NCBI GenBank assembly: GCA_021414205.1 | Contig: JAIOOW010000002.1 | Location: 279,062-340,170 of the forward strand | Origin: Candidatus Anderseniibacteriota bacterium | GTDB lineage: Bacteria; Patescibacteriota; Andersenbacteria; UBA10190 | DNA length: 61,109 nt | Direction of reading: 5' to 3' | In this document: positions 1 to 61,109 of the stretch, one piece after another | Position numbering within the stretch: the stretch's first letter is position 1 | How the letters are laid out: each line of letters begins with the position of its first letter | Notes under the pieces: generated by a model | Databases searched by the model: none | Seen by the model: the letters and a program-made list of their open reading frames with translations, nothing else | Told to the model about the DNA's origin: nothing | Position numbers and translations under genes: made by a program

Positions 1-2
1 TG

Positions 3-440
3 ATCCATGTCAAAGTTGACCAGCAAGGAAATTCGCGGATCCACTCTCAAAACCCTGGCGAGAAAAGAGAAAAAATCGCTCTCGCCCCGGCAGAAACGCA
101 GCGCCTTGCTTCGTCAGCAGAAACGCTTGCTCGCAGCATGTTCAAGCGAATCCAAGAAATTTGCGCCGAACATCGCGTCACCGTCACGTTTGTTCGATTC
201 TCATTCGCACGACGCCTCTCGGACAACAAGCTTGTTCCAATCGGCGGCGTGTGCGATCCCGACCTTGCGGGGTTTGAATACAAGACAAACAAGTGCGGAG
301 AAACTCCTCCGCAGACCGTCAGACTCGGTCGAGATGAAATGAAAAGAATTCAAGAAGCGAAAACAGTTCTGCTATGCGACAGAATTCGTGACAAATGGAG
401 AACATTTCAGACGGTACTCACGACAGATTTTTCAACCTAA
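3..440 (+). CDS. hypothetical protein, 5'-truncated by the window edge
   Basis: Frame 3 is open from the window edge (IHVKVDQQGNSRIHSQNPGEKREKIALAPAETQRLASSAETLARSMFKRIQEI...) to the stop at 440, followed by a strong terminator. The track's 138..440 ORF is only its C-terminal part. Confidence 0.65.
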   Translation: MHVKVDQQGNSRIHSQNPGEKREKIALAPAETQRLASSAETLARSMFKRIQEICAEHRVTVTFVRFSFARRLSDNKLVPIGGVCDPDLAGFEYKTNKCGETPPQTVRLGRDEMKRIQEAKTVLLCDRIRDKWRTFQTVLTTDFST

Positions 441-466
441 CTGTCAACGCACCTTCGTAAAAACTC

Positions 467-506
467 AACACCCGGTCGTTCAATTGAACTTCCGGGTGTT
501 TTTCTT
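467..506 (+). terminator. intrinsic terminator
   Basis: AACACCCGG-N16-CCGGGTGTT followed by TTTCTTT. Confidence 0.85.
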
Positions 507-877
507 TATTCCTCCTTCAAGCTCAAGCAAACGGAATTGATACAGTAGCGCTTTCCGCCTTTATCTGAAGGGCCATCATCAAACACATGCCCCAAATGCG
601 CTTTGCAATTTTTACATACTACTTCCGTACGCTTCATACCGTATTCGTCGTCTTCAACGAGTTCTATATGCTCCAAATTTTTCGGCTCCGTAAAGCTTGG
701 CCACCCTGTACCAGAATCAAATTTCGTATCCGACGAAAACAGCTCTTGCCCGCATACAGCGCACATATACGTACCTTTTGTGTGCTCGTCTACATACTTG
801 CCCGTAAACGGCGCTTCTGTCCCCTTTTCCCGGGCTACTTTATATAATTCTGGGTCTAGTTCGTTGTCTTGTTTCAT
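506..877 (-). CDS. msrB: peptide-methionine (R)-S-oxide reductase MsrB
   Basis: CAVCGQELF, GTGWPSF, CKNCKAHLGHVFDDGP and RYCINSVCL motifs. Start placed at the internal Met, 6 nt after TATACT. Confidence 0.95.
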   Translation of the reverse strand: MKQDNELDPELYKVAREKGTEAPFTGKYVDEHTKGTYMCAVCGQELFSSDTKFDSGTGWPSFTEPKNLEHIELVEDDEYGMKRTEVVCKNCKAHLGHVFDDGPSDKGGKRYCINSVCLSLKEE

Positions 878-950
878 GCAATAAGTATACGGCACTATCG
901 GGATCTCACAACTTCATAATTCCCACATCTTTTTCGTATATACTACGAAC

Positions 951-2435
951 ATGAATAAAACATGGTGGAAAAATTGGTACGTCATCGGAGGAATCGTTGT
1001 TGTTATTATCGGAATTATTTGGTGGACCCAATCCAATAAGAGCACTACAACAGTTACTCCGATTACAGCAACGGCAGAGCAAGGAACGTTAGTACAATCT
1101 ATTTCCGGGAGCGGAACATTGTCCGCAAAAATTCAGGCGGACATCTCTTCTGCAACATACGGACGCGTTACAAAAGTATTAGTAAAAAACGGAGATACGG
1201 TAAAAGCGGACCAATCTCTTGTCGAAGTGCAATCACTAGCAACTCCTGAGGCGCTTGCGAAAGGATTAGCATCATACTTATCTGCCCAAGATTCGTATAA
1301 TCAAGCAGTTACAAAATTAACCAGCTTAAATGGGACGCTCGCATCCGCTCAACAATCTCTCCAAGATGCGCAAAAAAATGAGAAGATAACGGCAAGCGCA
1401 CTTACAAGTGCGCAACTTGCATATAGTAAAAGTTCCGTAGATGCGAAATCGACAAACCTTTCTGCGCAGCAATCCGTATACAGTGCGGGCACGGCGCAAG
1501 ACAAGGCTAGCACCGATAACGAACAATCCGCAGCGGATCTACAAGCACAACAAGCACAATTAGGCCTGAAGTCTTCTGCGCTTTCTTCAAAAAAATCCGT
1601 AAACGATGCGCTCAATACACTCCAGCAAGCACAGCGCGATGCAGCATCCATTAAGCTCAAAACCCAATCAGCACAAGATGCATATACTGTTGCACAAGCG
1701 AATTTGAATAATCAAAACACCTCGATTAGTGCGGCGCGCGCAAATTTGAACGCAGCTAAAATTGCATATCAAATTCTCACCAGCCAGCCGATCACAGCTC
1801 CTGTTGGTGGAACGATTGTAAATATGAATCTTATTCCGGGGCAAATTATTGGAGTAGACAATTCGTCATCTTCAACATCATCTACTACCACACCCCCAAC
1901 CCTTTTCTCCGTTATAGACTATAATAGTATGCGTGCGACGATCGCTGTAAGCGAAGTAGATATTTCTTCGGTAAAACTTGGGCAAATTGCAACCACAACA
2001 TTCGACGCTCTACCAGACAAAACATTCACCGGGACAGTTTCTAATGTGAATGCAATCGGAACAACTACGCAAGGAGTAACTACGTACTCTATCGAAATCA
2101 CGCTCGACTCCATAACCCCAGACTTAAAACCAGGCATGACAGCAAATGCATCTATCGTTACGAACAAAAAAGAAAATGTCATACTAATACCAAGTACTGC
2201 GATACAAACAGTCAACGGTCAAAGTGTTGTGCAAGTTATGAAAAACAACACCGCACAATCAGTTAACGTTACGGTAGGCGATAGCAACGATAGCGAAACA
2301 GAAATCGTATCCGGCATTACATCGGGCGACATGGTCGTAACAAATCCTACAACAACTGCAACCACATCTTCCAGTAGCGGGGGCGGGTTTAATTTGTTTG
2401 GCGGAAATGCACGAGGGGCACGAATTGGCGGATAA
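951..2435 (+). CDS. HlyD/MacA-type periplasmic adaptor (efflux RND/ABC adaptor)
   Basis: N-terminal TM, biotinyl-lipoyl-like halves (GRVTKVLVKNGDTVKADQSLVEV; ITAPVGGTIVNMNLIPGQ), long coiled coil. Confidence 0.88.
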   Translation: MNKTWWKNWYVIGGIVVVIIGIIWWTQSNKSTTTVTPITATAEQGTLVQSISGSGTLSAKIQADISSATYGRVTKVLVKNGDTVKADQSLVEVQSLATPEALAKGLASYLSAQDSYNQAVTKLTSLNGTLASAQQSLQDAQKNEKITASALTSAQLAYSKSSVDAKSTNLSAQQSVYSAGTAQDKASTDNEQSAADLQAQQAQLGLKSSALSSKKSVNDALNTLQQAQRDAASIKLKTQSAQDAYTVAQANLNNQNTSISAARANLNAAKIAYQILTSQPITAPVGGTIVNMNLIPGQIIGVDNSSSSTSSTTTPPTLFSVIDYNSMRATIAVSEVDISSVKLGQIATTTFDALPDKTFTGTVSNVNAIGTTTQGVTTYSIEITLDSITPDLKPGMTANASIVTNKKENVILIPSTAIQTVNGQSVVQVMKNNTAQSVNVTVGDSNDSETEIVSGITSGDMVVTNPTTTATTSSSSGGGFNLFGGNARGARIGG

Positions 2436-3130
2436 TGATTACGCTTACCGACATTACGAAGAGCTACAAGATGGGGCCGAATACGTTTCAAGCGTTAAAG
2501 GGCATCACGCTCACTATAGAAGAAGGAGAATTTGTAGCTATTATGGGTCCGTCCGGATCAGGCAAGTCTACACTCATGCATATTATCGGCGCGCTAGATA
2601 TTCCAACAACCGGGAAATATGTTCTCGATGGGGAGCCTGTAGAAAAATTAACTGACGATGAATTAGCAGATATTAGAAATCGCAAAATCGGATTCGTATT
2701 TCAATCGTTCAATCTATTGCCACGCATGAGCATATTAAAAAATGTTGCACTCCCACTTGCATATGCAGATGATCCTGATCGAATAGAAAAAGCGAAAAAA
2801 GTACTTGAGCAGGTAGGCTTAGGTTCAAAGCTTCAAAACAAATCGAATGAGATTTCCGGAGGCCAGGTGCAACGAGTTGCAGTTGCGCGAGCCCTGGTTA
2901 CAAATCCGAGACTGCTGCTTGCAGACGAACCGACGGGAAATTTGGATACAAAAACAGGAGATGAAATTATGCATTTTTTTGCGGAGCTAAATAACAAAGG
3001 GAATACAATCATCATGGTTACCCATGAGCCAGAAATCGCAGCTCATGCCAAGCGTGTTATCACGCTTCGCGACGGATTAATTCATAGCGACGTTCGCCAA
3101 AAACCTCATCACGAACCCTATGGACAATAA
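2435..3130 (+). CDS. ABC transporter ATP-binding protein (MacB/LolD-like)
   Basis: GPSGSGKST Walker [15 protein letters not shown] signature, [12 protein letters not shown] Walker B. Start overlaps the upstream stop (TAATG). Confidence 0.95.
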
Positions 3131-4343
3131 AGAGACCCTCATGACTGCATTCGAAGCTCTGCTCGGAAATAAACTCCGCACAGGGCTTGCAATTCTTGGT
3201 ATCGTCATCGGTATCGGCGCCGTTGTTGCGCTTATTACACTCGGCCAAGGGGCAACACAATCCGTACAAAATAGCATCAGCACACTGGGCGCCAATCTCC
3301 TCACCGTGTCACCGGGCGCTGCGTCACAGGGAGGGGGCATTCGAGGATCCGCAGGGTCAGGCACAAGCCTTACGCTTGCAGATGCGCAAGCGATCACGTC
3401 ATCACCGACCGTAACGACCGTAAAAGCAGTAAGCGCAGAAGCATCGCGTAATTATCAAGTCACATATAAAAAAGAAAACACTAACTCAAGCGTCACTGGG
3501 GCGTTTGCCACTTACCTTTCCGTACACGATGACACCCTCGCCCAAGGAACATTTTTTACCGAAAAAGACATGAATAGTCTTGCGAAAAAAGCTGTTCTGG
3601 GAGCAACTGTCGCAACAGACCTCTTTGGTACCGCAAACCCTATCGGACAAACAGTTCAAATTAATCATATTCCTTTTAAAGTTGTGGGCGTACTTACGTC
3701 AAAAGGTGGTACCGGATTTTTCAGCCAAGACGACATAATCCTCGCCCCTCTTTTAACAGTACAAAAATTACTACTAGGCTCTTCAAATATACAAAGTATT
3801 TCCGTGCAAGCTACGAGCTCGGATGTTATGACGACGGCGTCCGAACAAATCACCACGCTCCTGCTTAATCGCCACCACATTAAAGACCCTGCAAAAGCAG
3901 ATTTCAACATTCGATCACAAGCAGACATCTTAAGTACTGCAACATCTGCCACAAGCACACTTACCGGCTTATTAGCTGGCATCGCAGCTATATCCCTATT
4001 AGTTGGAGGTATTGGGATTATGAATATCATGTTGGTTACCATCACTGAAAGAACTCGTGAAATTGGAATCCGTAAAGCAATCGGCGCAAAGAAAAAAGAT
4101 ATCCTTACCCAGTTTTTATTTGAATCTATCGTACTTACTCTTACGGGCGGCATACTAGGAATTTTGTTTGGATTCGCACTTTCGTTTCTTGGAAGCAAAC
4201 TCTTGAGTATTCCATTCACCATTACATTCTTTGCCCCATTTATCGCATTTACCGTATCTTCCGCGATCGGCATCATCTTCGGATACTATCCTGCGCGTAA
4301 AGCTGCAACTATGCAGCCGATTCAAGCATTGCGCTATGAATAA
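3120..4343 (+). CDS. ABC transporter permease (MacB/FtsX-like)
   Basis: MacB-type periplasmic core plus FtsX-like [34 protein letters not shown]. Confidence 0.93.
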
Positions 4344-4373
4344 TACATTTCACCGAGAGGAGGTGTACAAACT

Positions 4374-4811
4374 ATGAACACAAAAGCCACTATTATAATT
4401 GCCGTAGTTTTAGCACTTATCGTTGGATTCGGAGGTGGATATTATGTCCGCGGAGCCATGCGCCCACAAGGAGTATCGCGTAATGCAATATTTACTCCAG
4501 GCCAAGGCGGGGCAACAGGAACCCGATTTGGAGGGGCAAACGCTCAAGGGCGACCAGTAGAAGGAACTATTGATTCCATCACATCCGACCATATGACAGT
4601 GAAATCTCCAGATGGGTCTACCCACGCCGTACTCATCGACAATACTACGCAGTACAAGAAAACAACTGATGCAACCCAAGCAGATTTTACGCAAGGAACA
4701 TCTGTTATGGTGATCGGAAAACAAAATCCCGATGGCAGCATCACTGCAAGCAGCATTCAAACAGCTCCGCAGCGTCCCGCATCCCAATCCCCAGCACCAG
4801 CAGCACAGTAA
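4374..4811 (+). CDS. secreted/anchored small protein, DUF5666-like
   Basis: N-terminal TM; EGTIDSITSDHMTVKSPDGSTHAVLIDNTTQYKK repeat-like core; GAGG upstream of ATG. Confidence 0.6.
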   Translation: MNTKATIIIAVVLALIVGFGGGYYVRGAMRPQGVSRNAIFTPGQGGATGTRFGGANAQGRPVEGTIDSITSDHMTVKSPDGSTHAVLIDNTTQYKKTTDATQADFTQGTSVMVIGKQNPDGSITASSIQTAPQRPASQSPAPAAQ

Positions 4812-4825
4812 ACAAACACACGCAT

Positions 4826-4856
4826 AATAAATCCTCCACACGGAGGATTTATTATT
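4826..4856 (+). terminator. intrinsic terminator of the macAB-like operon
   Basis: AATAAATCCTCC-acac-GGAGGATTTATT. Confidence 0.75.
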
Positions 4857-4899
4857 TATTCATGAACGAAATGCCAGCACATTGCACCTTAGATGTAAT

Positions 4900-5391
4900 T
4901 TACCTATTATAGATAGTCCATTGCCAAATCCTCCAAATAATAGGAAAAATATGAAGATACTTTTTGTACATTTTCCCAGTACCATCAATGGCCCACAAAT
5001 AATAAACATTCTTCAACATATCGATATCCTGCCTAACAATAAAGTTAGTACTAGGATTTTCTTCTGTTAAAACAATATTCCGATCATTTGTAAAACTTGC
5101 AGCAAAAATAACATGCTTCCCATCTTTATTGCCCAAAACCCGATATCCACCTTTCTCAATTCTCAAAGATCTTCTGCCACGATTCGTTACTGTAACAGAA
5201 AGATACTTTTGATTCGGATCGTAAGATGGATGATTAATTACATTCATGTTTTCTTGATAGCTAATCGTAACCTTCGGACGATCTCGGAATATATTATATG
5301 CATTCGTTGCAAATGCTATAGAGGCAATAATGGCTCCATACCAAGCCACAGCGTCAGCGGTAATAGTTACTGAAAAGGGACTTCCTAGCAT
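4900..5391 (-). CDS. hypothetical membrane protein
   Basis: 163-aa ORF, N-terminal TM then soluble beta-rich domain. Confidence 0.6.
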   Translation of the reverse strand: MLGSPFSVTITADAVAWYGAIIASIAFATNAYNIFRDRPKVTISYQENMNVINHPSYDPNQKYLSVTVTNRGRRSLRIEKGGYRVLGNKDGKHVIFAASFTNDRNIVLTEENPSTNFIVRQDIDMLKNVYYLWAIDGTGKMYKKYLHIFPIIWRIWQWTIYNR

Positions 5392-5396
5392 ATCAA

Positions 5397-5873
5397 TTAT
5401 TTCACATCTTCATACAACTCATCTAATCCATAAAAATAGTCGCTATCGTCTATTCTAATTTTTCGAAGGTAATCTTGAATTTCCGGATTTTCGTGAGCAA
5501 GAATTATGCCATACGAGAATTCGCCATATAATAAATCTGGAGATATAAGATCACGATCGTATATTTCACTTAATCGATTATAAACTGCAAGGAATATATC
5601 GAAATCATCCTCAGTAAAACTTCCTCCATTTTTTTTCAGGAGCGGATTCTTTCTCTCAATCGCAACAGCAATTTGAAAGTTAGTACCCGTTCTAAGTTCT
5701 TGATCGATGTTTTGAATATACTTAAAGCCTATATCCGCTTGATTATTATGAAAGTCCTCAACTTGAAGATGAATAATAAAAAAGCTAATTATAACCGCGA
5801 TGGTTTGTAGTATAAGTAAAAAATCTCTTAAGATTCCTCTTTCCTTCCAAGCAACTTTTAGAAAGTTTCTCAC
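5397..5873 (-). CDS. hypothetical membrane protein (GTG start)
   Basis: 158-aa ORF with one TM; TATAAA 5 nt before GTG. Confidence 0.6.
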   Translation of the reverse strand: MRNFLKVAWKERGILRDFLLILQTIAVIISFFIIHLQVEDFHNNQADIGFKYIQNIDQELRTGTNFQIAVAIERKNPLLKKNGGSFTEDDFDIFLAVYNRLSEIYDRDLISPDLLYGEFSYGIILAHENPEIQDYLRKIRIDDSDYFYGLDELYEDVK

Positions 5874-5879
5874 AAGATT

Positions 5880-6305
5880 TTATAGCCACTCTGCCACACC
5901 CCCATGATGAGAGCAGGTCCCGTTTCGATGCGCACTAAAACTATAAGACCCATCGCGACATTGCGCGGAAGCACCAACGGGCACAGTTTCACTGTAAGCT
6001 GGCGAATGAACTTCGTTACCAGAACTATTTACATAATAATTACTGTTGCTTAATGGCGCATGAGTAGTTGGTTTCGGCGTTACTGGAACAGGAGTTACCG
6101 TCGCACGTACAATAGCAGTAGGCGAAGCAGTCGGACTAATACTTACTTCGGGACTAGCAATCTGATGCGCAAATGATTGAGTAGCCTGTATCGTTGGCAC
6201 GGCAACGGTTTGGACATTTTTAGTATTTGCGCTTTGATGCGACAAAATACCAATACCCAAAACTATGCCGGTAATCCCAAGTAAAATCTTACGAATACTC
6301 TTCAT
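5880..6305 (-). CDS. DUF3761-like secreted protein
   Basis: C-terminal YVNSSGNEVHSPAYSE...CRDGSYSFSAHRNGTCSHHGGVAEWL typical of DUF3761. Confidence 0.8.
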   Translation of the reverse strand: MKSIRKILLGITGIVLGIGILSHQSANTKNVQTVAVPTIQATQSFAHQIASPEVSISPTASPTAIVRATVTPVPVTPKPTTHAPLSNSNYYVNSSGNEVHSPAYSETVPVGASAQCRDGSYSFSAHRNGTCSHHGGVAEWL

Positions 6306-6546
6306 AAGAAAAGTATGGCACCAACGCTTTAATAGTACAAAACCAGAACGTCAAAATATTGTGGCAAAATCTCCATAAAAATTATAAACGATTCCTCATC
6401 ACCAACCTCGCTATTATAACGCAGTCCAAATAGAACAAGTCCTAATCTCGGGAATTTTGCAATTCCAAATGTCCTTTTACCATTTTCAGAAACTATTCGA
6501 CCAACTACCCCCAATATTCCTCACTAGTTACAAATACATAAAATTA

Positions 6547-6723
6547 TTAAGTATAAAATACTGCGGAAGTATAAGTGCTAGCCATAGAATATATAAAAAA
6601 TCTATCTTCTTTCTGATAAATTCCGGGCTTAGAAAGATGCTTCAAGGATTCTTCGACGACAATTTCATTATTCTTTTGAAACACAGAATCGATAAAAATC
6701 TCTGGAATTGCATCTATGGCCAT
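6547..6723 (-). CDS. possible 58-aa small protein (below the track's length cutoff)
   Basis: ATG...MAIDAIPEIFIDSVFQKNNEIVVEESLKHLSKPGIYQKEDRFFIYSMASTYTSAVFYT*; overlaps the end of 6714..7007. Confidence 0.35.
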   Translation of the reverse strand: MAIDAIPEIFIDSVFQKNNEIVVEESLKHLSKPGIYQKEDRFFIYSMASTYTSAVFYT

Positions 6724-7007
6724 AAGATTTCTATATCAAAACCTCTCTTATTTAATCGCGCCACATGCTCCTTAATTGCATCTATTATATCCTTTTCCTG
6801 CCTTTGAATTACAACCGTGAACCCATTCTTAGTATCGAGAATATTAACAAGTGCACCGACTGCATCGCATGCGACTAATTCTGGTTCATACGGAATAGGA
6901 CAAACAACATCAAGCCGATACCTCCCTTTATCGATAATGGTGACTGAAGAATCATACAAACCTATTTTTATTGGAATAGTTGCTTCCATCTTATTTCTTC
7001 GTACCAT
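6714..7007 (-). CDS. hypothetical protein
   Basis: 97-aa ORF overlapping the upstream gene's end. Confidence 0.55.
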   Translation of the reverse strand: MVRRNKMEATIPIKIGLYDSSVTIIDKGRYRLDVVCPIPYEPELVACDAVGALVNILDTKNGFTVVIQRQEKDIIDAIKEHVARLNKRGFDIEILWP

Positions 7008-7614
7008 ATTGCTTTACCATCGCACCAGCAACACGCGCTCGCGTTAAAAGAGTAGTATCTTTTTCTATTTTATTCTGCCAGAATTTGCGAATATCGTTCG
7101 TTATTGACTTTCCTGTTATGCAACGATATACGTCATCAATATGCATCTTGAGACTCACTTTTGACTCTACCGGGCTCGGTAACTGACATAGATGAATATC
7201 TTTACCGTTATAGATATGAAGAAGGCCCCCAGAAACCATAACTACCCCTTTACCGCGACCATCCGTTTTTACCGTCGGCCATAAATTGATCTTTTTAATC
7301 GGTTTCGGCTTCACGGTCGGGATTGGCGTAGGGGTAGCAAACAAACTTGCATAATCAAAGAGATAACTCGATGAGCTACTCGGACTAAGCTTTGTGCCTT
7401 CCTTTCCTGTATAGGGATTAACATTCCCATAGGTAGAGTAGTTATTAGAGAAAATACCATCAGGATTGCTACGATAATGTGGCGCTACATAAGTACCATT
7501 ACTTCGAAAATACCCCCTTACATGCACAGCCGCATTAGTTGGTAATGCTTGAGCAAATAAAAGAATCCCACTGAACAACAAGCTTATTAAGATCTTTTTA
7601 AAATTTATATACAT
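6991..7614 (-). CDS. secreted hypothetical protein
   Basis: Signal peptide, low-complexity linker, C-terminal domain; TAGATT 6 nt before ATG. Confidence 0.65.
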   Translation of the reverse strand: MYINFKKILISLLFSGILLFAQALPTNAAVHVRGYFRSNGTYVAPHYRSNPDGIFSNNYSTYGNVNPYTGKEGTKLSPSSSSSYLFDYASLFATPTPIPTVKPKPIKKINLWPTVKTDGRGKGVVMVSGGLLHIYNGKDIHLCQLPSPVESKVSLKMHIDDVYRCITGKSITNDIRKFWQNKIEKDTTLLTRARVAGAMVKQYGTKK

Positions 7615-7746
7615 ATAATCAATCTAGCACACGGACAAGGAAGCGCCAGAATCGTTGACAACCCCACCCCACAGGCCTACGCTTGCAGTGCGAGCTAGTA
7701 CAGACTATCTGAAACACGTTCCTGTCCTTTTCCAAAGGAGAACATA

Positions 7747-8427
7747 ATGTACAACGCTATTGGTATCGATGCCGACATTGGCTGCAATTGCGGAACGGGC
7801 ATGCCCATTATCGCAGAAAAGGACACTGGTAAATGGTGCTGGTGGCACGGAGAAAGAAAGACGCAAACATGGTTCCTGAAATCTCAGCTGAGCCATGAGG
7901 CCACGAAACACAACCTTCACTTCTTGCAAGAGCCTATCCCTTTCGAGCTGCAAGCATCAAAAAGAGCGCTATTTGCATCTACAGACTTCCTCGATTTTAA
8001 CCATGCCGTCCTCCCCGTATTTTTTAACGGATCGCGATGTAAGTGGGGGTGCCTCGCATCTCAACAACCTCCGATAATCGTGACATACGCTTCATGGAAA
8101 GCTGCAACCCGATGGCTTGATGACTTGGCACGCATGACCGTGCATACCATCGATCGTCGCCTCCAACATCCCTGGGGCGTCGCTCATGAAAACGACACGC
8201 TTCGGAACATGGCAGACATCGCCCTACGAATCGCAGAAGATACGAGCATTAAGCTGAACCTTCACGTTCGTATCTGCGCAGGCATGATGGAAAATACAGA
8301 AATCAATCAATATTTTTGCGACCATGTTGAAGGGGCATTCTGGAATATTGATTCCTGGGAATTCGAGAAGATGATGTATGCCTACATACAAAATATTCAG
8401 AACCAAGCACATTTCTTCCAACAATAG
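7747..8427 (+). CDS. hypothetical protein (SD-led orphan)
   Basis: AAAGGAG SD; TTGACA at 7655; private terminator downstream. Confidence 0.7.
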   Translation: MYNAIGIDADIGCNCGTGMPIIAEKDTGKWCWWHGERKTQTWFLKSQLSHEATKHNLHFLQEPIPFELQASKRALFASTDFLDFNHAVLPVFFNGSRCKWGCLASQQPPIIVTYASWKAATRWLDDLARMTVHTIDRRLQHPWGVAHENDTLRNMADIALRIAEDTSIKLNLHVRICAGMMENTEINQYFCDHVEGAFWNIDSWEFEKMMYAYIQNIQNQAHFFQQ

Positions 8428-8445
8428 CGGCTAAAAACCCCGCCA

Positions 8446-8472
8446 CCCCGCGCACATGCTCGGGGCTTTTTT
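8446..8472 (+). terminator. intrinsic terminator, family copy 1
   Basis: CCCCG CGCACATGCT CGGGG CTTTTTT. Confidence 0.85.
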
Positions 8473-8547
8473 GTTGACAAAAAGCGATTAAAAGCCTAAC
8501 GTAGATATGCGTTTGATCGTTTCATCCCCCATTGAGGAGGCAGGAAG

Positions 8548-8910
8548 ATGCTGTACATCGTCCGGATTACCCAACCAATCAGCATGGAAATTCACGGGGC
8601 TCTTATGGTCGCCACGTACAGAATGTTGTCGAACATGGATCGGCGTCGAAGAATTTACTCTTCAACGTGCGAAGGCTGGGTTCAAACGAACCGCCGCGAA
8701 ATCGCCATCAGCAGCCTTCGAGGCGTTGCGTGCGAAGCAAAATTCGACTGCGACCTATACGAAGAACCGGTTACTGCAAAATTCATGATGCCATACGCCG
8801 GAATCGCCCAGCTCGAGCAAGCAAAATCTCTCGGACGGATCAGTTCGATCTTCGGCGTGCAGGAAGGAATCCCGAATCCGATCCGCGACTTGCTTCGCCG
8901 AGCTGCATAA
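8548..8910 (+). CDS. hypothetical protein (SD-led orphan)
   Basis: GAGGAGG SD before ATG; private terminator identical to the previous one. Confidence 0.65.
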   Translation: MLYIVRITQPISMEIHGALMVATYRMLSNMDRRRRIYSSTCEGWVQTNRREIAISSLRGVACEAKFDCDLYEEPVTAKFMMPYAGIAQLEQAKSLGRISSIFGVQEGIPNPIRDLLRRAA

Positions 8911-8943
8911 ACACCTCACGATCCTCCGCCCCTTGTCCTTTAC

Positions 8944-8973
8944 CCCCGCGCACATGCTCGGGGCTTTTTTATT
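8944..8973 (+). terminator. intrinsic terminator, family copy 2
   Basis: CCCCG CGCACATGCT CGGGG CTTTTTTATTTCA, identical over ~26 nt to 8446. Confidence 0.85.
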
Positions 8974-9055
8974 TCAAAATATTTTGGCAAAAAAAATCCT
9001 GCCTGGCATACCGCACAAGCAGGAAAATAGATTTTCAGAAAAGTTGCAAGCTTGT

Positions 9056-9490
9056 TCAAAATACTTGCCCCTCCGCAATCATCTGATGCTCAGGAGGGTT
9101 CCCCACTCGATGCAGATTAATCACGCCATCCTGAGAACGAACCACTTTAAGTCCTTCGAGCAATACACTCAGCCGAAGCAACGTACCATCGTCTTGCAGA
9201 ATCACCACTCGCAAAAGCGGACTTGCTTCGAGACGCGAAACATCAAGTTCCACTGTCTCAATTCTTCCCGCAGGCAAAAATCGAAACATCACCGCAAGCC
9301 CTTGCACTTGCTCGACGTTCACAACCGAATCCGGCGCATCTTGAAGCAGTATTTTTGGAACATGGCGCTGCGATACCGCTTGCTGAATTCGAAGATGCCG
9401 CTTCCACTGATACTCAACACAGAACAAGAAAATAACGGTACTTATCACCAATACCTGCCTCGGCGAGATAGACCAAAAAATCCTTCTCAT
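9056..9490 (-). CDS. hypothetical membrane-anchored protein
   Basis: N-terminal TM, purine-rich SD (GAGGGGGAG) before ATG, downstream hairpin plus T-tract (CCTGC...GCAGGATTTTTTTT). Confidence 0.6.
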   Translation of the reverse strand: MRRIFWSISPRQVLVISTVIFLFCVEYQWKRHLRIQQAVSQRHVPKILLQDAPDSVVNVEQVQGLAVMFRFLPAGRIETVELDVSRLEASPLLRVVILQDDGTLLRLSVLLEGLKVVRSQDGVINLHRVGNPPEHQMIAEGQVF

Positions 9491-9600
9491 GGCTCCCCCT
9501 CTCTTGAAAAACTCGCGACTTGGTAAAGAGCGTATAGGCTCCTATGAACAGTATTCTCCTTTTTTGCTTATTTGCAATGCATACCCCCAACTGAAGATTT

Positions 9601-10314
9601 TTAGATCGCCATGAGCACTTCTATCACAAGAAATTCTGTCTGTGTGAGCGCTGTTATAGATACCGCATCCACATCCCACACTCCATATCCGTCACGCGCA
9701 GCAAGCACCTGGTCACCCACTTGGATGCTACCGCTGATCACAAATATATACGCGCCATTTTCCGTTGCATGCAATGCATACGGTGTCGATTGCCCAACAT
9801 CAAAGTTCCCGAGATGCAACCACGCATTCTGATGAATCCATAATCCTTTGCCGTTTTGATCTGGTGAAATAATTTGCTGCAGCTTGTTGTGTCGATCTTC
9901 TACTTGCAATGCTTGTTGATCATATCTTGGTGCAACATTTTCTTGGTTCGGCAGAATCCAAATCTGCAATAGTTTCACTGGCGCATCTGCACTGTTATTA
10001 AACTCGCTATGCTCAACACCCATTCCTGCACTCATCACCTGCACCTCTCCTGCATGAATAACTTCTTTTGTTCCCATGCTGTCCGCATGCGCAAGCTCGC
10101 CCTCTAATGGAATCGTAATAATTTCCATATTGTCGTGAGGATGAGTTCCAAACCCTTTACCGCCCGCAATCGTATCGTCGTTTAATACGCGAAGCGCCCC
10201 AAACCCCATTCTTCGCTGGTCAAAATAGTTCGCAAAACTAAAAGAATGAAATGTAGAAAGCCATCCGTGCTCTGCATAACCCCTGGTATCTGCTTTGTGA
10301 AGTGTTGTTTGCAT
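9601..10314 (-). CDS. pirin family protein (YhhW-like cupin)
   Basis: RGYAEHGWLSTFHSFSFANYFDQRRMGFGALRVLNDD...GFGTHPHDNMEIITIPLEGELAHADSMG. Confidence 0.93.
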   Translation of the reverse strand: MQTTLHKADTRGYAEHGWLSTFHSFSFANYFDQRRMGFGALRVLNDDTIAGGKGFGTHPHDNMEIITIPLEGELAHADSMGTKEVIHAGEVQVMSAGMGVEHSEFNNSADAPVKLLQIWILPNQENVAPRYDQQALQVEDRHNKLQQIISPDQNGKGLWIHQNAWLHLGNFDVGQSTPYALHATENGAYIFVISGSIQVGDQVLAARDGYGVWDVDAVSITALTQTEFLVIEVLMAI

Positions 10315-10323
10315 GTCGTACAA

Positions 10324-10743
10324 TTACATTCCTTTCGGTTGCAGGAGCGACACACGATTCCCTTCCGTATCTATAATAGATGCGAATAATCCAACACCGA
10401 GGATTTCATCCGGCTCGCCATTTTTCAAATGCCCGCCAATCACCTGTCCGCCTGCGGCCGCAACCTTCTTCATTGCATCCCGAATATCGTCTACAGACAC
10501 AACAATAGATGGGTGAAAAGATAACGGATCGTCGTTCTTTTTATAAAATCCTCCGTTAATAGCACCTGGATTTTTCGGCAACCCCATCGGGTCGTTCGGA
10601 TCTTTTTCTGCCGTTGTAACGGTTACATAGTCTCCCATTTCTTCACCAAGCTGATTCGTCTGCCAACCGAATGCTGTTTCATAAAACGTACGCATGCGCG
10701 CAATATCTTCTGCTGGCATTTCAAAATGGACTACTGGATTCAT
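10324..10743 (-). CDS. VOC/glyoxalase family protein
   Basis: VVHFEMPAEDIARMRTFYETAFGWQ; C-terminal EGNRVSLLQP. Confidence 0.9.
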   Translation of the reverse strand: MNPVVHFEMPAEDIARMRTFYETAFGWQTNQLGEEMGDYVTVTTAEKDPNDPMGLPKNPGAINGGFYKKNDDPLSFHPSIVVSVDDIRDAMKKVAAAGGQVIGGHLKNGEPDEILGVGLFASIIDTEGNRVSLLQPKGM

Positions 10744-10957
10744 AGGTAAATAGTTTTAAAAAGTATAGCTCTAGTATTCAATTATTACAGCATTCTCGCA
10801 AGGATCATTCCTGAAAGGTGCATAAGTCTCGTAGTAATTCCTTGCCTCGGGGGTATCCTAGAAATAGCGATGCGTTCTTTAACAATCGCATACTAGCCAT
10901 ACATTTCCCTGGGCCATTCCGGCCCGCTTTCCCCCGTCCCTAGAAAGGACCTCCGCC

Positions 10958-11860
10958 ATGAATGCAGTGTTAGGTTCACCAAGCACAGCTGCCCCGAGCG
11001 TGGCACCTCGACGCTCACGAGTACGTCGATCACAAACAGCTATCGAGCAATTCGAGCAAAGACTTGATTATCGGTATCCGCTGTTTGGAACAATCGCACG
11101 CCGTCGACGCATCATTTCCGCACGACATATCGGCAACGTCGCCACCTGGATTACAAGCACGGTAAAAAGCAAAGTGACATCCGCCAACATGCGACACGTA
11201 ATCGACGTGTGTGCATCACAGCATCCAACGTGGTTCGACAACTTGCTATTCGTGCGAATGGAACAACGACTGCATGGTCTTGAGCCAGGAATCCGCCTGT
11301 TCGTGGAAACACGAAACTTTGACCAGATCCCCGACCCGATGATTCCACGAAATGAACGCAACAAATTCACCGCGGCAATCATGAACGAACCCAATCGGTC
11401 GTTTGCATATCTCGAGCCGCTGTGGATCACAGTCGATGGCAAACAAGTGGGTGCAACAGTCGAAGATTTCATCATGTTCTCCCGCGGCCAAATGATGCTG
11501 CTCAGAAACGCAATCGGAGCATCCAACCGGCAACTGCTGTTCAGCAAAGTTGACGCAGCAATTGAAATGGTTGCAACCCTTGCGGCGCTCAGCGTGATTG
11601 TCCCTACCAAATTTGCGTTCGACGCTGTCGTACGCATGGGCAGAACCGCATCTCACATGTACACGGAAGGGCTGGAACTCGGGCGAGATCTCTTGAGATC
11701 ATCCACCGAATATCTCCATCCACTCAACTTGCGCACCATCGATCCAGGAACATACACGATGCTGTTTGCATCCGATCCGTTCATCGTGTTCGGAACTCCT
11801 GAGATGAGCGAGCTGTTCGGCGACGAACTCCCGCTGGCACTTGTAGCTGATTGGGAATAG
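10958..11860 (+). CDS. hypothetical protein (SD-led orphan)
   Basis: 300-aa ORF, GAAAGGA SD, private terminator. Confidence 0.7.
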   Translation: MNAVLGSPSTAAPSVAPRRSRVRRSQTAIEQFEQRLDYRYPLFGTIARRRRIISARHIGNVATWITSTVKSKVTSANMRHVIDVCASQHPTWFDNLLFVRMEQRLHGLEPGIRLFVETRNFDQIPDPMIPRNERNKFTAAIMNEPNRSFAYLEPLWITVDGKQVGATVEDFIMFSRGQMMLLRNAIGASNRQLLFSKVDAAIEMVATLAALSVIVPTKFAFDAVVRMGRTASHMYTEGLELGRDLLRSSTEYLHPLNLRTIDPGTYTMLFASDPFIVFGTPEMSELFGDELPLALVADWE

Positions 11861-11897
11861 CCCATTCAACGAATCAAAACAACACAATCCAACCTCA

Positions 11898-11950
11898 GCC
11901 CGAAGCACACCGCTCCGGGCTTTTTTATTTCAACATCCCTGCAAACGCTT
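11898..11950 (+). terminator. intrinsic terminator, family copy 3, with conserved tail
   Basis: GCCCG AAGCACACCGCTC CGGGC TTTTTTATTTCAACATCCCTGCAA. Confidence 0.8.
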
Positions 11951-12050
11951 TAGAATATGTATCACTTGACATCATTAAAAATAATAATCATTATACAGCC
12001 AAGGTAACACAAACGCTCATTTCAACCTTCCATCAACTAAAGGGCAAAAC

Positions 12051-12467
12051 ATGCCAACACTCGAAATCGTCGAACAAACGTACGATGCGTACGAGCTCAT
12101 GGTTCTCCAAGCCCATGTCGACTTTTACCGCCTTATACCTGAAGCACGTTCCCTGACGGGATTCAGTATGCGCCACCAGCTTCTCTGCGCAAACGCTTGC
12201 GAGCGACTGGCCAAACGAGGAATGCTAACGATACAAACAATCCTTAGCGAGATCGTTTGGAAAACAATCGATATTGATCCCAGCGATGAGCTGTATCAGC
12301 TTGCACTGACTCACGGACAATTCGAACGAGTAGATCTCACCAATCCCCCGCTAATTCGATTCATAACGGAAACAAAATTCCCTGGTTTCCAAGCTCGGCT
12401 TACCGAGGAATCCGTTCCCGAAGTTGTCAGGTTATTCAAAGCTGGAATTATCAAAAAGAACGACTGA
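12051..12467 (+). CDS. hypothetical protein (SD-led orphan)
   Basis: AAAGGG upstream of ATG; TTGACA at 11966; private terminator. Confidence 0.65.
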   Translation: MPTLEIVEQTYDAYELMVLQAHVDFYRLIPEARSLTGFSMRHQLLCANACERLAKRGMLTIQTILSEIVWKTIDIDPSDELYQLALTHGQFERVDLTNPPLIRFITETKFPGFQARLTEESVPEVVRLFKAGIIKKND

Positions 12468-12492
12468 CAAACAAGCATCGCCACCCCTTACC

Positions 12493-12532
12493 GCTCCGCG
12501 CATTTGCACGGAGCTTTTTATTTCAACATCTC
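12493..12532 (+). terminator. intrinsic terminator, family copy 4, with conserved tail
   Basis: GCTCCG CGCATTTGCA CGGAGC TTTTTATTTCAACATC. Confidence 0.8.
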
Positions 12533-12540
12533 TACCAATA

Positions 12541-12569
12541 TTGACATCATAATGAAGGAAAGGTATAAC
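12541..12569 (+). promoter_or_regulatory. sigma70-type promoter
   Basis: TTGACA - N17 - TATAAC. Confidence 0.8.
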
Positions 12570-12622
12570 CATAAGTCGCTCCTTTCCAATCCACATCACT
12601 TCGCTAGTAGAGGAAATATCCC

Positions 12623-13159
12623 ATGTCGGCAATCCGTATCCGTCCTGCACGCGTCAGCGATCTCCCCGTCCTATTTACGATGATTCGAGAAATGGCCCAA
12701 TTCCTGAACCATGACCACGTCTTCATAGTCACCCAGCAACAGTTAAAAAAACATCTTTTCGATAAGCCCATCATCCAATGCATGATTGCGGAATTAACGG
12801 AAAGCGATGCGCCTGTCGGCTACATGGCATACTACAACACCTTTTCAACATTCCGAGGCACTCCAGGGATTCATCTGGAAGATATCTTCGTACGAGATGG
12901 CTTTCGCGAAAAAAAGGTCGGAAGATCCCTCATTCACGCAATCTGCCAAATCGCGAAGAAGCAAGGCTGTTCACGTATTCAATGGGAGGCGCCTGCAGAC
13001 AACGATAGAGCAAATCGTTTTTACAACAGCTTAGATGTTCCTACTGTCGGCGGCTGGATCGTATATCGGATCACGAACGCCTTGAACGATTTTGCTGACT
13101 CACGAGCAATTTACGAATTCGAAGAACCGCAGACACCGGCTTCGCAAAAGAAGAAGTAG
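12623..13159 (+). CDS. GNAT family N-acetyltransferase
   Basis: IRPARVSDLPVLFTMI...LEDIFVRDGFREKKVGRSLIHAICQIAKKQGCSRIQWEAPADNDRANRFYNSL. Confidence 0.92.
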   Translation: MSAIRIRPARVSDLPVLFTMIREMAQFLNHDHVFIVTQQQLKKHLFDKPIIQCMIAELTESDAPVGYMAYYNTFSTFRGTPGIHLEDIFVRDGFREKKVGRSLIHAICQIAKKQGCSRIQWEAPADNDRANRFYNSLDVPTVGGWIVYRITNALNDFADSRAIYEFEEPQTPASQKKK

Positions 13160-13174
13160 TAATAATGACGCCGT

Positions 13175-13222
13175 CTCTCAGAACACAGTTCTGGGAGATT
13201 TTTTATTTCAACATCCCTGCAA
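13175..13222 (+). terminator. intrinsic terminator, family copy 5, with conserved tail
   Basis: CTCTCAGAAC aca GTTCTGGGAG ATTTTTTATTTCAACATCCCTGCAA. Confidence 0.8.
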
Positions 13223-13264
13223 GCGTCTTTGCCGGCCTGCGATAATGCGTTGCAAAACGCCTCA

Positions 13265-13486
13265 TTATTTGCGAATCTCCAGCAGCTTTTTGGTACTTGT
13301 TCGCCCGGTTACAAGCCGTATATTCGTCGTCGGTACGCCATAATACTGCGCGACCAGCTTTATAATCGCCCAATTCGCCCGCCCCTTTTCGGGCGCCTCC
13401 TTCACATGCACAACCAAATTCTCCTCGTCGATTTTCTCAACCCGACTCTCCCGCGCATGAACCTTCGCCTTAATCGTGATGTACAT
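13265..13486 (-). CDS. DUF167/YggU family protein
   Basis: MYITIKAKVHARESRVEKIDEENLVVHVKEAPEKGRANWAIIKLVAQYYGVPTTNIRLVTGRTSTKKLLEI. Confidence 0.88.
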   Translation of the reverse strand: MYITIKAKVHARESRVEKIDEENLVVHVKEAPEKGRANWAIIKLVAQYYGVPTTNIRLVTGRTSTKKLLEIRK

Positions 13487-13623
13487 AATTATATCTTACT
13501 GCAGTTTCTAATCGCCTGCCCCACAAGAACATCCCTCAAAAAATAGATTTTTCGACTAGCGCACAATCATACAAATAAAAACGCGTGGGCCAATGGCACC
13601 ACGCGCATACGCACACAGACTAC

Positions 13624-13941
13624 CTACAATCGAACCCCAAAGCGCTTCGCCTTGCCGTTTGTAAGTCGCCTGCTGCGAGTTGATTTCTGCTTATCCCTGG
13701 ATAGCAACCTGGCCAAATCATCGCGCCTTTGAGCAAGAATCCTCATACTGTTCACAAACTTACTCCTGAGCACATCAGCTTCCGGTGCATTTAAGAATTC
13801 TGTCACAGTACGAACGAGAGTATCGGCAGGCCCACGAATATTCCCGATCGTTTTTTGGGTTGCATGTTCCAATTTATGGATTACATCATCGCAAGAGAAT
13901 GTGAGCTCGGAAATCTGTGAGTAATCAACCTGAGTCTTCAC
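13624..13941 (-). CDS. hypothetical protein, GTG start
   Basis: GGAGAGATCAC-GTG; promoter TTGACA-N18-TACAGT upstream; CGCGTGG...CCACGCG TTTTTATTTG terminator downstream. Confidence 0.65.
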   Translation of the reverse strand: MKTQVDYSQISELTFSCDDVIHKLEHATQKTIGNIRGPADTLVRTVTEFLNAPEADVLRSKFVNSMRILAQRRDDLARLLSRDKQKSTRSRRLTNGKAKRFGVRL

Positions 13942-13987
13942 GTGATCTCTCCTATAAAGAACCTTCGAAAACTTTCCGACCAAAGAT

Positions 13988-14017
13988 ACTGTATGCCTCC
14001 ATTCGCATACATGTCAA
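13988..14017 (-). promoter_or_regulatory. sigma70-type promoter flanked by GTATGC/GCATAC repeats
   Basis: TTGACA (14012-14017 complement) - N18 - TACAGT (13988-13993 complement). Confidence 0.65.
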
Positions 14018-14078
14018 TATCAGTATGCGATGTGCAAATAAAAAACACGGCATCGTTTGATACCGTGCGACTGCATCC

Positions 14079-14894
14079 TCACTCGAACGCAGGATTGGTT
14101 GCGGCTTCCAGTTTCACATATTCGCGAAACTGCTTACCTGACATTTGGAGCACTTGCCCGCGAAGCGCCAGAGAAGCAATCATGCGCGTCGTCATGATTT
14201 GCTGCCGCATAAGGAGAGGAACTTGATCCTGCCTCATGCACATCTCCAACTTCTGCTGAAGCTGTTGCGACATAACCTGTCTCATATGCATTCCCGCAGG
14301 CTCGCGCGCAATCCGCTGCATCGTTGCATCGTACTCCCTGCGATCGGCTTCATCCGTAAGCTGTGGGCGGCAATCCTCTCTGCAAAGATTGTACCCCCAC
14401 ACCATATCGAAGAATTCACCGATAGCCTCCACGTTCGCATCCGCCATCGGACCGACCGTATTCACGAGCGTTCGAGAACGTTCGATATCGCGACCGTCCA
14501 CTCGAAAACGCTGGCGAGTGGTTGTTTTAAGTAACGGCTGCCCGCGGAAATCAATCTGCTTGCCACGAAGCGCGAATTGAGATCGCGTTTCATTGAACGT
14601 AGATTCCACTTTTGGGAAGTCGAGCATCGTAATCTCGATCGCCAGACGGCCATCCCGGCCGTTGTGATCCGGAATGATCTCGACGTACTTCAGATCTGGG
14701 TCAACGGGAAAATGATCGCGGCGGCATACGTATACATGTGGTGAAATGCGCGCGAACATAGCATCGCTTGCCACAACGGCAGACGCAACATCTGACCACA
14801 TCGGAATATCGATCGTAAAATTGCCATCCACAAACGCGAAGCAATTTTCGATCATCGCCTTCCACGGCCGGCTTTCATACATTGGACGACTCAT
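14079..14894 (-). CDS. hypothetical protein with sigma-54 AID-like C-terminus
   Basis: 271-aa ORF; C-terminal QQIMTTRMIASLALRGQVLQMSGKQFREYVKLEAATNPAFE; GGAG SD; private terminator CACGG...CCGTG TTTTTTATTTG. Confidence 0.7.
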   Translation of the reverse strand: MSRPMYESRPWKAMIENCFAFVDGNFTIDIPMWSDVASAVVASDAMFARISPHVYVCRRDHFPVDPDLKYVEIIPDHNGRDGRLAIEITMLDFPKVESTFNETRSQFALRGKQIDFRGQPLLKTTTRQRFRVDGRDIERSRTLVNTVGPMADANVEAIGEFFDMVWGYNLCREDCRPQLTDEADRREYDATMQRIAREPAGMHMRQVMSQQLQQKLEMCMRQDQVPLLMRQQIMTTRMIASLALRGQVLQMSGKQFREYVKLEAATNPAFE

Positions 14895-14941
14895 GAAAAT
14901 GCTCCGCTTACTAGAGGGATATTGTAAAGGGTGCTCGTTCT

Positions 14942-14970
14942 TATGTACTTTTATTTATAGTATTTGTCAA
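14942..14970 (-). promoter_or_regulatory. sigma70-type promoter
   Basis: TTGACA - N17 - TACATA on the minus strand, ~40-nt leader to 14894. Confidence 0.75.
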
Positions 14971-14982
14971 GATATACGGCAC

Positions 14983-15576
14983 TTACCGATTCTTCGCAGT
15001 CCACAAATTATCCCACCAAGCGGATGGAGCCGTGGTGTAAATAGCTTTGCCGATTTCTTTGGATTTTTTATGCGTTAATTTTTGCAATTGCGCATTGCCT
15101 TTTTGTTTTCCTTTTCCATTCAGCCAGATGCTTGCCTCTTTATTGCCTTGCCACTCGTATTCGCGAAGGAGCAGCACTTGATCGAGCAAATCTGCATCTT
15201 TGGCAATGGTGGATTCTTTTGATTCCCGGATTTCGTATTCATCGATCAACTCTTTCAAATCCGGAAACGGCAATGTGCCTAATTGATCTGCGTGCACTTC
15301 ATCTTCAAATAATTTCGCATAGCGCTTGTGCACCCAATTGTGATCGCCCGTGCGCGCCTCGGCCATATCATGAATAAGCGCCATCAGCGTTGTTTTGTAC
15401 GGATCGGCACCTTCTTCTTTTGCCAGAATCCACGCAATGATTGCCACTCGATAGGAGTGCGAGGCAATGGTATCCGAATCGTCATCCGTTAACAGCATCT
15501 GCCGATGCATGCGGGGCAATTTACGCATCGTGCCGATTTCAAATAAGAAGTTCGCTATTCGTTTGTATTTATTCAT
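14983..15576 (-). CDS. HD-domain hydrolase (YfbR/5'-deoxynucleotidase-like)
   Basis: SHSYRVAIIAWILA, LIHDMAEARTGD, KDADLLDQ. N-terminal extension in the track ORF rejected. Confidence 0.88.
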   Translation of the reverse strand: MNKYKRIANFLFEIGTMRKLPRMHRQMLLTDDDSDTIASHSYRVAIIAWILAKEEGADPYKTTLMALIHDMAEARTGDHNWVHKRYAKLFEDEVHADQLGTLPFPDLKELIDEYEIRESKESTIAKDADLLDQVLLLREYEWQGNKEASIWLNGKGKQKGNAQLQKLTHKKSKEIGKAIYTTAPSAWWDNLWTAKNR

Positions 15577-15626
15577 ATCCAAACTATATCCCTGGCAATA
15601 CGCTTTATACAAGGTATAGTAGATGT

Positions 15627-16094
15627 ATGTTACAAGAAGGCACCAAGGCTCCGGATTTTTCCGCCCAAGACCAATTTGAAAAAACGCATACGCTTGCAGA
15701 CTACGCGGGCAAGTGGCTGATACTGTATTTTTACCCGAAAGACGACACCCCAGGATGCACCAAAGAGGCATGCGCCATCCGCGATGCATGGACGGATTTT
15801 TCCGATGCAAAAATCAGCGTACTTGGCGTAAGCAAAGATTCTGTTGCAAGTCATATGAAATTTGCGGAAAAATACTCCCTGCCATTTCCACTCCTTGCAG
15901 ATGAAGACAGAAAGATATTACAAGCATACGAAGCGGAGGGCGAGAAAAACTTATACGGAAAGATGCACTTCGGCACGCTCAGGATTACATACTTAATCAA
16001 CCCGGATGGCGTGATTGCAAAAGCATACCCGAACGTAAAACCGGATAAGCACGCCAAGCAGATTTTAGAAGACTTTACGAGTTTGAAGTCTTAA
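15627..16094 (+). CDS. peroxiredoxin (BCP/AhpC-TSA family)
   Basis: GTKAPDFSAQDQ, YFYPKDDTPGCTKEACAIRD, GVSKDSVASHMKFAEKYSLPFPLLAD; TATAGT 6 nt before ATG. Confidence 0.95.
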   Translation: MLQEGTKAPDFSAQDQFEKTHTLADYAGKWLILYFYPKDDTPGCTKEACAIRDAWTDFSDAKISVLGVSKDSVASHMKFAEKYSLPFPLLADEDRKILQAYEAEGEKNLYGKMHFGTLRITYLINPDGVIAKAYPNVKPDKHAKQILEDFTSLKS

Positions 16095-16614
16095 GCAATT
16101 CCGAAAACTTTGCCTGAAGCTTTTCCAGCTTTGGACTGATAGTCGCCTCGCAATACGGATTATCTTTGTTTTTTTCGTAATACTTTTGGTGATAATCCTC
16201 TGCGAAATAAAATTCGGTAAATGGCGTTACTTCCGTCACAACCTTTTTGCCATCTTGGTTTAACTTGTCTATAAAGTTTTTAGCTTCAACTTCCTGCTGC
16301 GGCGTCGTGAAGAAAATAGCAGATCGGTACTGCGTACCCACATCTGCGCCCTGACGATTGAGCGTTGTCGGATCGTGCGTTGCAAAAAAGACGATCAGCA
16401 AATCATTATAGGTAATTTTTGACGGATCAAATACGATCTTCGTCGCTTCCGCATGCCCCGTATTTCCGGAACAGACTTGTTCATATGTCGGATTTGGGAC
16501 CGTACCGCCAGCATATCCTGGTTTTACATCCTCAACACCCTTTAAACTGGAAAAGACTGCTTCTGTGCACCAGAAGCATCCTCCGCCAAATACTGCTGTT
16601 TCTATATTGTTCAT
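16075..16614 (-). CDS. msrA: peptide-methionine (S)-S-oxide reductase MsrA
   Basis: AVFGGGCFWCTEAVFSSLKGVEDVKPGYAGG; FFATHDPTTLNRQGADVGTQYRS. Confidence 0.97.
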   Translation of the reverse strand: MNNIETAVFGGGCFWCTEAVFSSLKGVEDVKPGYAGGTVPNPTYEQVCSGNTGHAEATKIVFDPSKITYNDLLIVFFATHDPTTLNRQGADVGTQYRSAIFFTTPQQEVEAKNFIDKLNQDGKKVVTEVTPFTEFYFAEDYHQKYYEKNKDNPYCEATISPKLEKLQAKFSELLKTSNS

Positions 16615-16633
16615 AAATAAATAGGTAAAAATA

Positions 16634-17746
16634 TTATCCGAATGTAAACGTATACGCCTGCAAGCCCGGGTTTTGAATGATGAGTTTAAGCGTATGTGAT
16701 CCTGCATCTTTTTCATCTACAAGATCGTAGAGCTGATTTGCCTGTACAGAAATTGTTTTTACCAGCACACCATCGCGATACACCTGCACGGAATTCGGCT
16801 GCATCGATCCTGAAACAAAGTACACATGCTGCGCTCGATACTTGTACGAGATAGATGCGCCTGCGGAAATAGTTTGCGCGTATTCCTGCTGAATATCCCA
16901 CGAACCATCCAAGTAGAATGTATTGTCTTTTAGAATTGCCGGTACCTGGAATTGCCCCATGCCCGTCTTGCCGATCGTTCCGTTCCCAAAATATTGATTG
17001 CGCGCCGATCCGAAATATGTTTCTGGACTCCCTACCTGCGCAGTGTCTACGGAAATTGCATTCGTCGGATTAGCCATATCTGTTTTAATATCTTCTTTTT
17101 GACCTAACACTTGCGCGCGTTCTTTAAGCGCATCCTGAATCGCCTTTTCCGTCACATCGTAATCGCCCTCGCCCGCATGATCATGCACGATAAAGCCATC
17201 GATATCTATGAGATACTCCCGCGGCCAATATTGATTTTGAAATGCATTCCATGTGCCGTAATCGTTATCGAGCACCACAGGATACTTCACTCCGTATTTT
17301 TGAGTGGCAGCCTTTACGTTATTGATATCGTGCTCGAATTGAAATTCAGGAGTATGCACGCCAATGATTTCTAACCCTTGGTCTTTATATTTGTCGTACC
17401 ACGCTGTTACATAAGGAAGAGTTCGCTGACAATTAATACAACTGTACGTCCAGAAGTCTATTAAGATAACTTTTTTACCGATCAAATCTTGAATTTTAAA
17501 CGGATCCGTATTTACAAACCCGCTCGGATTCACAAAGTCTACTGCGCGAGGATATTGCTTCGCCTTTTGAGCGATAATTGCAGAGCGATCAGCAGAGCCT
17601 GCCATGCTTGCAATCGGAATAGCAGCACCTGGGCCAGTTGCGCTATGGTGCGACGAAATAGACTCTAAATACCATACTGCACCGGCAATAAGAATTAACA
17701 CTATTCCTAAAATACTATTTCTATGGCGAGGTGATAATTGTTTCAT
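16634..17746 (-). CDS. thioredoxin-like protein, DipZ/TlpA-type with C-terminal beta domain
   Basis: IDFWTYSCINCQRTLPYVTAWYDKYKDQGLEIIGVHTPEFQFEHD; N-terminal TM. Confidence 0.93.
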   Translation of the reverse strand: MKQLSPRHRNSILGIVLILIAGAVWYLESISSHHSATGPGAAIPIASMAGSADRSAIIAQKAKQYPRAVDFVNPSGFVNTDPFKIQDLIGKKVILIDFWTYSCINCQRTLPYVTAWYDKYKDQGLEIIGVHTPEFQFEHDINNVKAATQKYGVKYPVVLDNDYGTWNAFQNQYWPREYLIDIDGFIVHDHAGEGDYDVTEKAIQDALKERAQVLGQKEDIKTDMANPTNAISVDTAQVGSPETYFGSARNQYFGNGTIGKTGMGQFQVPAILKDNTFYLDGSWDIQQEYAQTISAGASISYKYRAQHVYFVSGSMQPNSVQVYRDGVLVKTISVQANQLYDLVDEKDAGSHTLKLIIQNPGLQAYTFTFG

Positions 17747-18444
17747 GATTGCAACAATATGCTATTTAATACTCCCCAATTCGCAATAAGGCTCAAGCTT
17801 TGAGTAAACACTAAAATACCAAGCAAAATTAATATCGCTCCAAAGATAATAGATAAAATTTCGAATTTAGATGCGTATTTGTTAATAAACACCTGCGCTT
17901 GTGCGGCGAAGAATCCGACAACGATAAATGGAATGCCAAGCCCGAGCGAATATGCGAGTAGGAGCGCAAATGATTGACCAGGCTGCGTAACTGCAAGCGA
18001 TAATATTGCTCCGAGCGCAGCACCTACGCATGGCGTCCACCCAGCTGCAAAAGCCGCGCCGAATAACATCGATGTTACGTATCGAGAAGAAAATGTGTGA
18101 ACGGAAAATTTATGATCGCGTTCCAGGAATGGAACTTTTATAAGCCTAACTAAATACAGGCCGAAGAAAATAATAAACAGTCCGCCAATGCGAGCAAGCC
18201 ACGATTGAACCGTTGGAGCAACGTGAAGCAGCACCGTATTAAGAAGCACACCAAGTAATGCAAATAGAATTGAGAAGCCCAGCACGAAGAAAATACTATT
18301 GATCACCATTTCTTTCCTGCTTGGCGTCTTAGTGCCAGCACCTGCTAAATACGCTAAAAATCCTGGAATAATTGGCAATACGCACGGCGCAAAAAAAGAT
18401 ACCACCCCGCCGATAAACGCTACGTATATAGATACGGATGACAT
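17743..18444 (-). CDS. ccdA: CcdA-type cytochrome c biogenesis/thiol-disulfide transmembrane protein
   Basis: FFAPCVLPIIPGFLAYLAG, GWTPCVGAALGAIL, multiple TMs; TATAGT 6 nt before ATG at 18444. Confidence 0.93.
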   Translation of the reverse strand: MSSVSIYVAFIGGVVSFFAPCVLPIIPGFLAYLAGAGTKTPSRKEMVINSIFFVLGFSILFALLGVLLNTVLLHVAPTVQSWLARIGGLFIIFFGLYLVRLIKVPFLERDHKFSVHTFSSRYVTSMLFGAAFAAGWTPCVGAALGAILSLAVTQPGQSFALLLAYSLGLGIPFIVVGFFAAQAQVFINKYASKFEILSIIFGAILILLGILVFTQSLSLIANWGVLNSILLQS

Positions 18445-18462
18445 AAGCACACTATACCAAGA

Positions 18463-19200
18463 TTAACAGGGCGGCACACCATTATTCCACGCCGTATTTG
18501 CAATCGGCTTGCCGTCTAATAACCACGTCTGGCATGTAATAGGGTCTGTACTGGAATAGGTCATCGTAGCCTGCACTTGCACAGAAGACCCCGTGAGCAC
18601 AGAAGATCCTGGGGCAGGAGCTGTAAATACGATGCTAGGCGTCGCAGCAGTACTGGGAGCAGGAGTGACGGTTAAGGTCGCTGTTGGATTTGGAGTAGGG
18701 TCGCTTCCTCCCCCATCATTACTTCCACCCCCGCCGCCTCCACCACCAGAATTATCAGAAGGTTGTTGAACAGCAATCACTGTTTTACCGGGAACAACTT
18801 TTACCGGACTTCGAGAAGACAGCATCCATAATAACTTTTTAGATGCATCTCGCGCAGTAAGCCTGATATATCCTGTTTTGGATTTGAGCTGAGGAATTTC
18901 TACAACTGCCTTCCCCGTATTTGGAGCAACTGCGCTTAACTGAACACATCCGATACTCGTTTTTCCTGGACAAAATTCTATTTTTTCGTACGGATATGCC
19001 CTTGAACCCTGAGTGCTCACGTCCCAGGTTATAGTCATACGTTCTCCTGTTTTTAACACCGATGGTCCTAAAATCTTAAACGAAAGTCCGGGGGCAACCC
19101 GTGTTCCAATATAGGGAGAAAATAATATAGCGAGAACAATCACTACAATTGCCCCTAACGCTACTGCAAACCCGATAAAAATGGCGCGTATATCTAGCAT
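18463..19200 (-). CDS. hypothetical membrane-anchored protein with Gly/Ser/Pro linker
   Basis: N-terminal TM, beta domain, SGGGGGGGGSNDGGGSDPTPNPT linker, C-terminal Ig-like segment. Confidence 0.65.
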   Translation of the reverse strand: MLDIRAIFIGFAVALGAIVVIVLAILFSPYIGTRVAPGLSFKILGPSVLKTGERMTITWDVSTQGSRAYPYEKIEFCPGKTSIGCVQLSAVAPNTGKAVVEIPQLKSKTGYIRLTARDASKKLLWMLSSRSPVKVVPGKTVIAVQQPSDNSGGGGGGGGSNDGGGSDPTPNPTATLTVTPAPSTAATPSIVFTAPAPGSSVLTGSSVQVQATMTYSSTDPITCQTWLLDGKPIANTAWNNGVPPC

Positions 19201-19202
19201 AA

Positions 19203-20921
19203 TTACTTCGAATAGGGATTAGTGAATGTAGTGATACCAAACGGCTTTATATATTTCGGTTGAAGATAATTATCTTGCTGAACTTTGGTACCAGAGCCAT
19301 ACGTTACGGTAAACGCTTTTTTAACAGAATCGCTCAATGTTGTCTCGAATATATTAAGAGCAGACGTAGTAACAGCTGCGAGATTCACCACTACGCTGTT
19401 TTGGTCATTGTATGCGCTTGCGGGGATTATAATGTGATTATTTTTAAACGATACGGTGCCTGCGGAAATCTCAACAACCGGGAATCTAAACGGGGTAGTA
19501 GCTACGCTCGTTATCGTATTATCATGAATATCAACAGTTGGCGTTGCTGCATCTATAGCTATAGCGGTCTTGGCGGTCACAAACGTATTATTAGCAATAA
19601 CTCCATTTTTACCATCCAATGCAATTGCTGCTCGCGAGCCTGAGTTGAGGTTATTAAACGTGGAGTTTTGAACGGTAATATTCTCAGTTCCTAGATTGCC
19701 AGCAGAAACAAGTTGAGCCCCCAAATTATCTGAAAATGTACAATTGGTAAATGTAATATCCCCCGTATTAGCTGAAAGCCCTTGAGCCTTACGATTCATC
19801 GAATCTGGGCAGTCACTCACGCAATAAATTGGCTCAATATCTACCCCAGCCCTAGGAGAATGCCCTCCATATGCACCAACCCCCGTACTCAAAAATTGCA
19901 CATTCGTAAATGTTCCGCCCCGCATTTGCTGAATCGATAACCCTTGCCTTCCATTTCCTTTTAAAATTACATTTCTCACTGTTGCATTAATATCTGGCTT
20001 ATATTCAAAACCGACTCCAAGGAACATTCCATCAGTAGAAAATCCATGAATATTCAAATTTTCTAACACATAATTCTGGCCACCACTCGTACTGAGTCCT
20101 CGCCCACCATCCTCGACGATATCTACACTATTATCTTTCGACATTTTATCTAGATTTCCATATATCTCAAATCCAGAAACCAAAAACCCTGACCCGAAAC
20201 GGATATCAAATGGGCTAACCTGTGCAAGATCACCTCTCCATAAATTTCCAGAAATAAACGCTCTCTTATTCTTTTTAAAATCACCCTTCACATCAATAAT
20301 CGCACCGCATCCGATCAGCTTAATATTCTGAGGATTAACATATCGAATATTAAAGAAATCTGCCTGCGTATTATCGGGGTACGCCTTTCTATCAATCACT
20401 TTATCTACCTTATATGTTCCAGGAGGATAGTAGAGCGTCTTGCCCGCATTCTCAGGCTGAGAAATAAACGCGGCTGCGCCACGCATAGCAGCATAATCAT
20501 CTGTTATGCCATCCCCCTTCGCACCGAATTGCTTAATATCAAACACATTCGCGGCATCTCCTAATGACCTGCATGCGCCGGCCACTTCACTATCCTGCGC
20601 CGCGGTTCGAGGCGTTGGATAAATTATTAGCGCCTTGTACGGATCACTATTTGCATTCACTGTAAAATTCGTTGACGCCTGAACCGTTTTTCCGCTTGCC
20701 GTTCTCGCTTGAACAGTAAGCGTGTGATTGCCTATTGGAATACTGGACCCCCCTTTAAGCGTGCCTGAAATATTTTTTTGTTGTTGAGAAGAAGTTGGTG
20801 CGCTCGTTTTAACCAAAGAATCATACTGCACTGCAAGCAATACTCCAGCCACGATAAGACAACTTACTATGCTCGCAGTTAACCAATATCCTTTCCCCAA
20901 CATACTGGTCATGGGGATCAA
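19203..20921 (-). CDS. right-handed parallel beta-helix / pectate-lyase-superfamily protein
   Basis: NVFDIKQFGAKGDGITDDYAAMRGAAAFI...LYYPPGTYKV plus repeated beta-helix rungs. Confidence 0.88.
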   Translation of the reverse strand: MIPMTSMLGKGYWLTASIVSCLIVAGVLLAVQYDSLVKTSAPTSSQQQKNISGTLKGGSSIPIGNHTLTVQARTASGKTVQASTNFTVNANSDPYKALIIYPTPRTAAQDSEVAGACRSLGDAANVFDIKQFGAKGDGITDDYAAMRGAAAFISQPENAGKTLYYPPGTYKVDKVIDRKAYPDNTQADFFNIRYVNPQNIKLIGCGAIIDVKGDFKKNKRAFISGNLWRGDLAQVSPFDIRFGSGFLVSGFEIYGNLDKMSKDNSVDIVEDGGRGLSTSGGQNYVLENLNIHGFSTDGMFLGVGFEYKPDINATVRNVILKGNGRQGLSIQQMRGGTFTNVQFLSTGVGAYGGHSPRAGVDIEPIYCVSDCPDSMNRKAQGLSANTGDITFTNCTFSDNLGAQLVSAGNLGTENITVQNSTFNNLNSGSRAAIALDGKNGVIANNTFVTAKTAIAIDAATPTVDIHDNTITSVATTPFRFPVVEISAGTVSFKNNHIIIPASAYNDQNSVVVNLAAVTTSALNIFETTLSDSVKKAFTVTYGSGTKVQQDNYLQPKYIKPFGITTFTNPYSK

Positions 20922-21458
20922 CTACTTCCTAGATTTCATCCGCAACATTCCTAAGTATCCAATACAAGACAATATAACAAGAGCGCCCCAAGCACTGCCA
21001 GCTATTCTAAATACGCTGTCTTCTCTTTTCTCCACTTCTCTAAGTGAGCGTCCAACCGCAACGTATCCGTCTTTATATGGGACAACCACAAGCGCGATGC
21101 GCACACCCTTTCTTGGCTGCCACGTAACGCGATCCTGGCCCATCTTCTTTGCGCTGTCGAATACACCCAACGGGATTGCAGGATCTTTGCCATCGAGCTG
21201 ACCCGTCGTTTCAAGCACGGCCCCCTTGGAATCCGTCACTATCAAAAACGGCGCCAAACTTGCTGCCATATCGATACGGCTCGTGCTCGCCAAATCAGAT
21301 GGCTTCGCCGTTCCATCGAGCAAGCGGGCGATATCTTCCGCCAACTGAATCTGTGGATCGTTCGCACTCTGCCGCAATACCTGTTGCCCGACGGCGTATA
21401 TCGTGCCAAATACGACAATGCTGACAAATAAACAGATTGCAAAATTGCGTAGCTTCAT
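20922..21458 (-). CDS. hypothetical membrane protein with extracytoplasmic sensor-like domain
   Basis: Two TMs flanking a PAS/PDC-like region (FLIVTDSKGAVLETTGQLDGK). Confidence 0.55.
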   Translation of the reverse strand: MKLRNFAICLFVSIVVFGTIYAVGQQVLRQSANDPQIQLAEDIARLLDGTAKPSDLASTSRIDMAASLAPFLIVTDSKGAVLETTGQLDGKDPAIPLGVFDSAKKMGQDRVTWQPRKGVRIALVVVPYKDGYVAVGRSLREVEKREDSVFRIAGSAWGALVILSCIGYLGMLRMKSRK

Positions 21459-21523
21459 ATGGTTATATAATACACTCTCAACGCAGACGTGCAATAAAAA
21501 ACCTCTCAAGGTAGTCTAAAAGA

Positions 21524-22366
21524 ATGAAACAAGAGTTTCAAAAACATACCATAACCATTCGACAATCAGATGTAGCGTATTGGACGTATGGCGATCCATC
21601 CAAACCAACTGTCCTGCTCATCCATGGATTCAGGGGGGACCATTTTGGATTCACATCCATAGCAGAGCATCTTGATTCGTACTATGTTGTTATCCCCGAC
21701 CTGCCTGGGTACGGAGAATCCCAATCGTGGCAGACTACACCGCACGCCATTGAAGCATATGCCGACTGGCTACATGAATTTTGCATTGCAATACACATGA
21801 TACGCCCCATCGTTGTCGGGCATTCATTCGGAGCAACAATTGCACTTGTGTTCGCTCATACATACGGCAACGAAATCAGTCAACTTATTCTCATGAGCCC
21901 AGTAGTGTCCGAGAACTCCGTACGAGCTGCCATCGGGGCGATCTACTACTCTTCTGCCAAGTATGTTCCATCACCGCTTCGCCGCAGCTATCTTATTAAT
22001 CCGGTTTCCGATATGTGCGCCAATCTCATGCTCTTCAAAACCGGATCGATAAGGAATCGCTTACGCATTTTGTCCGAAGGGTTGCACAATACAAAAAAAT
22101 TCCACGAGAACGTTATTTTTGAAAACTTTGCGAGCCTCCAGCGAATAGATCCATTTTCATACGCACCAAGCCTGACTATGCCCGTGTGCATTATTGCAGG
22201 AACAGACGACGTGTTCTGCAAACCAAGCGACATACAACGCCTATGCGGCGATATTACCAATATAACGTGCACCTACTTGGATGACGAAGGGCACTTGCTC
22301 CCCCTCGAGCAGCCACAGCGAGCAGCTTCTGCGCTGTGCGCCTTCATCTCATCTTCACCAGCGTAA
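21524..22366 (+). CDS. alpha/beta hydrolase
   Basis: LLIHGFRGDHFGF, VVGHSFGATIAL nucleophile elbow, DDEGHLLPLEQP. Confidence 0.94.
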   Translation: MKQEFQKHTITIRQSDVAYWTYGDPSKPTVLLIHGFRGDHFGFTSIAEHLDSYYVVIPDLPGYGESQSWQTTPHAIEAYADWLHEFCIAIHMIRPIVVGHSFGATIALVFAHTYGNEISQLILMSPVVSENSVRAAIGAIYYSSAKYVPSPLRRSYLINPVSDMCANLMLFKTGSIRNRLRILSEGLHNTKKFHENVIFENFASLQRIDPFSYAPSLTMPVCIIAGTDDVFCKPSDIQRLCGDITNITCTYLDDEGHLLPLEQPQRAASALCAFISSSPA

Positions 22367-22380
22367 GGTATTATAGAATC

Positions 22381-23043
22381 ATGCGAATATTAGTAGTTGA
22401 AGACGAACCAAAGCTCAATAAAGGCTTGGTAAAAGGCCTGCAAAACAAAGGGTATGCAGTGGATTTTGCATTCGACGGACTTGCCGGAGAAACACTGGCG
22501 CGAAAACAAGCATACGATTTGATTATTTTGGATATTATGATGCCCCGCCGAGACGGCATCACCGTTTGCAACAATCTACGAACATCCGGGATTGAAACCC
22601 CAATCTTATTCTTAACAGCCAAAGATGAAATTGCGGACAAGGTAGAGGGGCTAAATATCGGTGCAGATGATTACTTAGTAAAGCCCTTTGCATTCGAAGA
22701 ATTATTCGCTCGAATCAAAAGCATTCTTCGCAGACCAAAGCAAGTTGTCCCAGATATTTTAAAACTTGAAAAATTGACACTCAACACAAAGGCGCAACAA
22801 CTGACTATTAATAATAAAATAATTCCCCTTACGCTTCGCGAATACAGCTTGCTTGAATACCTGCTGCGCAACGAGGGGGCGGTCATTACCCGAGAAGATC
22901 TCCTCGACCACGTGTGGGATATATTCTATGATTCGCAAAGCAACGTCGTTGACGTGCACGTAAAAAATATTAGAAAAAAATTGCCAACAGCTTATGCAAA
23001 ACGTATTGAAACAATTCGAGGAAAAGGGTACCGCATTGCTTAG
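22381..23043 (+). CDS. OmpR/PhoB-family response regulator
   Basis: MRILVVEDEPKLNKGL...DLIILDIMMPRRDGI...GADDYLVKPF, winged-helix C-terminus; TATTAT 6 nt before ATG. Confidence 0.96.
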   Translation: MRILVVEDEPKLNKGLVKGLQNKGYAVDFAFDGLAGETLARKQAYDLIILDIMMPRRDGITVCNNLRTSGIETPILFLTAKDEIADKVEGLNIGADDYLVKPFAFEELFARIKSILRRPKQVVPDILKLEKLTLNTKAQQLTINNKIIPLTLREYSLLEYLLRNEGAVITREDLLDHVWDIFYDSQSNVVDVHVKNIRKKLPTAYAKRIETIRGKGYRIA

Positions 23044-24055
23044 CGGACAATTTTCGCGCGCTCGAATCGAGCTCACGCTTATTTATGCAATTATCTTGCT
23101 GTTTGTGTTGATGGTTTCGAGCGTCATTACATACTCCAGATTTTCTACACGAATCGACCTCCGTTGGGCTGCTCATCGCATCATTACTCAACAGCCAATC
23201 CCATTGCCCCCACCCCCATTTGATCCCGAGCAAAACTTCCCGGATGAAGCTCGCACTGAACTAGCCTTATCCTTATTCCTCGTAAACGGCGTCCTCATCG
23301 TCGGCGGAATCGGATTAAGCTATATACTCGCAGGAATCACCCTGCAGCCGATCCAGCAAGCATACGAAAAACAGCGTCGATTTTTAAGCGATGCATCGCA
23401 TGAGTTGCGCACTCCGCTTGCAATTATGCAAACAGATTTGGAAAACGAGCTCGCAGATAAAAAAATAAGTGCGAACGCAAAAGAACAAGCACAAAGCCAT
23501 TTGGAAGAAGTGGGCCGCATGAGCGCAATCGTAAAAGATTTATTATTAATATCTCGACTTGATAGGGAAAACAATAAAGACGTATTAAGTCAGCTTGTCG
23601 ATTTTAGTGCGATTGCAACTGGCGTCATCACTCGACTTGCACCATATGCAGAAAAACATTCGGTAACGCTTATTTCGAAGTTACCTGAATTACCAGTCAT
23701 AATACTGGCGCATCCGGAACATCTTTCTCAAGCAGTGATGAACCTTGTAAAAAACGCTATTGATTACAATAAAAAAGAAGGCTCCGTAACCGTATCTCTT
23801 GCGATAGAAAAAAATATAGTAACGCTTATTGTTCAAGACACGGGCGTCGGTATTCCTAAAAAAGATCTGGGAAAAATATTCGACCGGTTCTATCGAGCAG
23901 ATGAGAGCAGAACGCGAGCAACAGGAGGAAGCGGACTCGGCCTTTCCATTGTTCAATCAATCGCAAAAACATACAACGGAAATATCTCTATACAAAGCGA
24001 CGAAAAAACAGGGACGCAAGCACGTCTTTCCTTTCCGCTCAAAAATACCCCATAA
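22994..24055 (+). CDS. sensor histidine kinase (start may be TTG at 23036)
   Basis: FLSDASHELRTPLAIMQTDLE H-box, VKNAIDYN N-box, DTGVGIPKKDLGKIFDRFYRAD, GGSGLGLSIV. Confidence 0.95.
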   Translation: MQNVLKQFEEKGTALLSGQFSRARIELTLIYAIILLFVLMVSSVITYSRFSTRIDLRWAAHRIITQQPIPLPPPPFDPEQNFPDEARTELALSLFLVNGVLIVGGIGLSYILAGITLQPIQQAYEKQRRFLSDASHELRTPLAIMQTDLENELADKKISANAKEQAQSHLEEVGRMSAIVKDLLLISRLDRENNKDVLSQLVDFSAIATGVITRLAPYAEKHSVTLISKLPELPVIILAHPEHLSQAVMNLVKNAIDYNKKEGSVTVSLAIEKNIVTLIVQDTGVGIPKKDLGKIFDRFYRADESRTRATGGSGLGLSIVQSIAKTYNGNISIQSDEKTGTQARLSFPLKNTP

Positions 24056-24064
24056 TACCAGGTT

Positions 24065-26197
24065 ATGCCTATTCCCTGGCCAACTATGCGCCAAAACGCC
24101 CAAAATACCGGATTGGGCGTTTTACGTATTCCCCAAGGCGAATCCCCGTCTGCAAGCGCCTTTCCTACAAACGGTCTCATCTTTTCTACTCCTGTCATCG
24201 ATGAAAACGAAATAGTGTATGCGGGCAGCGCAGATCACTATCTGTACGCATATGATCCAAAACAGAAAAAAGTACTCTGGAAATTTGAAACGGGTGAAAT
24301 CATCGATTCTGCAGCGGCACTACATCCGAATGGAACCATCATCGTTCCCTCAGGAGATGGGCATATATACTGCGTAGATAAGAACGGAAAAAAGATTTGG
24401 TCATTTGACGTAACAAGTGCTAGAACACCAGATCAATTCACGCTGGCAACAAGCTATTGGTGGGAAGGCAATGTGGCAATAGGGCCCGATGGGAACATCT
24501 ACGCGGGCAATGACGATTTTTTCTTATACTCGCTTACTCCCGAAGGAGCGTTGCGCTGGAAATTCAGAACAGGATTATTCATTTGGTCAGCTGCAACATT
24601 TGATAACAGTGGCATCGTATACGCCGCATCGTTCGACGGATATATGTACGCGCTGCAGTGCGAAGACGGATCGCTGCTCTGGAAAACCGATTTGAAAAAT
24701 CCGATGATTTCATCCCCCGTTATATACGATGATTATCTGATCGAATGCACGCTGAACGGAACCATGATCATTATGAATCGACATACAGGTAACGTTCTGT
24801 GGACTACCTCAATTCCGACACACGCATACGCAACTCCGCTCGTAACTCCAGACGGACGCATTATCACGGCATCCAGTTCCGGAGAAATTATCATGCACGA
24901 TATTACAACGAGAACTTCTTTGTGGATGCATAAAGAAAAATCAGTCATGCGCGCATCGTTAGTTGCAGGTATTGATCCGGAACAAAAAGAGGAATACCTC
25001 ATTTATGGCGGAAATGCAGAAGGGCACGTGTTCGCATTAACCCCTTCAGGACAGCAGCGATATCGGTTACATACCGCACCCGCAGAAGAAAATCCGAACA
25101 AATTTGTCATTAACGCATCGCTTGCATTAGGCAATCACGGCATTGCACTGGCCGCAGGAAAATATATCTACTACCTCCCATACAAGCACTACCTTGATAC
25201 GAACACCGATCATGCAATACAGCCCGAGATTCAAGAACAACTCTCTCATGCAGATCTCACGCAGGCAAATGCATATATTTTCGATACTATCCATATCACC
25301 TCTCCAACAATCATCCCTACGCTTGATCAAATTGGCCTGCAAAGCTTGCGCGTGTACATCGGAGTTATCGCGCGCGATAAATCAAGTAATACATTCCTTG
25401 CCCACGGCATGCTCATGTTTGGAAGAAATGAAGAAGGAGAATTACTTGGAGTACCCCACGCACAAACGTATTCATTCGCCTTTCGTGGGGACATGCATTC
25501 CGATCGCATAGAATTTACGACAGAGAATATTTATTTCGAAACATCTGGGTTCCCATTCCCATTAGACAGCCTCACTATCGCAACCATTAAAGCTCCGGCG
25601 GATTCAAATGCCACAATTCATGCCCACGTCCATAAGAAGGGGCCACTGCGAACGTTCTTTGCCGCCATGCGCGCATACAACGCAACAAACCCCGCGCGAA
25701 ACGTATTTCAAAATATCAAAACTATTCATGAAATTCCTCACATGGTTACTGCATGGCTACTCCTTGCGAGCACGGGAGTAAAATTCATAACAAGAAAATA
25801 CTGGGACGGCTTTGATTTATTCGATAAAGATGGAAGCATCGATTGCGTCGGCATGGCATCACTGAGACCGCTTCCCTATGCGCCCCAATCCAAGTGGATC
25901 ATATCATCGAGTTCGTACAGCCAGTTTTTCAGGAGAATTACCGTAGACCTCAACGCCCCAGATCAGCATGCGCTGTGCGACGAAGTGTCGATCATTCTTG
26001 CAGACAGTACTACACTCATCCCGCTTCCAATTAATTACAGTAAATTAGTGCGCCACACAAAAATTTCAGAAACAACAGCACGCGTTTCCCTCTCTATTCC
26101 CGATGGCTACGCAACATCCAACCTCACGGCGTACGTTGTCGACAAAACTGTTCTACTAGAATCTTTTACCCTCTACCCAGCAAACCCAGGGAAGTAA
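24065..26197 (+). CDS. PQQ-like (BamB-type) beta-propeller with extra C-terminal domain
   Basis: Repeated VYAGSADHYLYAYDPKQKKVLWKFETG-type blades; no signal peptide; ~300-aa C-terminal region of unknown family. Confidence 0.8.
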   Translation: MPIPWPTMRQNAQNTGLGVLRIPQGESPSASAFPTNGLIFSTPVIDENEIVYAGSADHYLYAYDPKQKKVLWKFETGEIIDSAAALHPNGTIIVPSGDGHIYCVDKNGKKIWSFDVTSARTPDQFTLATSYWWEGNVAIGPDGNIYAGNDDFFLYSLTPEGALRWKFRTGLFIWSAATFDNSGIVYAASFDGYMYALQCEDGSLLWKTDLKNPMISSPVIYDDYLIECTLNGTMIIMNRHTGNVLWTTSIPTHAYATPLVTPDGRIITASSSGEIIMHDITTRTSLWMHKEKSVMRASLVAGIDPEQKEEYLIYGGNAEGHVFALTPSGQQRYRLHTAPAEENPNKFVINASLALGNHGIALAAGKYIYYLPYKHYLDTNTDHAIQPEIQEQLSHADLTQANAYIFDTIHITSPTIIPTLDQIGLQSLRVYIGVIARDKSSNTFLAHGMLMFGRNEEGELLGVPHAQTYSFAFRGDMHSDRIEFTTENIYFETSGFPFPLDSLTIATIKAPADSNATIHAHVHKKGPLRTFFAAMRAYNATNPARNVFQNIKTIHEIPHMVTAWLLLASTGVKFITRKYWDGFDLFDKDGSIDCVGMASLRPLPYAPQSKWIISSSSYSQFFRRITVDLNAPDQHALCDEVSIILADSTTLIPLPINYSKLVRHTKISETTARVSLSIPDGYATSNLTAYVVDKTVLLESFTLYPANPGK

Positions 26198-27702
26198 TCC
26201 GTAATGATTTTCTTCTTCGGGATGCTCATGTCTCGAATAGTCTTTTCCAAAGCCTGAACCATTAATTGTGGACCTGATATATAAAACATTCTTTCTGCAT
26301 AATCCGGAATTTCTTTTTGAATTATTGCAGCATCTATCATTCCGACATTCCATTCCCAATCGTTCGGAACAGCATCTTTGCTTGTAATCGTATACACCGT
26401 ATTCACGCCATGTGCTCGCGCTTTTTCCAACACATCCACGAACACAGCATCGTTTATGGATTTCAAAGAGTACAACATCGTGATATTGCATGTTTTATTC
26501 TCGGAAACAATATGCTCGATCATGCTAATATACGGCGTAATACCGATACCTCCCGCAATAAATACTAATTTCTTTTTTTCAATATTTCTCGGAAGCGTGA
26601 AATCGCCACCGAGTTGCGATGCAATAATTTCTTCGCCGATCTCCAGATCCTTGAGTTTTGTTTTGTAACTGCTCGAATTGTCATAAAACTTTACGGCGAT
26701 TGCAATCTCATCCGACTTAGGCGCGGAGACTAAACTAAAATATCTTCTATTGCCTCGAGAATCCGTTTTATGGTGCGGTAGCGTCCACTCCATGTATTGT
26801 CCGGATTTGAATGCAAGGGGCTCTGCAAGCTTGAATATGTAATGGAATGTATCCGCAGTAAGCTGGACTTTGTTTTGCAATGCAAGCACAAGGCGATGCC
26901 GAGGTGTCATCATGTACGCAGCTATATTGCCAATAACGAGAGCTTCTTCCGGAGTAAAGCTTATCGGAGAAAAGCGCATTTGTTCTGTTGCCACAAGAAG
27001 GCCTACCAAGCCTGCATACACAAGCTGAGGACGCTTGCGACCGGGGGCAGTCAACGGTTCAGTAAGCATGACCAAGCCCAAAAACCATACCGGGGAGTGA
27101 AACAGCAACACTTGAGATATCGTTAAAAACGAAGAAAAAAATGTTCCTTGAATACTGAACGCAACAATAGAAGCAACTAAATACACAGCAAAAAATACGT
27201 ATACCATCGCCTCTCTCCTAATTCTGCGAAGCAATAATAATCCGCCAATAAGAACAAACGGCATCATAATTGGCGTCCCCATCCACCACGTGGCAACATG
27301 CTCAGGAGATAAAAGAGAAATGCCAAGCACACCGACCGCAGCAGGATTAAACACATGTTGCTTTTCAATCGTCATCAAATACTTTGACCCCATCGCGAAT
27401 ATACACGCCGCGGCCAAGAATAATGCATTGTGCGGAAATGCAACTGGAACCAAGCACACAATAATAAGCGCGGTGATAAATACTGATTCCGTATTGGTAG
27501 TTGCATGAACAACTTTCGCAAATCCGTAATTGGCAATCCAAGAAACTATAACTGCAAGAAACGCATCTATTGCGATGTCTAGTGGGTTATACGGGAGCAA
27601 TCCAATAGCACTAAACCCTGCCGCAAGCACAAGCAGGGCTATAAGATAATACAGCGTCAGCCGATACATCGTAATGCTATTGAGAAGTTTATCGATGAAC
27701 AT
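26173..27702 (-). CDS. fusion: NqrB/RnfD-like membrane domain plus ferredoxin-NADP reductase-like domain
   Basis: N-terminal TMs with HVFNPAAVGVLGISLL; C-terminal SGQYMEWTLPH, RRYFSLVSAP, VFIAGGIGITPYISMI, FYISGPQLMVQALE. Confidence 0.9.
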   Translation of the reverse strand: MFIDKLLNSITMYRLTLYYLIALLVLAAGFSAIGLLPYNPLDIAIDAFLAVIVSWIANYGFAKVVHATTNTESVFITALIIVCLVPVAFPHNALFLAAACIFAMGSKYLMTIEKQHVFNPAAVGVLGISLLSPEHVATWWMGTPIMMPFVLIGGLLLLRRIRREAMVYVFFAVYLVASIVAFSIQGTFFSSFLTISQVLLFHSPVWFLGLVMLTEPLTAPGRKRPQLVYAGLVGLLVATEQMRFSPISFTPEEALVIGNIAAYMMTPRHRLVLALQNKVQLTADTFHYIFKLAEPLAFKSGQYMEWTLPHHKTDSRGNRRYFSLVSAPKSDEIAIAVKFYDNSSSYKTKLKDLEIGEEIIASQLGGDFTLPRNIEKKKLVFIAGGIGITPYISMIEHIVSENKTCNITMLYSLKSINDAVFVDVLEKARAHGVNTVYTITSKDAVPNDWEWNVGMIDAAIIQKEIPDYAERMFYISGPQLMVQALEKTIRDMSIPKKKIITDYFPGFAG

Positions 27703-27709
27703 AGAAAAG

Positions 27710-28258
27710 TTATGCGCGAGCTTGCTGCAATGCACTGGCAAGTGATTGCTCGAATGCTTGGCTCGTAGCAGACGCCCCTGAAACTCCGCTCACTTTTTCA
27801 CTTTGCGCAGCGATTGCCTCAGACTGCAATATCGGCATTGCCTGCTGATTGATAAACTGACTTGTTCTCTGATCGTTCGGATATTGCAAAAAATTCACCT
27901 GAGAAATCTTTCCGCCAGTTACTACCACCTGAATTTGCACATTCCCATAAAATGCATCCGCAACTGTTCCGGTGAATGTCCCGTCTTTATATTGAGATGC
28001 TCGCGGAGTTGGTGTCGGCGCAAGAGTTGATTTCGGAGTGGCAACTGGATTATTTGTAGATATAGGAATAGGAGTCGGGAACGGGGTGGAAGTTGCAACG
28101 GGCTGAGAAATACTCGTAGGAAGCGACGCTATGACGGTCGGGTTCGGAGCGATGGCAGTACCCGCCTTTTGATCGCCACCGAATATATTTTTAATAAAAA
28201 CAAGCGCAAAAAACGCAGTAAGCACAGTAGTGATTTGGATATATTTTCTGAACTTCAT
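27710..28258 (-). CDS. FMN-binding domain protein (RnfG/NqrC-like)
   Basis: YKDGTFTGTVADAFYGNVQIQVVVTGGKISQVNFLQYPNDQRTSQFIN...VSGVSGASATSQAF; TATACT 6 nt before ATG. Confidence 0.9.
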   Translation of the reverse strand: MKFRKYIQITTVLTAFFALVFIKNIFGGDQKAGTAIAPNPTVIASLPTSISQPVATSTPFPTPIPISTNNPVATPKSTLAPTPTPRASQYKDGTFTGTVADAFYGNVQIQVVVTGGKISQVNFLQYPNDQRTSQFINQQAMPILQSEAIAAQSEKVSGVSGASATSQAFEQSLASALQQARA

Positions 28259-28344
28259 GAATGCAGTATAGCAATAATTCATGACACGAAGATGAAGATT
28301 GAAATTTTCTTAAAACCTTAAAAATACGTATAATCAGGCATACT

Positions 28345-29454
28345 ATGCGCCGATCTCTCATCATCCTCATTTCAGTTGTCGTATTGATCACCTTTGCATC
28401 TCCGATTGTAATCATATCCGCAAATCCGCAACTCGCGTCGGATATTGCCGATAACATCGTGCGTCCGCTCATCGGAGATACGGCGGTAATTTATTTTGAG
28501 AAAATATTTTTTAACACATCGGATACCATCAAGAGAATTACCTATCATGGAACACTTCCTATTTCCGCAATATCCCAAAGAGATGTAAGCGATATAAACA
28601 ATACAAACACGCGCCTCAATCTTACCCCCCTCCCAACTCCGGCCAACATGCCAACTTTGGAAGGCGAGGGAATTTGGAAAAAAGTCATTCTCAACCAGTT
28701 TCCAAATGAGGAACCTGTCGCCACGACTTTTATTCGCCCAGATTCTGACAGGCCATATGCGCTCGTCACAATTATTCAAATGGACATGCAGCAACTATCG
28801 CTTGGCATTGTTGCAGGCATAAAAGAACCAGGCGGATCATTCGGACATCCGGGAACCGGCAGAATCCCTCAAAATACCATTCAAAGCGACAACGTAATCG
28901 GCGCATTTGATGGCGGATTTTTATATAACGACGGACAATATGGAATGATCGCAGACGGAATCACGTATGCACCGCTCAAACAAAATACGGCAACACTCAT
29001 CGCGCGAACTACAGGAGAATTAGATATCATCAATTACACAGGGCAAGATTTGGGTCAAAACATTTCATTTGTCAGGCAAAATTGTCCGATTTTAATTGAA
29101 AATGGGAACCTTGCAGTTACCGATCCAAAGAATAAAGCGCAATGGGGGCGAACACTTACTTCACAAACATATACATGGCGTTCCGGCATTGGCATTACAA
29201 GCACGGGCAATCTCCTCTATACAGGAGGAAATAACCTCACCCCCGCAACGCTGGCATACGCCCTCAAAACCGCAGGCGCAGTAAATGCTATGCAGCTAGA
29301 CATCAACCCTGCCTGGGTATCATTTAACTTTTTCACTAAGGACCCTACAACAAGAACCCTCACGTCCATCCCATTTATGAAAGATGCTCATGACAGATCA
29401 AAACAGTACATACATGGCCATAGTAAGGATTTTTTCTACTTATATAAAAAATAG
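28345..29454 (+). CDS. phosphodiester glycosidase (NAGPA) family protein
   Basis: VIGAFDGGFLYNDGQYGMIADGITYAPL; NAMQLDINPAWVSFNFF. Confidence 0.8.
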   Translation: MRRSLIILISVVVLITFASPIVIISANPQLASDIADNIVRPLIGDTAVIYFEKIFFNTSDTIKRITYHGTLPISAISQRDVSDINNTNTRLNLTPLPTPANMPTLEGEGIWKKVILNQFPNEEPVATTFIRPDSDRPYALVTIIQMDMQQLSLGIVAGIKEPGGSFGHPGTGRIPQNTIQSDNVIGAFDGGFLYNDGQYGMIADGITYAPLKQNTATLIARTTGELDIINYTGQDLGQNISFVRQNCPILIENGNLAVTDPKNKAQWGRTLTSQTYTWRSGIGITSTGNLLYTGGNNLTPATLAYALKTAGAVNAMQLDINPAWVSFNFFTKDPTTRTLTSIPFMKDAHDRSKQYIHGHSKDFFYLYKK

Positions 29455-29566
29455 TGTCATATTTTTTTGACATATATTAGTACGGATCTATACTGAAGAA
29501 CGTTGACCCCCGCCTGCCGATACCGACGACGAAGGCCACAGCACTTACATCTAATAATAATTTTCT

Positions 29567-30847
29567 ATGATCGAGTTAGTTGCTGCAATTCTTTTTATTG
29601 CAGGGTATGCAATGATAACCATGGAGCAAAAACTATTCGTCAGCAAGGCTGCGACCGCAACACTTCTCGCAGTATTCCTTTGGATTCTTGCAGCCGTAAC
29701 GATTCCCATGCAGTCATTTAATCAGCAAATAACACAAACAGGGTCCGACCTGTTTGGCTTGCTCGTATTTTTACTTGCCGCAATGACGCTAGTAGAAATC
29801 CTTATCCACTACCATGCATTCGACTTGCTCGAATCTTGGCTGCGTTCTATTAACTTTTCCATGCGAAATCTTGCATGGGTGCTCCTTGGAATTACCTACT
29901 TCGCTTCCATGTTTATTGCCAATCTTACCATCACGATCATCATGATTCAGATTGCGAGAAGATTATTCCCGAAAGAACTTCTTATTCTCGTTTCCATTGC
30001 GATTGTAATTGCTTCAAACACAGGCGGATCCACATCCCCTATCGGGGACCTAAATACGATCATGTTATGGTTTGCGCATAAATTTACTGCAGTCCAGATT
30101 CTATCTCTCGGCTTTCTTCCGAGCCTTGCCACTACCTGCGTAGCTGGAGCATTACTGTTCAGAAAAATATCCACTAAAGACCTTGTTACGACCAATAGCG
30201 AAGCACCGACACTACGAATTTCACGATCAGACACTGCAATTATTATCGCTTCGCTCCTTGCGTTCCTCATGCCCCTAGCAGCATCTTTATTCAACATCCC
30301 TGCATACATGGGAATCATCTTCGGCCTTGGGATTGTATGGGTCATGATTGATTTTGCAAAACGCGTACGCCCACAGACAACCCATCTGCAAGCAAAGATT
30401 CAAAATTTCATGCAGCGCACTGACATTGAGAGTATCCAATTCTTTATCGGAATATTGCTGTCAGTAGGAGCGTTGACGGCACTTGGAGTTCTCCAAACGA
30501 TTACAAATACTGTCTTAGGACAATTCCCGGACGCCATAAGAGTCATTGAAGCGTTTATCGGCCTTGGCTTCGCATCCGCAATCGTGGACAACATCCCTCT
30601 TACTGCCGCGGCTATCAATGCCCTTCCAAACGTATCCCCCAGCTTATGGGTACTCCTTGCACTATGTGTAACTTCGGGAGGATCCCTCCTTATCGTAGGA
30701 TCCGCATCGGGCGTAGTCGCGATGGGTATGATCAAGGAACTTTCGTTTGGAAAATATTTCAAAATAGGAACAGTTCCAGCGCTTCTTGGATTCGCTGCGG
30801 GTATACTCGTATGGATGGTGGAACAATACGCGAGCGGACTATTCTAA
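29567..30847 (+). CDS. NhaD/ArsB-type ion transporter (Na+/H+ antiporter-like)
   Basis: SIAIVIASNTGGSTSPIGDLNTIMLW, ASAIVDNIPLTAAAINALP, SGGSLLIVGSASGVVAMGM. Confidence 0.88.
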   Translation: MIELVAAILFIAGYAMITMEQKLFVSKAATATLLAVFLWILAAVTIPMQSFNQQITQTGSDLFGLLVFLLAAMTLVEILIHYHAFDLLESWLRSINFSMRNLAWVLLGITYFASMFIANLTITIIMIQIARRLFPKELLILVSIAIVIASNTGGSTSPIGDLNTIMLWFAHKFTAVQILSLGFLPSLATTCVAGALLFRKISTKDLVTTNSEAPTLRISRSDTAIIIASLLAFLMPLAASLFNIPAYMGIIFGLGIVWVMIDFAKRVRPQTTHLQAKIQNFMQRTDIESIQFFIGILLSVGALTALGVLQTITNTVLGQFPDAIRVIEAFIGLGFASAIVDNIPLTAAAINALPNVSPSLWVLLALCVTSGGSLLIVGSASGVVAMGMIKELSFGKYFKIGTVPALLGFAAGILVWMVEQYASGLF

Positions 30848-30848
30848 G

Positions 30849-31370
30849 CTACGCACGATTATAATCATCCTGCACGCGATGATTATCTGCCTCATTCGAC
30901 GGATGTTCCGGATCCACATGCTGCCAAATTTCCGCAACAACGCCCCAGTCACCTAATCCAACTAAGCGGTGCCGCGTTCCCTTGGGGATTTGTATGAGAT
31001 CGCCTTGCTGATATACAACTGCCTCTGGCTGATCATCCGTTTCGGACAATGGGTACCCAACCGGCCCCTCTACAACCTTATGCCATTCCTGTCGCCTATC
31101 ATGGTACTGCCACGAAAGTCGATGTCCCGCTTCAACCACCAAAATCTTCGGGCTTAATTTTTGCTCTTGGCTTGTAAATAGCTCGGCATGCTCCAAAAAG
31201 AATGTCTTGATAAATTTCTGAGTATCCTCGTCCGCAATAACAAAGTATCCGCCCCAGGGCTTTTCAAAATCCCTCCCTGCGATAGTAAGCCCCTTATCTG
31301 CTAACATGCCCTCGACACGTCTCTCTATAGCACCTTTCTCCGATTCTTGTTTTGGAAGTTTTTCGTTCAT
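30849..31370 (-). CDS. cupin-domain protein (mannose-6-P isomerase type II-like)
   Basis: KPWGGYFVI, PKILVVEAGHRLSWQYHDRRQEWHKVVEGPVGY, IQIPKGTRHRLVGLGDWGVVAEIWQH; TATAGT 7 nt before ATG. Confidence 0.85.
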   Translation of the reverse strand: MNEKLPKQESEKGAIERRVEGMLADKGLTIAGRDFEKPWGGYFVIADEDTQKFIKTFFLEHAELFTSQEQKLSPKILVVEAGHRLSWQYHDRRQEWHKVVEGPVGYPLSETDDQPEAVVYQQGDLIQIPKGTRHRLVGLGDWGVVAEIWQHVDPEHPSNEADNHRVQDDYNRA

Positions 31371-31383
31371 ACAAAATACTATA

Positions 31384-33147
31384 TCAGGGTTTTTTCGTAT
31401 CACCATGCATCAGCATTTCTACCGCATGCTGCATGGAGCCCGCAAGCGTCACCGCGCCTCCGCCCACAAAGAAAATCTCGTCCGCATCTTCTATCGTATT
31501 TAACCGATGCGCGATAATGACTTTTGTAGTTTCTTGCGGAAGTTTGCGCAAGATATTCTCAAGAAGCTGTTCAGTAACGGTATCAATATTTGCAGTTGCT
31601 TCATCCAAAATCAAAAGCTTTGGATGCCTAAGCACTGCGCGCATAAATGCAATAAGCTGTTTCTGGCCCAAAGAAATAGATTCTCCGCTCGACATCACTT
31701 TCGTTGCAAGACCATCCTCAAACCGAGCTAGTAATTCCGACAGCCCTTCTTGTTCTAACAATACTTGTAGCTGATCGTTTGTATATTCAAAGTAGGTATC
31801 GTTTCCATATACGATATTATCTCGAACCGTGCCCGTGAATAGGAATGGATCTTGCAGGATAAACCCGATCATGGCTGCACGCTTAGCATCTTCATACGAA
31901 CGAATATCCATGCCATCGAGAAACACTTCTCCTTTCGTAGGGTCATACAACCGCGCCATAAGCGATGCCGTAGTCGTTTTCCCTCCGCCCGTCGGACCAA
32001 CAAGGGCATATGTCTTCCCTTTTTCAAGAATAAGCGAAATGTCTTTCAAGACTTCCTTCCCTTCCGGATACATAAACGAAACATTCTTGAATTCCAAAAG
32101 ATTTCCGGACTCATCTTTTCCTTTGCTGGGCAAAGTTTTCATATCAGACTCCATTCCGAGAACTTCAGAAATGCGATCAAGCCCTGCGAGCGCCAGTTGC
32201 CACGAAGACCAGATTTGTGCCAGTTGGCGAAGCGGGAAATAAAAATTTTGAACGTAGAGCAAGAACGCTACGAGAAGTCCGATAGAAAGCGACCCTTGCA
32301 TTATAAAATATACTCCGGCAAGAAGTACGAGCAGCTGTGCGATTTGGCTTGCAAACCCATAAATAGGAGTTGCGATATTACTTGCAACGCCGGCCTTCAC
32401 GGACGCTGCATAATTTTCCTCGTTTACCAGTTCAAACTTTTCCTGAAAATAATCCTGTCGATTAAATGCTGCGATAATTCTAAAATTCGTAATACTTTCT
32501 TGTATCTCAGCACTAAGCGTACCGAGAGTTTGCAAACTCCGCACTGTAGAGCGGCTTACATATCCGCTTATCATGCGTGTAATAATCGCAATACCTATTG
32601 CAGGCACCAGCGCAACTAGGCCCAGTTTAATATTGAGCGATAGCAAAAATATGCCCGCTCCAACAATCAGGAATAAATTCCCCAAAAACTGCACGAGCGC
32701 CTGGGCGAAAAAGTTATTCAGCTTTTCCGTATCGCTGTTAATACGAGAAATAATGTCTCCTGCCGTATTTTGGTTGAAAAATGCCACAGGCAATGACTGC
32801 AACTTGCTGAACAGCGTGTTTCGCAACTGAAACAGCACCCTACGCCCCACCTTACCCATGGTAACAATCTGCGTATAGTTTGCGCCCAGCGCCACGATAT
32901 ACACGACACCCAACAGCGCTGTTCGCATAATAAGCCCCATCATGTCGTGTTGCTTGATTGCCCCGTCGATTGTTTTTGCAATAATGATCGGCCCTGCCAG
33001 GGTCGCTGTGGAGTTGATAAACATCATAGTAAGAGCAATGTAGACGTTGCGCTTTTCTGGAGCCATCAATGGCACAAGCCGCCGAATAGCCAGCATAAGA
33101 GGATTCTTTTTTTCGTACTGATCAGTAGTTTTAAGCTTGTAGTTCAT
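31384..33147 (-). CDS. ABC transporter, fused permease-ATPase (exporter)
   Basis: GPTGGGKTTTASLMARLYDP, SLGQKQLIAFMRAVLRHPKLLILDEATANID. Confidence 0.95.
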   Translation of the reverse strand: MNYKLKTTDQYEKKNPLMLAIRRLVPLMAPEKRNVYIALTMMFINSTATLAGPIIIAKTIDGAIKQHDMMGLIMRTALLGVVYIVALGANYTQIVTMGKVGRRVLFQLRNTLFSKLQSLPVAFFNQNTAGDIISRINSDTEKLNNFFAQALVQFLGNLFLIVGAGIFLLSLNIKLGLVALVPAIGIAIITRMISGYVSRSTVRSLQTLGTLSAEIQESITNFRIIAAFNRQDYFQEKFELVNEENYAASVKAGVASNIATPIYGFASQIAQLLVLLAGVYFIMQGSLSIGLLVAFLLYVQNFYFPLRQLAQIWSSWQLALAGLDRISEVLGMESDMKTLPSKGKDESGNLLEFKNVSFMYPEGKEVLKDISLILEKGKTYALVGPTGGGKTTTASLMARLYDPTKGEVFLDGMDIRSYEDAKRAAMIGFILQDPFLFTGTVRDNIVYGNDTYFEYTNDQLQVLLEQEGLSELLARFEDGLATKVMSSGESISLGQKQLIAFMRAVLRHPKLLILDEATANIDTVTEQLLENILRKLPQETTKVIIAHRLNTIEDADEIFFVGGGAVTLAGSMQHAVEMLMHGDTKKP

Positions 33148-34858
33148 AGGCGTTGATTGATTGTTGAGAATCATAAATCTGAACGTATTCTGGAGACGAT
33201 TTCATAAGCTCCTGGTGAGTTCCCTTCGCTAGCAGCTCCCCTTCCATTAATAAAACAACCTGATCGTAACTCTCGATTGGGGCAATTTTTTGGCTAATAG
33301 AAAGCAAGGTAATATTCGGATAATTTTTTTCTATATTTCGCACGATACGCTGCTCCGTGTCGATATCGACTCGAGCAGTAAAGTCATCAAGCACTAGAAT
33401 ACTAGGATTTTGCGCTAATGCTCGCGCAAGCATGACGCGCTGCTTCTGACCGCCCGACAAGCTAGTTCCTCGCTCAGACACGATAGTATTAAGCCCATCG
33501 GGGAGCGTAGTAATAAAGTCCGCAATCTCAGCTGTTTGCATCGCACGATTCAAATCATCATCTTTAACATCGTCCGTAAATGCGATATTTTCTTTCAGGC
33601 TCAAATTAAACAAGATACTATCTTGAAACACAAAACCGATCTGACGACGAAGTGCATGCTGATCGTAATCTGCAGCAGGTACTCCATCAAATGTAATAAC
33701 GCCCGCTTCAGGCTGCAGCAGTCCCGTAATCACATACAGCAACTGCGTTTTACCAGCGGCAGTAGGCCCTACAATCGCAGTCTTTTTGCCGGCACGAACA
33801 TCAAACGAAATATCATCTAAAACGAGCTTGCCGTTATGCTTAACAGTAACGTTCTGCACTGCAATATCGCCCTGTATTTTTTTAGACACTGTGCCCGAAG
33901 CTTTTCGAGTAGGCGCATCCAACACTTCGGCAATGCGCTGGTACGACGCAGACGACATGGCAATCATGTTCGAGGTGAAGCCTAATATGATAATCGGAAA
34001 TACGAGAATAGCTAAGTACCCGTTAAACGCGGTAAAGTCTCCGAGCGACATGCTCCCCGCGATTACAAACCGGCCTCCGAGTCCCAAAATAATGATAGTT
34101 GCCAAATTCGTCGCAAACGTAATAACCGGGATTAATGTTGCGAACATTTTCAAAATATTTAAACTGATATTTTTTGCATTATCGGCGGCATCGAAAAACT
34201 TCTTGCTCTCGACGTGCTGAGCATTCAATAACCGAACGAGCGATGCGGCAAAGATGCTTTCCTGAATCACCTTATTGAGCCAATCGAGCGCCTCTTGCCC
34301 GATTTTAAACAGGTGACGAACGCGACGAAGGACAAAGTAAAATGTCACCACGATAATGGGAATAATCACCATGACTGCCGAAGCCAATCGCCAGTTCGTT
34401 ATAAATAGCAATGCGCTGGCACCAATAATCAAAAAGATAGAAGAAATGATCGATGGAATTGCCTGTGATACAAACATTTTCACCGCGTCAACATCGCTCG
34501 TTACGTTTGTGAGAAGTTTTGCAGATGTCACGCCCTGGATATACATGTAATCATGCTTGGCAATCGTTTCGACCAACTGCTTTCGCAAATCGCGCGCAAC
34601 ACGTTCCGACGCAATAACCTGCACATATATCTGCAAAAAAGTAAATACAAAAATACCGAGCGCCACTGCGCAAAATACCCAAAAGACAAACGAGGTGTTG
34701 AATGTCCCATGGGAAAATTGATCAATGCCGTATGCAACGATTTTCGGTATAGCCAAGTTAAGCGCATTCGCGCCAACGGTCATTGCAACAAGCCCTGCGA
34801 CGAGCCCTTTATAAGGGCCCAATAGGCTCATGAGATTTCTCTTTGGATTATCGGGCAT
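33131..34858 (-). CDS. ABC transporter, fused permease-ATPase (exporter)
   Basis: GPTAAGKTQLLYVI, LSGGQKQRVMLARALAQNPSILVLDDFTARVD; probable heterodimer partner of the next gene. Confidence 0.95.
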   Translation of the reverse strand: MPDNPKRNLMSLLGPYKGLVAGLVAMTVGANALNLAIPKIVAYGIDQFSHGTFNTSFVFWVFCAVALGIFVFTFLQIYVQVIASERVARDLRKQLVETIAKHDYMYIQGVTSAKLLTNVTSDVDAVKMFVSQAIPSIISSIFLIIGASALLFITNWRLASAVMVIIPIIVVTFYFVLRRVRHLFKIGQEALDWLNKVIQESIFAASLVRLLNAQHVESKKFFDAADNAKNISLNILKMFATLIPVITFATNLATIIILGLGGRFVIAGSMSLGDFTAFNGYLAILVFPIIILGFTSNMIAMSSASYQRIAEVLDAPTRKASGTVSKKIQGDIAVQNVTVKHNGKLVLDDISFDVRAGKKTAIVGPTAAGKTQLLYVITGLLQPEAGVITFDGVPAADYDQHALRRQIGFVFQDSILFNLSLKENIAFTDDVKDDDLNRAMQTAEIADFITTLPDGLNTIVSERGTSLSGGQKQRVMLARALAQNPSILVLDDFTARVDIDTEQRIVRNIEKNYPNITLLSISQKIAPIESYDQVVLLMEGELLAKGTHQELMKSSPEYVQIYDSQQSINAYELQA

Positions 34859-34908
34859 ATGCAGCCTCCAGTATGCCAGATTTTAGTATGTTGTGTACAC
34901 TTATTTGC

Positions 34909-36327
34909 ATGAAATCCCCTTGGATTATTATCATCCTTTCCGTCGCTCTCTATAGTGCAATCGACTGGACCGAATATGCAAATCTGCGAAACGGTATCGA
35001 CTTGGGGACCTATACGCAAATTTTGTACAATATTTCGTCATTTCACGCATTTCCGCCGTTTAATTCCATATTAGGAGAAAGCGCATGGGGCGATCATGCG
35101 CACTTTATCATGATTGCCTTAGCCCCATTATTCGCGCTGTATCCGCACGACATAACGCCGCTCATCCTGCAAATCATCGCTATCACGACATCCGCATGGG
35201 CGCTGTGTGACATTGCATACCGAAGATTCAAAAACATATTTTTTGCATACGCGATAACAATCTCATACCTTCTCTTTTTTGGTATTCAATACGCCCTCTC
35301 TTTCGATGTTCATGCAAACGTATTCACGTGTGCGCTTCTCGCATGGCTCTTTTGGGCATATGAAACAGATAAGAAAAAACTGTATTGGCTCATATTCGCA
35401 CTCACGATTATCACGCGCGAAGACGCAGCGTTATTCACTGGAGCATTTGGATTTTATGTAGCGGCCGCGTCGCTACTGCCTTCTTCTTATGGTCAAAATC
35501 GCCGCCTCGGGATCATTACACTACTCATCTCTATCGTCTATTTTTTCACCACAACGTATTATATTATGCCGGCACTCCAAGAAAATCACACTGCGTTGGC
35601 ATATTTCGATATCGATAAGCGAATATTTTTCCACCCAATTAAACTTTGGCAAAACATGTTCGACAATTCAAGAAAAGTACGAACATTCAATAACTCCTTT
35701 GCGTCGTTCAGCTATCTCCCATTCTTTTCCCCATTCTCATACCTCGCCACAGCACCAAACTTCATCGCTCGCTTTTTATCTGGGGAACAACAGCGCTGGG
35801 GCATGAAATTGCACTATAGCGCCAGCCTGGCATCGGTCCTTGCGTACGGAAGTATATTGGGAATAGCTATGATTATACGAATTGCTCGGCGCATACCCAT
35901 CATCGCCACAAAAGAAGCCTATATCCTCATCATCGCGAGCATCGCACTCATGTACAGCACATATGCTATATCACTTCGTGATATAGATTTACCCATTCAT
36001 CAATATTTCTCACATATTAATACTGATATTAATCCCGATGCCGTAGCGATGCGCAGTCACTTACAAACCATCCAAAAACAAATTCCACAATCAGACAGTG
36101 TCGCAACAATCAGTTCATTTGTCCCAGTATTCGCAACAAGGGAAAAGGTAAATTACATCGACAGCGCTACGAATTTTTCAGCAGATTGGATTATTATTTC
36201 TAACCAATACACTTCGTGGCCACTATCTCGAAAAGAAATTAATACGGCAATCTATAATCTCAAGCAAAATCCAAATTATGTTTTGCTAGAGAATACGAAT
36301 AGCTTATTTGTGTTTAAAAAGATTTAG
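34909..36327 (+). CDS. DUF2079 membrane protein
   Basis: GIDLGTYTQILYNI...GDHAHFIMIALAPLFALYP...ITREDAALFTGAFGFY; TACACT 7 nt before ATG. Confidence 0.88.
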   Translation: MKSPWIIIILSVALYSAIDWTEYANLRNGIDLGTYTQILYNISSFHAFPPFNSILGESAWGDHAHFIMIALAPLFALYPHDITPLILQIIAITTSAWALCDIAYRRFKNIFFAYAITISYLLFFGIQYALSFDVHANVFTCALLAWLFWAYETDKKKLYWLIFALTIITREDAALFTGAFGFYVAAASLLPSSYGQNRRLGIITLLISIVYFFTTTYYIMPALQENHTALAYFDIDKRIFFHPIKLWQNMFDNSRKVRTFNNSFASFSYLPFFSPFSYLATAPNFIARFLSGEQQRWGMKLHYSASLASVLAYGSILGIAMIIRIARRIPIIATKEAYILIIASIALMYSTYAISLRDIDLPIHQYFSHINTDINPDAVAMRSHLQTIQKQIPQSDSVATISSFVPVFATREKVNYIDSATNFSADWIIISNQYTSWPLSRKEINTAIYNLKQNPNYVLLENTNSLFVFKKI

Positions 36328-37331
36328 ACAACCGGCTCGAGGTTTTTCTTTTTCTTAAACAACTTCGCCCCGAGCGTATATTGGTCGTACCCATGCAAGA
36401 AGATGGCGATGTTTACCCCGAATAAAATAAGATGAGGCCATACAGATTCACCAAAATAGATAATAGACATCGTAAGAAATACCAAGAAAAATACTGCAAA
36501 GAATCGAACAAATATGCCCAGTATAAACGCTATGCCAATCATGCTTTCAACCAAGAACGCGCCGAGGACTAAAAACAACGGTGTAAAATGGAAAAATTGC
36601 GTTAAATGATAATCGTTAACGGTATCTAACGCTAAATCGCTATGCAAAAACTTTGCATACATAGATGCATATATAAGCGAGATTCCAAACAATACACGAA
36701 GAATAAAGAAGCCGTATTTTTCGAACACGATGTGCATTGGTTTAAAAAACTTCTGCAAAAATTGTAATTTGCTCCAATGGTGATCAAGCGACCACATTCC
36801 TCCGCCCAATATCAATATAATCAGCATCTCACCTAAGTAATTCACATACGTAAGCATGTAGGTGTGATAGGTAAGTACGGCCCCGGCGAACAATAGCAAA
36901 CTAATAATCGCGGCAACGCGAGTAAAAAACCCTATCACTATACAAACCCCTAATACTATAAACAGCCACGACATTGGAATGGCTAAGTGATGATATTCTG
37001 CAGACAATGTAAGCTCCGGCCCGAAGATATCTTGAAAATACCCAGAAAAAATCAAGCTGCCTCCGAGCGTCAGGCGGGCAACAAGTGGAGCAAATTTCTT
37101 GATATACAATATGGGTTTTGCAAAAAGCTTCTGTAATGGGGTATTCGCGGAAAGAAACGCGAGCAATGCCAACACTACTACAACTATCCCAAACCACTCC
37201 ATAAATTCGCCAGCATGTCCAGTAATTGCCGTAAACGGATTTGGAGAAGATACTGCAACATCGCTCGCAATCCTGCCAGGCTGAAGAACATACACTTCAT
37301 GCGCCGATGCTACTGGAACAAGCCAACTCAT
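36324..37331 (-). CDS. DoxX-family membrane protein (start uncertain)
   Basis: PLVARLTLGGSLIFSGYFQDIFGPEL; ILRVLFGISLIYASMYAKF. Confidence 0.8.
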   Translation of the reverse strand: MSWLVPVASAHEVYVLQPGRIASDVAVSSPNPFTAITGHAGEFMEWFGIVVVVLALLAFLSANTPLQKLFAKPILYIKKFAPLVARLTLGGSLIFSGYFQDIFGPELTLSAEYHHLAIPMSWLFIVLGVCIVIGFFTRVAAIISLLLFAGAVLTYHTYMLTYVNYLGEMLIILILGGGMWSLDHHWSKLQFLQKFFKPMHIVFEKYGFFILRVLFGISLIYASMYAKFLHSDLALDTVNDYHLTQFFHFTPLFLVLGAFLVESMIGIAFILGIFVRFFAVFFLVFLTMSIIYFGESVWPHLILFGVNIAIFLHGYDQYTLGAKLFKKKKNLEPVV

Positions 37332-37361
37332 ATGCTCGTAATCATACACCGCAAAGACAAT

Positions 37362-37390
37362 TTTACAGAAGCACCTATACACAGTATGCT
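37362..37390 (+). promoter_or_regulatory. promoter, near-leaderless
   Basis: TTTACA - N17 - TATGCT, 9 nt before the PBP ATG. Confidence 0.7.
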
Positions 37391-37399
37391 GATTAGCTT

Positions 37400-39388
37400 A
37401 TGCAAAAACGTTCATCTAACGCTTTTTTTATTTTTGTTCTCGTGCTCTTCGGGCTCGAGATGTTCGGCATTGCATACACCATCAAGCAATATAGAAGCTA
37501 CATTATACCGGATGAAAATACGTTATTACACACAAGAGATTCTGGCCTGACTATCGAGGATCGCGAAGGCAATCCATTCTTCACATTTGAATCCCCTGCC
37601 CGGAAAACATTCGTACCAATCTCCCAAGTCCCGGACTATGTTCAGGAGGCAGTCTTAGCATCAGAAGACCGAAGTTTTTACCAGCATGGGGCGCTGTCGT
37701 TTCCAGGAATTATTCGTGCAGTCATAGACGATATTAAGCTGAAAAAATTAGCATACGGCGGCTCTACTCTCACACAGCAAGTAGTCAAGAACACTATGCT
37801 ATCGCCAGAAAAAAGCTTTGCGCGCAAATACAAAGAAATGCTTTTGGCATTCAAGCTAGAAAAGCAGCTTACGAAGCAGCAAATCCTAGAACTGTACATA
37901 AACACTGCCTACTTCGGACAAAACGCATTCGGCATCGAAGCAGCTGCCCAAACATACTATGGCAAGCACGCATCGGATCTCACTGTTGGAGAAGCAACTA
38001 CCCTTGCTGCCCTTCTGCCAGCGCCATCAGACCTTACTCCAGCACACGGAATTTCCGAAATATTAACGAATCGAAAAGCCAGCATCTTAGATTACTTGGT
38101 CACACAGAAAAAGATTTCTCAAAATGATACTGAGAAATATCTACACGATTACGGAACGCTTATTCCGAGAAAAGACCAGAATATCGGTGCTCCCTATTTT
38201 GCAACGATGGTACGAGACCAGCTTATTGCCCATTTTGGCGAACAAACCGTGTATGGCGAGGGATTGCACGTGCGAACGACTCTCGACCCAATACTCCAAA
38301 CTCAAGTGGAAAATATACTGCTCAATCAAAAAAACAGGCTCCTTGCATATAACGCACATAACGCATCGGCAATAGTTATTGATACGGCAAGCAGACAAGT
38401 ACTCGCCCTTGTTGGAAATATTTCCTGGAACGAGGGCAAAAACGGTCAAATTAATATGGCCCTCTCGCCGCGCCAGCCCGGTTCGTCATTCAAGCCTATC
38501 GTGTACGCGACTGCGCTTGAACAAGGAAATATTACTCCGGCAACGCCCCTCCACGATATTCCTACTACGTACCAAATCAGCAAAACAAAAACATATACAC
38601 CCCAAAATTATACCCGATCTTTTTTTGGAATCGTATCCGCAGGATTCGCCCTGGCAAATTCCCTCAACGTTCCCGCTGTTGAAGTGCTCCATTTGGCCGG
38701 TGGCACCAACGTGGTGGCAAAAGCAATGGGTATGGGAATTTCTAACTTGCCAGAATCCGCAAAGACAAACCTGTCATTTGCACTCGGCGCATACGAAGTA
38801 TCACTGTACGACATGACGAATGCCTATGCGACATTTTCAGACAATGGACTATATAAAGAACCGCAAACAATTATAGAGATCCAAGATAAATTCGGAACTG
38901 CAGTGCAGCCGCCAATCTTACAAGAACACCAGGCAGTATCTTCCGGAGTAGCATCGCTTATCACATCCATGCTTTCCGACGAGCAAATGACCACGTCAAT
39001 ATTCGGATCTCTTTTGCACTTCAATCAACCACTTGCATTAAAAACGGGTACCAGCTCGGATTACCGCGACGAATGGACACTCGGATACTCTGCACACACT
39101 ACCATCGGAGTGTGGGTGGGCAACAGCGATAACGCGCCAATGACAAGCCAGCCAAGCGTCGTCACCGCAACGCCAATCTGGAAACAAATTATGGACACCG
39201 TAGCACAAACCAACCCGCCGATTCCGTTCGAACCATCAGACGAAACAACTACCGCCTATCTGTGCGTCACACCCTCTGCGAAAGGACAGAAACAATCACA
39301 ACTATTTCTCAAGAATGCTATCGACCCGAATTACTGCCTTCCGAACACTGAACCGATTAGTAGAATTCCGACCCTTCCGTTGCCGTAA
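37400..39388 (+). CDS. class A penicillin-binding protein (transglycosylase/transpeptidase)
   Basis: [62 protein letters not shown]. Confidence 0.96.
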
Positions 39389-40394
39389 TAATACTGGTCA
39401 TCATCTTTACCGTTCGAACTGGATACTTTCCCATCGCAGATTCTCCGGAGAGCATCACTGCATCGGTATGATCAAGTACTGCGTTTGCAACGTCAGATAC
39501 TTCTGCGCGAGTAGGTCGAGGGTTGTATTGCATTGATCCCATCATCTCTGTTGCCGTAATTACGAATTTCTTCGCTTCTCGACATTTCTTAATCATGCGC
39601 TTCTGCCAAATTGGCACTTCATGCATCGGAGACTCTAATCCAAGATCACCTCGAGCAACCATAATTCCATCAACTTCTGCAAGAATTCCATCAAAATTTT
39701 CGAGTGCCTGTGGCATTTCAATCTTTGCAATCACAAGCGGCATGTTCGCGCCTTGTGGTAAATATTCAACCATCTTCGCTCGAAGAATTTTAATATCTTC
39801 TGCGGATCGTACGAACGAAAGCGCAACGTAGTCCATATCGTGCTGCAACCCAAACTGCAAATCATCCAAATCTTTCGCCGTCATTGCTTCATCAACTAAT
39901 GAAACGTTCGGGACGTTAATACCCTTCTTTGAAAGAAGCTGGCCGCCAAGCAATACTTTTGCAGTTACGAACAGTCCCTGAACATCAAGAACCTCTAATT
40001 CAAACGTACCGTCCGCAAGCAAGATGAGTCCGCCCTTCTTTACTTGAGTAGCCAAGCTTTCATATGGAACAGGAATAATCCCAGCATCTGCCGTCTGCAC
40101 TCCTGCCTGCATCGTAACAGTCTCCCCTTCCGTAAGCGTCATTCCTTCTTCAGGAAGAATTCCGATACGAAGCTTCGGACCCTGTAAATCAAGGAGCGCT
40201 TGTACGGCAACTCCTGCCTTACTTGCCGCCTCTCGAACGGTATTCAGCAATGCAACGTTGCTTTCGTGAGTACCATGAGAAAAATTAAATCGAGCAATAT
40301 TCATGCCCGCCTCTGCCATCCCTGTCAGCACGTCTACTGATGAGCTCGCAGGGCCAATCGTACATACAATTTTTGTTGTTTTATTCGGTGTCAT
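39357..40394 (-). CDS. pyk: pyruvate kinase lacking the C-terminal domain
   Basis: [79 protein letters not shown]; ends at residue 345. Confidence 0.95.
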
Positions 40395-40400
40395 GAAAGG

Positions 40401-40429
40401 ATTGTATGGGAAACTTGCCTATCCGTCAA
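40401..40429 (-). promoter_or_regulatory. pyk promoter, leaderless geometry
   Basis: TTGACG - N17 - TACAAT - N6 - ATG. Confidence 0.8.
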
Positions 40430-40465
40430 AAGAAAGGGTTAAAGATAAAGATGAAAAATCGACAC

Positions 40466-40553
40466 TTGACTTTTATGCAGATACCTGCTATATAGAGGAA
40501 GGTTCTTTATACAATCTATTCACTTGACTGTTACTGTAAAGTACAGCTACAAT
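40466..40553 (+). promoter_or_regulatory. tandem promoters
   Basis: P1 TTGACT-N17-TATATA (40466-40494); P2 TTGACT-N18-TACAAT (40524-40553), P2 ending 8 nt before ATG. Confidence 0.7.
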
Positions 40554-40561
40554 CGCTTGGT

Positions 40562-41479
40562 ATGAAAACCATCAAACCAAAGCAAAAAAAAGGTTCAGCG
40601 TCTAAGAAATCTTCTAAGTCCTCACCAGCAAAGAAAAAGAAGGGAGTACGAAAGCCTATGTCATCACCCGTATTACTTGTGCCAGGAGCTTCGGCAACCG
40701 GCCGAGACTTTCTCCTCGAGAAACTGATCGAACACGGCCAAATCGTCGGGGAACGCGTTGGGAGAAAAAAGGCAGTCAACATTGCAGTTGCGGCCAAAAC
40801 GACTGACCGCGAACAGCGAGGGGCAGCAGATCGCACAAAGATCTGTATTCCTGCAGAGGAATTCACTAAACTCCTTGATAATGGAGACGTGATCGCAGAC
40901 TATGTTCTGGAAAGCAACGGAAGACGCTACGGCTACGGGAAAGACGCATTTGACGCTGACCCGGAAGCAGACGTCACCGTTTCAGATGCGTCCGTGTACC
41001 AGATCCCAGCTTTGAAAAAGCAACTTGGGGATCGCGTACATACAGCGGCAATGGTTGCAACCCGCGACTACCGCTACAGAAACCTTACTGCTCGAGGATC
41101 AGAAAGCCACGAAGAAGTGCTCGATCGCCTCAATTTGGGAGATGCGCATGTGGCGCTCCTGATCATGATGGGAGGAAACCCGACCGTTCAATACTCGGAG
41201 TACATCGACCCAGCAATCGCAGCATTAATTGGTGGAATTGCGATGGCGGCACGAGAAGGCGAAGAACGTCCAGACCTTGAAAAAGCGTTGAAAGCAATCT
41301 GTGGATCCGACACCGTCATCAGAATGGTGAAGGAACTCGCAGTGGATCATCGCCAATATGTTGACTCCCTGGTTATCCTCGGAGAAAGACATCGAGTAGA
41401 GGATCCTACGACGCCGATCACGGAAACCCAGTTCTTCGAAACTGGCGTGGAAATGATTAAGAAGGCACTCGCCCTGTAA
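40562..41479 (+). CDS. guanylate-kinase-fold protein with altered P-loop
   Basis: LLVPGASATGRDFLLEKL; TTDREQRGAADRTKICIPAEEFTKLLDNGDVIADYV...YGYGKDAF; RGSESHEEVLDRL; Lys-rich N-terminus. Confidence 0.7.
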   Translation: MKTIKPKQKKGSASKKSSKSSPAKKKKGVRKPMSSPVLLVPGASATGRDFLLEKLIEHGQIVGERVGRKKAVNIAVAAKTTDREQRGAADRTKICIPAEEFTKLLDNGDVIADYVLESNGRRYGYGKDAFDADPEADVTVSDASVYQIPALKKQLGDRVHTAAMVATRDYRYRNLTARGSESHEEVLDRLNLGDAHVALLIMMGGNPTVQYSEYIDPAIAALIGGIAMAAREGEERPDLEKALKAICGSDTVIRMVKELAVDHRQYVDSLVILGERHRVEDPTTPITETQFFETGVEMIKKALAL

Positions 41480-41499
41480 CCAAGTGAATCGATTGAACA

Positions 41500-41527
41500 C
41501 GCAGTCACCTGATTGCGTGTTTTTTCT
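41500..41527 (+). terminator. intrinsic terminator
   Basis: ACGCA ... TGCGT followed by a T-rich tract. Confidence 0.7.
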
Positions 41528-41532
41528 TGTAT

Positions 41533-41561
41533 AAAAAAGCCTCGTCGAGAATTCGACGAGG
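41533..41561 (-). terminator. intrinsic terminator of the MBL gene
   Basis: CCTCGTCGA-N4-TCGACGAGG followed (minus strand) by CTTTTTT. Confidence 0.85.
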
Positions 41562-41579
41562 TCGTTATTGACTATTATT

Positions 41580-42389
41580 TTACGTCAGCTGGTATGCGTC
41601 GCCATCACGAGCAATGATGACTTGAAGCCTGCCGGCCGTCGTAGCACCTCTTGCAAAATCTTTAGCAGCTTCGAAACACTGCTCCGGAACATGATTAAGG
41701 ATGAGTCGTCGCACACCCACTCCTCCGACTACTCCGATCCACGAGATGGCGGTATCAAAATCAATGTGTCCGCCTGCGGTTTTCGTTGCTCCTGCCGAAA
41801 GCAAGATCGTATTGCAATCCAGCGCTTCCTGAAACAGCTTTGGCTGCCCATCCAATGGAGCGCAAGCATCGCCGGCGTACAAGAAGGATCGGCCGTCAAG
41901 CACCACTTCGTACGCAACCGATTCATGACCAGGGATGTGCCGAACAGGGATCATGCGCATATTCGCACTGCATCCACTGATGGCAAATGGCATGCTGTCT
42001 TGAATTTCCTCCACCACCATTCCTGGATCTCGAACGGCATCAGCACAATATACGGAGAACAGCGTACCAATACGCTGCTCAAGACCGCTTGGCCCGCGAA
42101 GCGTCAACTTGTTCGGCGTACCATCGAAGTCCTTCGCTTCAAGCGTCCGATGTACCAGAAACGGAATCAGATCGCTCATGTGATCCGGATGGAAATGCGT
42201 GATCCACACTTCATCGATCTCAAGCGGCGAAATGCCGTAGTGCGCCATCTGATGCATCGCGCCGAATCCGCAATCGAGCAGCATATTTTTTGTACCCACC
42301 GTCAGCACAAAGCATGCCGGATGCCGCTCACGCGTCGTCTTCCAATCTCCCGCTCCCAACACTTTTAACTTGAATGTACTATCAGACAT
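41580..42389 (-). CDS. metallo-beta-lactamase fold hydrolase (RNase Z-like)
   Basis: ITHFHPDHMSDLIPF, RHIPGHESVAYEV, SFLYAGDACAP; AAGGAGGT SD. Confidence 0.88.
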   Translation of the reverse strand: MSDSTFKLKVLGAGDWKTTRERHPACFVLTVGTKNMLLDCGFGAMHQMAHYGISPLEIDEVWITHFHPDHMSDLIPFLVHRTLEAKDFDGTPNKLTLRGPSGLEQRIGTLFSVYCADAVRDPGMVVEEIQDSMPFAISGCSANMRMIPVRHIPGHESVAYEVVLDGRSFLYAGDACAPLDGQPKLFQEALDCNTILLSAGATKTAGGHIDFDTAISWIGVVGGVGVRRLILNHVPEQCFEAAKDFARGATTAGRLQVIIARDGDAYQLT

Positions 42390-42437
42390 GAAAACCTCCT
42401 TCAGTGCCTATCAAAACAACCGCACAAACCCGAATGC

Positions 42438-42466
42438 ACCATAATGCATGATTCCGTTTTTGTCAA
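42438..42466 (-). promoter_or_regulatory. promoter of the MBL gene
   Basis: TTGACA - N17 - TATGGT. Confidence 0.75.
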
Positions 42467-42474
42467 TGTTCTCC

Positions 42475-44380
<1,906 letters not shown>

Positions 44381-44628
44381 AGACGGATCATAATTGTCGT
44401 CTTCTTTTCAAAATCATCATTGCGCCAATGATACTCGAACAAGGCGCTCATGATCACAAAAAATATAAATTCCGCCAGAAGAATGATAACTGTTGCCATA
44501 ACAATACCGTTTTAGTATATCATGCAGCAGATATTGACAAAATAAAAAATATGCATAACTATATGCAAACGGTTGGCATGTTGCCAACTTGTTTGTTGTT
44601 TTTACCCGAATACGAGGAGATTCGACCA

Positions 44629-45630
44629 ATGGGCAGACCCGTAACACTGTTTACTGGACAATGGGGAGACCTGGAGTTGGAGGAACTGTGTAAGAAAGCC
44701 AAGGACTGGGGCTACGACGGCCTGGAACTGGCTTGCTGGGGGAAGGTTCCCCACTTCGACGTTCAGCGAGCATTGAGCGAGCCTGATTACTGCATGAAAA
44801 TCCATGCGCTGCTCGGACGATACGGCCTGAAGGTATTTGCGATCTCTGCACACCTGGTTGGGCAAGCCACACTGGATCACATCGACGCACGGCATAAAGA
44901 AATCTTGCCCGATCACGTATGGGGCAATGGCGATCCGGCAGGCGTCAACGAACGAGCGTGCCAGGAAATGAAAGACACGGCCCGCGCCGCACAGAAATTG
45001 GGCGTCAAGGTTGTGAACGGCTTCACCGGATCGAGCATCTGGCACATGGTTTACGACTTTCCGCCAACGCCCAAATCGATGTACGATGCCGGCTTTGAAC
45101 TGCTGGCGGAACGATGGAACCCAATCCTAGACGTGTTCCAGAGATGCGGTGTGAAGTTCGCGCTCGAAGTTCACCCGACCGAAATTGCGTTCGACATCTA
45201 CACCGCGGAACGAGCACTGGCTGCGCTGAATGATCGCGAAGAATTCGGATTCAATTTCGATCCGAGTCATCTCATTCATCAGGGAATCGACCCTGCCGAA
45301 TTCATCCGCTACTTCCCGAATCGCATCTATCACGTCCACATGAAGGACGCGAAGGTGACACTCAACGGACGATCCGGAATCTTGGCAAGCCACCTGTCGT
45401 TCGGTGATCCGCGCCGCGGCTGGGACTTCCGCAGCATGGGCCGCGGAGGAGTCAACTTCGAAGAAATCATCCGCGCCCTCAACGCCGCCAAGTACTCAGG
45501 ACCCTTGTCAGTTGAATGGGAAGATTCCGGCATGGATCGCGAGCACGGCGCCCGCGAATCGTGCAAGGTCGTCAAGGAACTCGACTTCCCATCTTCAGAT
45601 CGAGCATTCGACGCCGCATTTGCGGAATAG
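44629..45630 (+). CDS. sugar phosphate isomerase/epimerase (xylose-isomerase-like TIM barrel)
   Basis: [84 protein letters not shown] at 44614. Confidence 0.92.
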
Positions 45631-45661
45631 AATCTTCAATACAACAACGCCGCTCTTTACC

Positions 45662-45703
45662 TCCGCAGGAATCCACTTCATTGTGAATCCTGCGGATTTT
45701 TTA
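45662..45703 (+). terminator. intrinsic terminator
   Basis: TCCGCAGGAATCCAC...GTGAATCCTGCGGA TTTTTTATT. Confidence 0.85.
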
Positions 45704-47116
45704 TTCCCGCTTTCTACCCTCTATTTCTAATAACGCTACTACCCCGATCGGCGCAGCATACGCCATATATTGCGCAAACCATACAGAATGGAAATTTAAA
45801 AACACGAGAAATGCCAATAATGACGCCGTAAAAAATCCAACATATTTTCGCGCATACACAACATATACAAGCCCGAGCAATACCAGCAACTCCACTTTCG
45901 AAGATGGGCCTACGAGGCCAAGAAATGCATCAACAGAAGGCACAGAGAAGTGGGTGACCGGTCCGCGCGTAAACGAGAACGCCATGCTCTTCAGAAAAGA
46001 TGTAATATTCGCAACCATAAACGGTATAGAAACAGCAAGTGGAATCAAAATAAGACTGAGTGCTCCAAGAAAAGTTTTTTTAATCCGATCTTTCGAGGAA
46101 GTTGCCTGCCATAATGCGATCACATACAACGGCAATAAGATTGCAGAAATATGTCGAAACGAAAGCGATAATCCGAAAAGAAACAAACTCAAGTACGGAC
46201 GCTTTTTAAGAAGCAGCAAAGATAGAACGAGAAAAAATATGGGAATAAAATCAAACAACCCAACCGTTGCAATATAGAGCGACCAACGATTCAATAAGAA
46301 AAATAAAGCTCCAAAAAACGCGAGAACATACCATCCTCTTTTCCAAAAAACAGAAAACAGCAGCCCCGCAGTAGCTAATGCGAATAATAAGAATACCGGC
46401 CGCCAAAATGCTATCCAACTTGAGTACGTATCCAGCCCTGCCCATTGCGACAACGCAGATACTAGATAAAACGAGGGTAAGTATGTTGCGTAACTGCTAT
46501 TATCCTGCAAATTGCCTGATAAAATCCTATCGTACGGATTCTTACCATGAATGATGTCACTTCCCGCGTCATATGTAAGCGCGATATCCGTCCCCACTGT
46601 ATTTATATGCAGTATCTGCTCAATAAAAGAAATGATCTGCGGTCGAGGAGCAAGAACACGATACGACAGTTCGTGTGTATCATTAAAATATCGGATAAAC
46701 AGCGGATGCTTTTCTAACAGCGATGATGCTGTAAGAGTAATGGCGGCGGGTTGGGCAGGATCGAGCGAAATTGACGCAAATCGAAATCGTAATTTATCGC
46801 TCGATAACACATCCCCTAGCTTTGAATCTATAATACGAATAACGCTTCCATCTTCTCGAGAAATCACAAGAGTGAGCATTGTCGTATTCGGCAGCTGATT
46901 CGCATTTTCTACCTGGATATCTATCCCGTCTACAATTCGAATAGATATAGGAAGTACTTGCGATACAGGATGCTCTGCATATACGGACACCGACGTATTA
47001 TCTTTAACTTGTTCGTACACCGGCGTCGGAATCAGCCACAGGCACCATACGAGCACGGCAAGAAACCCTCCTGCTTTTACCAACACCTCTCGAATACGCC
47101 AAGCAGATTCTTCCAT
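45701..47116 (-). CDS. polytopic membrane protein, probable GT-C/GT87-like glycosyltransferase
   Basis: Many TMs; DIIHGKNPYDRILSG motif typical of GT-C-like proteins; TAGAGT 6 nt before ATG. Confidence 0.7.
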   Translation of the reverse strand: MEESAWRIREVLVKAGGFLAVLVWCLWLIPTPVYEQVKDNTSVSVYAEHPVSQVLPISIRIVDGIDIQVENANQLPNTTMLTLVISREDGSVIRIIDSKLGDVLSSDKLRFRFASISLDPAQPAAITLTASSLLEKHPLFIRYFNDTHELSYRVLAPRPQIISFIEQILHINTVGTDIALTYDAGSDIIHGKNPYDRILSGNLQDNSSYATYLPSFYLVSALSQWAGLDTYSSWIAFWRPVFLLFALATAGLLFSVFWKRGWYVLAFFGALFFLLNRWSLYIATVGLFDFIPIFFLVLSLLLLKKRPYLSLFLFGLSLSFRHISAILLPLYVIALWQATSSKDRIKKTFLGALSLILIPLAVSIPFMVANITSFLKSMAFSFTRGPVTHFSVPSVDAFLGLVGPSSKVELLVLLGLVYVVYARKYVGFFTASLLAFLVFLNFHSVWFAQYMAYAAPIGVVALLEIEGRKRE

Positions 47117-47138
47117 GCCCTTACTCTAGCACGAGTAG

Positions 47139-47966
47139 TTAGAATGTCACCGTCTGCGCAATTTGGTCTAGTACCGTATCTGGGGTGAATACATCGCGCT
47201 CCGCCTGGCATTCTTGCTGCTTCGGCTGATCATAATTTGCACACTGCACCAATCGAAGAGAAAACGTCAGGATAACCGTTGTATCCCCCTTGTACCATGC
47301 ATACGCATATTGATTATACATACTCCCCGCAGCCCCTTCTGAGCTTGTCGTAAGGCAATACGTGGTGCCGTTTATTGTCTTCTGCTCCGTCTTTCCTCCT
47401 CTTGCTATTTCAGAACCTGCCTGCGTGCATGCAAACGGTTCGTGCGTCACTTGTATCTTTGGCGGCCAATCTACTAGGCTAATATACTTGGTTGGAATAG
47501 TGGGTGGATATTGAAACGAAGTATGCTGCGCAGTATCGGTAATAGTCTTCCATGTTGTACGATCAACTGTTCCGGGAAGAGCGCAATTTGCAAATGTCGT
47601 TGCATCTCCTTCTGTAATAAATGCGGTATCTCCTTTATTCCAGAACACAATACTTTCATCTGCATTCGCATATCGAGCACCACTTGCGGACATCGCATGA
47701 GGAAGCGACATAGCTCTGCCATCGCTCAACTTTAAGTCAACACGAGTATCGTTATCGAGATAAAACGTAGCTTGCACAGTCTTGCCGGCATCGCATGCAA
47801 ACGTAACAGTTTTAGCCGTGCCCGCAGGGGTCGGGGAACTAGAAGCTATGGGCGTTGCAGTAGGCACTACAGCGGGCTTCGTGTAATTTGCGCCATACCA
47901 CACGGCAAGCGCAATACCTGCAATGATGATCAATGCCGCCGCCGCATACGTAAGAGAGTTTTTCAT
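47139..47966 (-). CDS. secreted/anchored hypothetical protein
   Basis: N-terminal TM, Pro/Thr/Ser linker, C-terminal domain. Confidence 0.65.
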   Translation of the reverse strand: MKNSLTYAAAALIIIAGIALAVWYGANYTKPAVVPTATPIASSSPTPAGTAKTVTFACDAGKTVQATFYLDNDTRVDLKLSDGRAMSLPHAMSASGARYANADESIVFWNKGDTAFITEGDATTFANCALPGTVDRTTWKTITDTAQHTSFQYPPTIPTKYISLVDWPPKIQVTHEPFACTQAGSEIARGGKTEQKTINGTTYCLTTSSEGAAGSMYNQYAYAWYKGDTTVILTFSLRLVQCANYDQPKQQECQAERDVFTPDTVLDQIAQTVTF

Positions 47967-48214
47967 GCCCTGCGTTCAACGACAATCGTGCACTTGGTAA
48001 CAAGCGCTGCCAGAGCGCCTACGGCAGCAAGCACTGGAGCCAGTACAGTTCCAATTATTGCAACCGTAAGAGGAATGACTATCAACACCACTCCGTTCTC
48101 GTCCTTAATAGTAATTCTTCGAACATTTCCTTCTTTAATGAGTCGCTTGATCGTTTCAACGATTCTATCGCCATCCATCTTAAATTCTTCTTTGGTTGTT
48201 TTTTCTTCATCCAT
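47963..48214 (-). CDS. DUF4342 family protein
   Basis: ETIKRLIKEGNVRRITIKDENGVVLIVIPLTVAIIGTVLAPVLAAVGALAALVTKC. Confidence 0.85.
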   Translation of the reverse strand: MDEEKTTKEEFKMDGDRIVETIKRLIKEGNVRRITIKDENGVVLIVIPLTVAIIGTVLAPVLAAVGALAALVTKCTIVVERRA

Positions 48215-48279
48215 ATATATACCGTACGCTCCCTAATTCCTATTGCAAGGTATTTCAGCTACCATATGCATATACCTGT

Positions 48280-48756
48280 ATGAACATGCTTCTCAAAGTA
48301 CTTACTATCACGCTCCTAGCTGCCGCAATAGTTATAAGTATACTCACCCTCAATTGGCGCACGCAGGTCGCACAAGCACCAACTCCTCTGCCTGCATCTC
48401 CTCAACCAAGCATCAGTAACAACCCGGAGAAATCAGACACTATTCGAGTTACAACCCCACAACCAAACGAAATAACCGCCGGCACAATTAGTGTTGCCGG
48501 AGAAGCTCGAGGAACATGGTTTTTTGAAGCATCGTTCCCAATTCAGCTTGAAGATGCCTCAGGAAAAATAATTTCATCAACTACAGCCCAAGCCCAAAGC
48601 GACTGGATGACGACTGACTTTGTTCCGTTCAAAGCAACCCTTGCTGCTCCTCGAGAATTTACTGGCTCCGCAACCCTTGTACTAAAAAAAGACAATCCAT
48701 CCGGATTACCGCAAAACGACGAAACATTTAAAATTCCAATCACCGTAAAAAAGTAA
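48280..48756 (+). CDS. Gmad2 immunoglobulin-like domain protein
   Basis: RVTTPQPNEITAGTISVAGEARGTWFFEASFPIQLEDASGKII...FVPFKATL. Confidence 0.8.
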   Translation: MNMLLKVLTITLLAAAIVISILTLNWRTQVAQAPTPLPASPQPSISNNPEKSDTIRVTTPQPNEITAGTISVAGEARGTWFFEASFPIQLEDASGKIISSTTAQAQSDWMTTDFVPFKATLAAPREFTGSATLVLKKDNPSGLPQNDETFKIPITVKK

Positions 48757-48793
48757 TAAAAACGCGAACTTAGCGGCATTGCCCAAGATAGTC

Positions 48794-48822
48794 TTTACAA
48801 AATAGATAAAATAATCTATAGT
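48794..48822 (+). promoter_or_regulatory. promoter
   Basis: TTTACA - N17 - TATAGT. Confidence 0.7.
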
Positions 48823-48893
48823 ATAAACGATAGCCTATTACGGTCATTTACGACTGTTTTCGCAAGAATTTTTAAGAATAGGCAATTAACACT

Positions 48894-49910
48894 ATGGTAT
48901 CAGCACAAGAGCTAGAAAATATACGCGTGCCTACATTTTCGATTTCCACATCGCTTATCATCAATGCTGCACGCGAAAAAGGACTCAAGTTCGAACCGCT
49001 CCCCGAGCGAGCATTCCGCATATCCAAAGGCGTAACCTCCCATTACTTCAAAGGGACGAGCTTCCCATGCAATAACATGGTCGCATCTCAACTTTCGAAT
49101 AATAAATATTTTCTGCGAAAAGTGTTAAAAAAACACAACATTCCCGCACCCAAGACAATTCGGCTTCAGTATGCATCCCAATGGGAAAAAGCAATCGCCG
49201 GATCGCTAAAATTTCCACTGGTCGTAAAACCGACATCAGCCTCGCATGCACACGGATCGTCCATGAATATTATTTCTGCCGACGAATTGCGCCGAGCAGT
49301 ACGCCGAGCATTTGATTATATGAAAAAGAATAATGCTGGAACACGAGTGCTCGTAGAAGAATTTTTTGAGGGTAACGATCTTCGCTTCTTTGTTATTGGA
49401 AATAAAGTTGTATCCGTAGTACAACGGGAACCTGCGTATGTCATCGGCGATGGCGTAAACAAGATTCGAAAACTTATCACAGACTTCAATCAAGAATGGC
49501 GCTCGCCTATTAAGTACGACTTACCTCTATGCCCAATCCCCATAGATACCGAAACTGCTCGACGCCTGCATAGGCAAAAAAAGACGCTTAATTCTATTCC
49601 GAAAAAAGGAGAAAAAGTTACGCTGCGATGGAACGCAAACGTGAGTACCGGCGGGCGCGCCATTGATGTAACAGATATCGTGCATCCAAGCCTCAAAAAA
49701 ATTGCTATTCAAATAGCGCATATCGCAAAGCTTGAAATTACTGGGGTAGATATTCTATGTAAAGATATTACTTCAAAAGACACTTCCGCAAAAAATATTT
49801 GCGTACTGGAAACAAACGACTCTCCCGGTATCGACATCCATCACTTTCCGTTTGAAGGCAAGGGCAAAAATATATCCTCAATGATCTTAGATTATATATT
49901 TGACATTTAG
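48894..49910 (+). CDS. ATP-grasp ligase (cyanophycin synthetase/glutathione synthase-like)
   Basis: FPLVVKPTSASHAHGSSMNI, VLVEEFFEGNDLRFFVIGNKVVSVVQREPAYVIGDG, ITGVDILCKD, CVLETNDSPGIDIHHFP. Confidence 0.92.
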   Translation: MVSAQELENIRVPTFSISTSLIINAAREKGLKFEPLPERAFRISKGVTSHYFKGTSFPCNNMVASQLSNNKYFLRKVLKKHNIPAPKTIRLQYASQWEKAIAGSLKFPLVVKPTSASHAHGSSMNIISADELRRAVRRAFDYMKKNNAGTRVLVEEFFEGNDLRFFVIGNKVVSVVQREPAYVIGDGVNKIRKLITDFNQEWRSPIKYDLPLCPIPIDTETARRLHRQKKTLNSIPKKGEKVTLRWNANVSTGGRAIDVTDIVHPSLKKIAIQIAHIAKLEITGVDILCKDITSKDTSAKNICVLETNDSPGIDIHHFPFEGKGKNISSMILDYIFDI

Positions 49911-49928
49911 TATAAATAGTGCTATAAT
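49900..49928 (+). promoter_or_regulatory. perfect consensus sigma70 promoter
   Basis: TTGACA - N17 - TATAAT; -35 lies inside the last codons of the upstream ATP-grasp gene. Confidence 0.85.
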
Positions 49929-49986
49929 TGAACGTTGCTGAAATTCAGATATTTTCACCTTCCACCTGCCCCTTGAAAGGAAATCC

Positions 49987-50301
49987 GTGAACGAAAACCC
50001 TGCCCTCCAGTCGCTGGTAGTAATGTGCGTAATCATGGCCGGGTTTGGGATCATAATCAAACATGACCCATTCTGGCTCATCCGACCTCTCGGAAGATAC
50101 GCTGGCAAACTTGCAAAACGCTTTATCGGTGCGTGCTACAAATTTTCAAAGAGATCGACTGTGTCGCTTTGGAAAATTATGACAAACCAGCATAAAGCAA
50201 TCATTACGAGAATCGTTTGCGGTATTGCAATGGTTCCGTTAGCCATAACAACCGCACTATTATTCCTCCCTGCTGACCTGATTGGCAGCGGAAAGAAGTA
50301 A
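49987..50301 (+). CDS. small membrane protein, GTG start
   Basis: AAAGGA SD 7-8 nt before GTG; N- and C-terminal TMs; private terminator. Confidence 0.65.
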   Translation: MNENPALQSLVVMCVIMAGFGIIIKHDPFWLIRPLGRYAGKLAKRFIGACYKFSKRSTVSLWKIMTNQHKAIITRIVCGIAMVPLAITTALLFLPADLIGSGKK

Positions 50302-50332
50302 GAGGGACACTCGCATGTTACCTCTCGCACAC

Positions 50333-50364
50333 ATCGCCCGATGTTTACATCTGGGCGATTTTTT
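50333..50364 (+). terminator. intrinsic terminator
   Basis: ATCGCCCG ATGTTTACAT CTGGGCGAT TTTTTAT. Confidence 0.85.
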
Positions 50365-50368
50365 ATGT

Positions 50369-50418
50369 AAAAAAAGAACCCGTCCTGTCACTCACGGTGA
50401 GCAACAGGTACGGGTTTA
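50369..50418 (-). terminator. intrinsic terminator of the 50466..50864 gene
   Basis: AAACCCGTACCTGTTGCTCACCGTGAGTGACAGGACGGGTT CTTTTTTT. Confidence 0.85.
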
Positions 50419-50465
50419 CAAGGATCAAACGAAAATCGCACTTCTTCGCAAATGACGCGGCGAAA

Positions 50466-50864
50466 TTAGGTGCGAACGACCGACAGCACTGGTTGGCGGG
50501 TCACGACGAGGCCGTATTTCGCAGCGGCACAAACCTTGGTAATGGCACACTCGAAGTCTCGAACTCCCGGCGAAGTCGTCGCCGGAGTCTGCTTCGTAAT
50601 GCGCGTCAAGGGGGTTGCCAGGGCGACGTCGGCGATCGTTGTTGCCGGAGTCACGGAATTGTTCACGGTCAGGGCGCCGGCAATGTCGGGCAGGACGACC
50701 GAAGGTTGGACCATTTCGCTTGTCAGCAGATTAACCTGGCCTTCAGCGGCCTTTTGGACGACGGTCGCACCCTTGGCGACGGCGGAACCACACAGCAGCA
50801 AACCGACGGATAGCACGCAGACGCAAAAGGCGATCGGAACAAAATGACCAAGCGTTCTCTTCAT
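50466..50864 (-). CDS. secreted hypothetical protein
   Basis: Signal peptide MKRTLGHFVPIAFCVCVLSVGLLLCGSAVA; AAGGAAG SD; private terminator. Confidence 0.65.
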   Translation of the reverse strand: MKRTLGHFVPIAFCVCVLSVGLLLCGSAVAKGATVVQKAAEGQVNLLTSEMVQPSVVLPDIAGALTVNNSVTPATTIADVALATPLTRITKQTPATTSPGVRDFECAITKVCAAAKYGLVVTRQPVLSVVRT

Positions 50865-51147
50865 GGGAAACTTCCTTTTTTGCGTAACAATCGAACAGTC
50901 GTTTTGCCTGAACATGGGAGCATCTGTACTCCAAACGTTTCGTACTACGAAGAAGGGTCCTTATTCCTTCTTAATAACGTATTTGGTTTTCAATGTTCAA
51001 GCAAAATCGGCACTTCCTGCAGTATATATAGCCTATATTTTTCGTCAAGCATTTTTTTGGGCCACCACGTACCCACCCCCTTCACCGCATATTCATATTC
51101 ATTTTGTATAGTAGGAACGCAACTAACTCGTAACATATCCAACATTT

Positions 51148-51651
51148 ATGAAATCATTTAAAAAACCGCTTATTGCTATCGCAACCGTTGCCGTGCTGGG
51201 CACCGGTACAGCAGTGGGCATACAAACAGCCCATGCGGCTACTCCGCCAGCTCGCACAAGCCTTATCGATGCGCTGGTAGCAAAGTTTCATTTGAACAAA
51301 TCAGACGTGGAGACAGTATTCAAACAAACCCACGAAGAAAACATGGCTAGCCGCCAACAAGCATTTACCGATCGCTTAACCCAAGCCGTAAAAGACGGCA
51401 AACTTACCCAAGCACAAGCTGATGCCATCACTGCTAAACAAGCAGAAGTAAAAGCATTCATGGATTCCCTAAAAGATAAAGCACCCGCTGAACGCAAAAC
51501 GGCCATTAAGCAAGAGCAAAAAGATCTCGCAACATGGGCAAAAGATAACGATATTCCTGCACAATTTACACACATCGCCAGGCCAATGATGGGCCATGGG
51601 ATGGGGTTTGAACGCCCTATGGGGAACGCAATGCACCCGGACGCTCAATAG
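51148..51651 (+). CDS. secreted helical hypothetical protein
   Basis: Signal peptide ...TAHAATP; charged helical region; His/Met-rich C-terminus. Confidence 0.7.
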   Translation: MKSFKKPLIAIATVAVLGTGTAVGIQTAHAATPPARTSLIDALVAKFHLNKSDVETVFKQTHEENMASRQQAFTDRLTQAVKDGKLTQAQADAITAKQAEVKAFMDSLKDKAPAERKTAIKQEQKDLATWAKDNDIPAQFTHIARPMMGHGMGFERPMGNAMHPDAQ

Positions 51652-51729
51652 TCCATACATAATGCATTTGCACAACTAGGTGGTTTTAGTGCTAGAATAT
51701 GGAGATAGATTTTCTAACGTCACCATACT

Positions 51730-51978
51730 ATGGCAAATGCAGCATTTATGAAACCGATGACAATCAGCGCAGACCTTGCGACGGTTGTTGGAACAGGGCC
51801 GATGCCCCGATCAGAAGTAGTTAAGAAATTGTGGGAATACATCAAGAAACACGATCTTCAAGATCCTGCAAACAAGCGAAACATCAATGCAGACGAAAAC
51901 TTAAAGAAAGTATTCGGCGGCAAAGAAGTGGTAAATATGTTTGAAATGACAAAGCTCGTTTCAGCTCACCTTTCATAA
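51730..51978 (+). CDS. SWIB/MDM2 domain protein
   Basis: KPMTISADLATVVGTGPMPRSEVVKKLWEYIKKHDLQDPANKRNINADENLKKVFGGKEVVNMFEMTKLVSAHL. Confidence 0.95.
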   Translation: MANAAFMKPMTISADLATVVGTGPMPRSEVVKKLWEYIKKHDLQDPANKRNINADENLKKVFGGKEVVNMFEMTKLVSAHLS

Positions 51979-51994
51979 GAATAAAGAAGCCTTT

Positions 51995-52027
51995 AAAAAA
52001 AACCCGCCTTCCTGGCGGGTTTTTTAT
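51995..52027. terminator. bidirectional intrinsic terminator
   Basis: AAAAAAACCCGCC-ttcct-GGCGGGTTTTTTATT. Confidence 0.85.
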
Positions 52028-52635
52028 TACAAATGTTTTTCAATTCGCCTATCTGGAATAAACCACAACACTAAAACGAGTACGATAAACGCATCCGACA
52101 AAATCGGCCAATAAAACCCAGTTACTACCGCAAGAGCATAGCTAACTACCGACACTATTCCCTTTCTGCTACTTCGCAATTCTTGTTCTAATTTTTCTCG
52201 CTTACTCGCATGCTTTACTACCTGAGACTGAAGTAACGCGTATGATACTGCGCAGCACAGCAACACGGCAGCATACACAACAGTCGGCGCATGCTGAGCG
52301 TAATTTCGGCCTAACCAGCCAGTAGTAAACGGTATTAGTGAAAGCCAAAACAAGAGATTAAGATTCGCCCACATGATTCCGGCGCTAATATGCTTCGTTG
52401 CCCGTAAAAGATGGTGGTGATTATTCCAGTACGTCCCTATCGTGTGAAAACTGATTACATATGCAATACCAAGGGGTATAAGTGGCTGTAATGCGGTAAA
52501 CGTATGCGCCTCGGGTATATGAAGCTCCAAAACGGTAATAGTAATAATAATCGCCATAACCGCATCGGAAAACGCCTCCAGTCGGGCTGGGGTGAGCTCA
52601 TTGTGACTCGAAGTATCATCATGCTGCGTATTCAT
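52027..52635 (-). CDS. TMEM175 (DUF1211) family potassium channel-like protein
   Basis: RLEAFSDAVMAIIITITVLELHIP; FHTIGTYWNNHHHLLRATKHI...NLNLLFWLSLIPFTTGWLG. Confidence 0.93.
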   Translation of the reverse strand: MNTQHDDTSSHNELTPARLEAFSDAVMAIIITITVLELHIPEAHTFTALQPLIPLGIAYVISFHTIGTYWNNHHHLLRATKHISAGIMWANLNLLFWLSLIPFTTGWLGRNYAQHAPTVVYAAVLLCCAVSYALLQSQVVKHASKREKLEQELRSSRKGIVSVVSYALAVVTGFYWPILSDAFIVLVLVLWFIPDRRIEKHL

Positions 52636-52639
52636 TTTA

Positions 52640-53524
52640 TTATGGTAGCACAGTAAAAAATTCCGCCGGAAACGTAGGTGATTTTTCTAACCTGAAATCA
52701 GTATGAATAATGGCATACTCAAACTGAAAGTCACGCAATAATACTTCCGGAGAGGTAAAAAATAAGCACGTCGCAAGCGCATCCGCAAGGAGCCCGGTGT
52801 CTGCGACAACCCACAAAGCAATAATATGCTCTGGCGACGACAACGTCTTCGGATTCATCACATGATGGAACCTTCCCCATTTGCGCCTATTTGTTGCAGA
52901 GCCGCAAATGCTTTGATTACCAATATCAGCAATCCCGACAACTTTTTTACTATCAGCAGGATCCTCCAACCCTATGCGAACTTTTTTATTGTCAGTATCG
53001 CGATGAACAATATCGCCCCCGGCATTTATTAAAAACGAATCTATGCCATGCGAAACGAGCAAGTCAGCAATAATATCGACCAAGTATCCCTTGCCGCCAG
53101 CACCAACGTCTATAATAGCAGGCTGTTTCATACTGAGTACGGGATATTCATACTGCATGACATCCTCCCATGCAGGAACATTTCTCAACTGCTTTTCCTG
53201 AAATGAATAAGAACTATCATATCCGGCATCAGATAATACATTACCAATCAGTGGCGTAAACAAGCCGTTCGTAATATCGTAGAGCTTCTTATAAAGGCTC
53301 AACAACTTCCGAGCATCATCAGGCAACACATATTCTCCAGCATTTCGAGACATCGCCATCACAACAGAATCGTCCCTGAATCTTGAATATATTTTATCAA
53401 ATTCATCTATTCTGCGCAGTATGCTTGCCTGCAAATCGGCAGAAAAAGACTCATTGGAAATATCAATCTGCCAGTGCGTACCAATTGCTTCAAAAGAGAA
53501 GCTGCGATTTTCATGTTCTGCCAT
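52640..53524 (-). CDS. apbE: FAD:protein FMN transferase (ApbE)
   Basis: SRFRDDSVVMAMSRNAGEY, IDVGAGGKGYLVD, LINAGGDI, HHVMNPKT, LADALATCLFF. Confidence 0.92.
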   Translation of the reverse strand: MAEHENRSFSFEAIGTHWQIDISNESFSADLQASILRRIDEFDKIYSRFRDDSVVMAMSRNAGEYVLPDDARKLLSLYKKLYDITNGLFTPLIGNVLSDAGYDSSYSFQEKQLRNVPAWEDVMQYEYPVLSMKQPAIIDVGAGGKGYLVDIIADLLVSHGIDSFLINAGGDIVHRDTDNKKVRIGLEDPADSKKVVGIADIGNQSICGSATNRRKWGRFHHVMNPKTLSSPEHIIALWVVADTGLLADALATCLFFTSPEVLLRDFQFEYAIIHTDFRLEKSPTFPAEFFTVLP

Positions 53525-53546
53525 AGTGCAATGCTACACTGTATAC

Positions 53547-53717
53547 ATGGTTTCAAAAATACTTATCTGGATAGGAGTATTCATCGGATCTTCACTAGGA
53601 GGATTTATTCCAAGCCTGTTCGGAGCGGATTTATTATCATACTGGGGGCTTATTGGAAGCTCCGTAGGCGGCCTGCTCGGGATTTGGGCAGGAGCGAAAC
53701 TAAGCAATTACGTATAA
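53547..53717 (+). CDS. 56-aa glycine-zipper-like small membrane protein
   Basis: MVSKILIWIGVFIGSSLGGFIPSLFGADLLSYWGLIGSSVGGLLGIWAGAKLSNYV; TACACT 6 nt before ATG. Confidence 0.75.
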   Translation: MVSKILIWIGVFIGSSLGGFIPSLFGADLLSYWGLIGSSVGGLLGIWAGAKLSNYV

Positions 53718-53722
53718 ATACC

Positions 53723-53863
53723 CTACGAATTAAACAGATGCACGATGCTGTACGCCAATAGTCCGAATACGATAATAGCGATAACAATCCAAATCAAAAC
53801 CTCTTCAACCCAGTGCCAAAAAGAGAACACGTAATAATCTTTTTTCTTCTCACGCTTTGCCAT
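53723..53863 (-). CDS. 46-aa single-pass membrane microprotein (not in the ORF track)
   Basis: MAKREKKKDYYVFSFWHWVEEVLIWIVIAIIVFGLLAYSIVHLFNS*; overlaps the end of 53850..54734 by 14 nt. Confidence 0.6.
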   Translation of the reverse strand: MAKREKKKDYYVFSFWHWVEEVLIWIVIAIIVFGLLAYSIVHLFNS

Positions 53864-54734
53864 AAAAGGCTTCCTTCAATGCCGCTATATCGAACTTTTT
53901 CATTGCAAGAAATGCTTTCGTAACTCGCATCATTTTTTCCTTATCGCCACTTGCCATCATTTCACCCATAACAGTAGGTACGATTTGCCACGATACGCCA
54001 TATTTGTCTTTCAGCCATCCGCACTGCTCAGATTCAGGCACTGCAGATAGTTTTTCCCAATAGTAATCAATCTCCTGCTGATCAGCACAATGCACAATAA
54101 ACGAGAATGCTTCATTGAACGTAAACTGGTGCGGCCCGGAACTGTCCATTGCCATAAAATTCTCGCCATTCAATGTAAATCGAGAATGCTTGATGAAGCC
54201 TTCCTGATCGCCTTCGTCCTTTTCGTATGGCACCAGCATTTCTGTTTTTGAATTCGGGAAAATATTTGTATAAAACTCAATAGCTTCCTTTGTTTTTCCC
54301 GCCTTGTCTTGAGTGAACATCATGAGCGGAGTAATTTTTTGTTCCATTTTATGATTATCGCTCCATGACAACTGCCAGGTAAGCCCGTATGTATCTTGCA
54401 GCCATCCATATTTATGCGCCCACGGATACGTATCGTAATCCATAAGTGCCTTGCCGCCGTCAATGAGCGCATCCCAAGTCGCCTTGATATCTGCTTCATT
54501 ATCAAATACAACGAACAATGATATGGCTGGGTTGAGCTTAAAATAAGGCCCTGCGCTTATAGCCATAAATGGCTGTCCTGCCATAGTAAAATTCACGATA
54601 TCAGAATCCCCCGACGGGGTGCCTGTAATGGTTGTAGCATTCGTAATCTTCGAATCAGGAAACAACGAGATATACAATGCCGCTGCCTCTTTTGCTTCTT
54701 TATCAAACCAAAGATGTGGCGTTATGTTTTGCAT
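53850..54734 (-). CDS. tandem VOC (PhnB/3-demethylubiquinone methyltransferase-like) protein
   Basis: ITPHLWFDKEAKEAAALYISLFPDSKITN; ITPLMMFTQDKAGKTKEAIEFYTNIFPNS; WQIVPT. Confidence 0.93.
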   Translation of the reverse strand: MQNITPHLWFDKEAKEAAALYISLFPDSKITNATTITGTPSGDSDIVNFTMAGQPFMAISAGPYFKLNPAISLFVVFDNEADIKATWDALIDGGKALMDYDTYPWAHKYGWLQDTYGLTWQLSWSDNHKMEQKITPLMMFTQDKAGKTKEAIEFYTNIFPNSKTEMLVPYEKDEGDQEGFIKHSRFTLNGENFMAMDSSGPHQFTFNEAFSFIVHCADQQEIDYYWEKLSAVPESEQCGWLKDKYGVSWQIVPTVMGEMMASGDKEKMMRVTKAFLAMKKFDIAALKEAFYGKA

Positions 54735-54837
54735 ACTGATTTATATATAAAAAGTAATCTTAATGTAATACTACCTGAAAATAAAAATTCCTCACATCGG
54801 GCGCAAATTGCAGCCGTGCGAGGAGTAGGCCTCAGAG

Positions 54838-55530
54838 TTAAAATTTCTGAGGTTCAGGAATGGGGTTGGTTAAGTATTGAGCAAGCTCTTCTTGCAATTG
54901 CTCAATAGTTTTGTCGTTGCTACTTACAATCACGCCATTGTATAGGCCCGACTGACGATAGCGGAGCTGGTTCTGATAAAAGCCCGCAACACGATCCTCC
55001 ACTTCCTCTGATGGGATGTTTGAACGATTGATAATTCGCTGCCGAACTGTCTCTTTGCAATCACACACTACAAGCAGCTTAAGAACGCGTTTATCACGCT
55101 CCTGCATAAACTTTTCCAAGTCCGGCACCTTGTCATGCACGAGGTGCATAATCGACGGAACTTCTTGCAGAATCGCCCGTTCGAGATCCACCCTTCTGGT
55201 TGCATATCGATCGTGGCCTGCGTTTTGTGGTCGCCTCTGACCCTGCACCGACCATAAGAAGTGGCCGTTGAACAGCAACGTATTAAACTCGCGATCCGTA
55301 AGGAATTCATACTCCTCATCCTGTCCCGGTCCTCGTGATTCGCGAGTAGTGCAACTTTTGATCAACGCAGTGCCAGGAGAAAGCCCCTGAAGCGCCTTCA
55401 CCAAAAAATTCTTTCCGGTTCCAGAGTTTCCCGAAACGCTAATGAGATGGATATCAGAATGAATCACCAAGGATTCACTATGCTCCATACAGCCAGTAAG
55501 GCTATGAGAAGGAACCACAGCCGAAATCAT
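54838..55530 (-). CDS. guanylate-kinase-fold protein with altered P-loop
   Basis: HLISVSGNSGTGKNFLVKAL; SCTTRESRGPGQDEEYEFLTDREFNTLLFNGHFLW; AGGAG SD 8 nt before ATG at 55530. Confidence 0.75.
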   Translation of the reverse strand: MISAVVPSHSLTGCMEHSESLVIHSDIHLISVSGNSGTGKNFLVKALQGLSPGTALIKSCTTRESRGPGQDEEYEFLTDREFNTLLFNGHFLWSVQGQRRPQNAGHDRYATRRVDLERAILQEVPSIMHLVHDKVPDLEKFMQERDKRVLKLLVVCDCKETVRQRIINRSNIPSEEVEDRVAGFYQNQLRYRQSGLYNGVIVSSNDKTIEQLQEELAQYLTNPIPEPQKF

Positions 55531-55630
55531 CGTAACATCTCCTATTTTCCGTTGGGTAAAGAACTCCTGAAACAACCGCCTGAAACATTCTATGCAATGA
55601 CAGAAAAAAAGCAATAGTCGATTTTTACGC

Positions 55631-58600
55631 TTATTTCTGCAAACGCGCCTCTATCTTTATAGCCTGACGATAATACAGAATTGGAATTAATCCGAGCGTC
55701 AAAATTGTCGAAAATACCAAGCCTGTAAGAATAGTTAATGCTAAGTCGCGGAAGAATGCATCCACCCATACAAGCGGAATAATACCCAAACCTGTCGTTG
55801 TAGTCGTAAGCAGGATCGGTCGGAGTCGAGACGCTGCACTATCGCGCACCGCCTCTCGAATAGATTTTCCTTCTTCGCGCGCGCTGTTCATGCGATCTAC
55901 TAATAAAATAGCGTTCTTTACAACGATACCCGTTAAGCTCACGAGCCCAATAAATGCCGCAAAGTTGAGCTCTCCGCGCAAAATAACTAATCCAAACAGC
56001 ACGCCGATAAGCGCAAGCGGAATAGATAAGAACATAATGAACGGCTGACGATACGAATTAAATTCAACAACCATAATCATTAAAATCAGCACCACTGCAA
56101 TGCCCATCGATGCATATAATTGGGTAAACGTTTCTTGCGTCTGCTGCTGTTCTCCACCGAATGTAACAACATATCCATCAGGAATATTCATTTCAGAAAT
56201 TTTTTGCTGAAGCTCTTTAGTAATTTGATTGGCATTGGCTCCGTTTGCCACATCAGCAGTTATAGATACCGTTCGCTTGCCATCCAAATGACGAATAATA
56301 TCAATGGATGTTGCAAGCGTGGGAGATACCACCTGCTGCAGCGTAATCGTAGCGCCGCTAGGGGTCGTAATGGGCAATTGCAACAACTCATCAATACTGT
56401 TTTTTGTATCCTTTTGCGCAGATAATCGAACAGAAATCTTATCTCCGTTACTATCCAAGAAATTAGTAGCTTCAATACCATACACTACCGTCCGCATCGT
56501 TTGCGCAATATCGGTTGCAGTTAGCCCATATGAAGCAAGCGCATCGCGATTAAGCGATAAATTGAATTGCCCAGCACTATTTTTAAGATCACGGTCAACG
56601 TTTGTAGTTCCTGATATTCCAGACAACACTTTCATGATTGCAGTAGATTGCTCATCAAGTACATCCAATTCTGCCCCTTTTAAGTGAACCTCTATCGGAG
56701 CAGATGTAGGCGGACCTGAAGAAATTTCTGCAATCGTAACTTTTCCATCAGAAACACTTTGTAAGCTCTTGCGTAATTCATCAGAAATTTCTGCAGAAGA
56801 ATGCTTTCTATTTTTATACAAGTTCAATGAAAACGACCCAAGCGATTCGCTTGAAGATCCTCCGCCCAAATCAGCGCTCGTAGACGATCCAACGTTGAAT
56901 ACCGCGCTTTCAATTTCATCTTGCTGCAGTACAATATCCTCAACTTCTTGCATCACATGAGCCGTCGCGTCTTTTGTCGAACCAGGAGCAAGCTCCACGT
57001 TACCAATAACGTAATCAGTATCTGCTGCGGGAAACAACCCCGTTTTCAAAAGACCGGTAAACGGCAAGCTCAATCCCACGACCATCAACACAACCAACCC
57101 TACAATAAATTTATTTTGAAATGACCGGTTTTGGAGTGCGCTATCAATCGTGCGCGTATACCATGCGGAAAGAATTAAAAACTTTTTTGTAAACCATCGC
57201 TCTTCTTTCCGTTCTTTTTGCACTGCGAAAAATCGTACTGCAACTGCTGGCAATAAGGCGACTGCCACAAACAAAGATGATAACAGAGTAGCTGTAAGTA
57301 CGATTGGGATTGTTCTCAAAAATTGACCGATAATTCCAGAAACCAACAACATCGGGAAAAATGCAGATACAGTAGTAAGTGTTCCCGCAGTAAGTGGCTT
57401 GAAGAATTCAGATACGATATATCCTGCATGGTCAGCAAGGGGCAAGTCGCTTTTCCGTGAATATATTCCGTCGATAATAACAATAGCGTCATCCACTAAT
57501 AACCCGAGCGCTAAAATGAGCGCGAATAATGAAATGCTATTTAATGTCGTACCGTTCCACCCAAAGAAAATAAAGGATATAAACAAGGTGAATGGCACAG
57601 CAAGCGAAGCTAGAAGCGCTTCTCTCCACCCTAAGTAGAGCCACAATACGCAAAATACAATAGCCAGAGTTTCCAACCCAGCATCCCCAACATCGCGGAG
57701 AGATTTCCGAATTTCGTCCGCATTATCTGCAAATGAAGACACTTTCAAATCAGCTGGAAGAAGCTGCTGTTTTTGCATGTCCGCAATTTTTGCGTGCACC
57801 GCATCTACAATAGCAATAATGTTTCCTCCGGATTTTTTACGGATTGCAATACTGACCGCCTCAGTACTTTTCTGCCCGTTCACGCTAATTCGAGACTCGC
57901 TTGAAATATCCGACAACTCCTGTGCAACTGTTGCAATTTGAGATAATGGCACAACTGCTCCACTCTGAATTTTAATTGGAATATTCGCAACATCAGAGAT
58001 AGATTGGTATTTTCCCACTAAACGCAACTCATAACCGAATGACCCAGTCGTAACTGAGCCAAATGGAGCATTAATATTATTCGCACGGATTGCCTGAGCA
58101 ATTTGCCCGATACTCACCCCATAACTCTTCAGTACTTGAGGCTCTACTTTAATACCAATCTCCTCAGTGCGTTCTCCAATAATATCCGCGTGAGAAACTT
58201 GCGGAATCGTCGCAATCTGGTCCGCAATTTGCTTTGCATACAATGACAGAATTCGCGTATCCGTGATGCCGCTTAATCCCAACGTAAGAATCGACTGATC
58301 ATTAAAATTTAATTCAATAACAGAGGGACGCTCCGATTCAGAAGGCAGCGCCGTAACGGCGTCGACTGCCTCTCGCAATTTCCGTACCGCCTCGGTTTGA
58401 TTTTGATCTGCATTATATTCCACCGTAATACTGGAAAGTCCAAGCTGAGAACTCGATGTAATTTTACTTACTCCATCCAAGTTTTTAATATCATCCTCAA
58501 TAGGGGTCGTGATCAATTCCTCCACATCGCGCGCAGAAGATCCGGGATACGCAGTAACAATAAGCGCAATCGGCACTTTGATTTCCGGACTTGCTTCGCG

Positions 58601-58702
58601 AGGCAGATTAATCGCCGTATAAGTGCCGTAAATGCCCAGCGCAATAATAATAAGAAATGTAACCCGATATGAACGGATAAAATACGAAAGAATCTTGCTC
58701 AT
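55631..58702 (-). CDS. RND efflux permease (AcrB/MMPL-type HAE family)
   Basis: 1023 aa; NLPREASPEIKVPIALIVTAYPGSSARDVEELIT, ALGLLVDDAIVIIDG, GIVVKNAILLVDRMN. Confidence 0.97.
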   Translation of the reverse strand: MSKILSYFIRSYRVTFLIIIALGIYGTYTAINLPREASPEIKVPIALIVTAYPGSSARDVEELITTPIEDDIKNLDGVSKITSSSQLGLSSITVEYNADQNQTEAVRKLREAVDAVTALPSESERPSVIELNFNDQSILTLGLSGITDTRILSLYAKQIADQIATIPQVSHADIIGERTEEIGIKVEPQVLKSYGVSIGQIAQAIRANNINAPFGSVTTGSFGYELRLVGKYQSISDVANIPIKIQSGAVVPLSQIATVAQELSDISSESRISVNGQKSTEAVSIAIRKKSGGNIIAIVDAVHAKIADMQKQQLLPADLKVSSFADNADEIRKSLRDVGDAGLETLAIVFCVLWLYLGWREALLASLAVPFTLFISFIFFGWNGTTLNSISLFALILALGLLVDDAIVIIDGIYSRKSDLPLADHAGYIVSEFFKPLTAGTLTTVSAFFPMLLVSGIIGQFLRTIPIVLTATLLSSLFVAVALLPAVAVRFFAVQKERKEERWFTKKFLILSAWYTRTIDSALQNRSFQNKFIVGLVVLMVVGLSLPFTGLLKTGLFPAADTDYVIGNVELAPGSTKDATAHVMQEVEDIVLQQDEIESAVFNVGSSTSADLGGGSSSESLGSFSLNLYKNRKHSSAEISDELRKSLQSVSDGKVTIAEISSGPPTSAPIEVHLKGAELDVLDEQSTAIMKVLSGISGTTNVDRDLKNSAGQFNLSLNRDALASYGLTATDIAQTMRTVVYGIEATNFLDSNGDKISVRLSAQKDTKNSIDELLQLPITTPSGATITLQQVVSPTLATSIDIIRHLDGKRTVSITADVANGANANQITKELQQKISEMNIPDGYVVTFGGEQQQTQETFTQLYASMGIAVVLILMIMVVEFNSYRQPFIMFLSIPLALIGVLFGLVILRGELNFAAFIGLVSLTGIVVKNAILLVDRMNSAREEGKSIREAVRDSAASRLRPILLTTTTTGLGIIPLVWVDAFFRDLALTILTGLVFSTILTLGLIPILYYRQAIKIEARLQK

Positions 58703-58705
58703 AAC

Positions 58706-60076
58706 CTAAGAATTACTCTCAACACTTACATGATCGCCATCACGAAGCGTTCGATTACCTGAAGTTATAACTACGGCCGAGGCAGGAAGATCCACGCTAC
58801 CTTCAACATAATTATTATAATAATGAATAGGCGTGAACGCGCGCTCTCTTACTACTCCGTCTTGCACCGTAAGAACCACAGCTCCGCTTTGGCGAACATT
58901 GACTGCATTCAGAGGAATAAATACCGTGCCAACCTGTTGTACACTCATTGGTAATTTTACCGTTACTGTACTATGCGCTTGAACTGCTCCCACAAGCGTA
59001 ATATTCACTTGCCACAATGCCGTATCGGACCCAGCACTGGATGAAAGTGCCGAGATTGTCCCAACCTGCTTTTCCCCATCAACAATCACATCAAGCAATT
59101 GCCCGACATACAAGTCCTTACGAGCTCCAGCTGGAACAAATACGGTAGCAGTAGCATTATTGCCACCGAATACTTCTCCAACTATATCACCCGGATGAAC
59201 GAAATCTCCCACCTGGACACTCAACCGAGAAACCTCTCCTGCAAGAGGGGCAGTTACGCGCATTAGCTTCACTTGTTCGGCCGCCGATCGAAGCTGTGCC
59301 TCAAGACCGGCTTTCTGACTAGCCAAACTTGCAAGTGTCTGATTTTTTGCAATCGTTGCACCAGCTAAATTTTGCTGCGCCTGCTTTACACCGTCTACTG
59401 TTTGTCGATTCGCAAGACGCTCTGCTAGCAACGCTTGGGTTGCGGCAAGTTTTGCAGCATCAACACCCACGTTTGCAGATCGAATAAGAAAATCATCCCC
59501 AGCATCAAGGGCCTTATCTCGAGCAACCTCTGCTTGGTTAATGCCATTCGTCGCAATATCCCTATTCTTTGATTGAATTGCGGCTGTAATAGTTGAGCCA
59601 GCTTTTGCTGCATTCAACGAATTCGTAGCAAGAGTAATAGAACTATTTAAGGACGCCTCTGTTTGCGCCTGAATATCATTAAATAAGCCAAGTAATATTG
59701 ATGCATTTTCTTCTTGTACGCGCGCAGGATTCGCCTCTACTCCTCCGTCGATATCAACAACAATTGCTCCCGCACGAACATGCGAGCCAAGCTCTCCATA
59801 AATTGCTGTCACCCTACCCCCTAATCGCGCAATAAGCGGAGCACTATTTGCTAACTGTACGCTCGTAACAGTATCGATCGTTGCAGCTTTTGAAAGCGCA
59901 TCCAAAGTTTGAGCTTGAACCTTTGGTTCTGGGGAAGCAACTACTTGAGTAGGAGCTGTTTTTCCTCCACGCAAAGCAATTAAAACAATCAATATAATAG
60001 CAATAACAATCAGTGCTATATACGTAATGCCTTTATACGGCCATTTTTTCCATGTATTTGAGAGATAATTGAACAT
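58706..60076 (-). CDS. RND efflux periplasmic adaptor (HlyD family)
   Basis: N-terminal TM, lipoyl-like halves and coiled coil; adjacent to the RND permease. Confidence 0.92.
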   Translation of the reverse strand: MFNYLSNTWKKWPYKGITYIALIVIAIILIVLIALRGGKTAPTQVVASPEPKVQAQTLDALSKAATIDTVTSVQLANSAPLIARLGGRVTAIYGELGSHVRAGAIVVDIDGGVEANPARVQEENASILLGLFNDIQAQTEASLNSSITLATNSLNAAKAGSTITAAIQSKNRDIATNGINQAEVARDKALDAGDDFLIRSANVGVDAAKLAATQALLAERLANRQTVDGVKQAQQNLAGATIAKNQTLASLASQKAGLEAQLRSAAEQVKLMRVTAPLAGEVSRLSVQVGDFVHPGDIVGEVFGGNNATATVFVPAGARKDLYVGQLLDVIVDGEKQVGTISALSSSAGSDTALWQVNITLVGAVQAHSTVTVKLPMSVQQVGTVFIPLNAVNVRQSGAVVLTVQDGVVRERAFTPIHYYNNYVEGSVDLPASAVVITSGNRTLRDGDHVSVESNS

Positions 60077-60126
60077 AACGTATTACTATAATACGAATAT
60101 TACACTTTGTCCAATTATGACTAGCC

Positions 60127-60408
60127 TTATCGCTTCGATACAAGACGCTTTGCTTCAAGCCCAATAACAATCGCAATAAGCAAGCTAATTCCTCCCGTTA
60201 TTAATGCCGGGTACGTAAACCCCTGCACATGCGCCAATGCAAAAAATATGCTGAAAATTCCTCCAATAATCCCAAGCAACCCAAGAACTCCACTTGCAAT
60301 CATTAATGCGACTCCGATAGCAATGTCGCGCGCCCGATCCACCATTTTTCGCTGCGCGACAAGCTTGGAGGCAACTAGAGCCAATACCATTTTTCTAAGA
60401 ACGGTCAT
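60127..60408 (-). CDS. holin-X/DUF1469-like small membrane protein
   Basis: Two TMs, 93 aa, resembles the phage holin superfamily III/DUF1469 pattern. Confidence 0.5.
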   Translation of the reverse strand: MTVLRKMVLALVASKLVAQRKMVDRARDIAIGVALMIASGVLGLLGIIGGIFSIFFALAHVQGFTYPALITGGISLLIAIVIGLEAKRLVSKR

Positions 60409-60702
60409 TTATTTTTTTGAAGTAATCTGAGAAAGCAATGCGCCGAGCACAAGCCCTACAATAGAAACTCCGGCAACCACCGCCCATGGATTTTCGTGAA
60501 CGTATTCATCCGCAACCTTCACCTGCTTTTTTGCCTCCTTTGCTGTATCGGCAACAGCTGCATGGACCTCTTTCATGGCGCCATCTTTATATTCCTCTAG
60601 TCGCTCCGTAGACATTTCGGTTAATTCAGCGATTTGGCTTCCCAATTCCTGAAACTCTTTCGTAATACTCTCTAGTTTTTTTGTGATTTGATCGTTTGTC
60701 AT
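60409..60702 (-). CDS. ElaB/YqjD/DUF883-like membrane-anchored protein
   Basis: Helical N-terminus, ADEYVHENPWAVVAGVSIVGLVLGALLS C-terminal anchor. Confidence 0.85.
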   Translation of the reverse strand: MTNDQITKKLESITKEFQELGSQIAELTEMSTERLEEYKDGAMKEVHAAVADTAKEAKKQVKVADEYVHENPWAVVAGVSIVGLVLGALLSQITSKK

Positions 60703-60776
60703 AGGTAATATGGTTATGTTCTTAATTTGTTCTCAACCATCTACTATACGGCGCGCATCTCACAATAGCAATAGTA

Positions 60777-61025
60777 TTATCTTCTGATAAATTTCAATAC
60801 TGCCAGCAGCACGCATGCACCCAACAATGACACCAAAAAGCCATAAATACTAAACCCAGTAGAAGTGTCCCCACCAATCAATCCCATAATCCATCCGCCG
60901 ATCACCGCCCCTACGATACCGACGACGATATTCAATATAATACCCTGTTGGCCATCCGTCCCCATAATAAGGGACGCGACCCATCCAACTATTCCTCCGA
61001 AGATGATTGTGAAAATAATTCCCAT
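60777..61025 (-). CDS. GlsB/YeaQ/YmgE family stress-response membrane protein
   Basis: IIFTIIFGGIVGWVASLIMGTDGQQGIILNIVVGIVGAVIGGWIMGLIGG. Confidence 0.93.
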   Translation of the reverse strand: MGIIFTIIFGGIVGWVASLIMGTDGQQGIILNIVVGIVGAVIGGWIMGLIGGDTSTGFSIYGFLVSLLGACVLLAVLKFIRR

Positions 61026-61109
61026 AGCGTTATAGAGTTATTAAAAATAAATTTATTCTTCTTCGTTCATTTTCTCCGCAGCCTCAGGAGTTGATACAGT
61101 CTTTCCCAT

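Follow-up and report, generated by a model that had tools for sequence, protein, structure and literature searches.

A 271-residue orphan protein encoded in the window, the whole 61,109-nucleotide stretch of Candidatus Anderseniibacteriota DNA that we analysed, ends in a conserved tail with a statistically real resemblance to region I of sigma-54 (RpoN), and we tentatively favor reading this tail as a divergent, C-terminal, region-I-like helical hook that has been reused as a docking element. As a switch within sigma-54, region I imposes the dependence on ATP-driven activators. It consists of two helices forming a hook (PMC7057263) and touches core RNA polymerase in the sigma-54 holoenzyme (PMC12316311), and the AID is the part of sigma-54 that interacts with activators (PMC7057263, PMC12316311). 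The features discussed below are collected in Table 1.

Table 1. Features of the 271-aa gene, its protein and its flanking signals (positions in the window).
Feature	Positions	Strand	Basis
Gene for 271-aa orphan protein with AID-like tail	14079..14894	minus	ORF; homologues L008 and L009
Body, residues 1-200, predicted alpha/beta domain	14295..14894	minus	AlphaFold2
First AID-like block, residues 201-217 (GMHMRQVMSQQLQQKLE)	14244..14294	minus	Profile alignment
Segment between AID-like blocks, residues 218-247	14154..14243	minus	Alignments; L008 profile split
Stretch matched by Sigma54_AID, residues 231-271 (profile 9-45 of 46)	14082..14204	minus	hmmscan
Intrinsic terminator right after the stop codon	14045..14068	minus	10-bp stem, 4-nt loop, T-run
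Possible own promoter	14941..14970	minus	Read from sequence

The open reading frame ends exactly as a first-pass annotation of this DNA had written it, and it is a real gene, because the protein is conserved in two other genera, an SD-like GGAG at 14905-14902 provides a ribosome-binding site, and an intrinsic terminator follows. The possible promoter combines a perfect TTGACA (14970-14965) with TACATA (14946-14941) at a spacing of 18 nt; its -10 element is weak, and it is absent from the list returned by the promoter scan. Upstream, an 88-nt gap separates the gene from an HD-domain gene (14983-15810, HD_3), and the same-strand gene that follows downstream comes with a separate promoter-like site (TTGACA-18-TACAGT, 14017-13988). 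With a promoter-like site of its own, a terminator and a separate promoter-like site downstream, the gene looks like a single-gene unit, probably read by an ordinary sigma-70-type polymerase as far as these signals go. The downstream gene (13624-13983, minus strand) encodes a small orphan protein whose start is probably a GTG near 13941 that follows an AGGAG; for this protein, searches of Pfam, NCBIfam and PHROG gave no family match apart from weak PHROGs. Two further proteins are encoded on the plus strand: that at 10958-11860 has no Pfam or NCBIfam match, and the sole match in those databases for that at 12051-12467 is FilR1_middle, below cut-off.

Sigma54_AID (PF00309) is the sole Pfam family matched anywhere in the 271-aa protein. 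With the whole protein, hmmscan gives E 5.5e-6 and 26.6 bits, where the curated cut-off is 23.8, and with the 68-aa tail alone E 1.1e-7. A homologue from a genome of the same taxonomic family, L008, also matches (E 6.9e-5 for the whole protein; 5.5e-7 and 29.8 bits for the tail), and these two are the only true proteins above the AID cut-off in 380 genomes of the phylum (per-genome E 1.1e-5 and 9.7e-5). Sub-threshold matches elsewhere in the phylum were discarded as further proteins with the same tail, being internal, in tiny ORFs or interrupted by stops, and the match in L007, which lies in a 31-aa frame, arose by chance. We also built a profile independent of Pfam from nine RpoN AIDs (E. coli, Legionella, two rhizobia, Burkholderia, Sphingomonas, Acetoanaerobium, Bacteroides and a viral contig), in which the first 71 residues of the E. 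coli protein, AID included, are identical to a PDB chain. Across 1563 ORFs, true RpoNs scored 47-82 bits on this profile, L008 18.1 and the window protein 14.7, while the best unrelated ORF reached 5.3. Taken alone, the window tail scored 19.7 bits against 7.0 for the best of 1000 shuffles, and the L008 tail 19.5 against 8.6; none of the 3x1000 shuffles came near the two matching tails, nor did any of five altered tails (four shuffles and a reversal) give an AID match. Finally, comparing the tail family with RpoN AIDs by hhalign gave a probability of 80 and E 1.4e-5, over the second block or helix. The resemblance that the first-pass annotation had noticed is thus upheld and is shared with at least one homologue at 33% identity, and the profile check it proposed yielded an above-cut-off hmmscan hit together with the hhalign probability of 80 rather than no match. 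Its C-terminal placement on an unrelated body also holds, as the AID-like stretch is residues 231-271 of 271.

The details of the match are less tidy. In L008 the AID profile splits, in order, into two blocks about 27 residues apart: AGIEQRQVQQQVMSMQLKMALEQL, corresponding to RpoN AID profile positions 3-26, and QVLRMSQAELAAYVRRVATSNPV, corresponding to positions 24-46. The window protein has both blocks, at residues 201-217 and at 248-271 (VLQMSGKQFREYVKLEAATNPAFE), the first of them matching the RpoN profile weakly (1.3 bits, versus 10.0 bits in L008). In the window protein, where the insert contains an MT-like helix of its own, the profile consequently favors a first block closer by, at 231-244, and includes a 4-residue insertion. 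The second block follows the pattern L(Q/R)MSxxx(F/L)...NPxxE, with spacing identical to the LQLS...NPLLE of RpoN. The spacing claimed earlier stands in one half: L249-Q250 to N267-P268 equals L26-Q27 to N44-P45 of E. coli RpoN, but the MT-to-LQ stretch is four residues longer, and it is there that HMMER places the insertion. The intervening segment carries a family-conserved QxQxP (Q222, Q224 and P226) that is absent from RpoN. Identity over the C-terminal ~70 aa is 38%, 44% and 53% in the three pairs of family members, against 32%, 25% and 23% for the body, which makes the tail the most constrained part of the family, whatever its role.

A serious rival, and one we consider quite possible, is that the likeness arose by convergence, the tail being an ordinary Q/M-rich amphipathic helical region that mediates self-association or packs onto the body, so that the resemblance to the AID would be limited to a helix-turn-helix pattern plus a terminal NPxxE. 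The tail composition is skewed in this direction, with an abundance of Q (17%), M (13%), L and R, which favors helix-on-helix resemblance. The third family member, L009, has no AID match with either Pfam or our own profile although its body and tail are homologous, the scores of the other two are far below those of true RpoN AIDs, and the 380 genomes hold no other AID-tailed protein. The segment between the AID-like blocks is conserved as strongly as the blocks themselves, so the job of the tail need not be that of region I. Furthermore, the counterpart of the first helix differs between the two matching proteins (231-244 in the window protein by Pfam, 200-223 in L008), an ambiguity that a clean homologue would not show. 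Apart from the count in the 380 genomes, these points also weigh against a docking hook. Against convergence, shuffled sequences of the same composition never match the AID, two homologues only 33% identical overall both do, L008 matches both AID halves in order, and the hhalign probability is 80%. The missing match in L009, the first-helix ambiguity and the low bit scores nevertheless keep convergence a close contender.

Structure prediction is compatible with a hook. AlphaFold2, run with three sequences only, models the body with fair confidence (pLDDT mostly 75-93 as far as about residue 170, lower beyond) and predicts tail helices at 208-219, 228-244 and 253-266 with low confidence (tail pLDDT 34-68), which is a further point against the docking reading; the L008 model resembles it but has longer helices. 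The predicted helices 228-244 and 253-266 lie in suitable places and would fit the two-helix hook of region I. The body has no Pfam, NCBIfam, PHROG, PADLOC or significant PDB match, and Foldseek finds nothing for it at E <= 0.001. Biotin protein ligases are among the top Foldseek matches of both the window and L008 models, hinting at a biotin/lipoate protein ligase fold, and YbjN is the top match of the L008 model, but these leads all have E >= 0.01 and TM-scores of 0.14-0.42 among the top matches, and we set aside the biotin protein ligase, PylRS and YbjN folds as weak and non-significant.

Whatever the origin of its tail, the protein is not a sigma-54. The earlier reading that no sigma-54 core is present agrees with the Pfam scan of the 271-aa protein, which found neither the core-binding domain (CBD, PF04963) nor the DNA-binding domain (DBD) with its RpoN box (PF04552). 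The AID of RpoN is N-terminal and leads into region II/III, whereas the AID-like stretch here is C-terminal; it differs as well in the 4-residue insertion (window protein) or the ~27-residue segment between halves (L008). Truncated RpoN proteins that lack a domain do occur, for example in some Neisseria (PMC12316311), and these are, as the tail described here may be, sigma-54 pieces found outside a full sigma-54. They retain the CBD and/or DBD, however, as opposed to an AID-like piece alone on an unrelated body. One such protein, L029:1438-2340 from genome G112, is the sole sigma-54 DBD match above cut-off in the 380 genomes, a 300-aa truncated RpoN-like protein with Sigma54_DBD at E 6.4e-8 and no AID or CBD match.

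In the genome that carries the window, no sigma-54 DBD (PF04552) scores above cut-off; the one weak match lies among glycosyltransferase-like ORFs. Nor did we find a bacterial enhancer-binding protein (bEBP): PF00158 gives only unspecific AAA+ matches in this genome, as it does in all 14 controls, and the two hits, judged by reading their sequences, look like ClpC (two AAA modules in a frame of 883 aa) and, in a frame of 523 aa, a protein of the ComM type. A search for AAA+ genes bearing GAFTGA was also negative, the sole GAFTGA-like DNA match lying outside any AAA+ gene. Because the genome lacks both a detectable sigma-54 DBD and a bEBP, a circuit linking the AID to an activator is unlikely in this cell, and the bEBP binding suggested by the first-pass annotation finds no support here. 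It is conceivable that the tail is a true AID working with bEBPs of the same cell, for instance as a sigma-54 decoy, as the AID is the activator-interacting part of sigma-54 (PMC7057263, PMC12316311), but these genome searches strongly disfavor such a scheme and we regard it as very improbable.

Given that neither sigma-54 nor a bEBP is detectable, the tail would most likely be a plain docking hook and not an activator-controlled switch. In the model that we propose, the protein would have two parts: residues up to about 200 would form an alpha/beta body and those from about 201 to 271 a conserved helical tail at the C-terminus, the latter possibly a divergent relative of sigma-54 region I with an extra helical segment between its halves. 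As partner we would first suspect core RNA polymerase, since region I contacts it within the sigma-54 holoenzyme, and the body may contribute regulation or ligand sensing. That the tail shares ancestry with region I, that it docks and which partner it docks onto are all points that we infer. The fullest version of this idea, in which a region I hook was detached from sigma-54, split by an insert and became, through fusion, the C-terminal extension of an unrelated domain to yield a new RNA-polymerase-binding regulator in a sigma-54-free lineage, strikes us as unlikely. If true, it would provide a free-standing region I-like hook in a cell without sigma-54, showing that this element lends itself to reuse on its own, and it would supply a minimal setting in which to ask what region I binds without an activator. 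If the likeness is instead convergent, the protein teaches useful caution with short helical profile matches.

The family is rare. Searches of 59 relatives and of 380 genomes spanning the phylum recovered two homologues in all, so that the protein is present in 3/380 phylum genomes and, within the class, in 3/13. The closest, L008:7962-8798 (genome G008, public contig NZCO01000017.1), is 33-35% identical, and L009:7974-8708 (genome G012, same order, public contig CAIZMI010000053.1) is 30% identical. The gene is absent from the three congeners searched; in one of these, G001, the surroundings of the shared HD gene are rearranged, leaving no clean empty-site comparison. The gene neighborhoods of the three members are entirely different, with zwf and gnd-like genes beside the L008 copy and glycosyltransferases and an exonuclease beside the L009 copy. 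The gene is thus patchy and fast-evolving, and it is either mobile or often lost. A phage or plasmid origin was considered and rejected, as viral contigs, phages and plasmids hold no homologue and there is no PHROG or PADLOC match. Our literature search on sigma-54 in Patescibacteria or CPR turned up no paper with a bearing on the 271-aa protein.

This distribution also bears on another alternative, that the protein is a region I mimic acting in the cells of a different bacterium that this reduced-genome organism lives on, where it would disturb that bacterium's sigma-54 system. The small genome (0.91 Mb, 100% complete), a target missing from that genome, and a patchy, fast-evolving gene with no shared neighborhood would all suit such a scenario. 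But the N-terminus, by reading, has no obvious signal peptide, there is no secretion neighborhood, and the gene setting is an ordinary sigma-70-like one; we give this alternative very little credence and keep to the docking hook as our working interpretation.

Full-length sigma-54, from AID through RpoN box, does occur on viral contigs (L027:2501-3967 and L026:707-2170), the former contig being the 52-kb IMGVR_UViG_3300015360_000006. Matches of these proteins to phage records are weak, with 32% identity for the best-ranked one, and host contamination may affect several of the records. The viral sigma-54 genes sit between AAA_24/PDDEXK and DUF669 genes, an arrangement typical of a phage recombination module.
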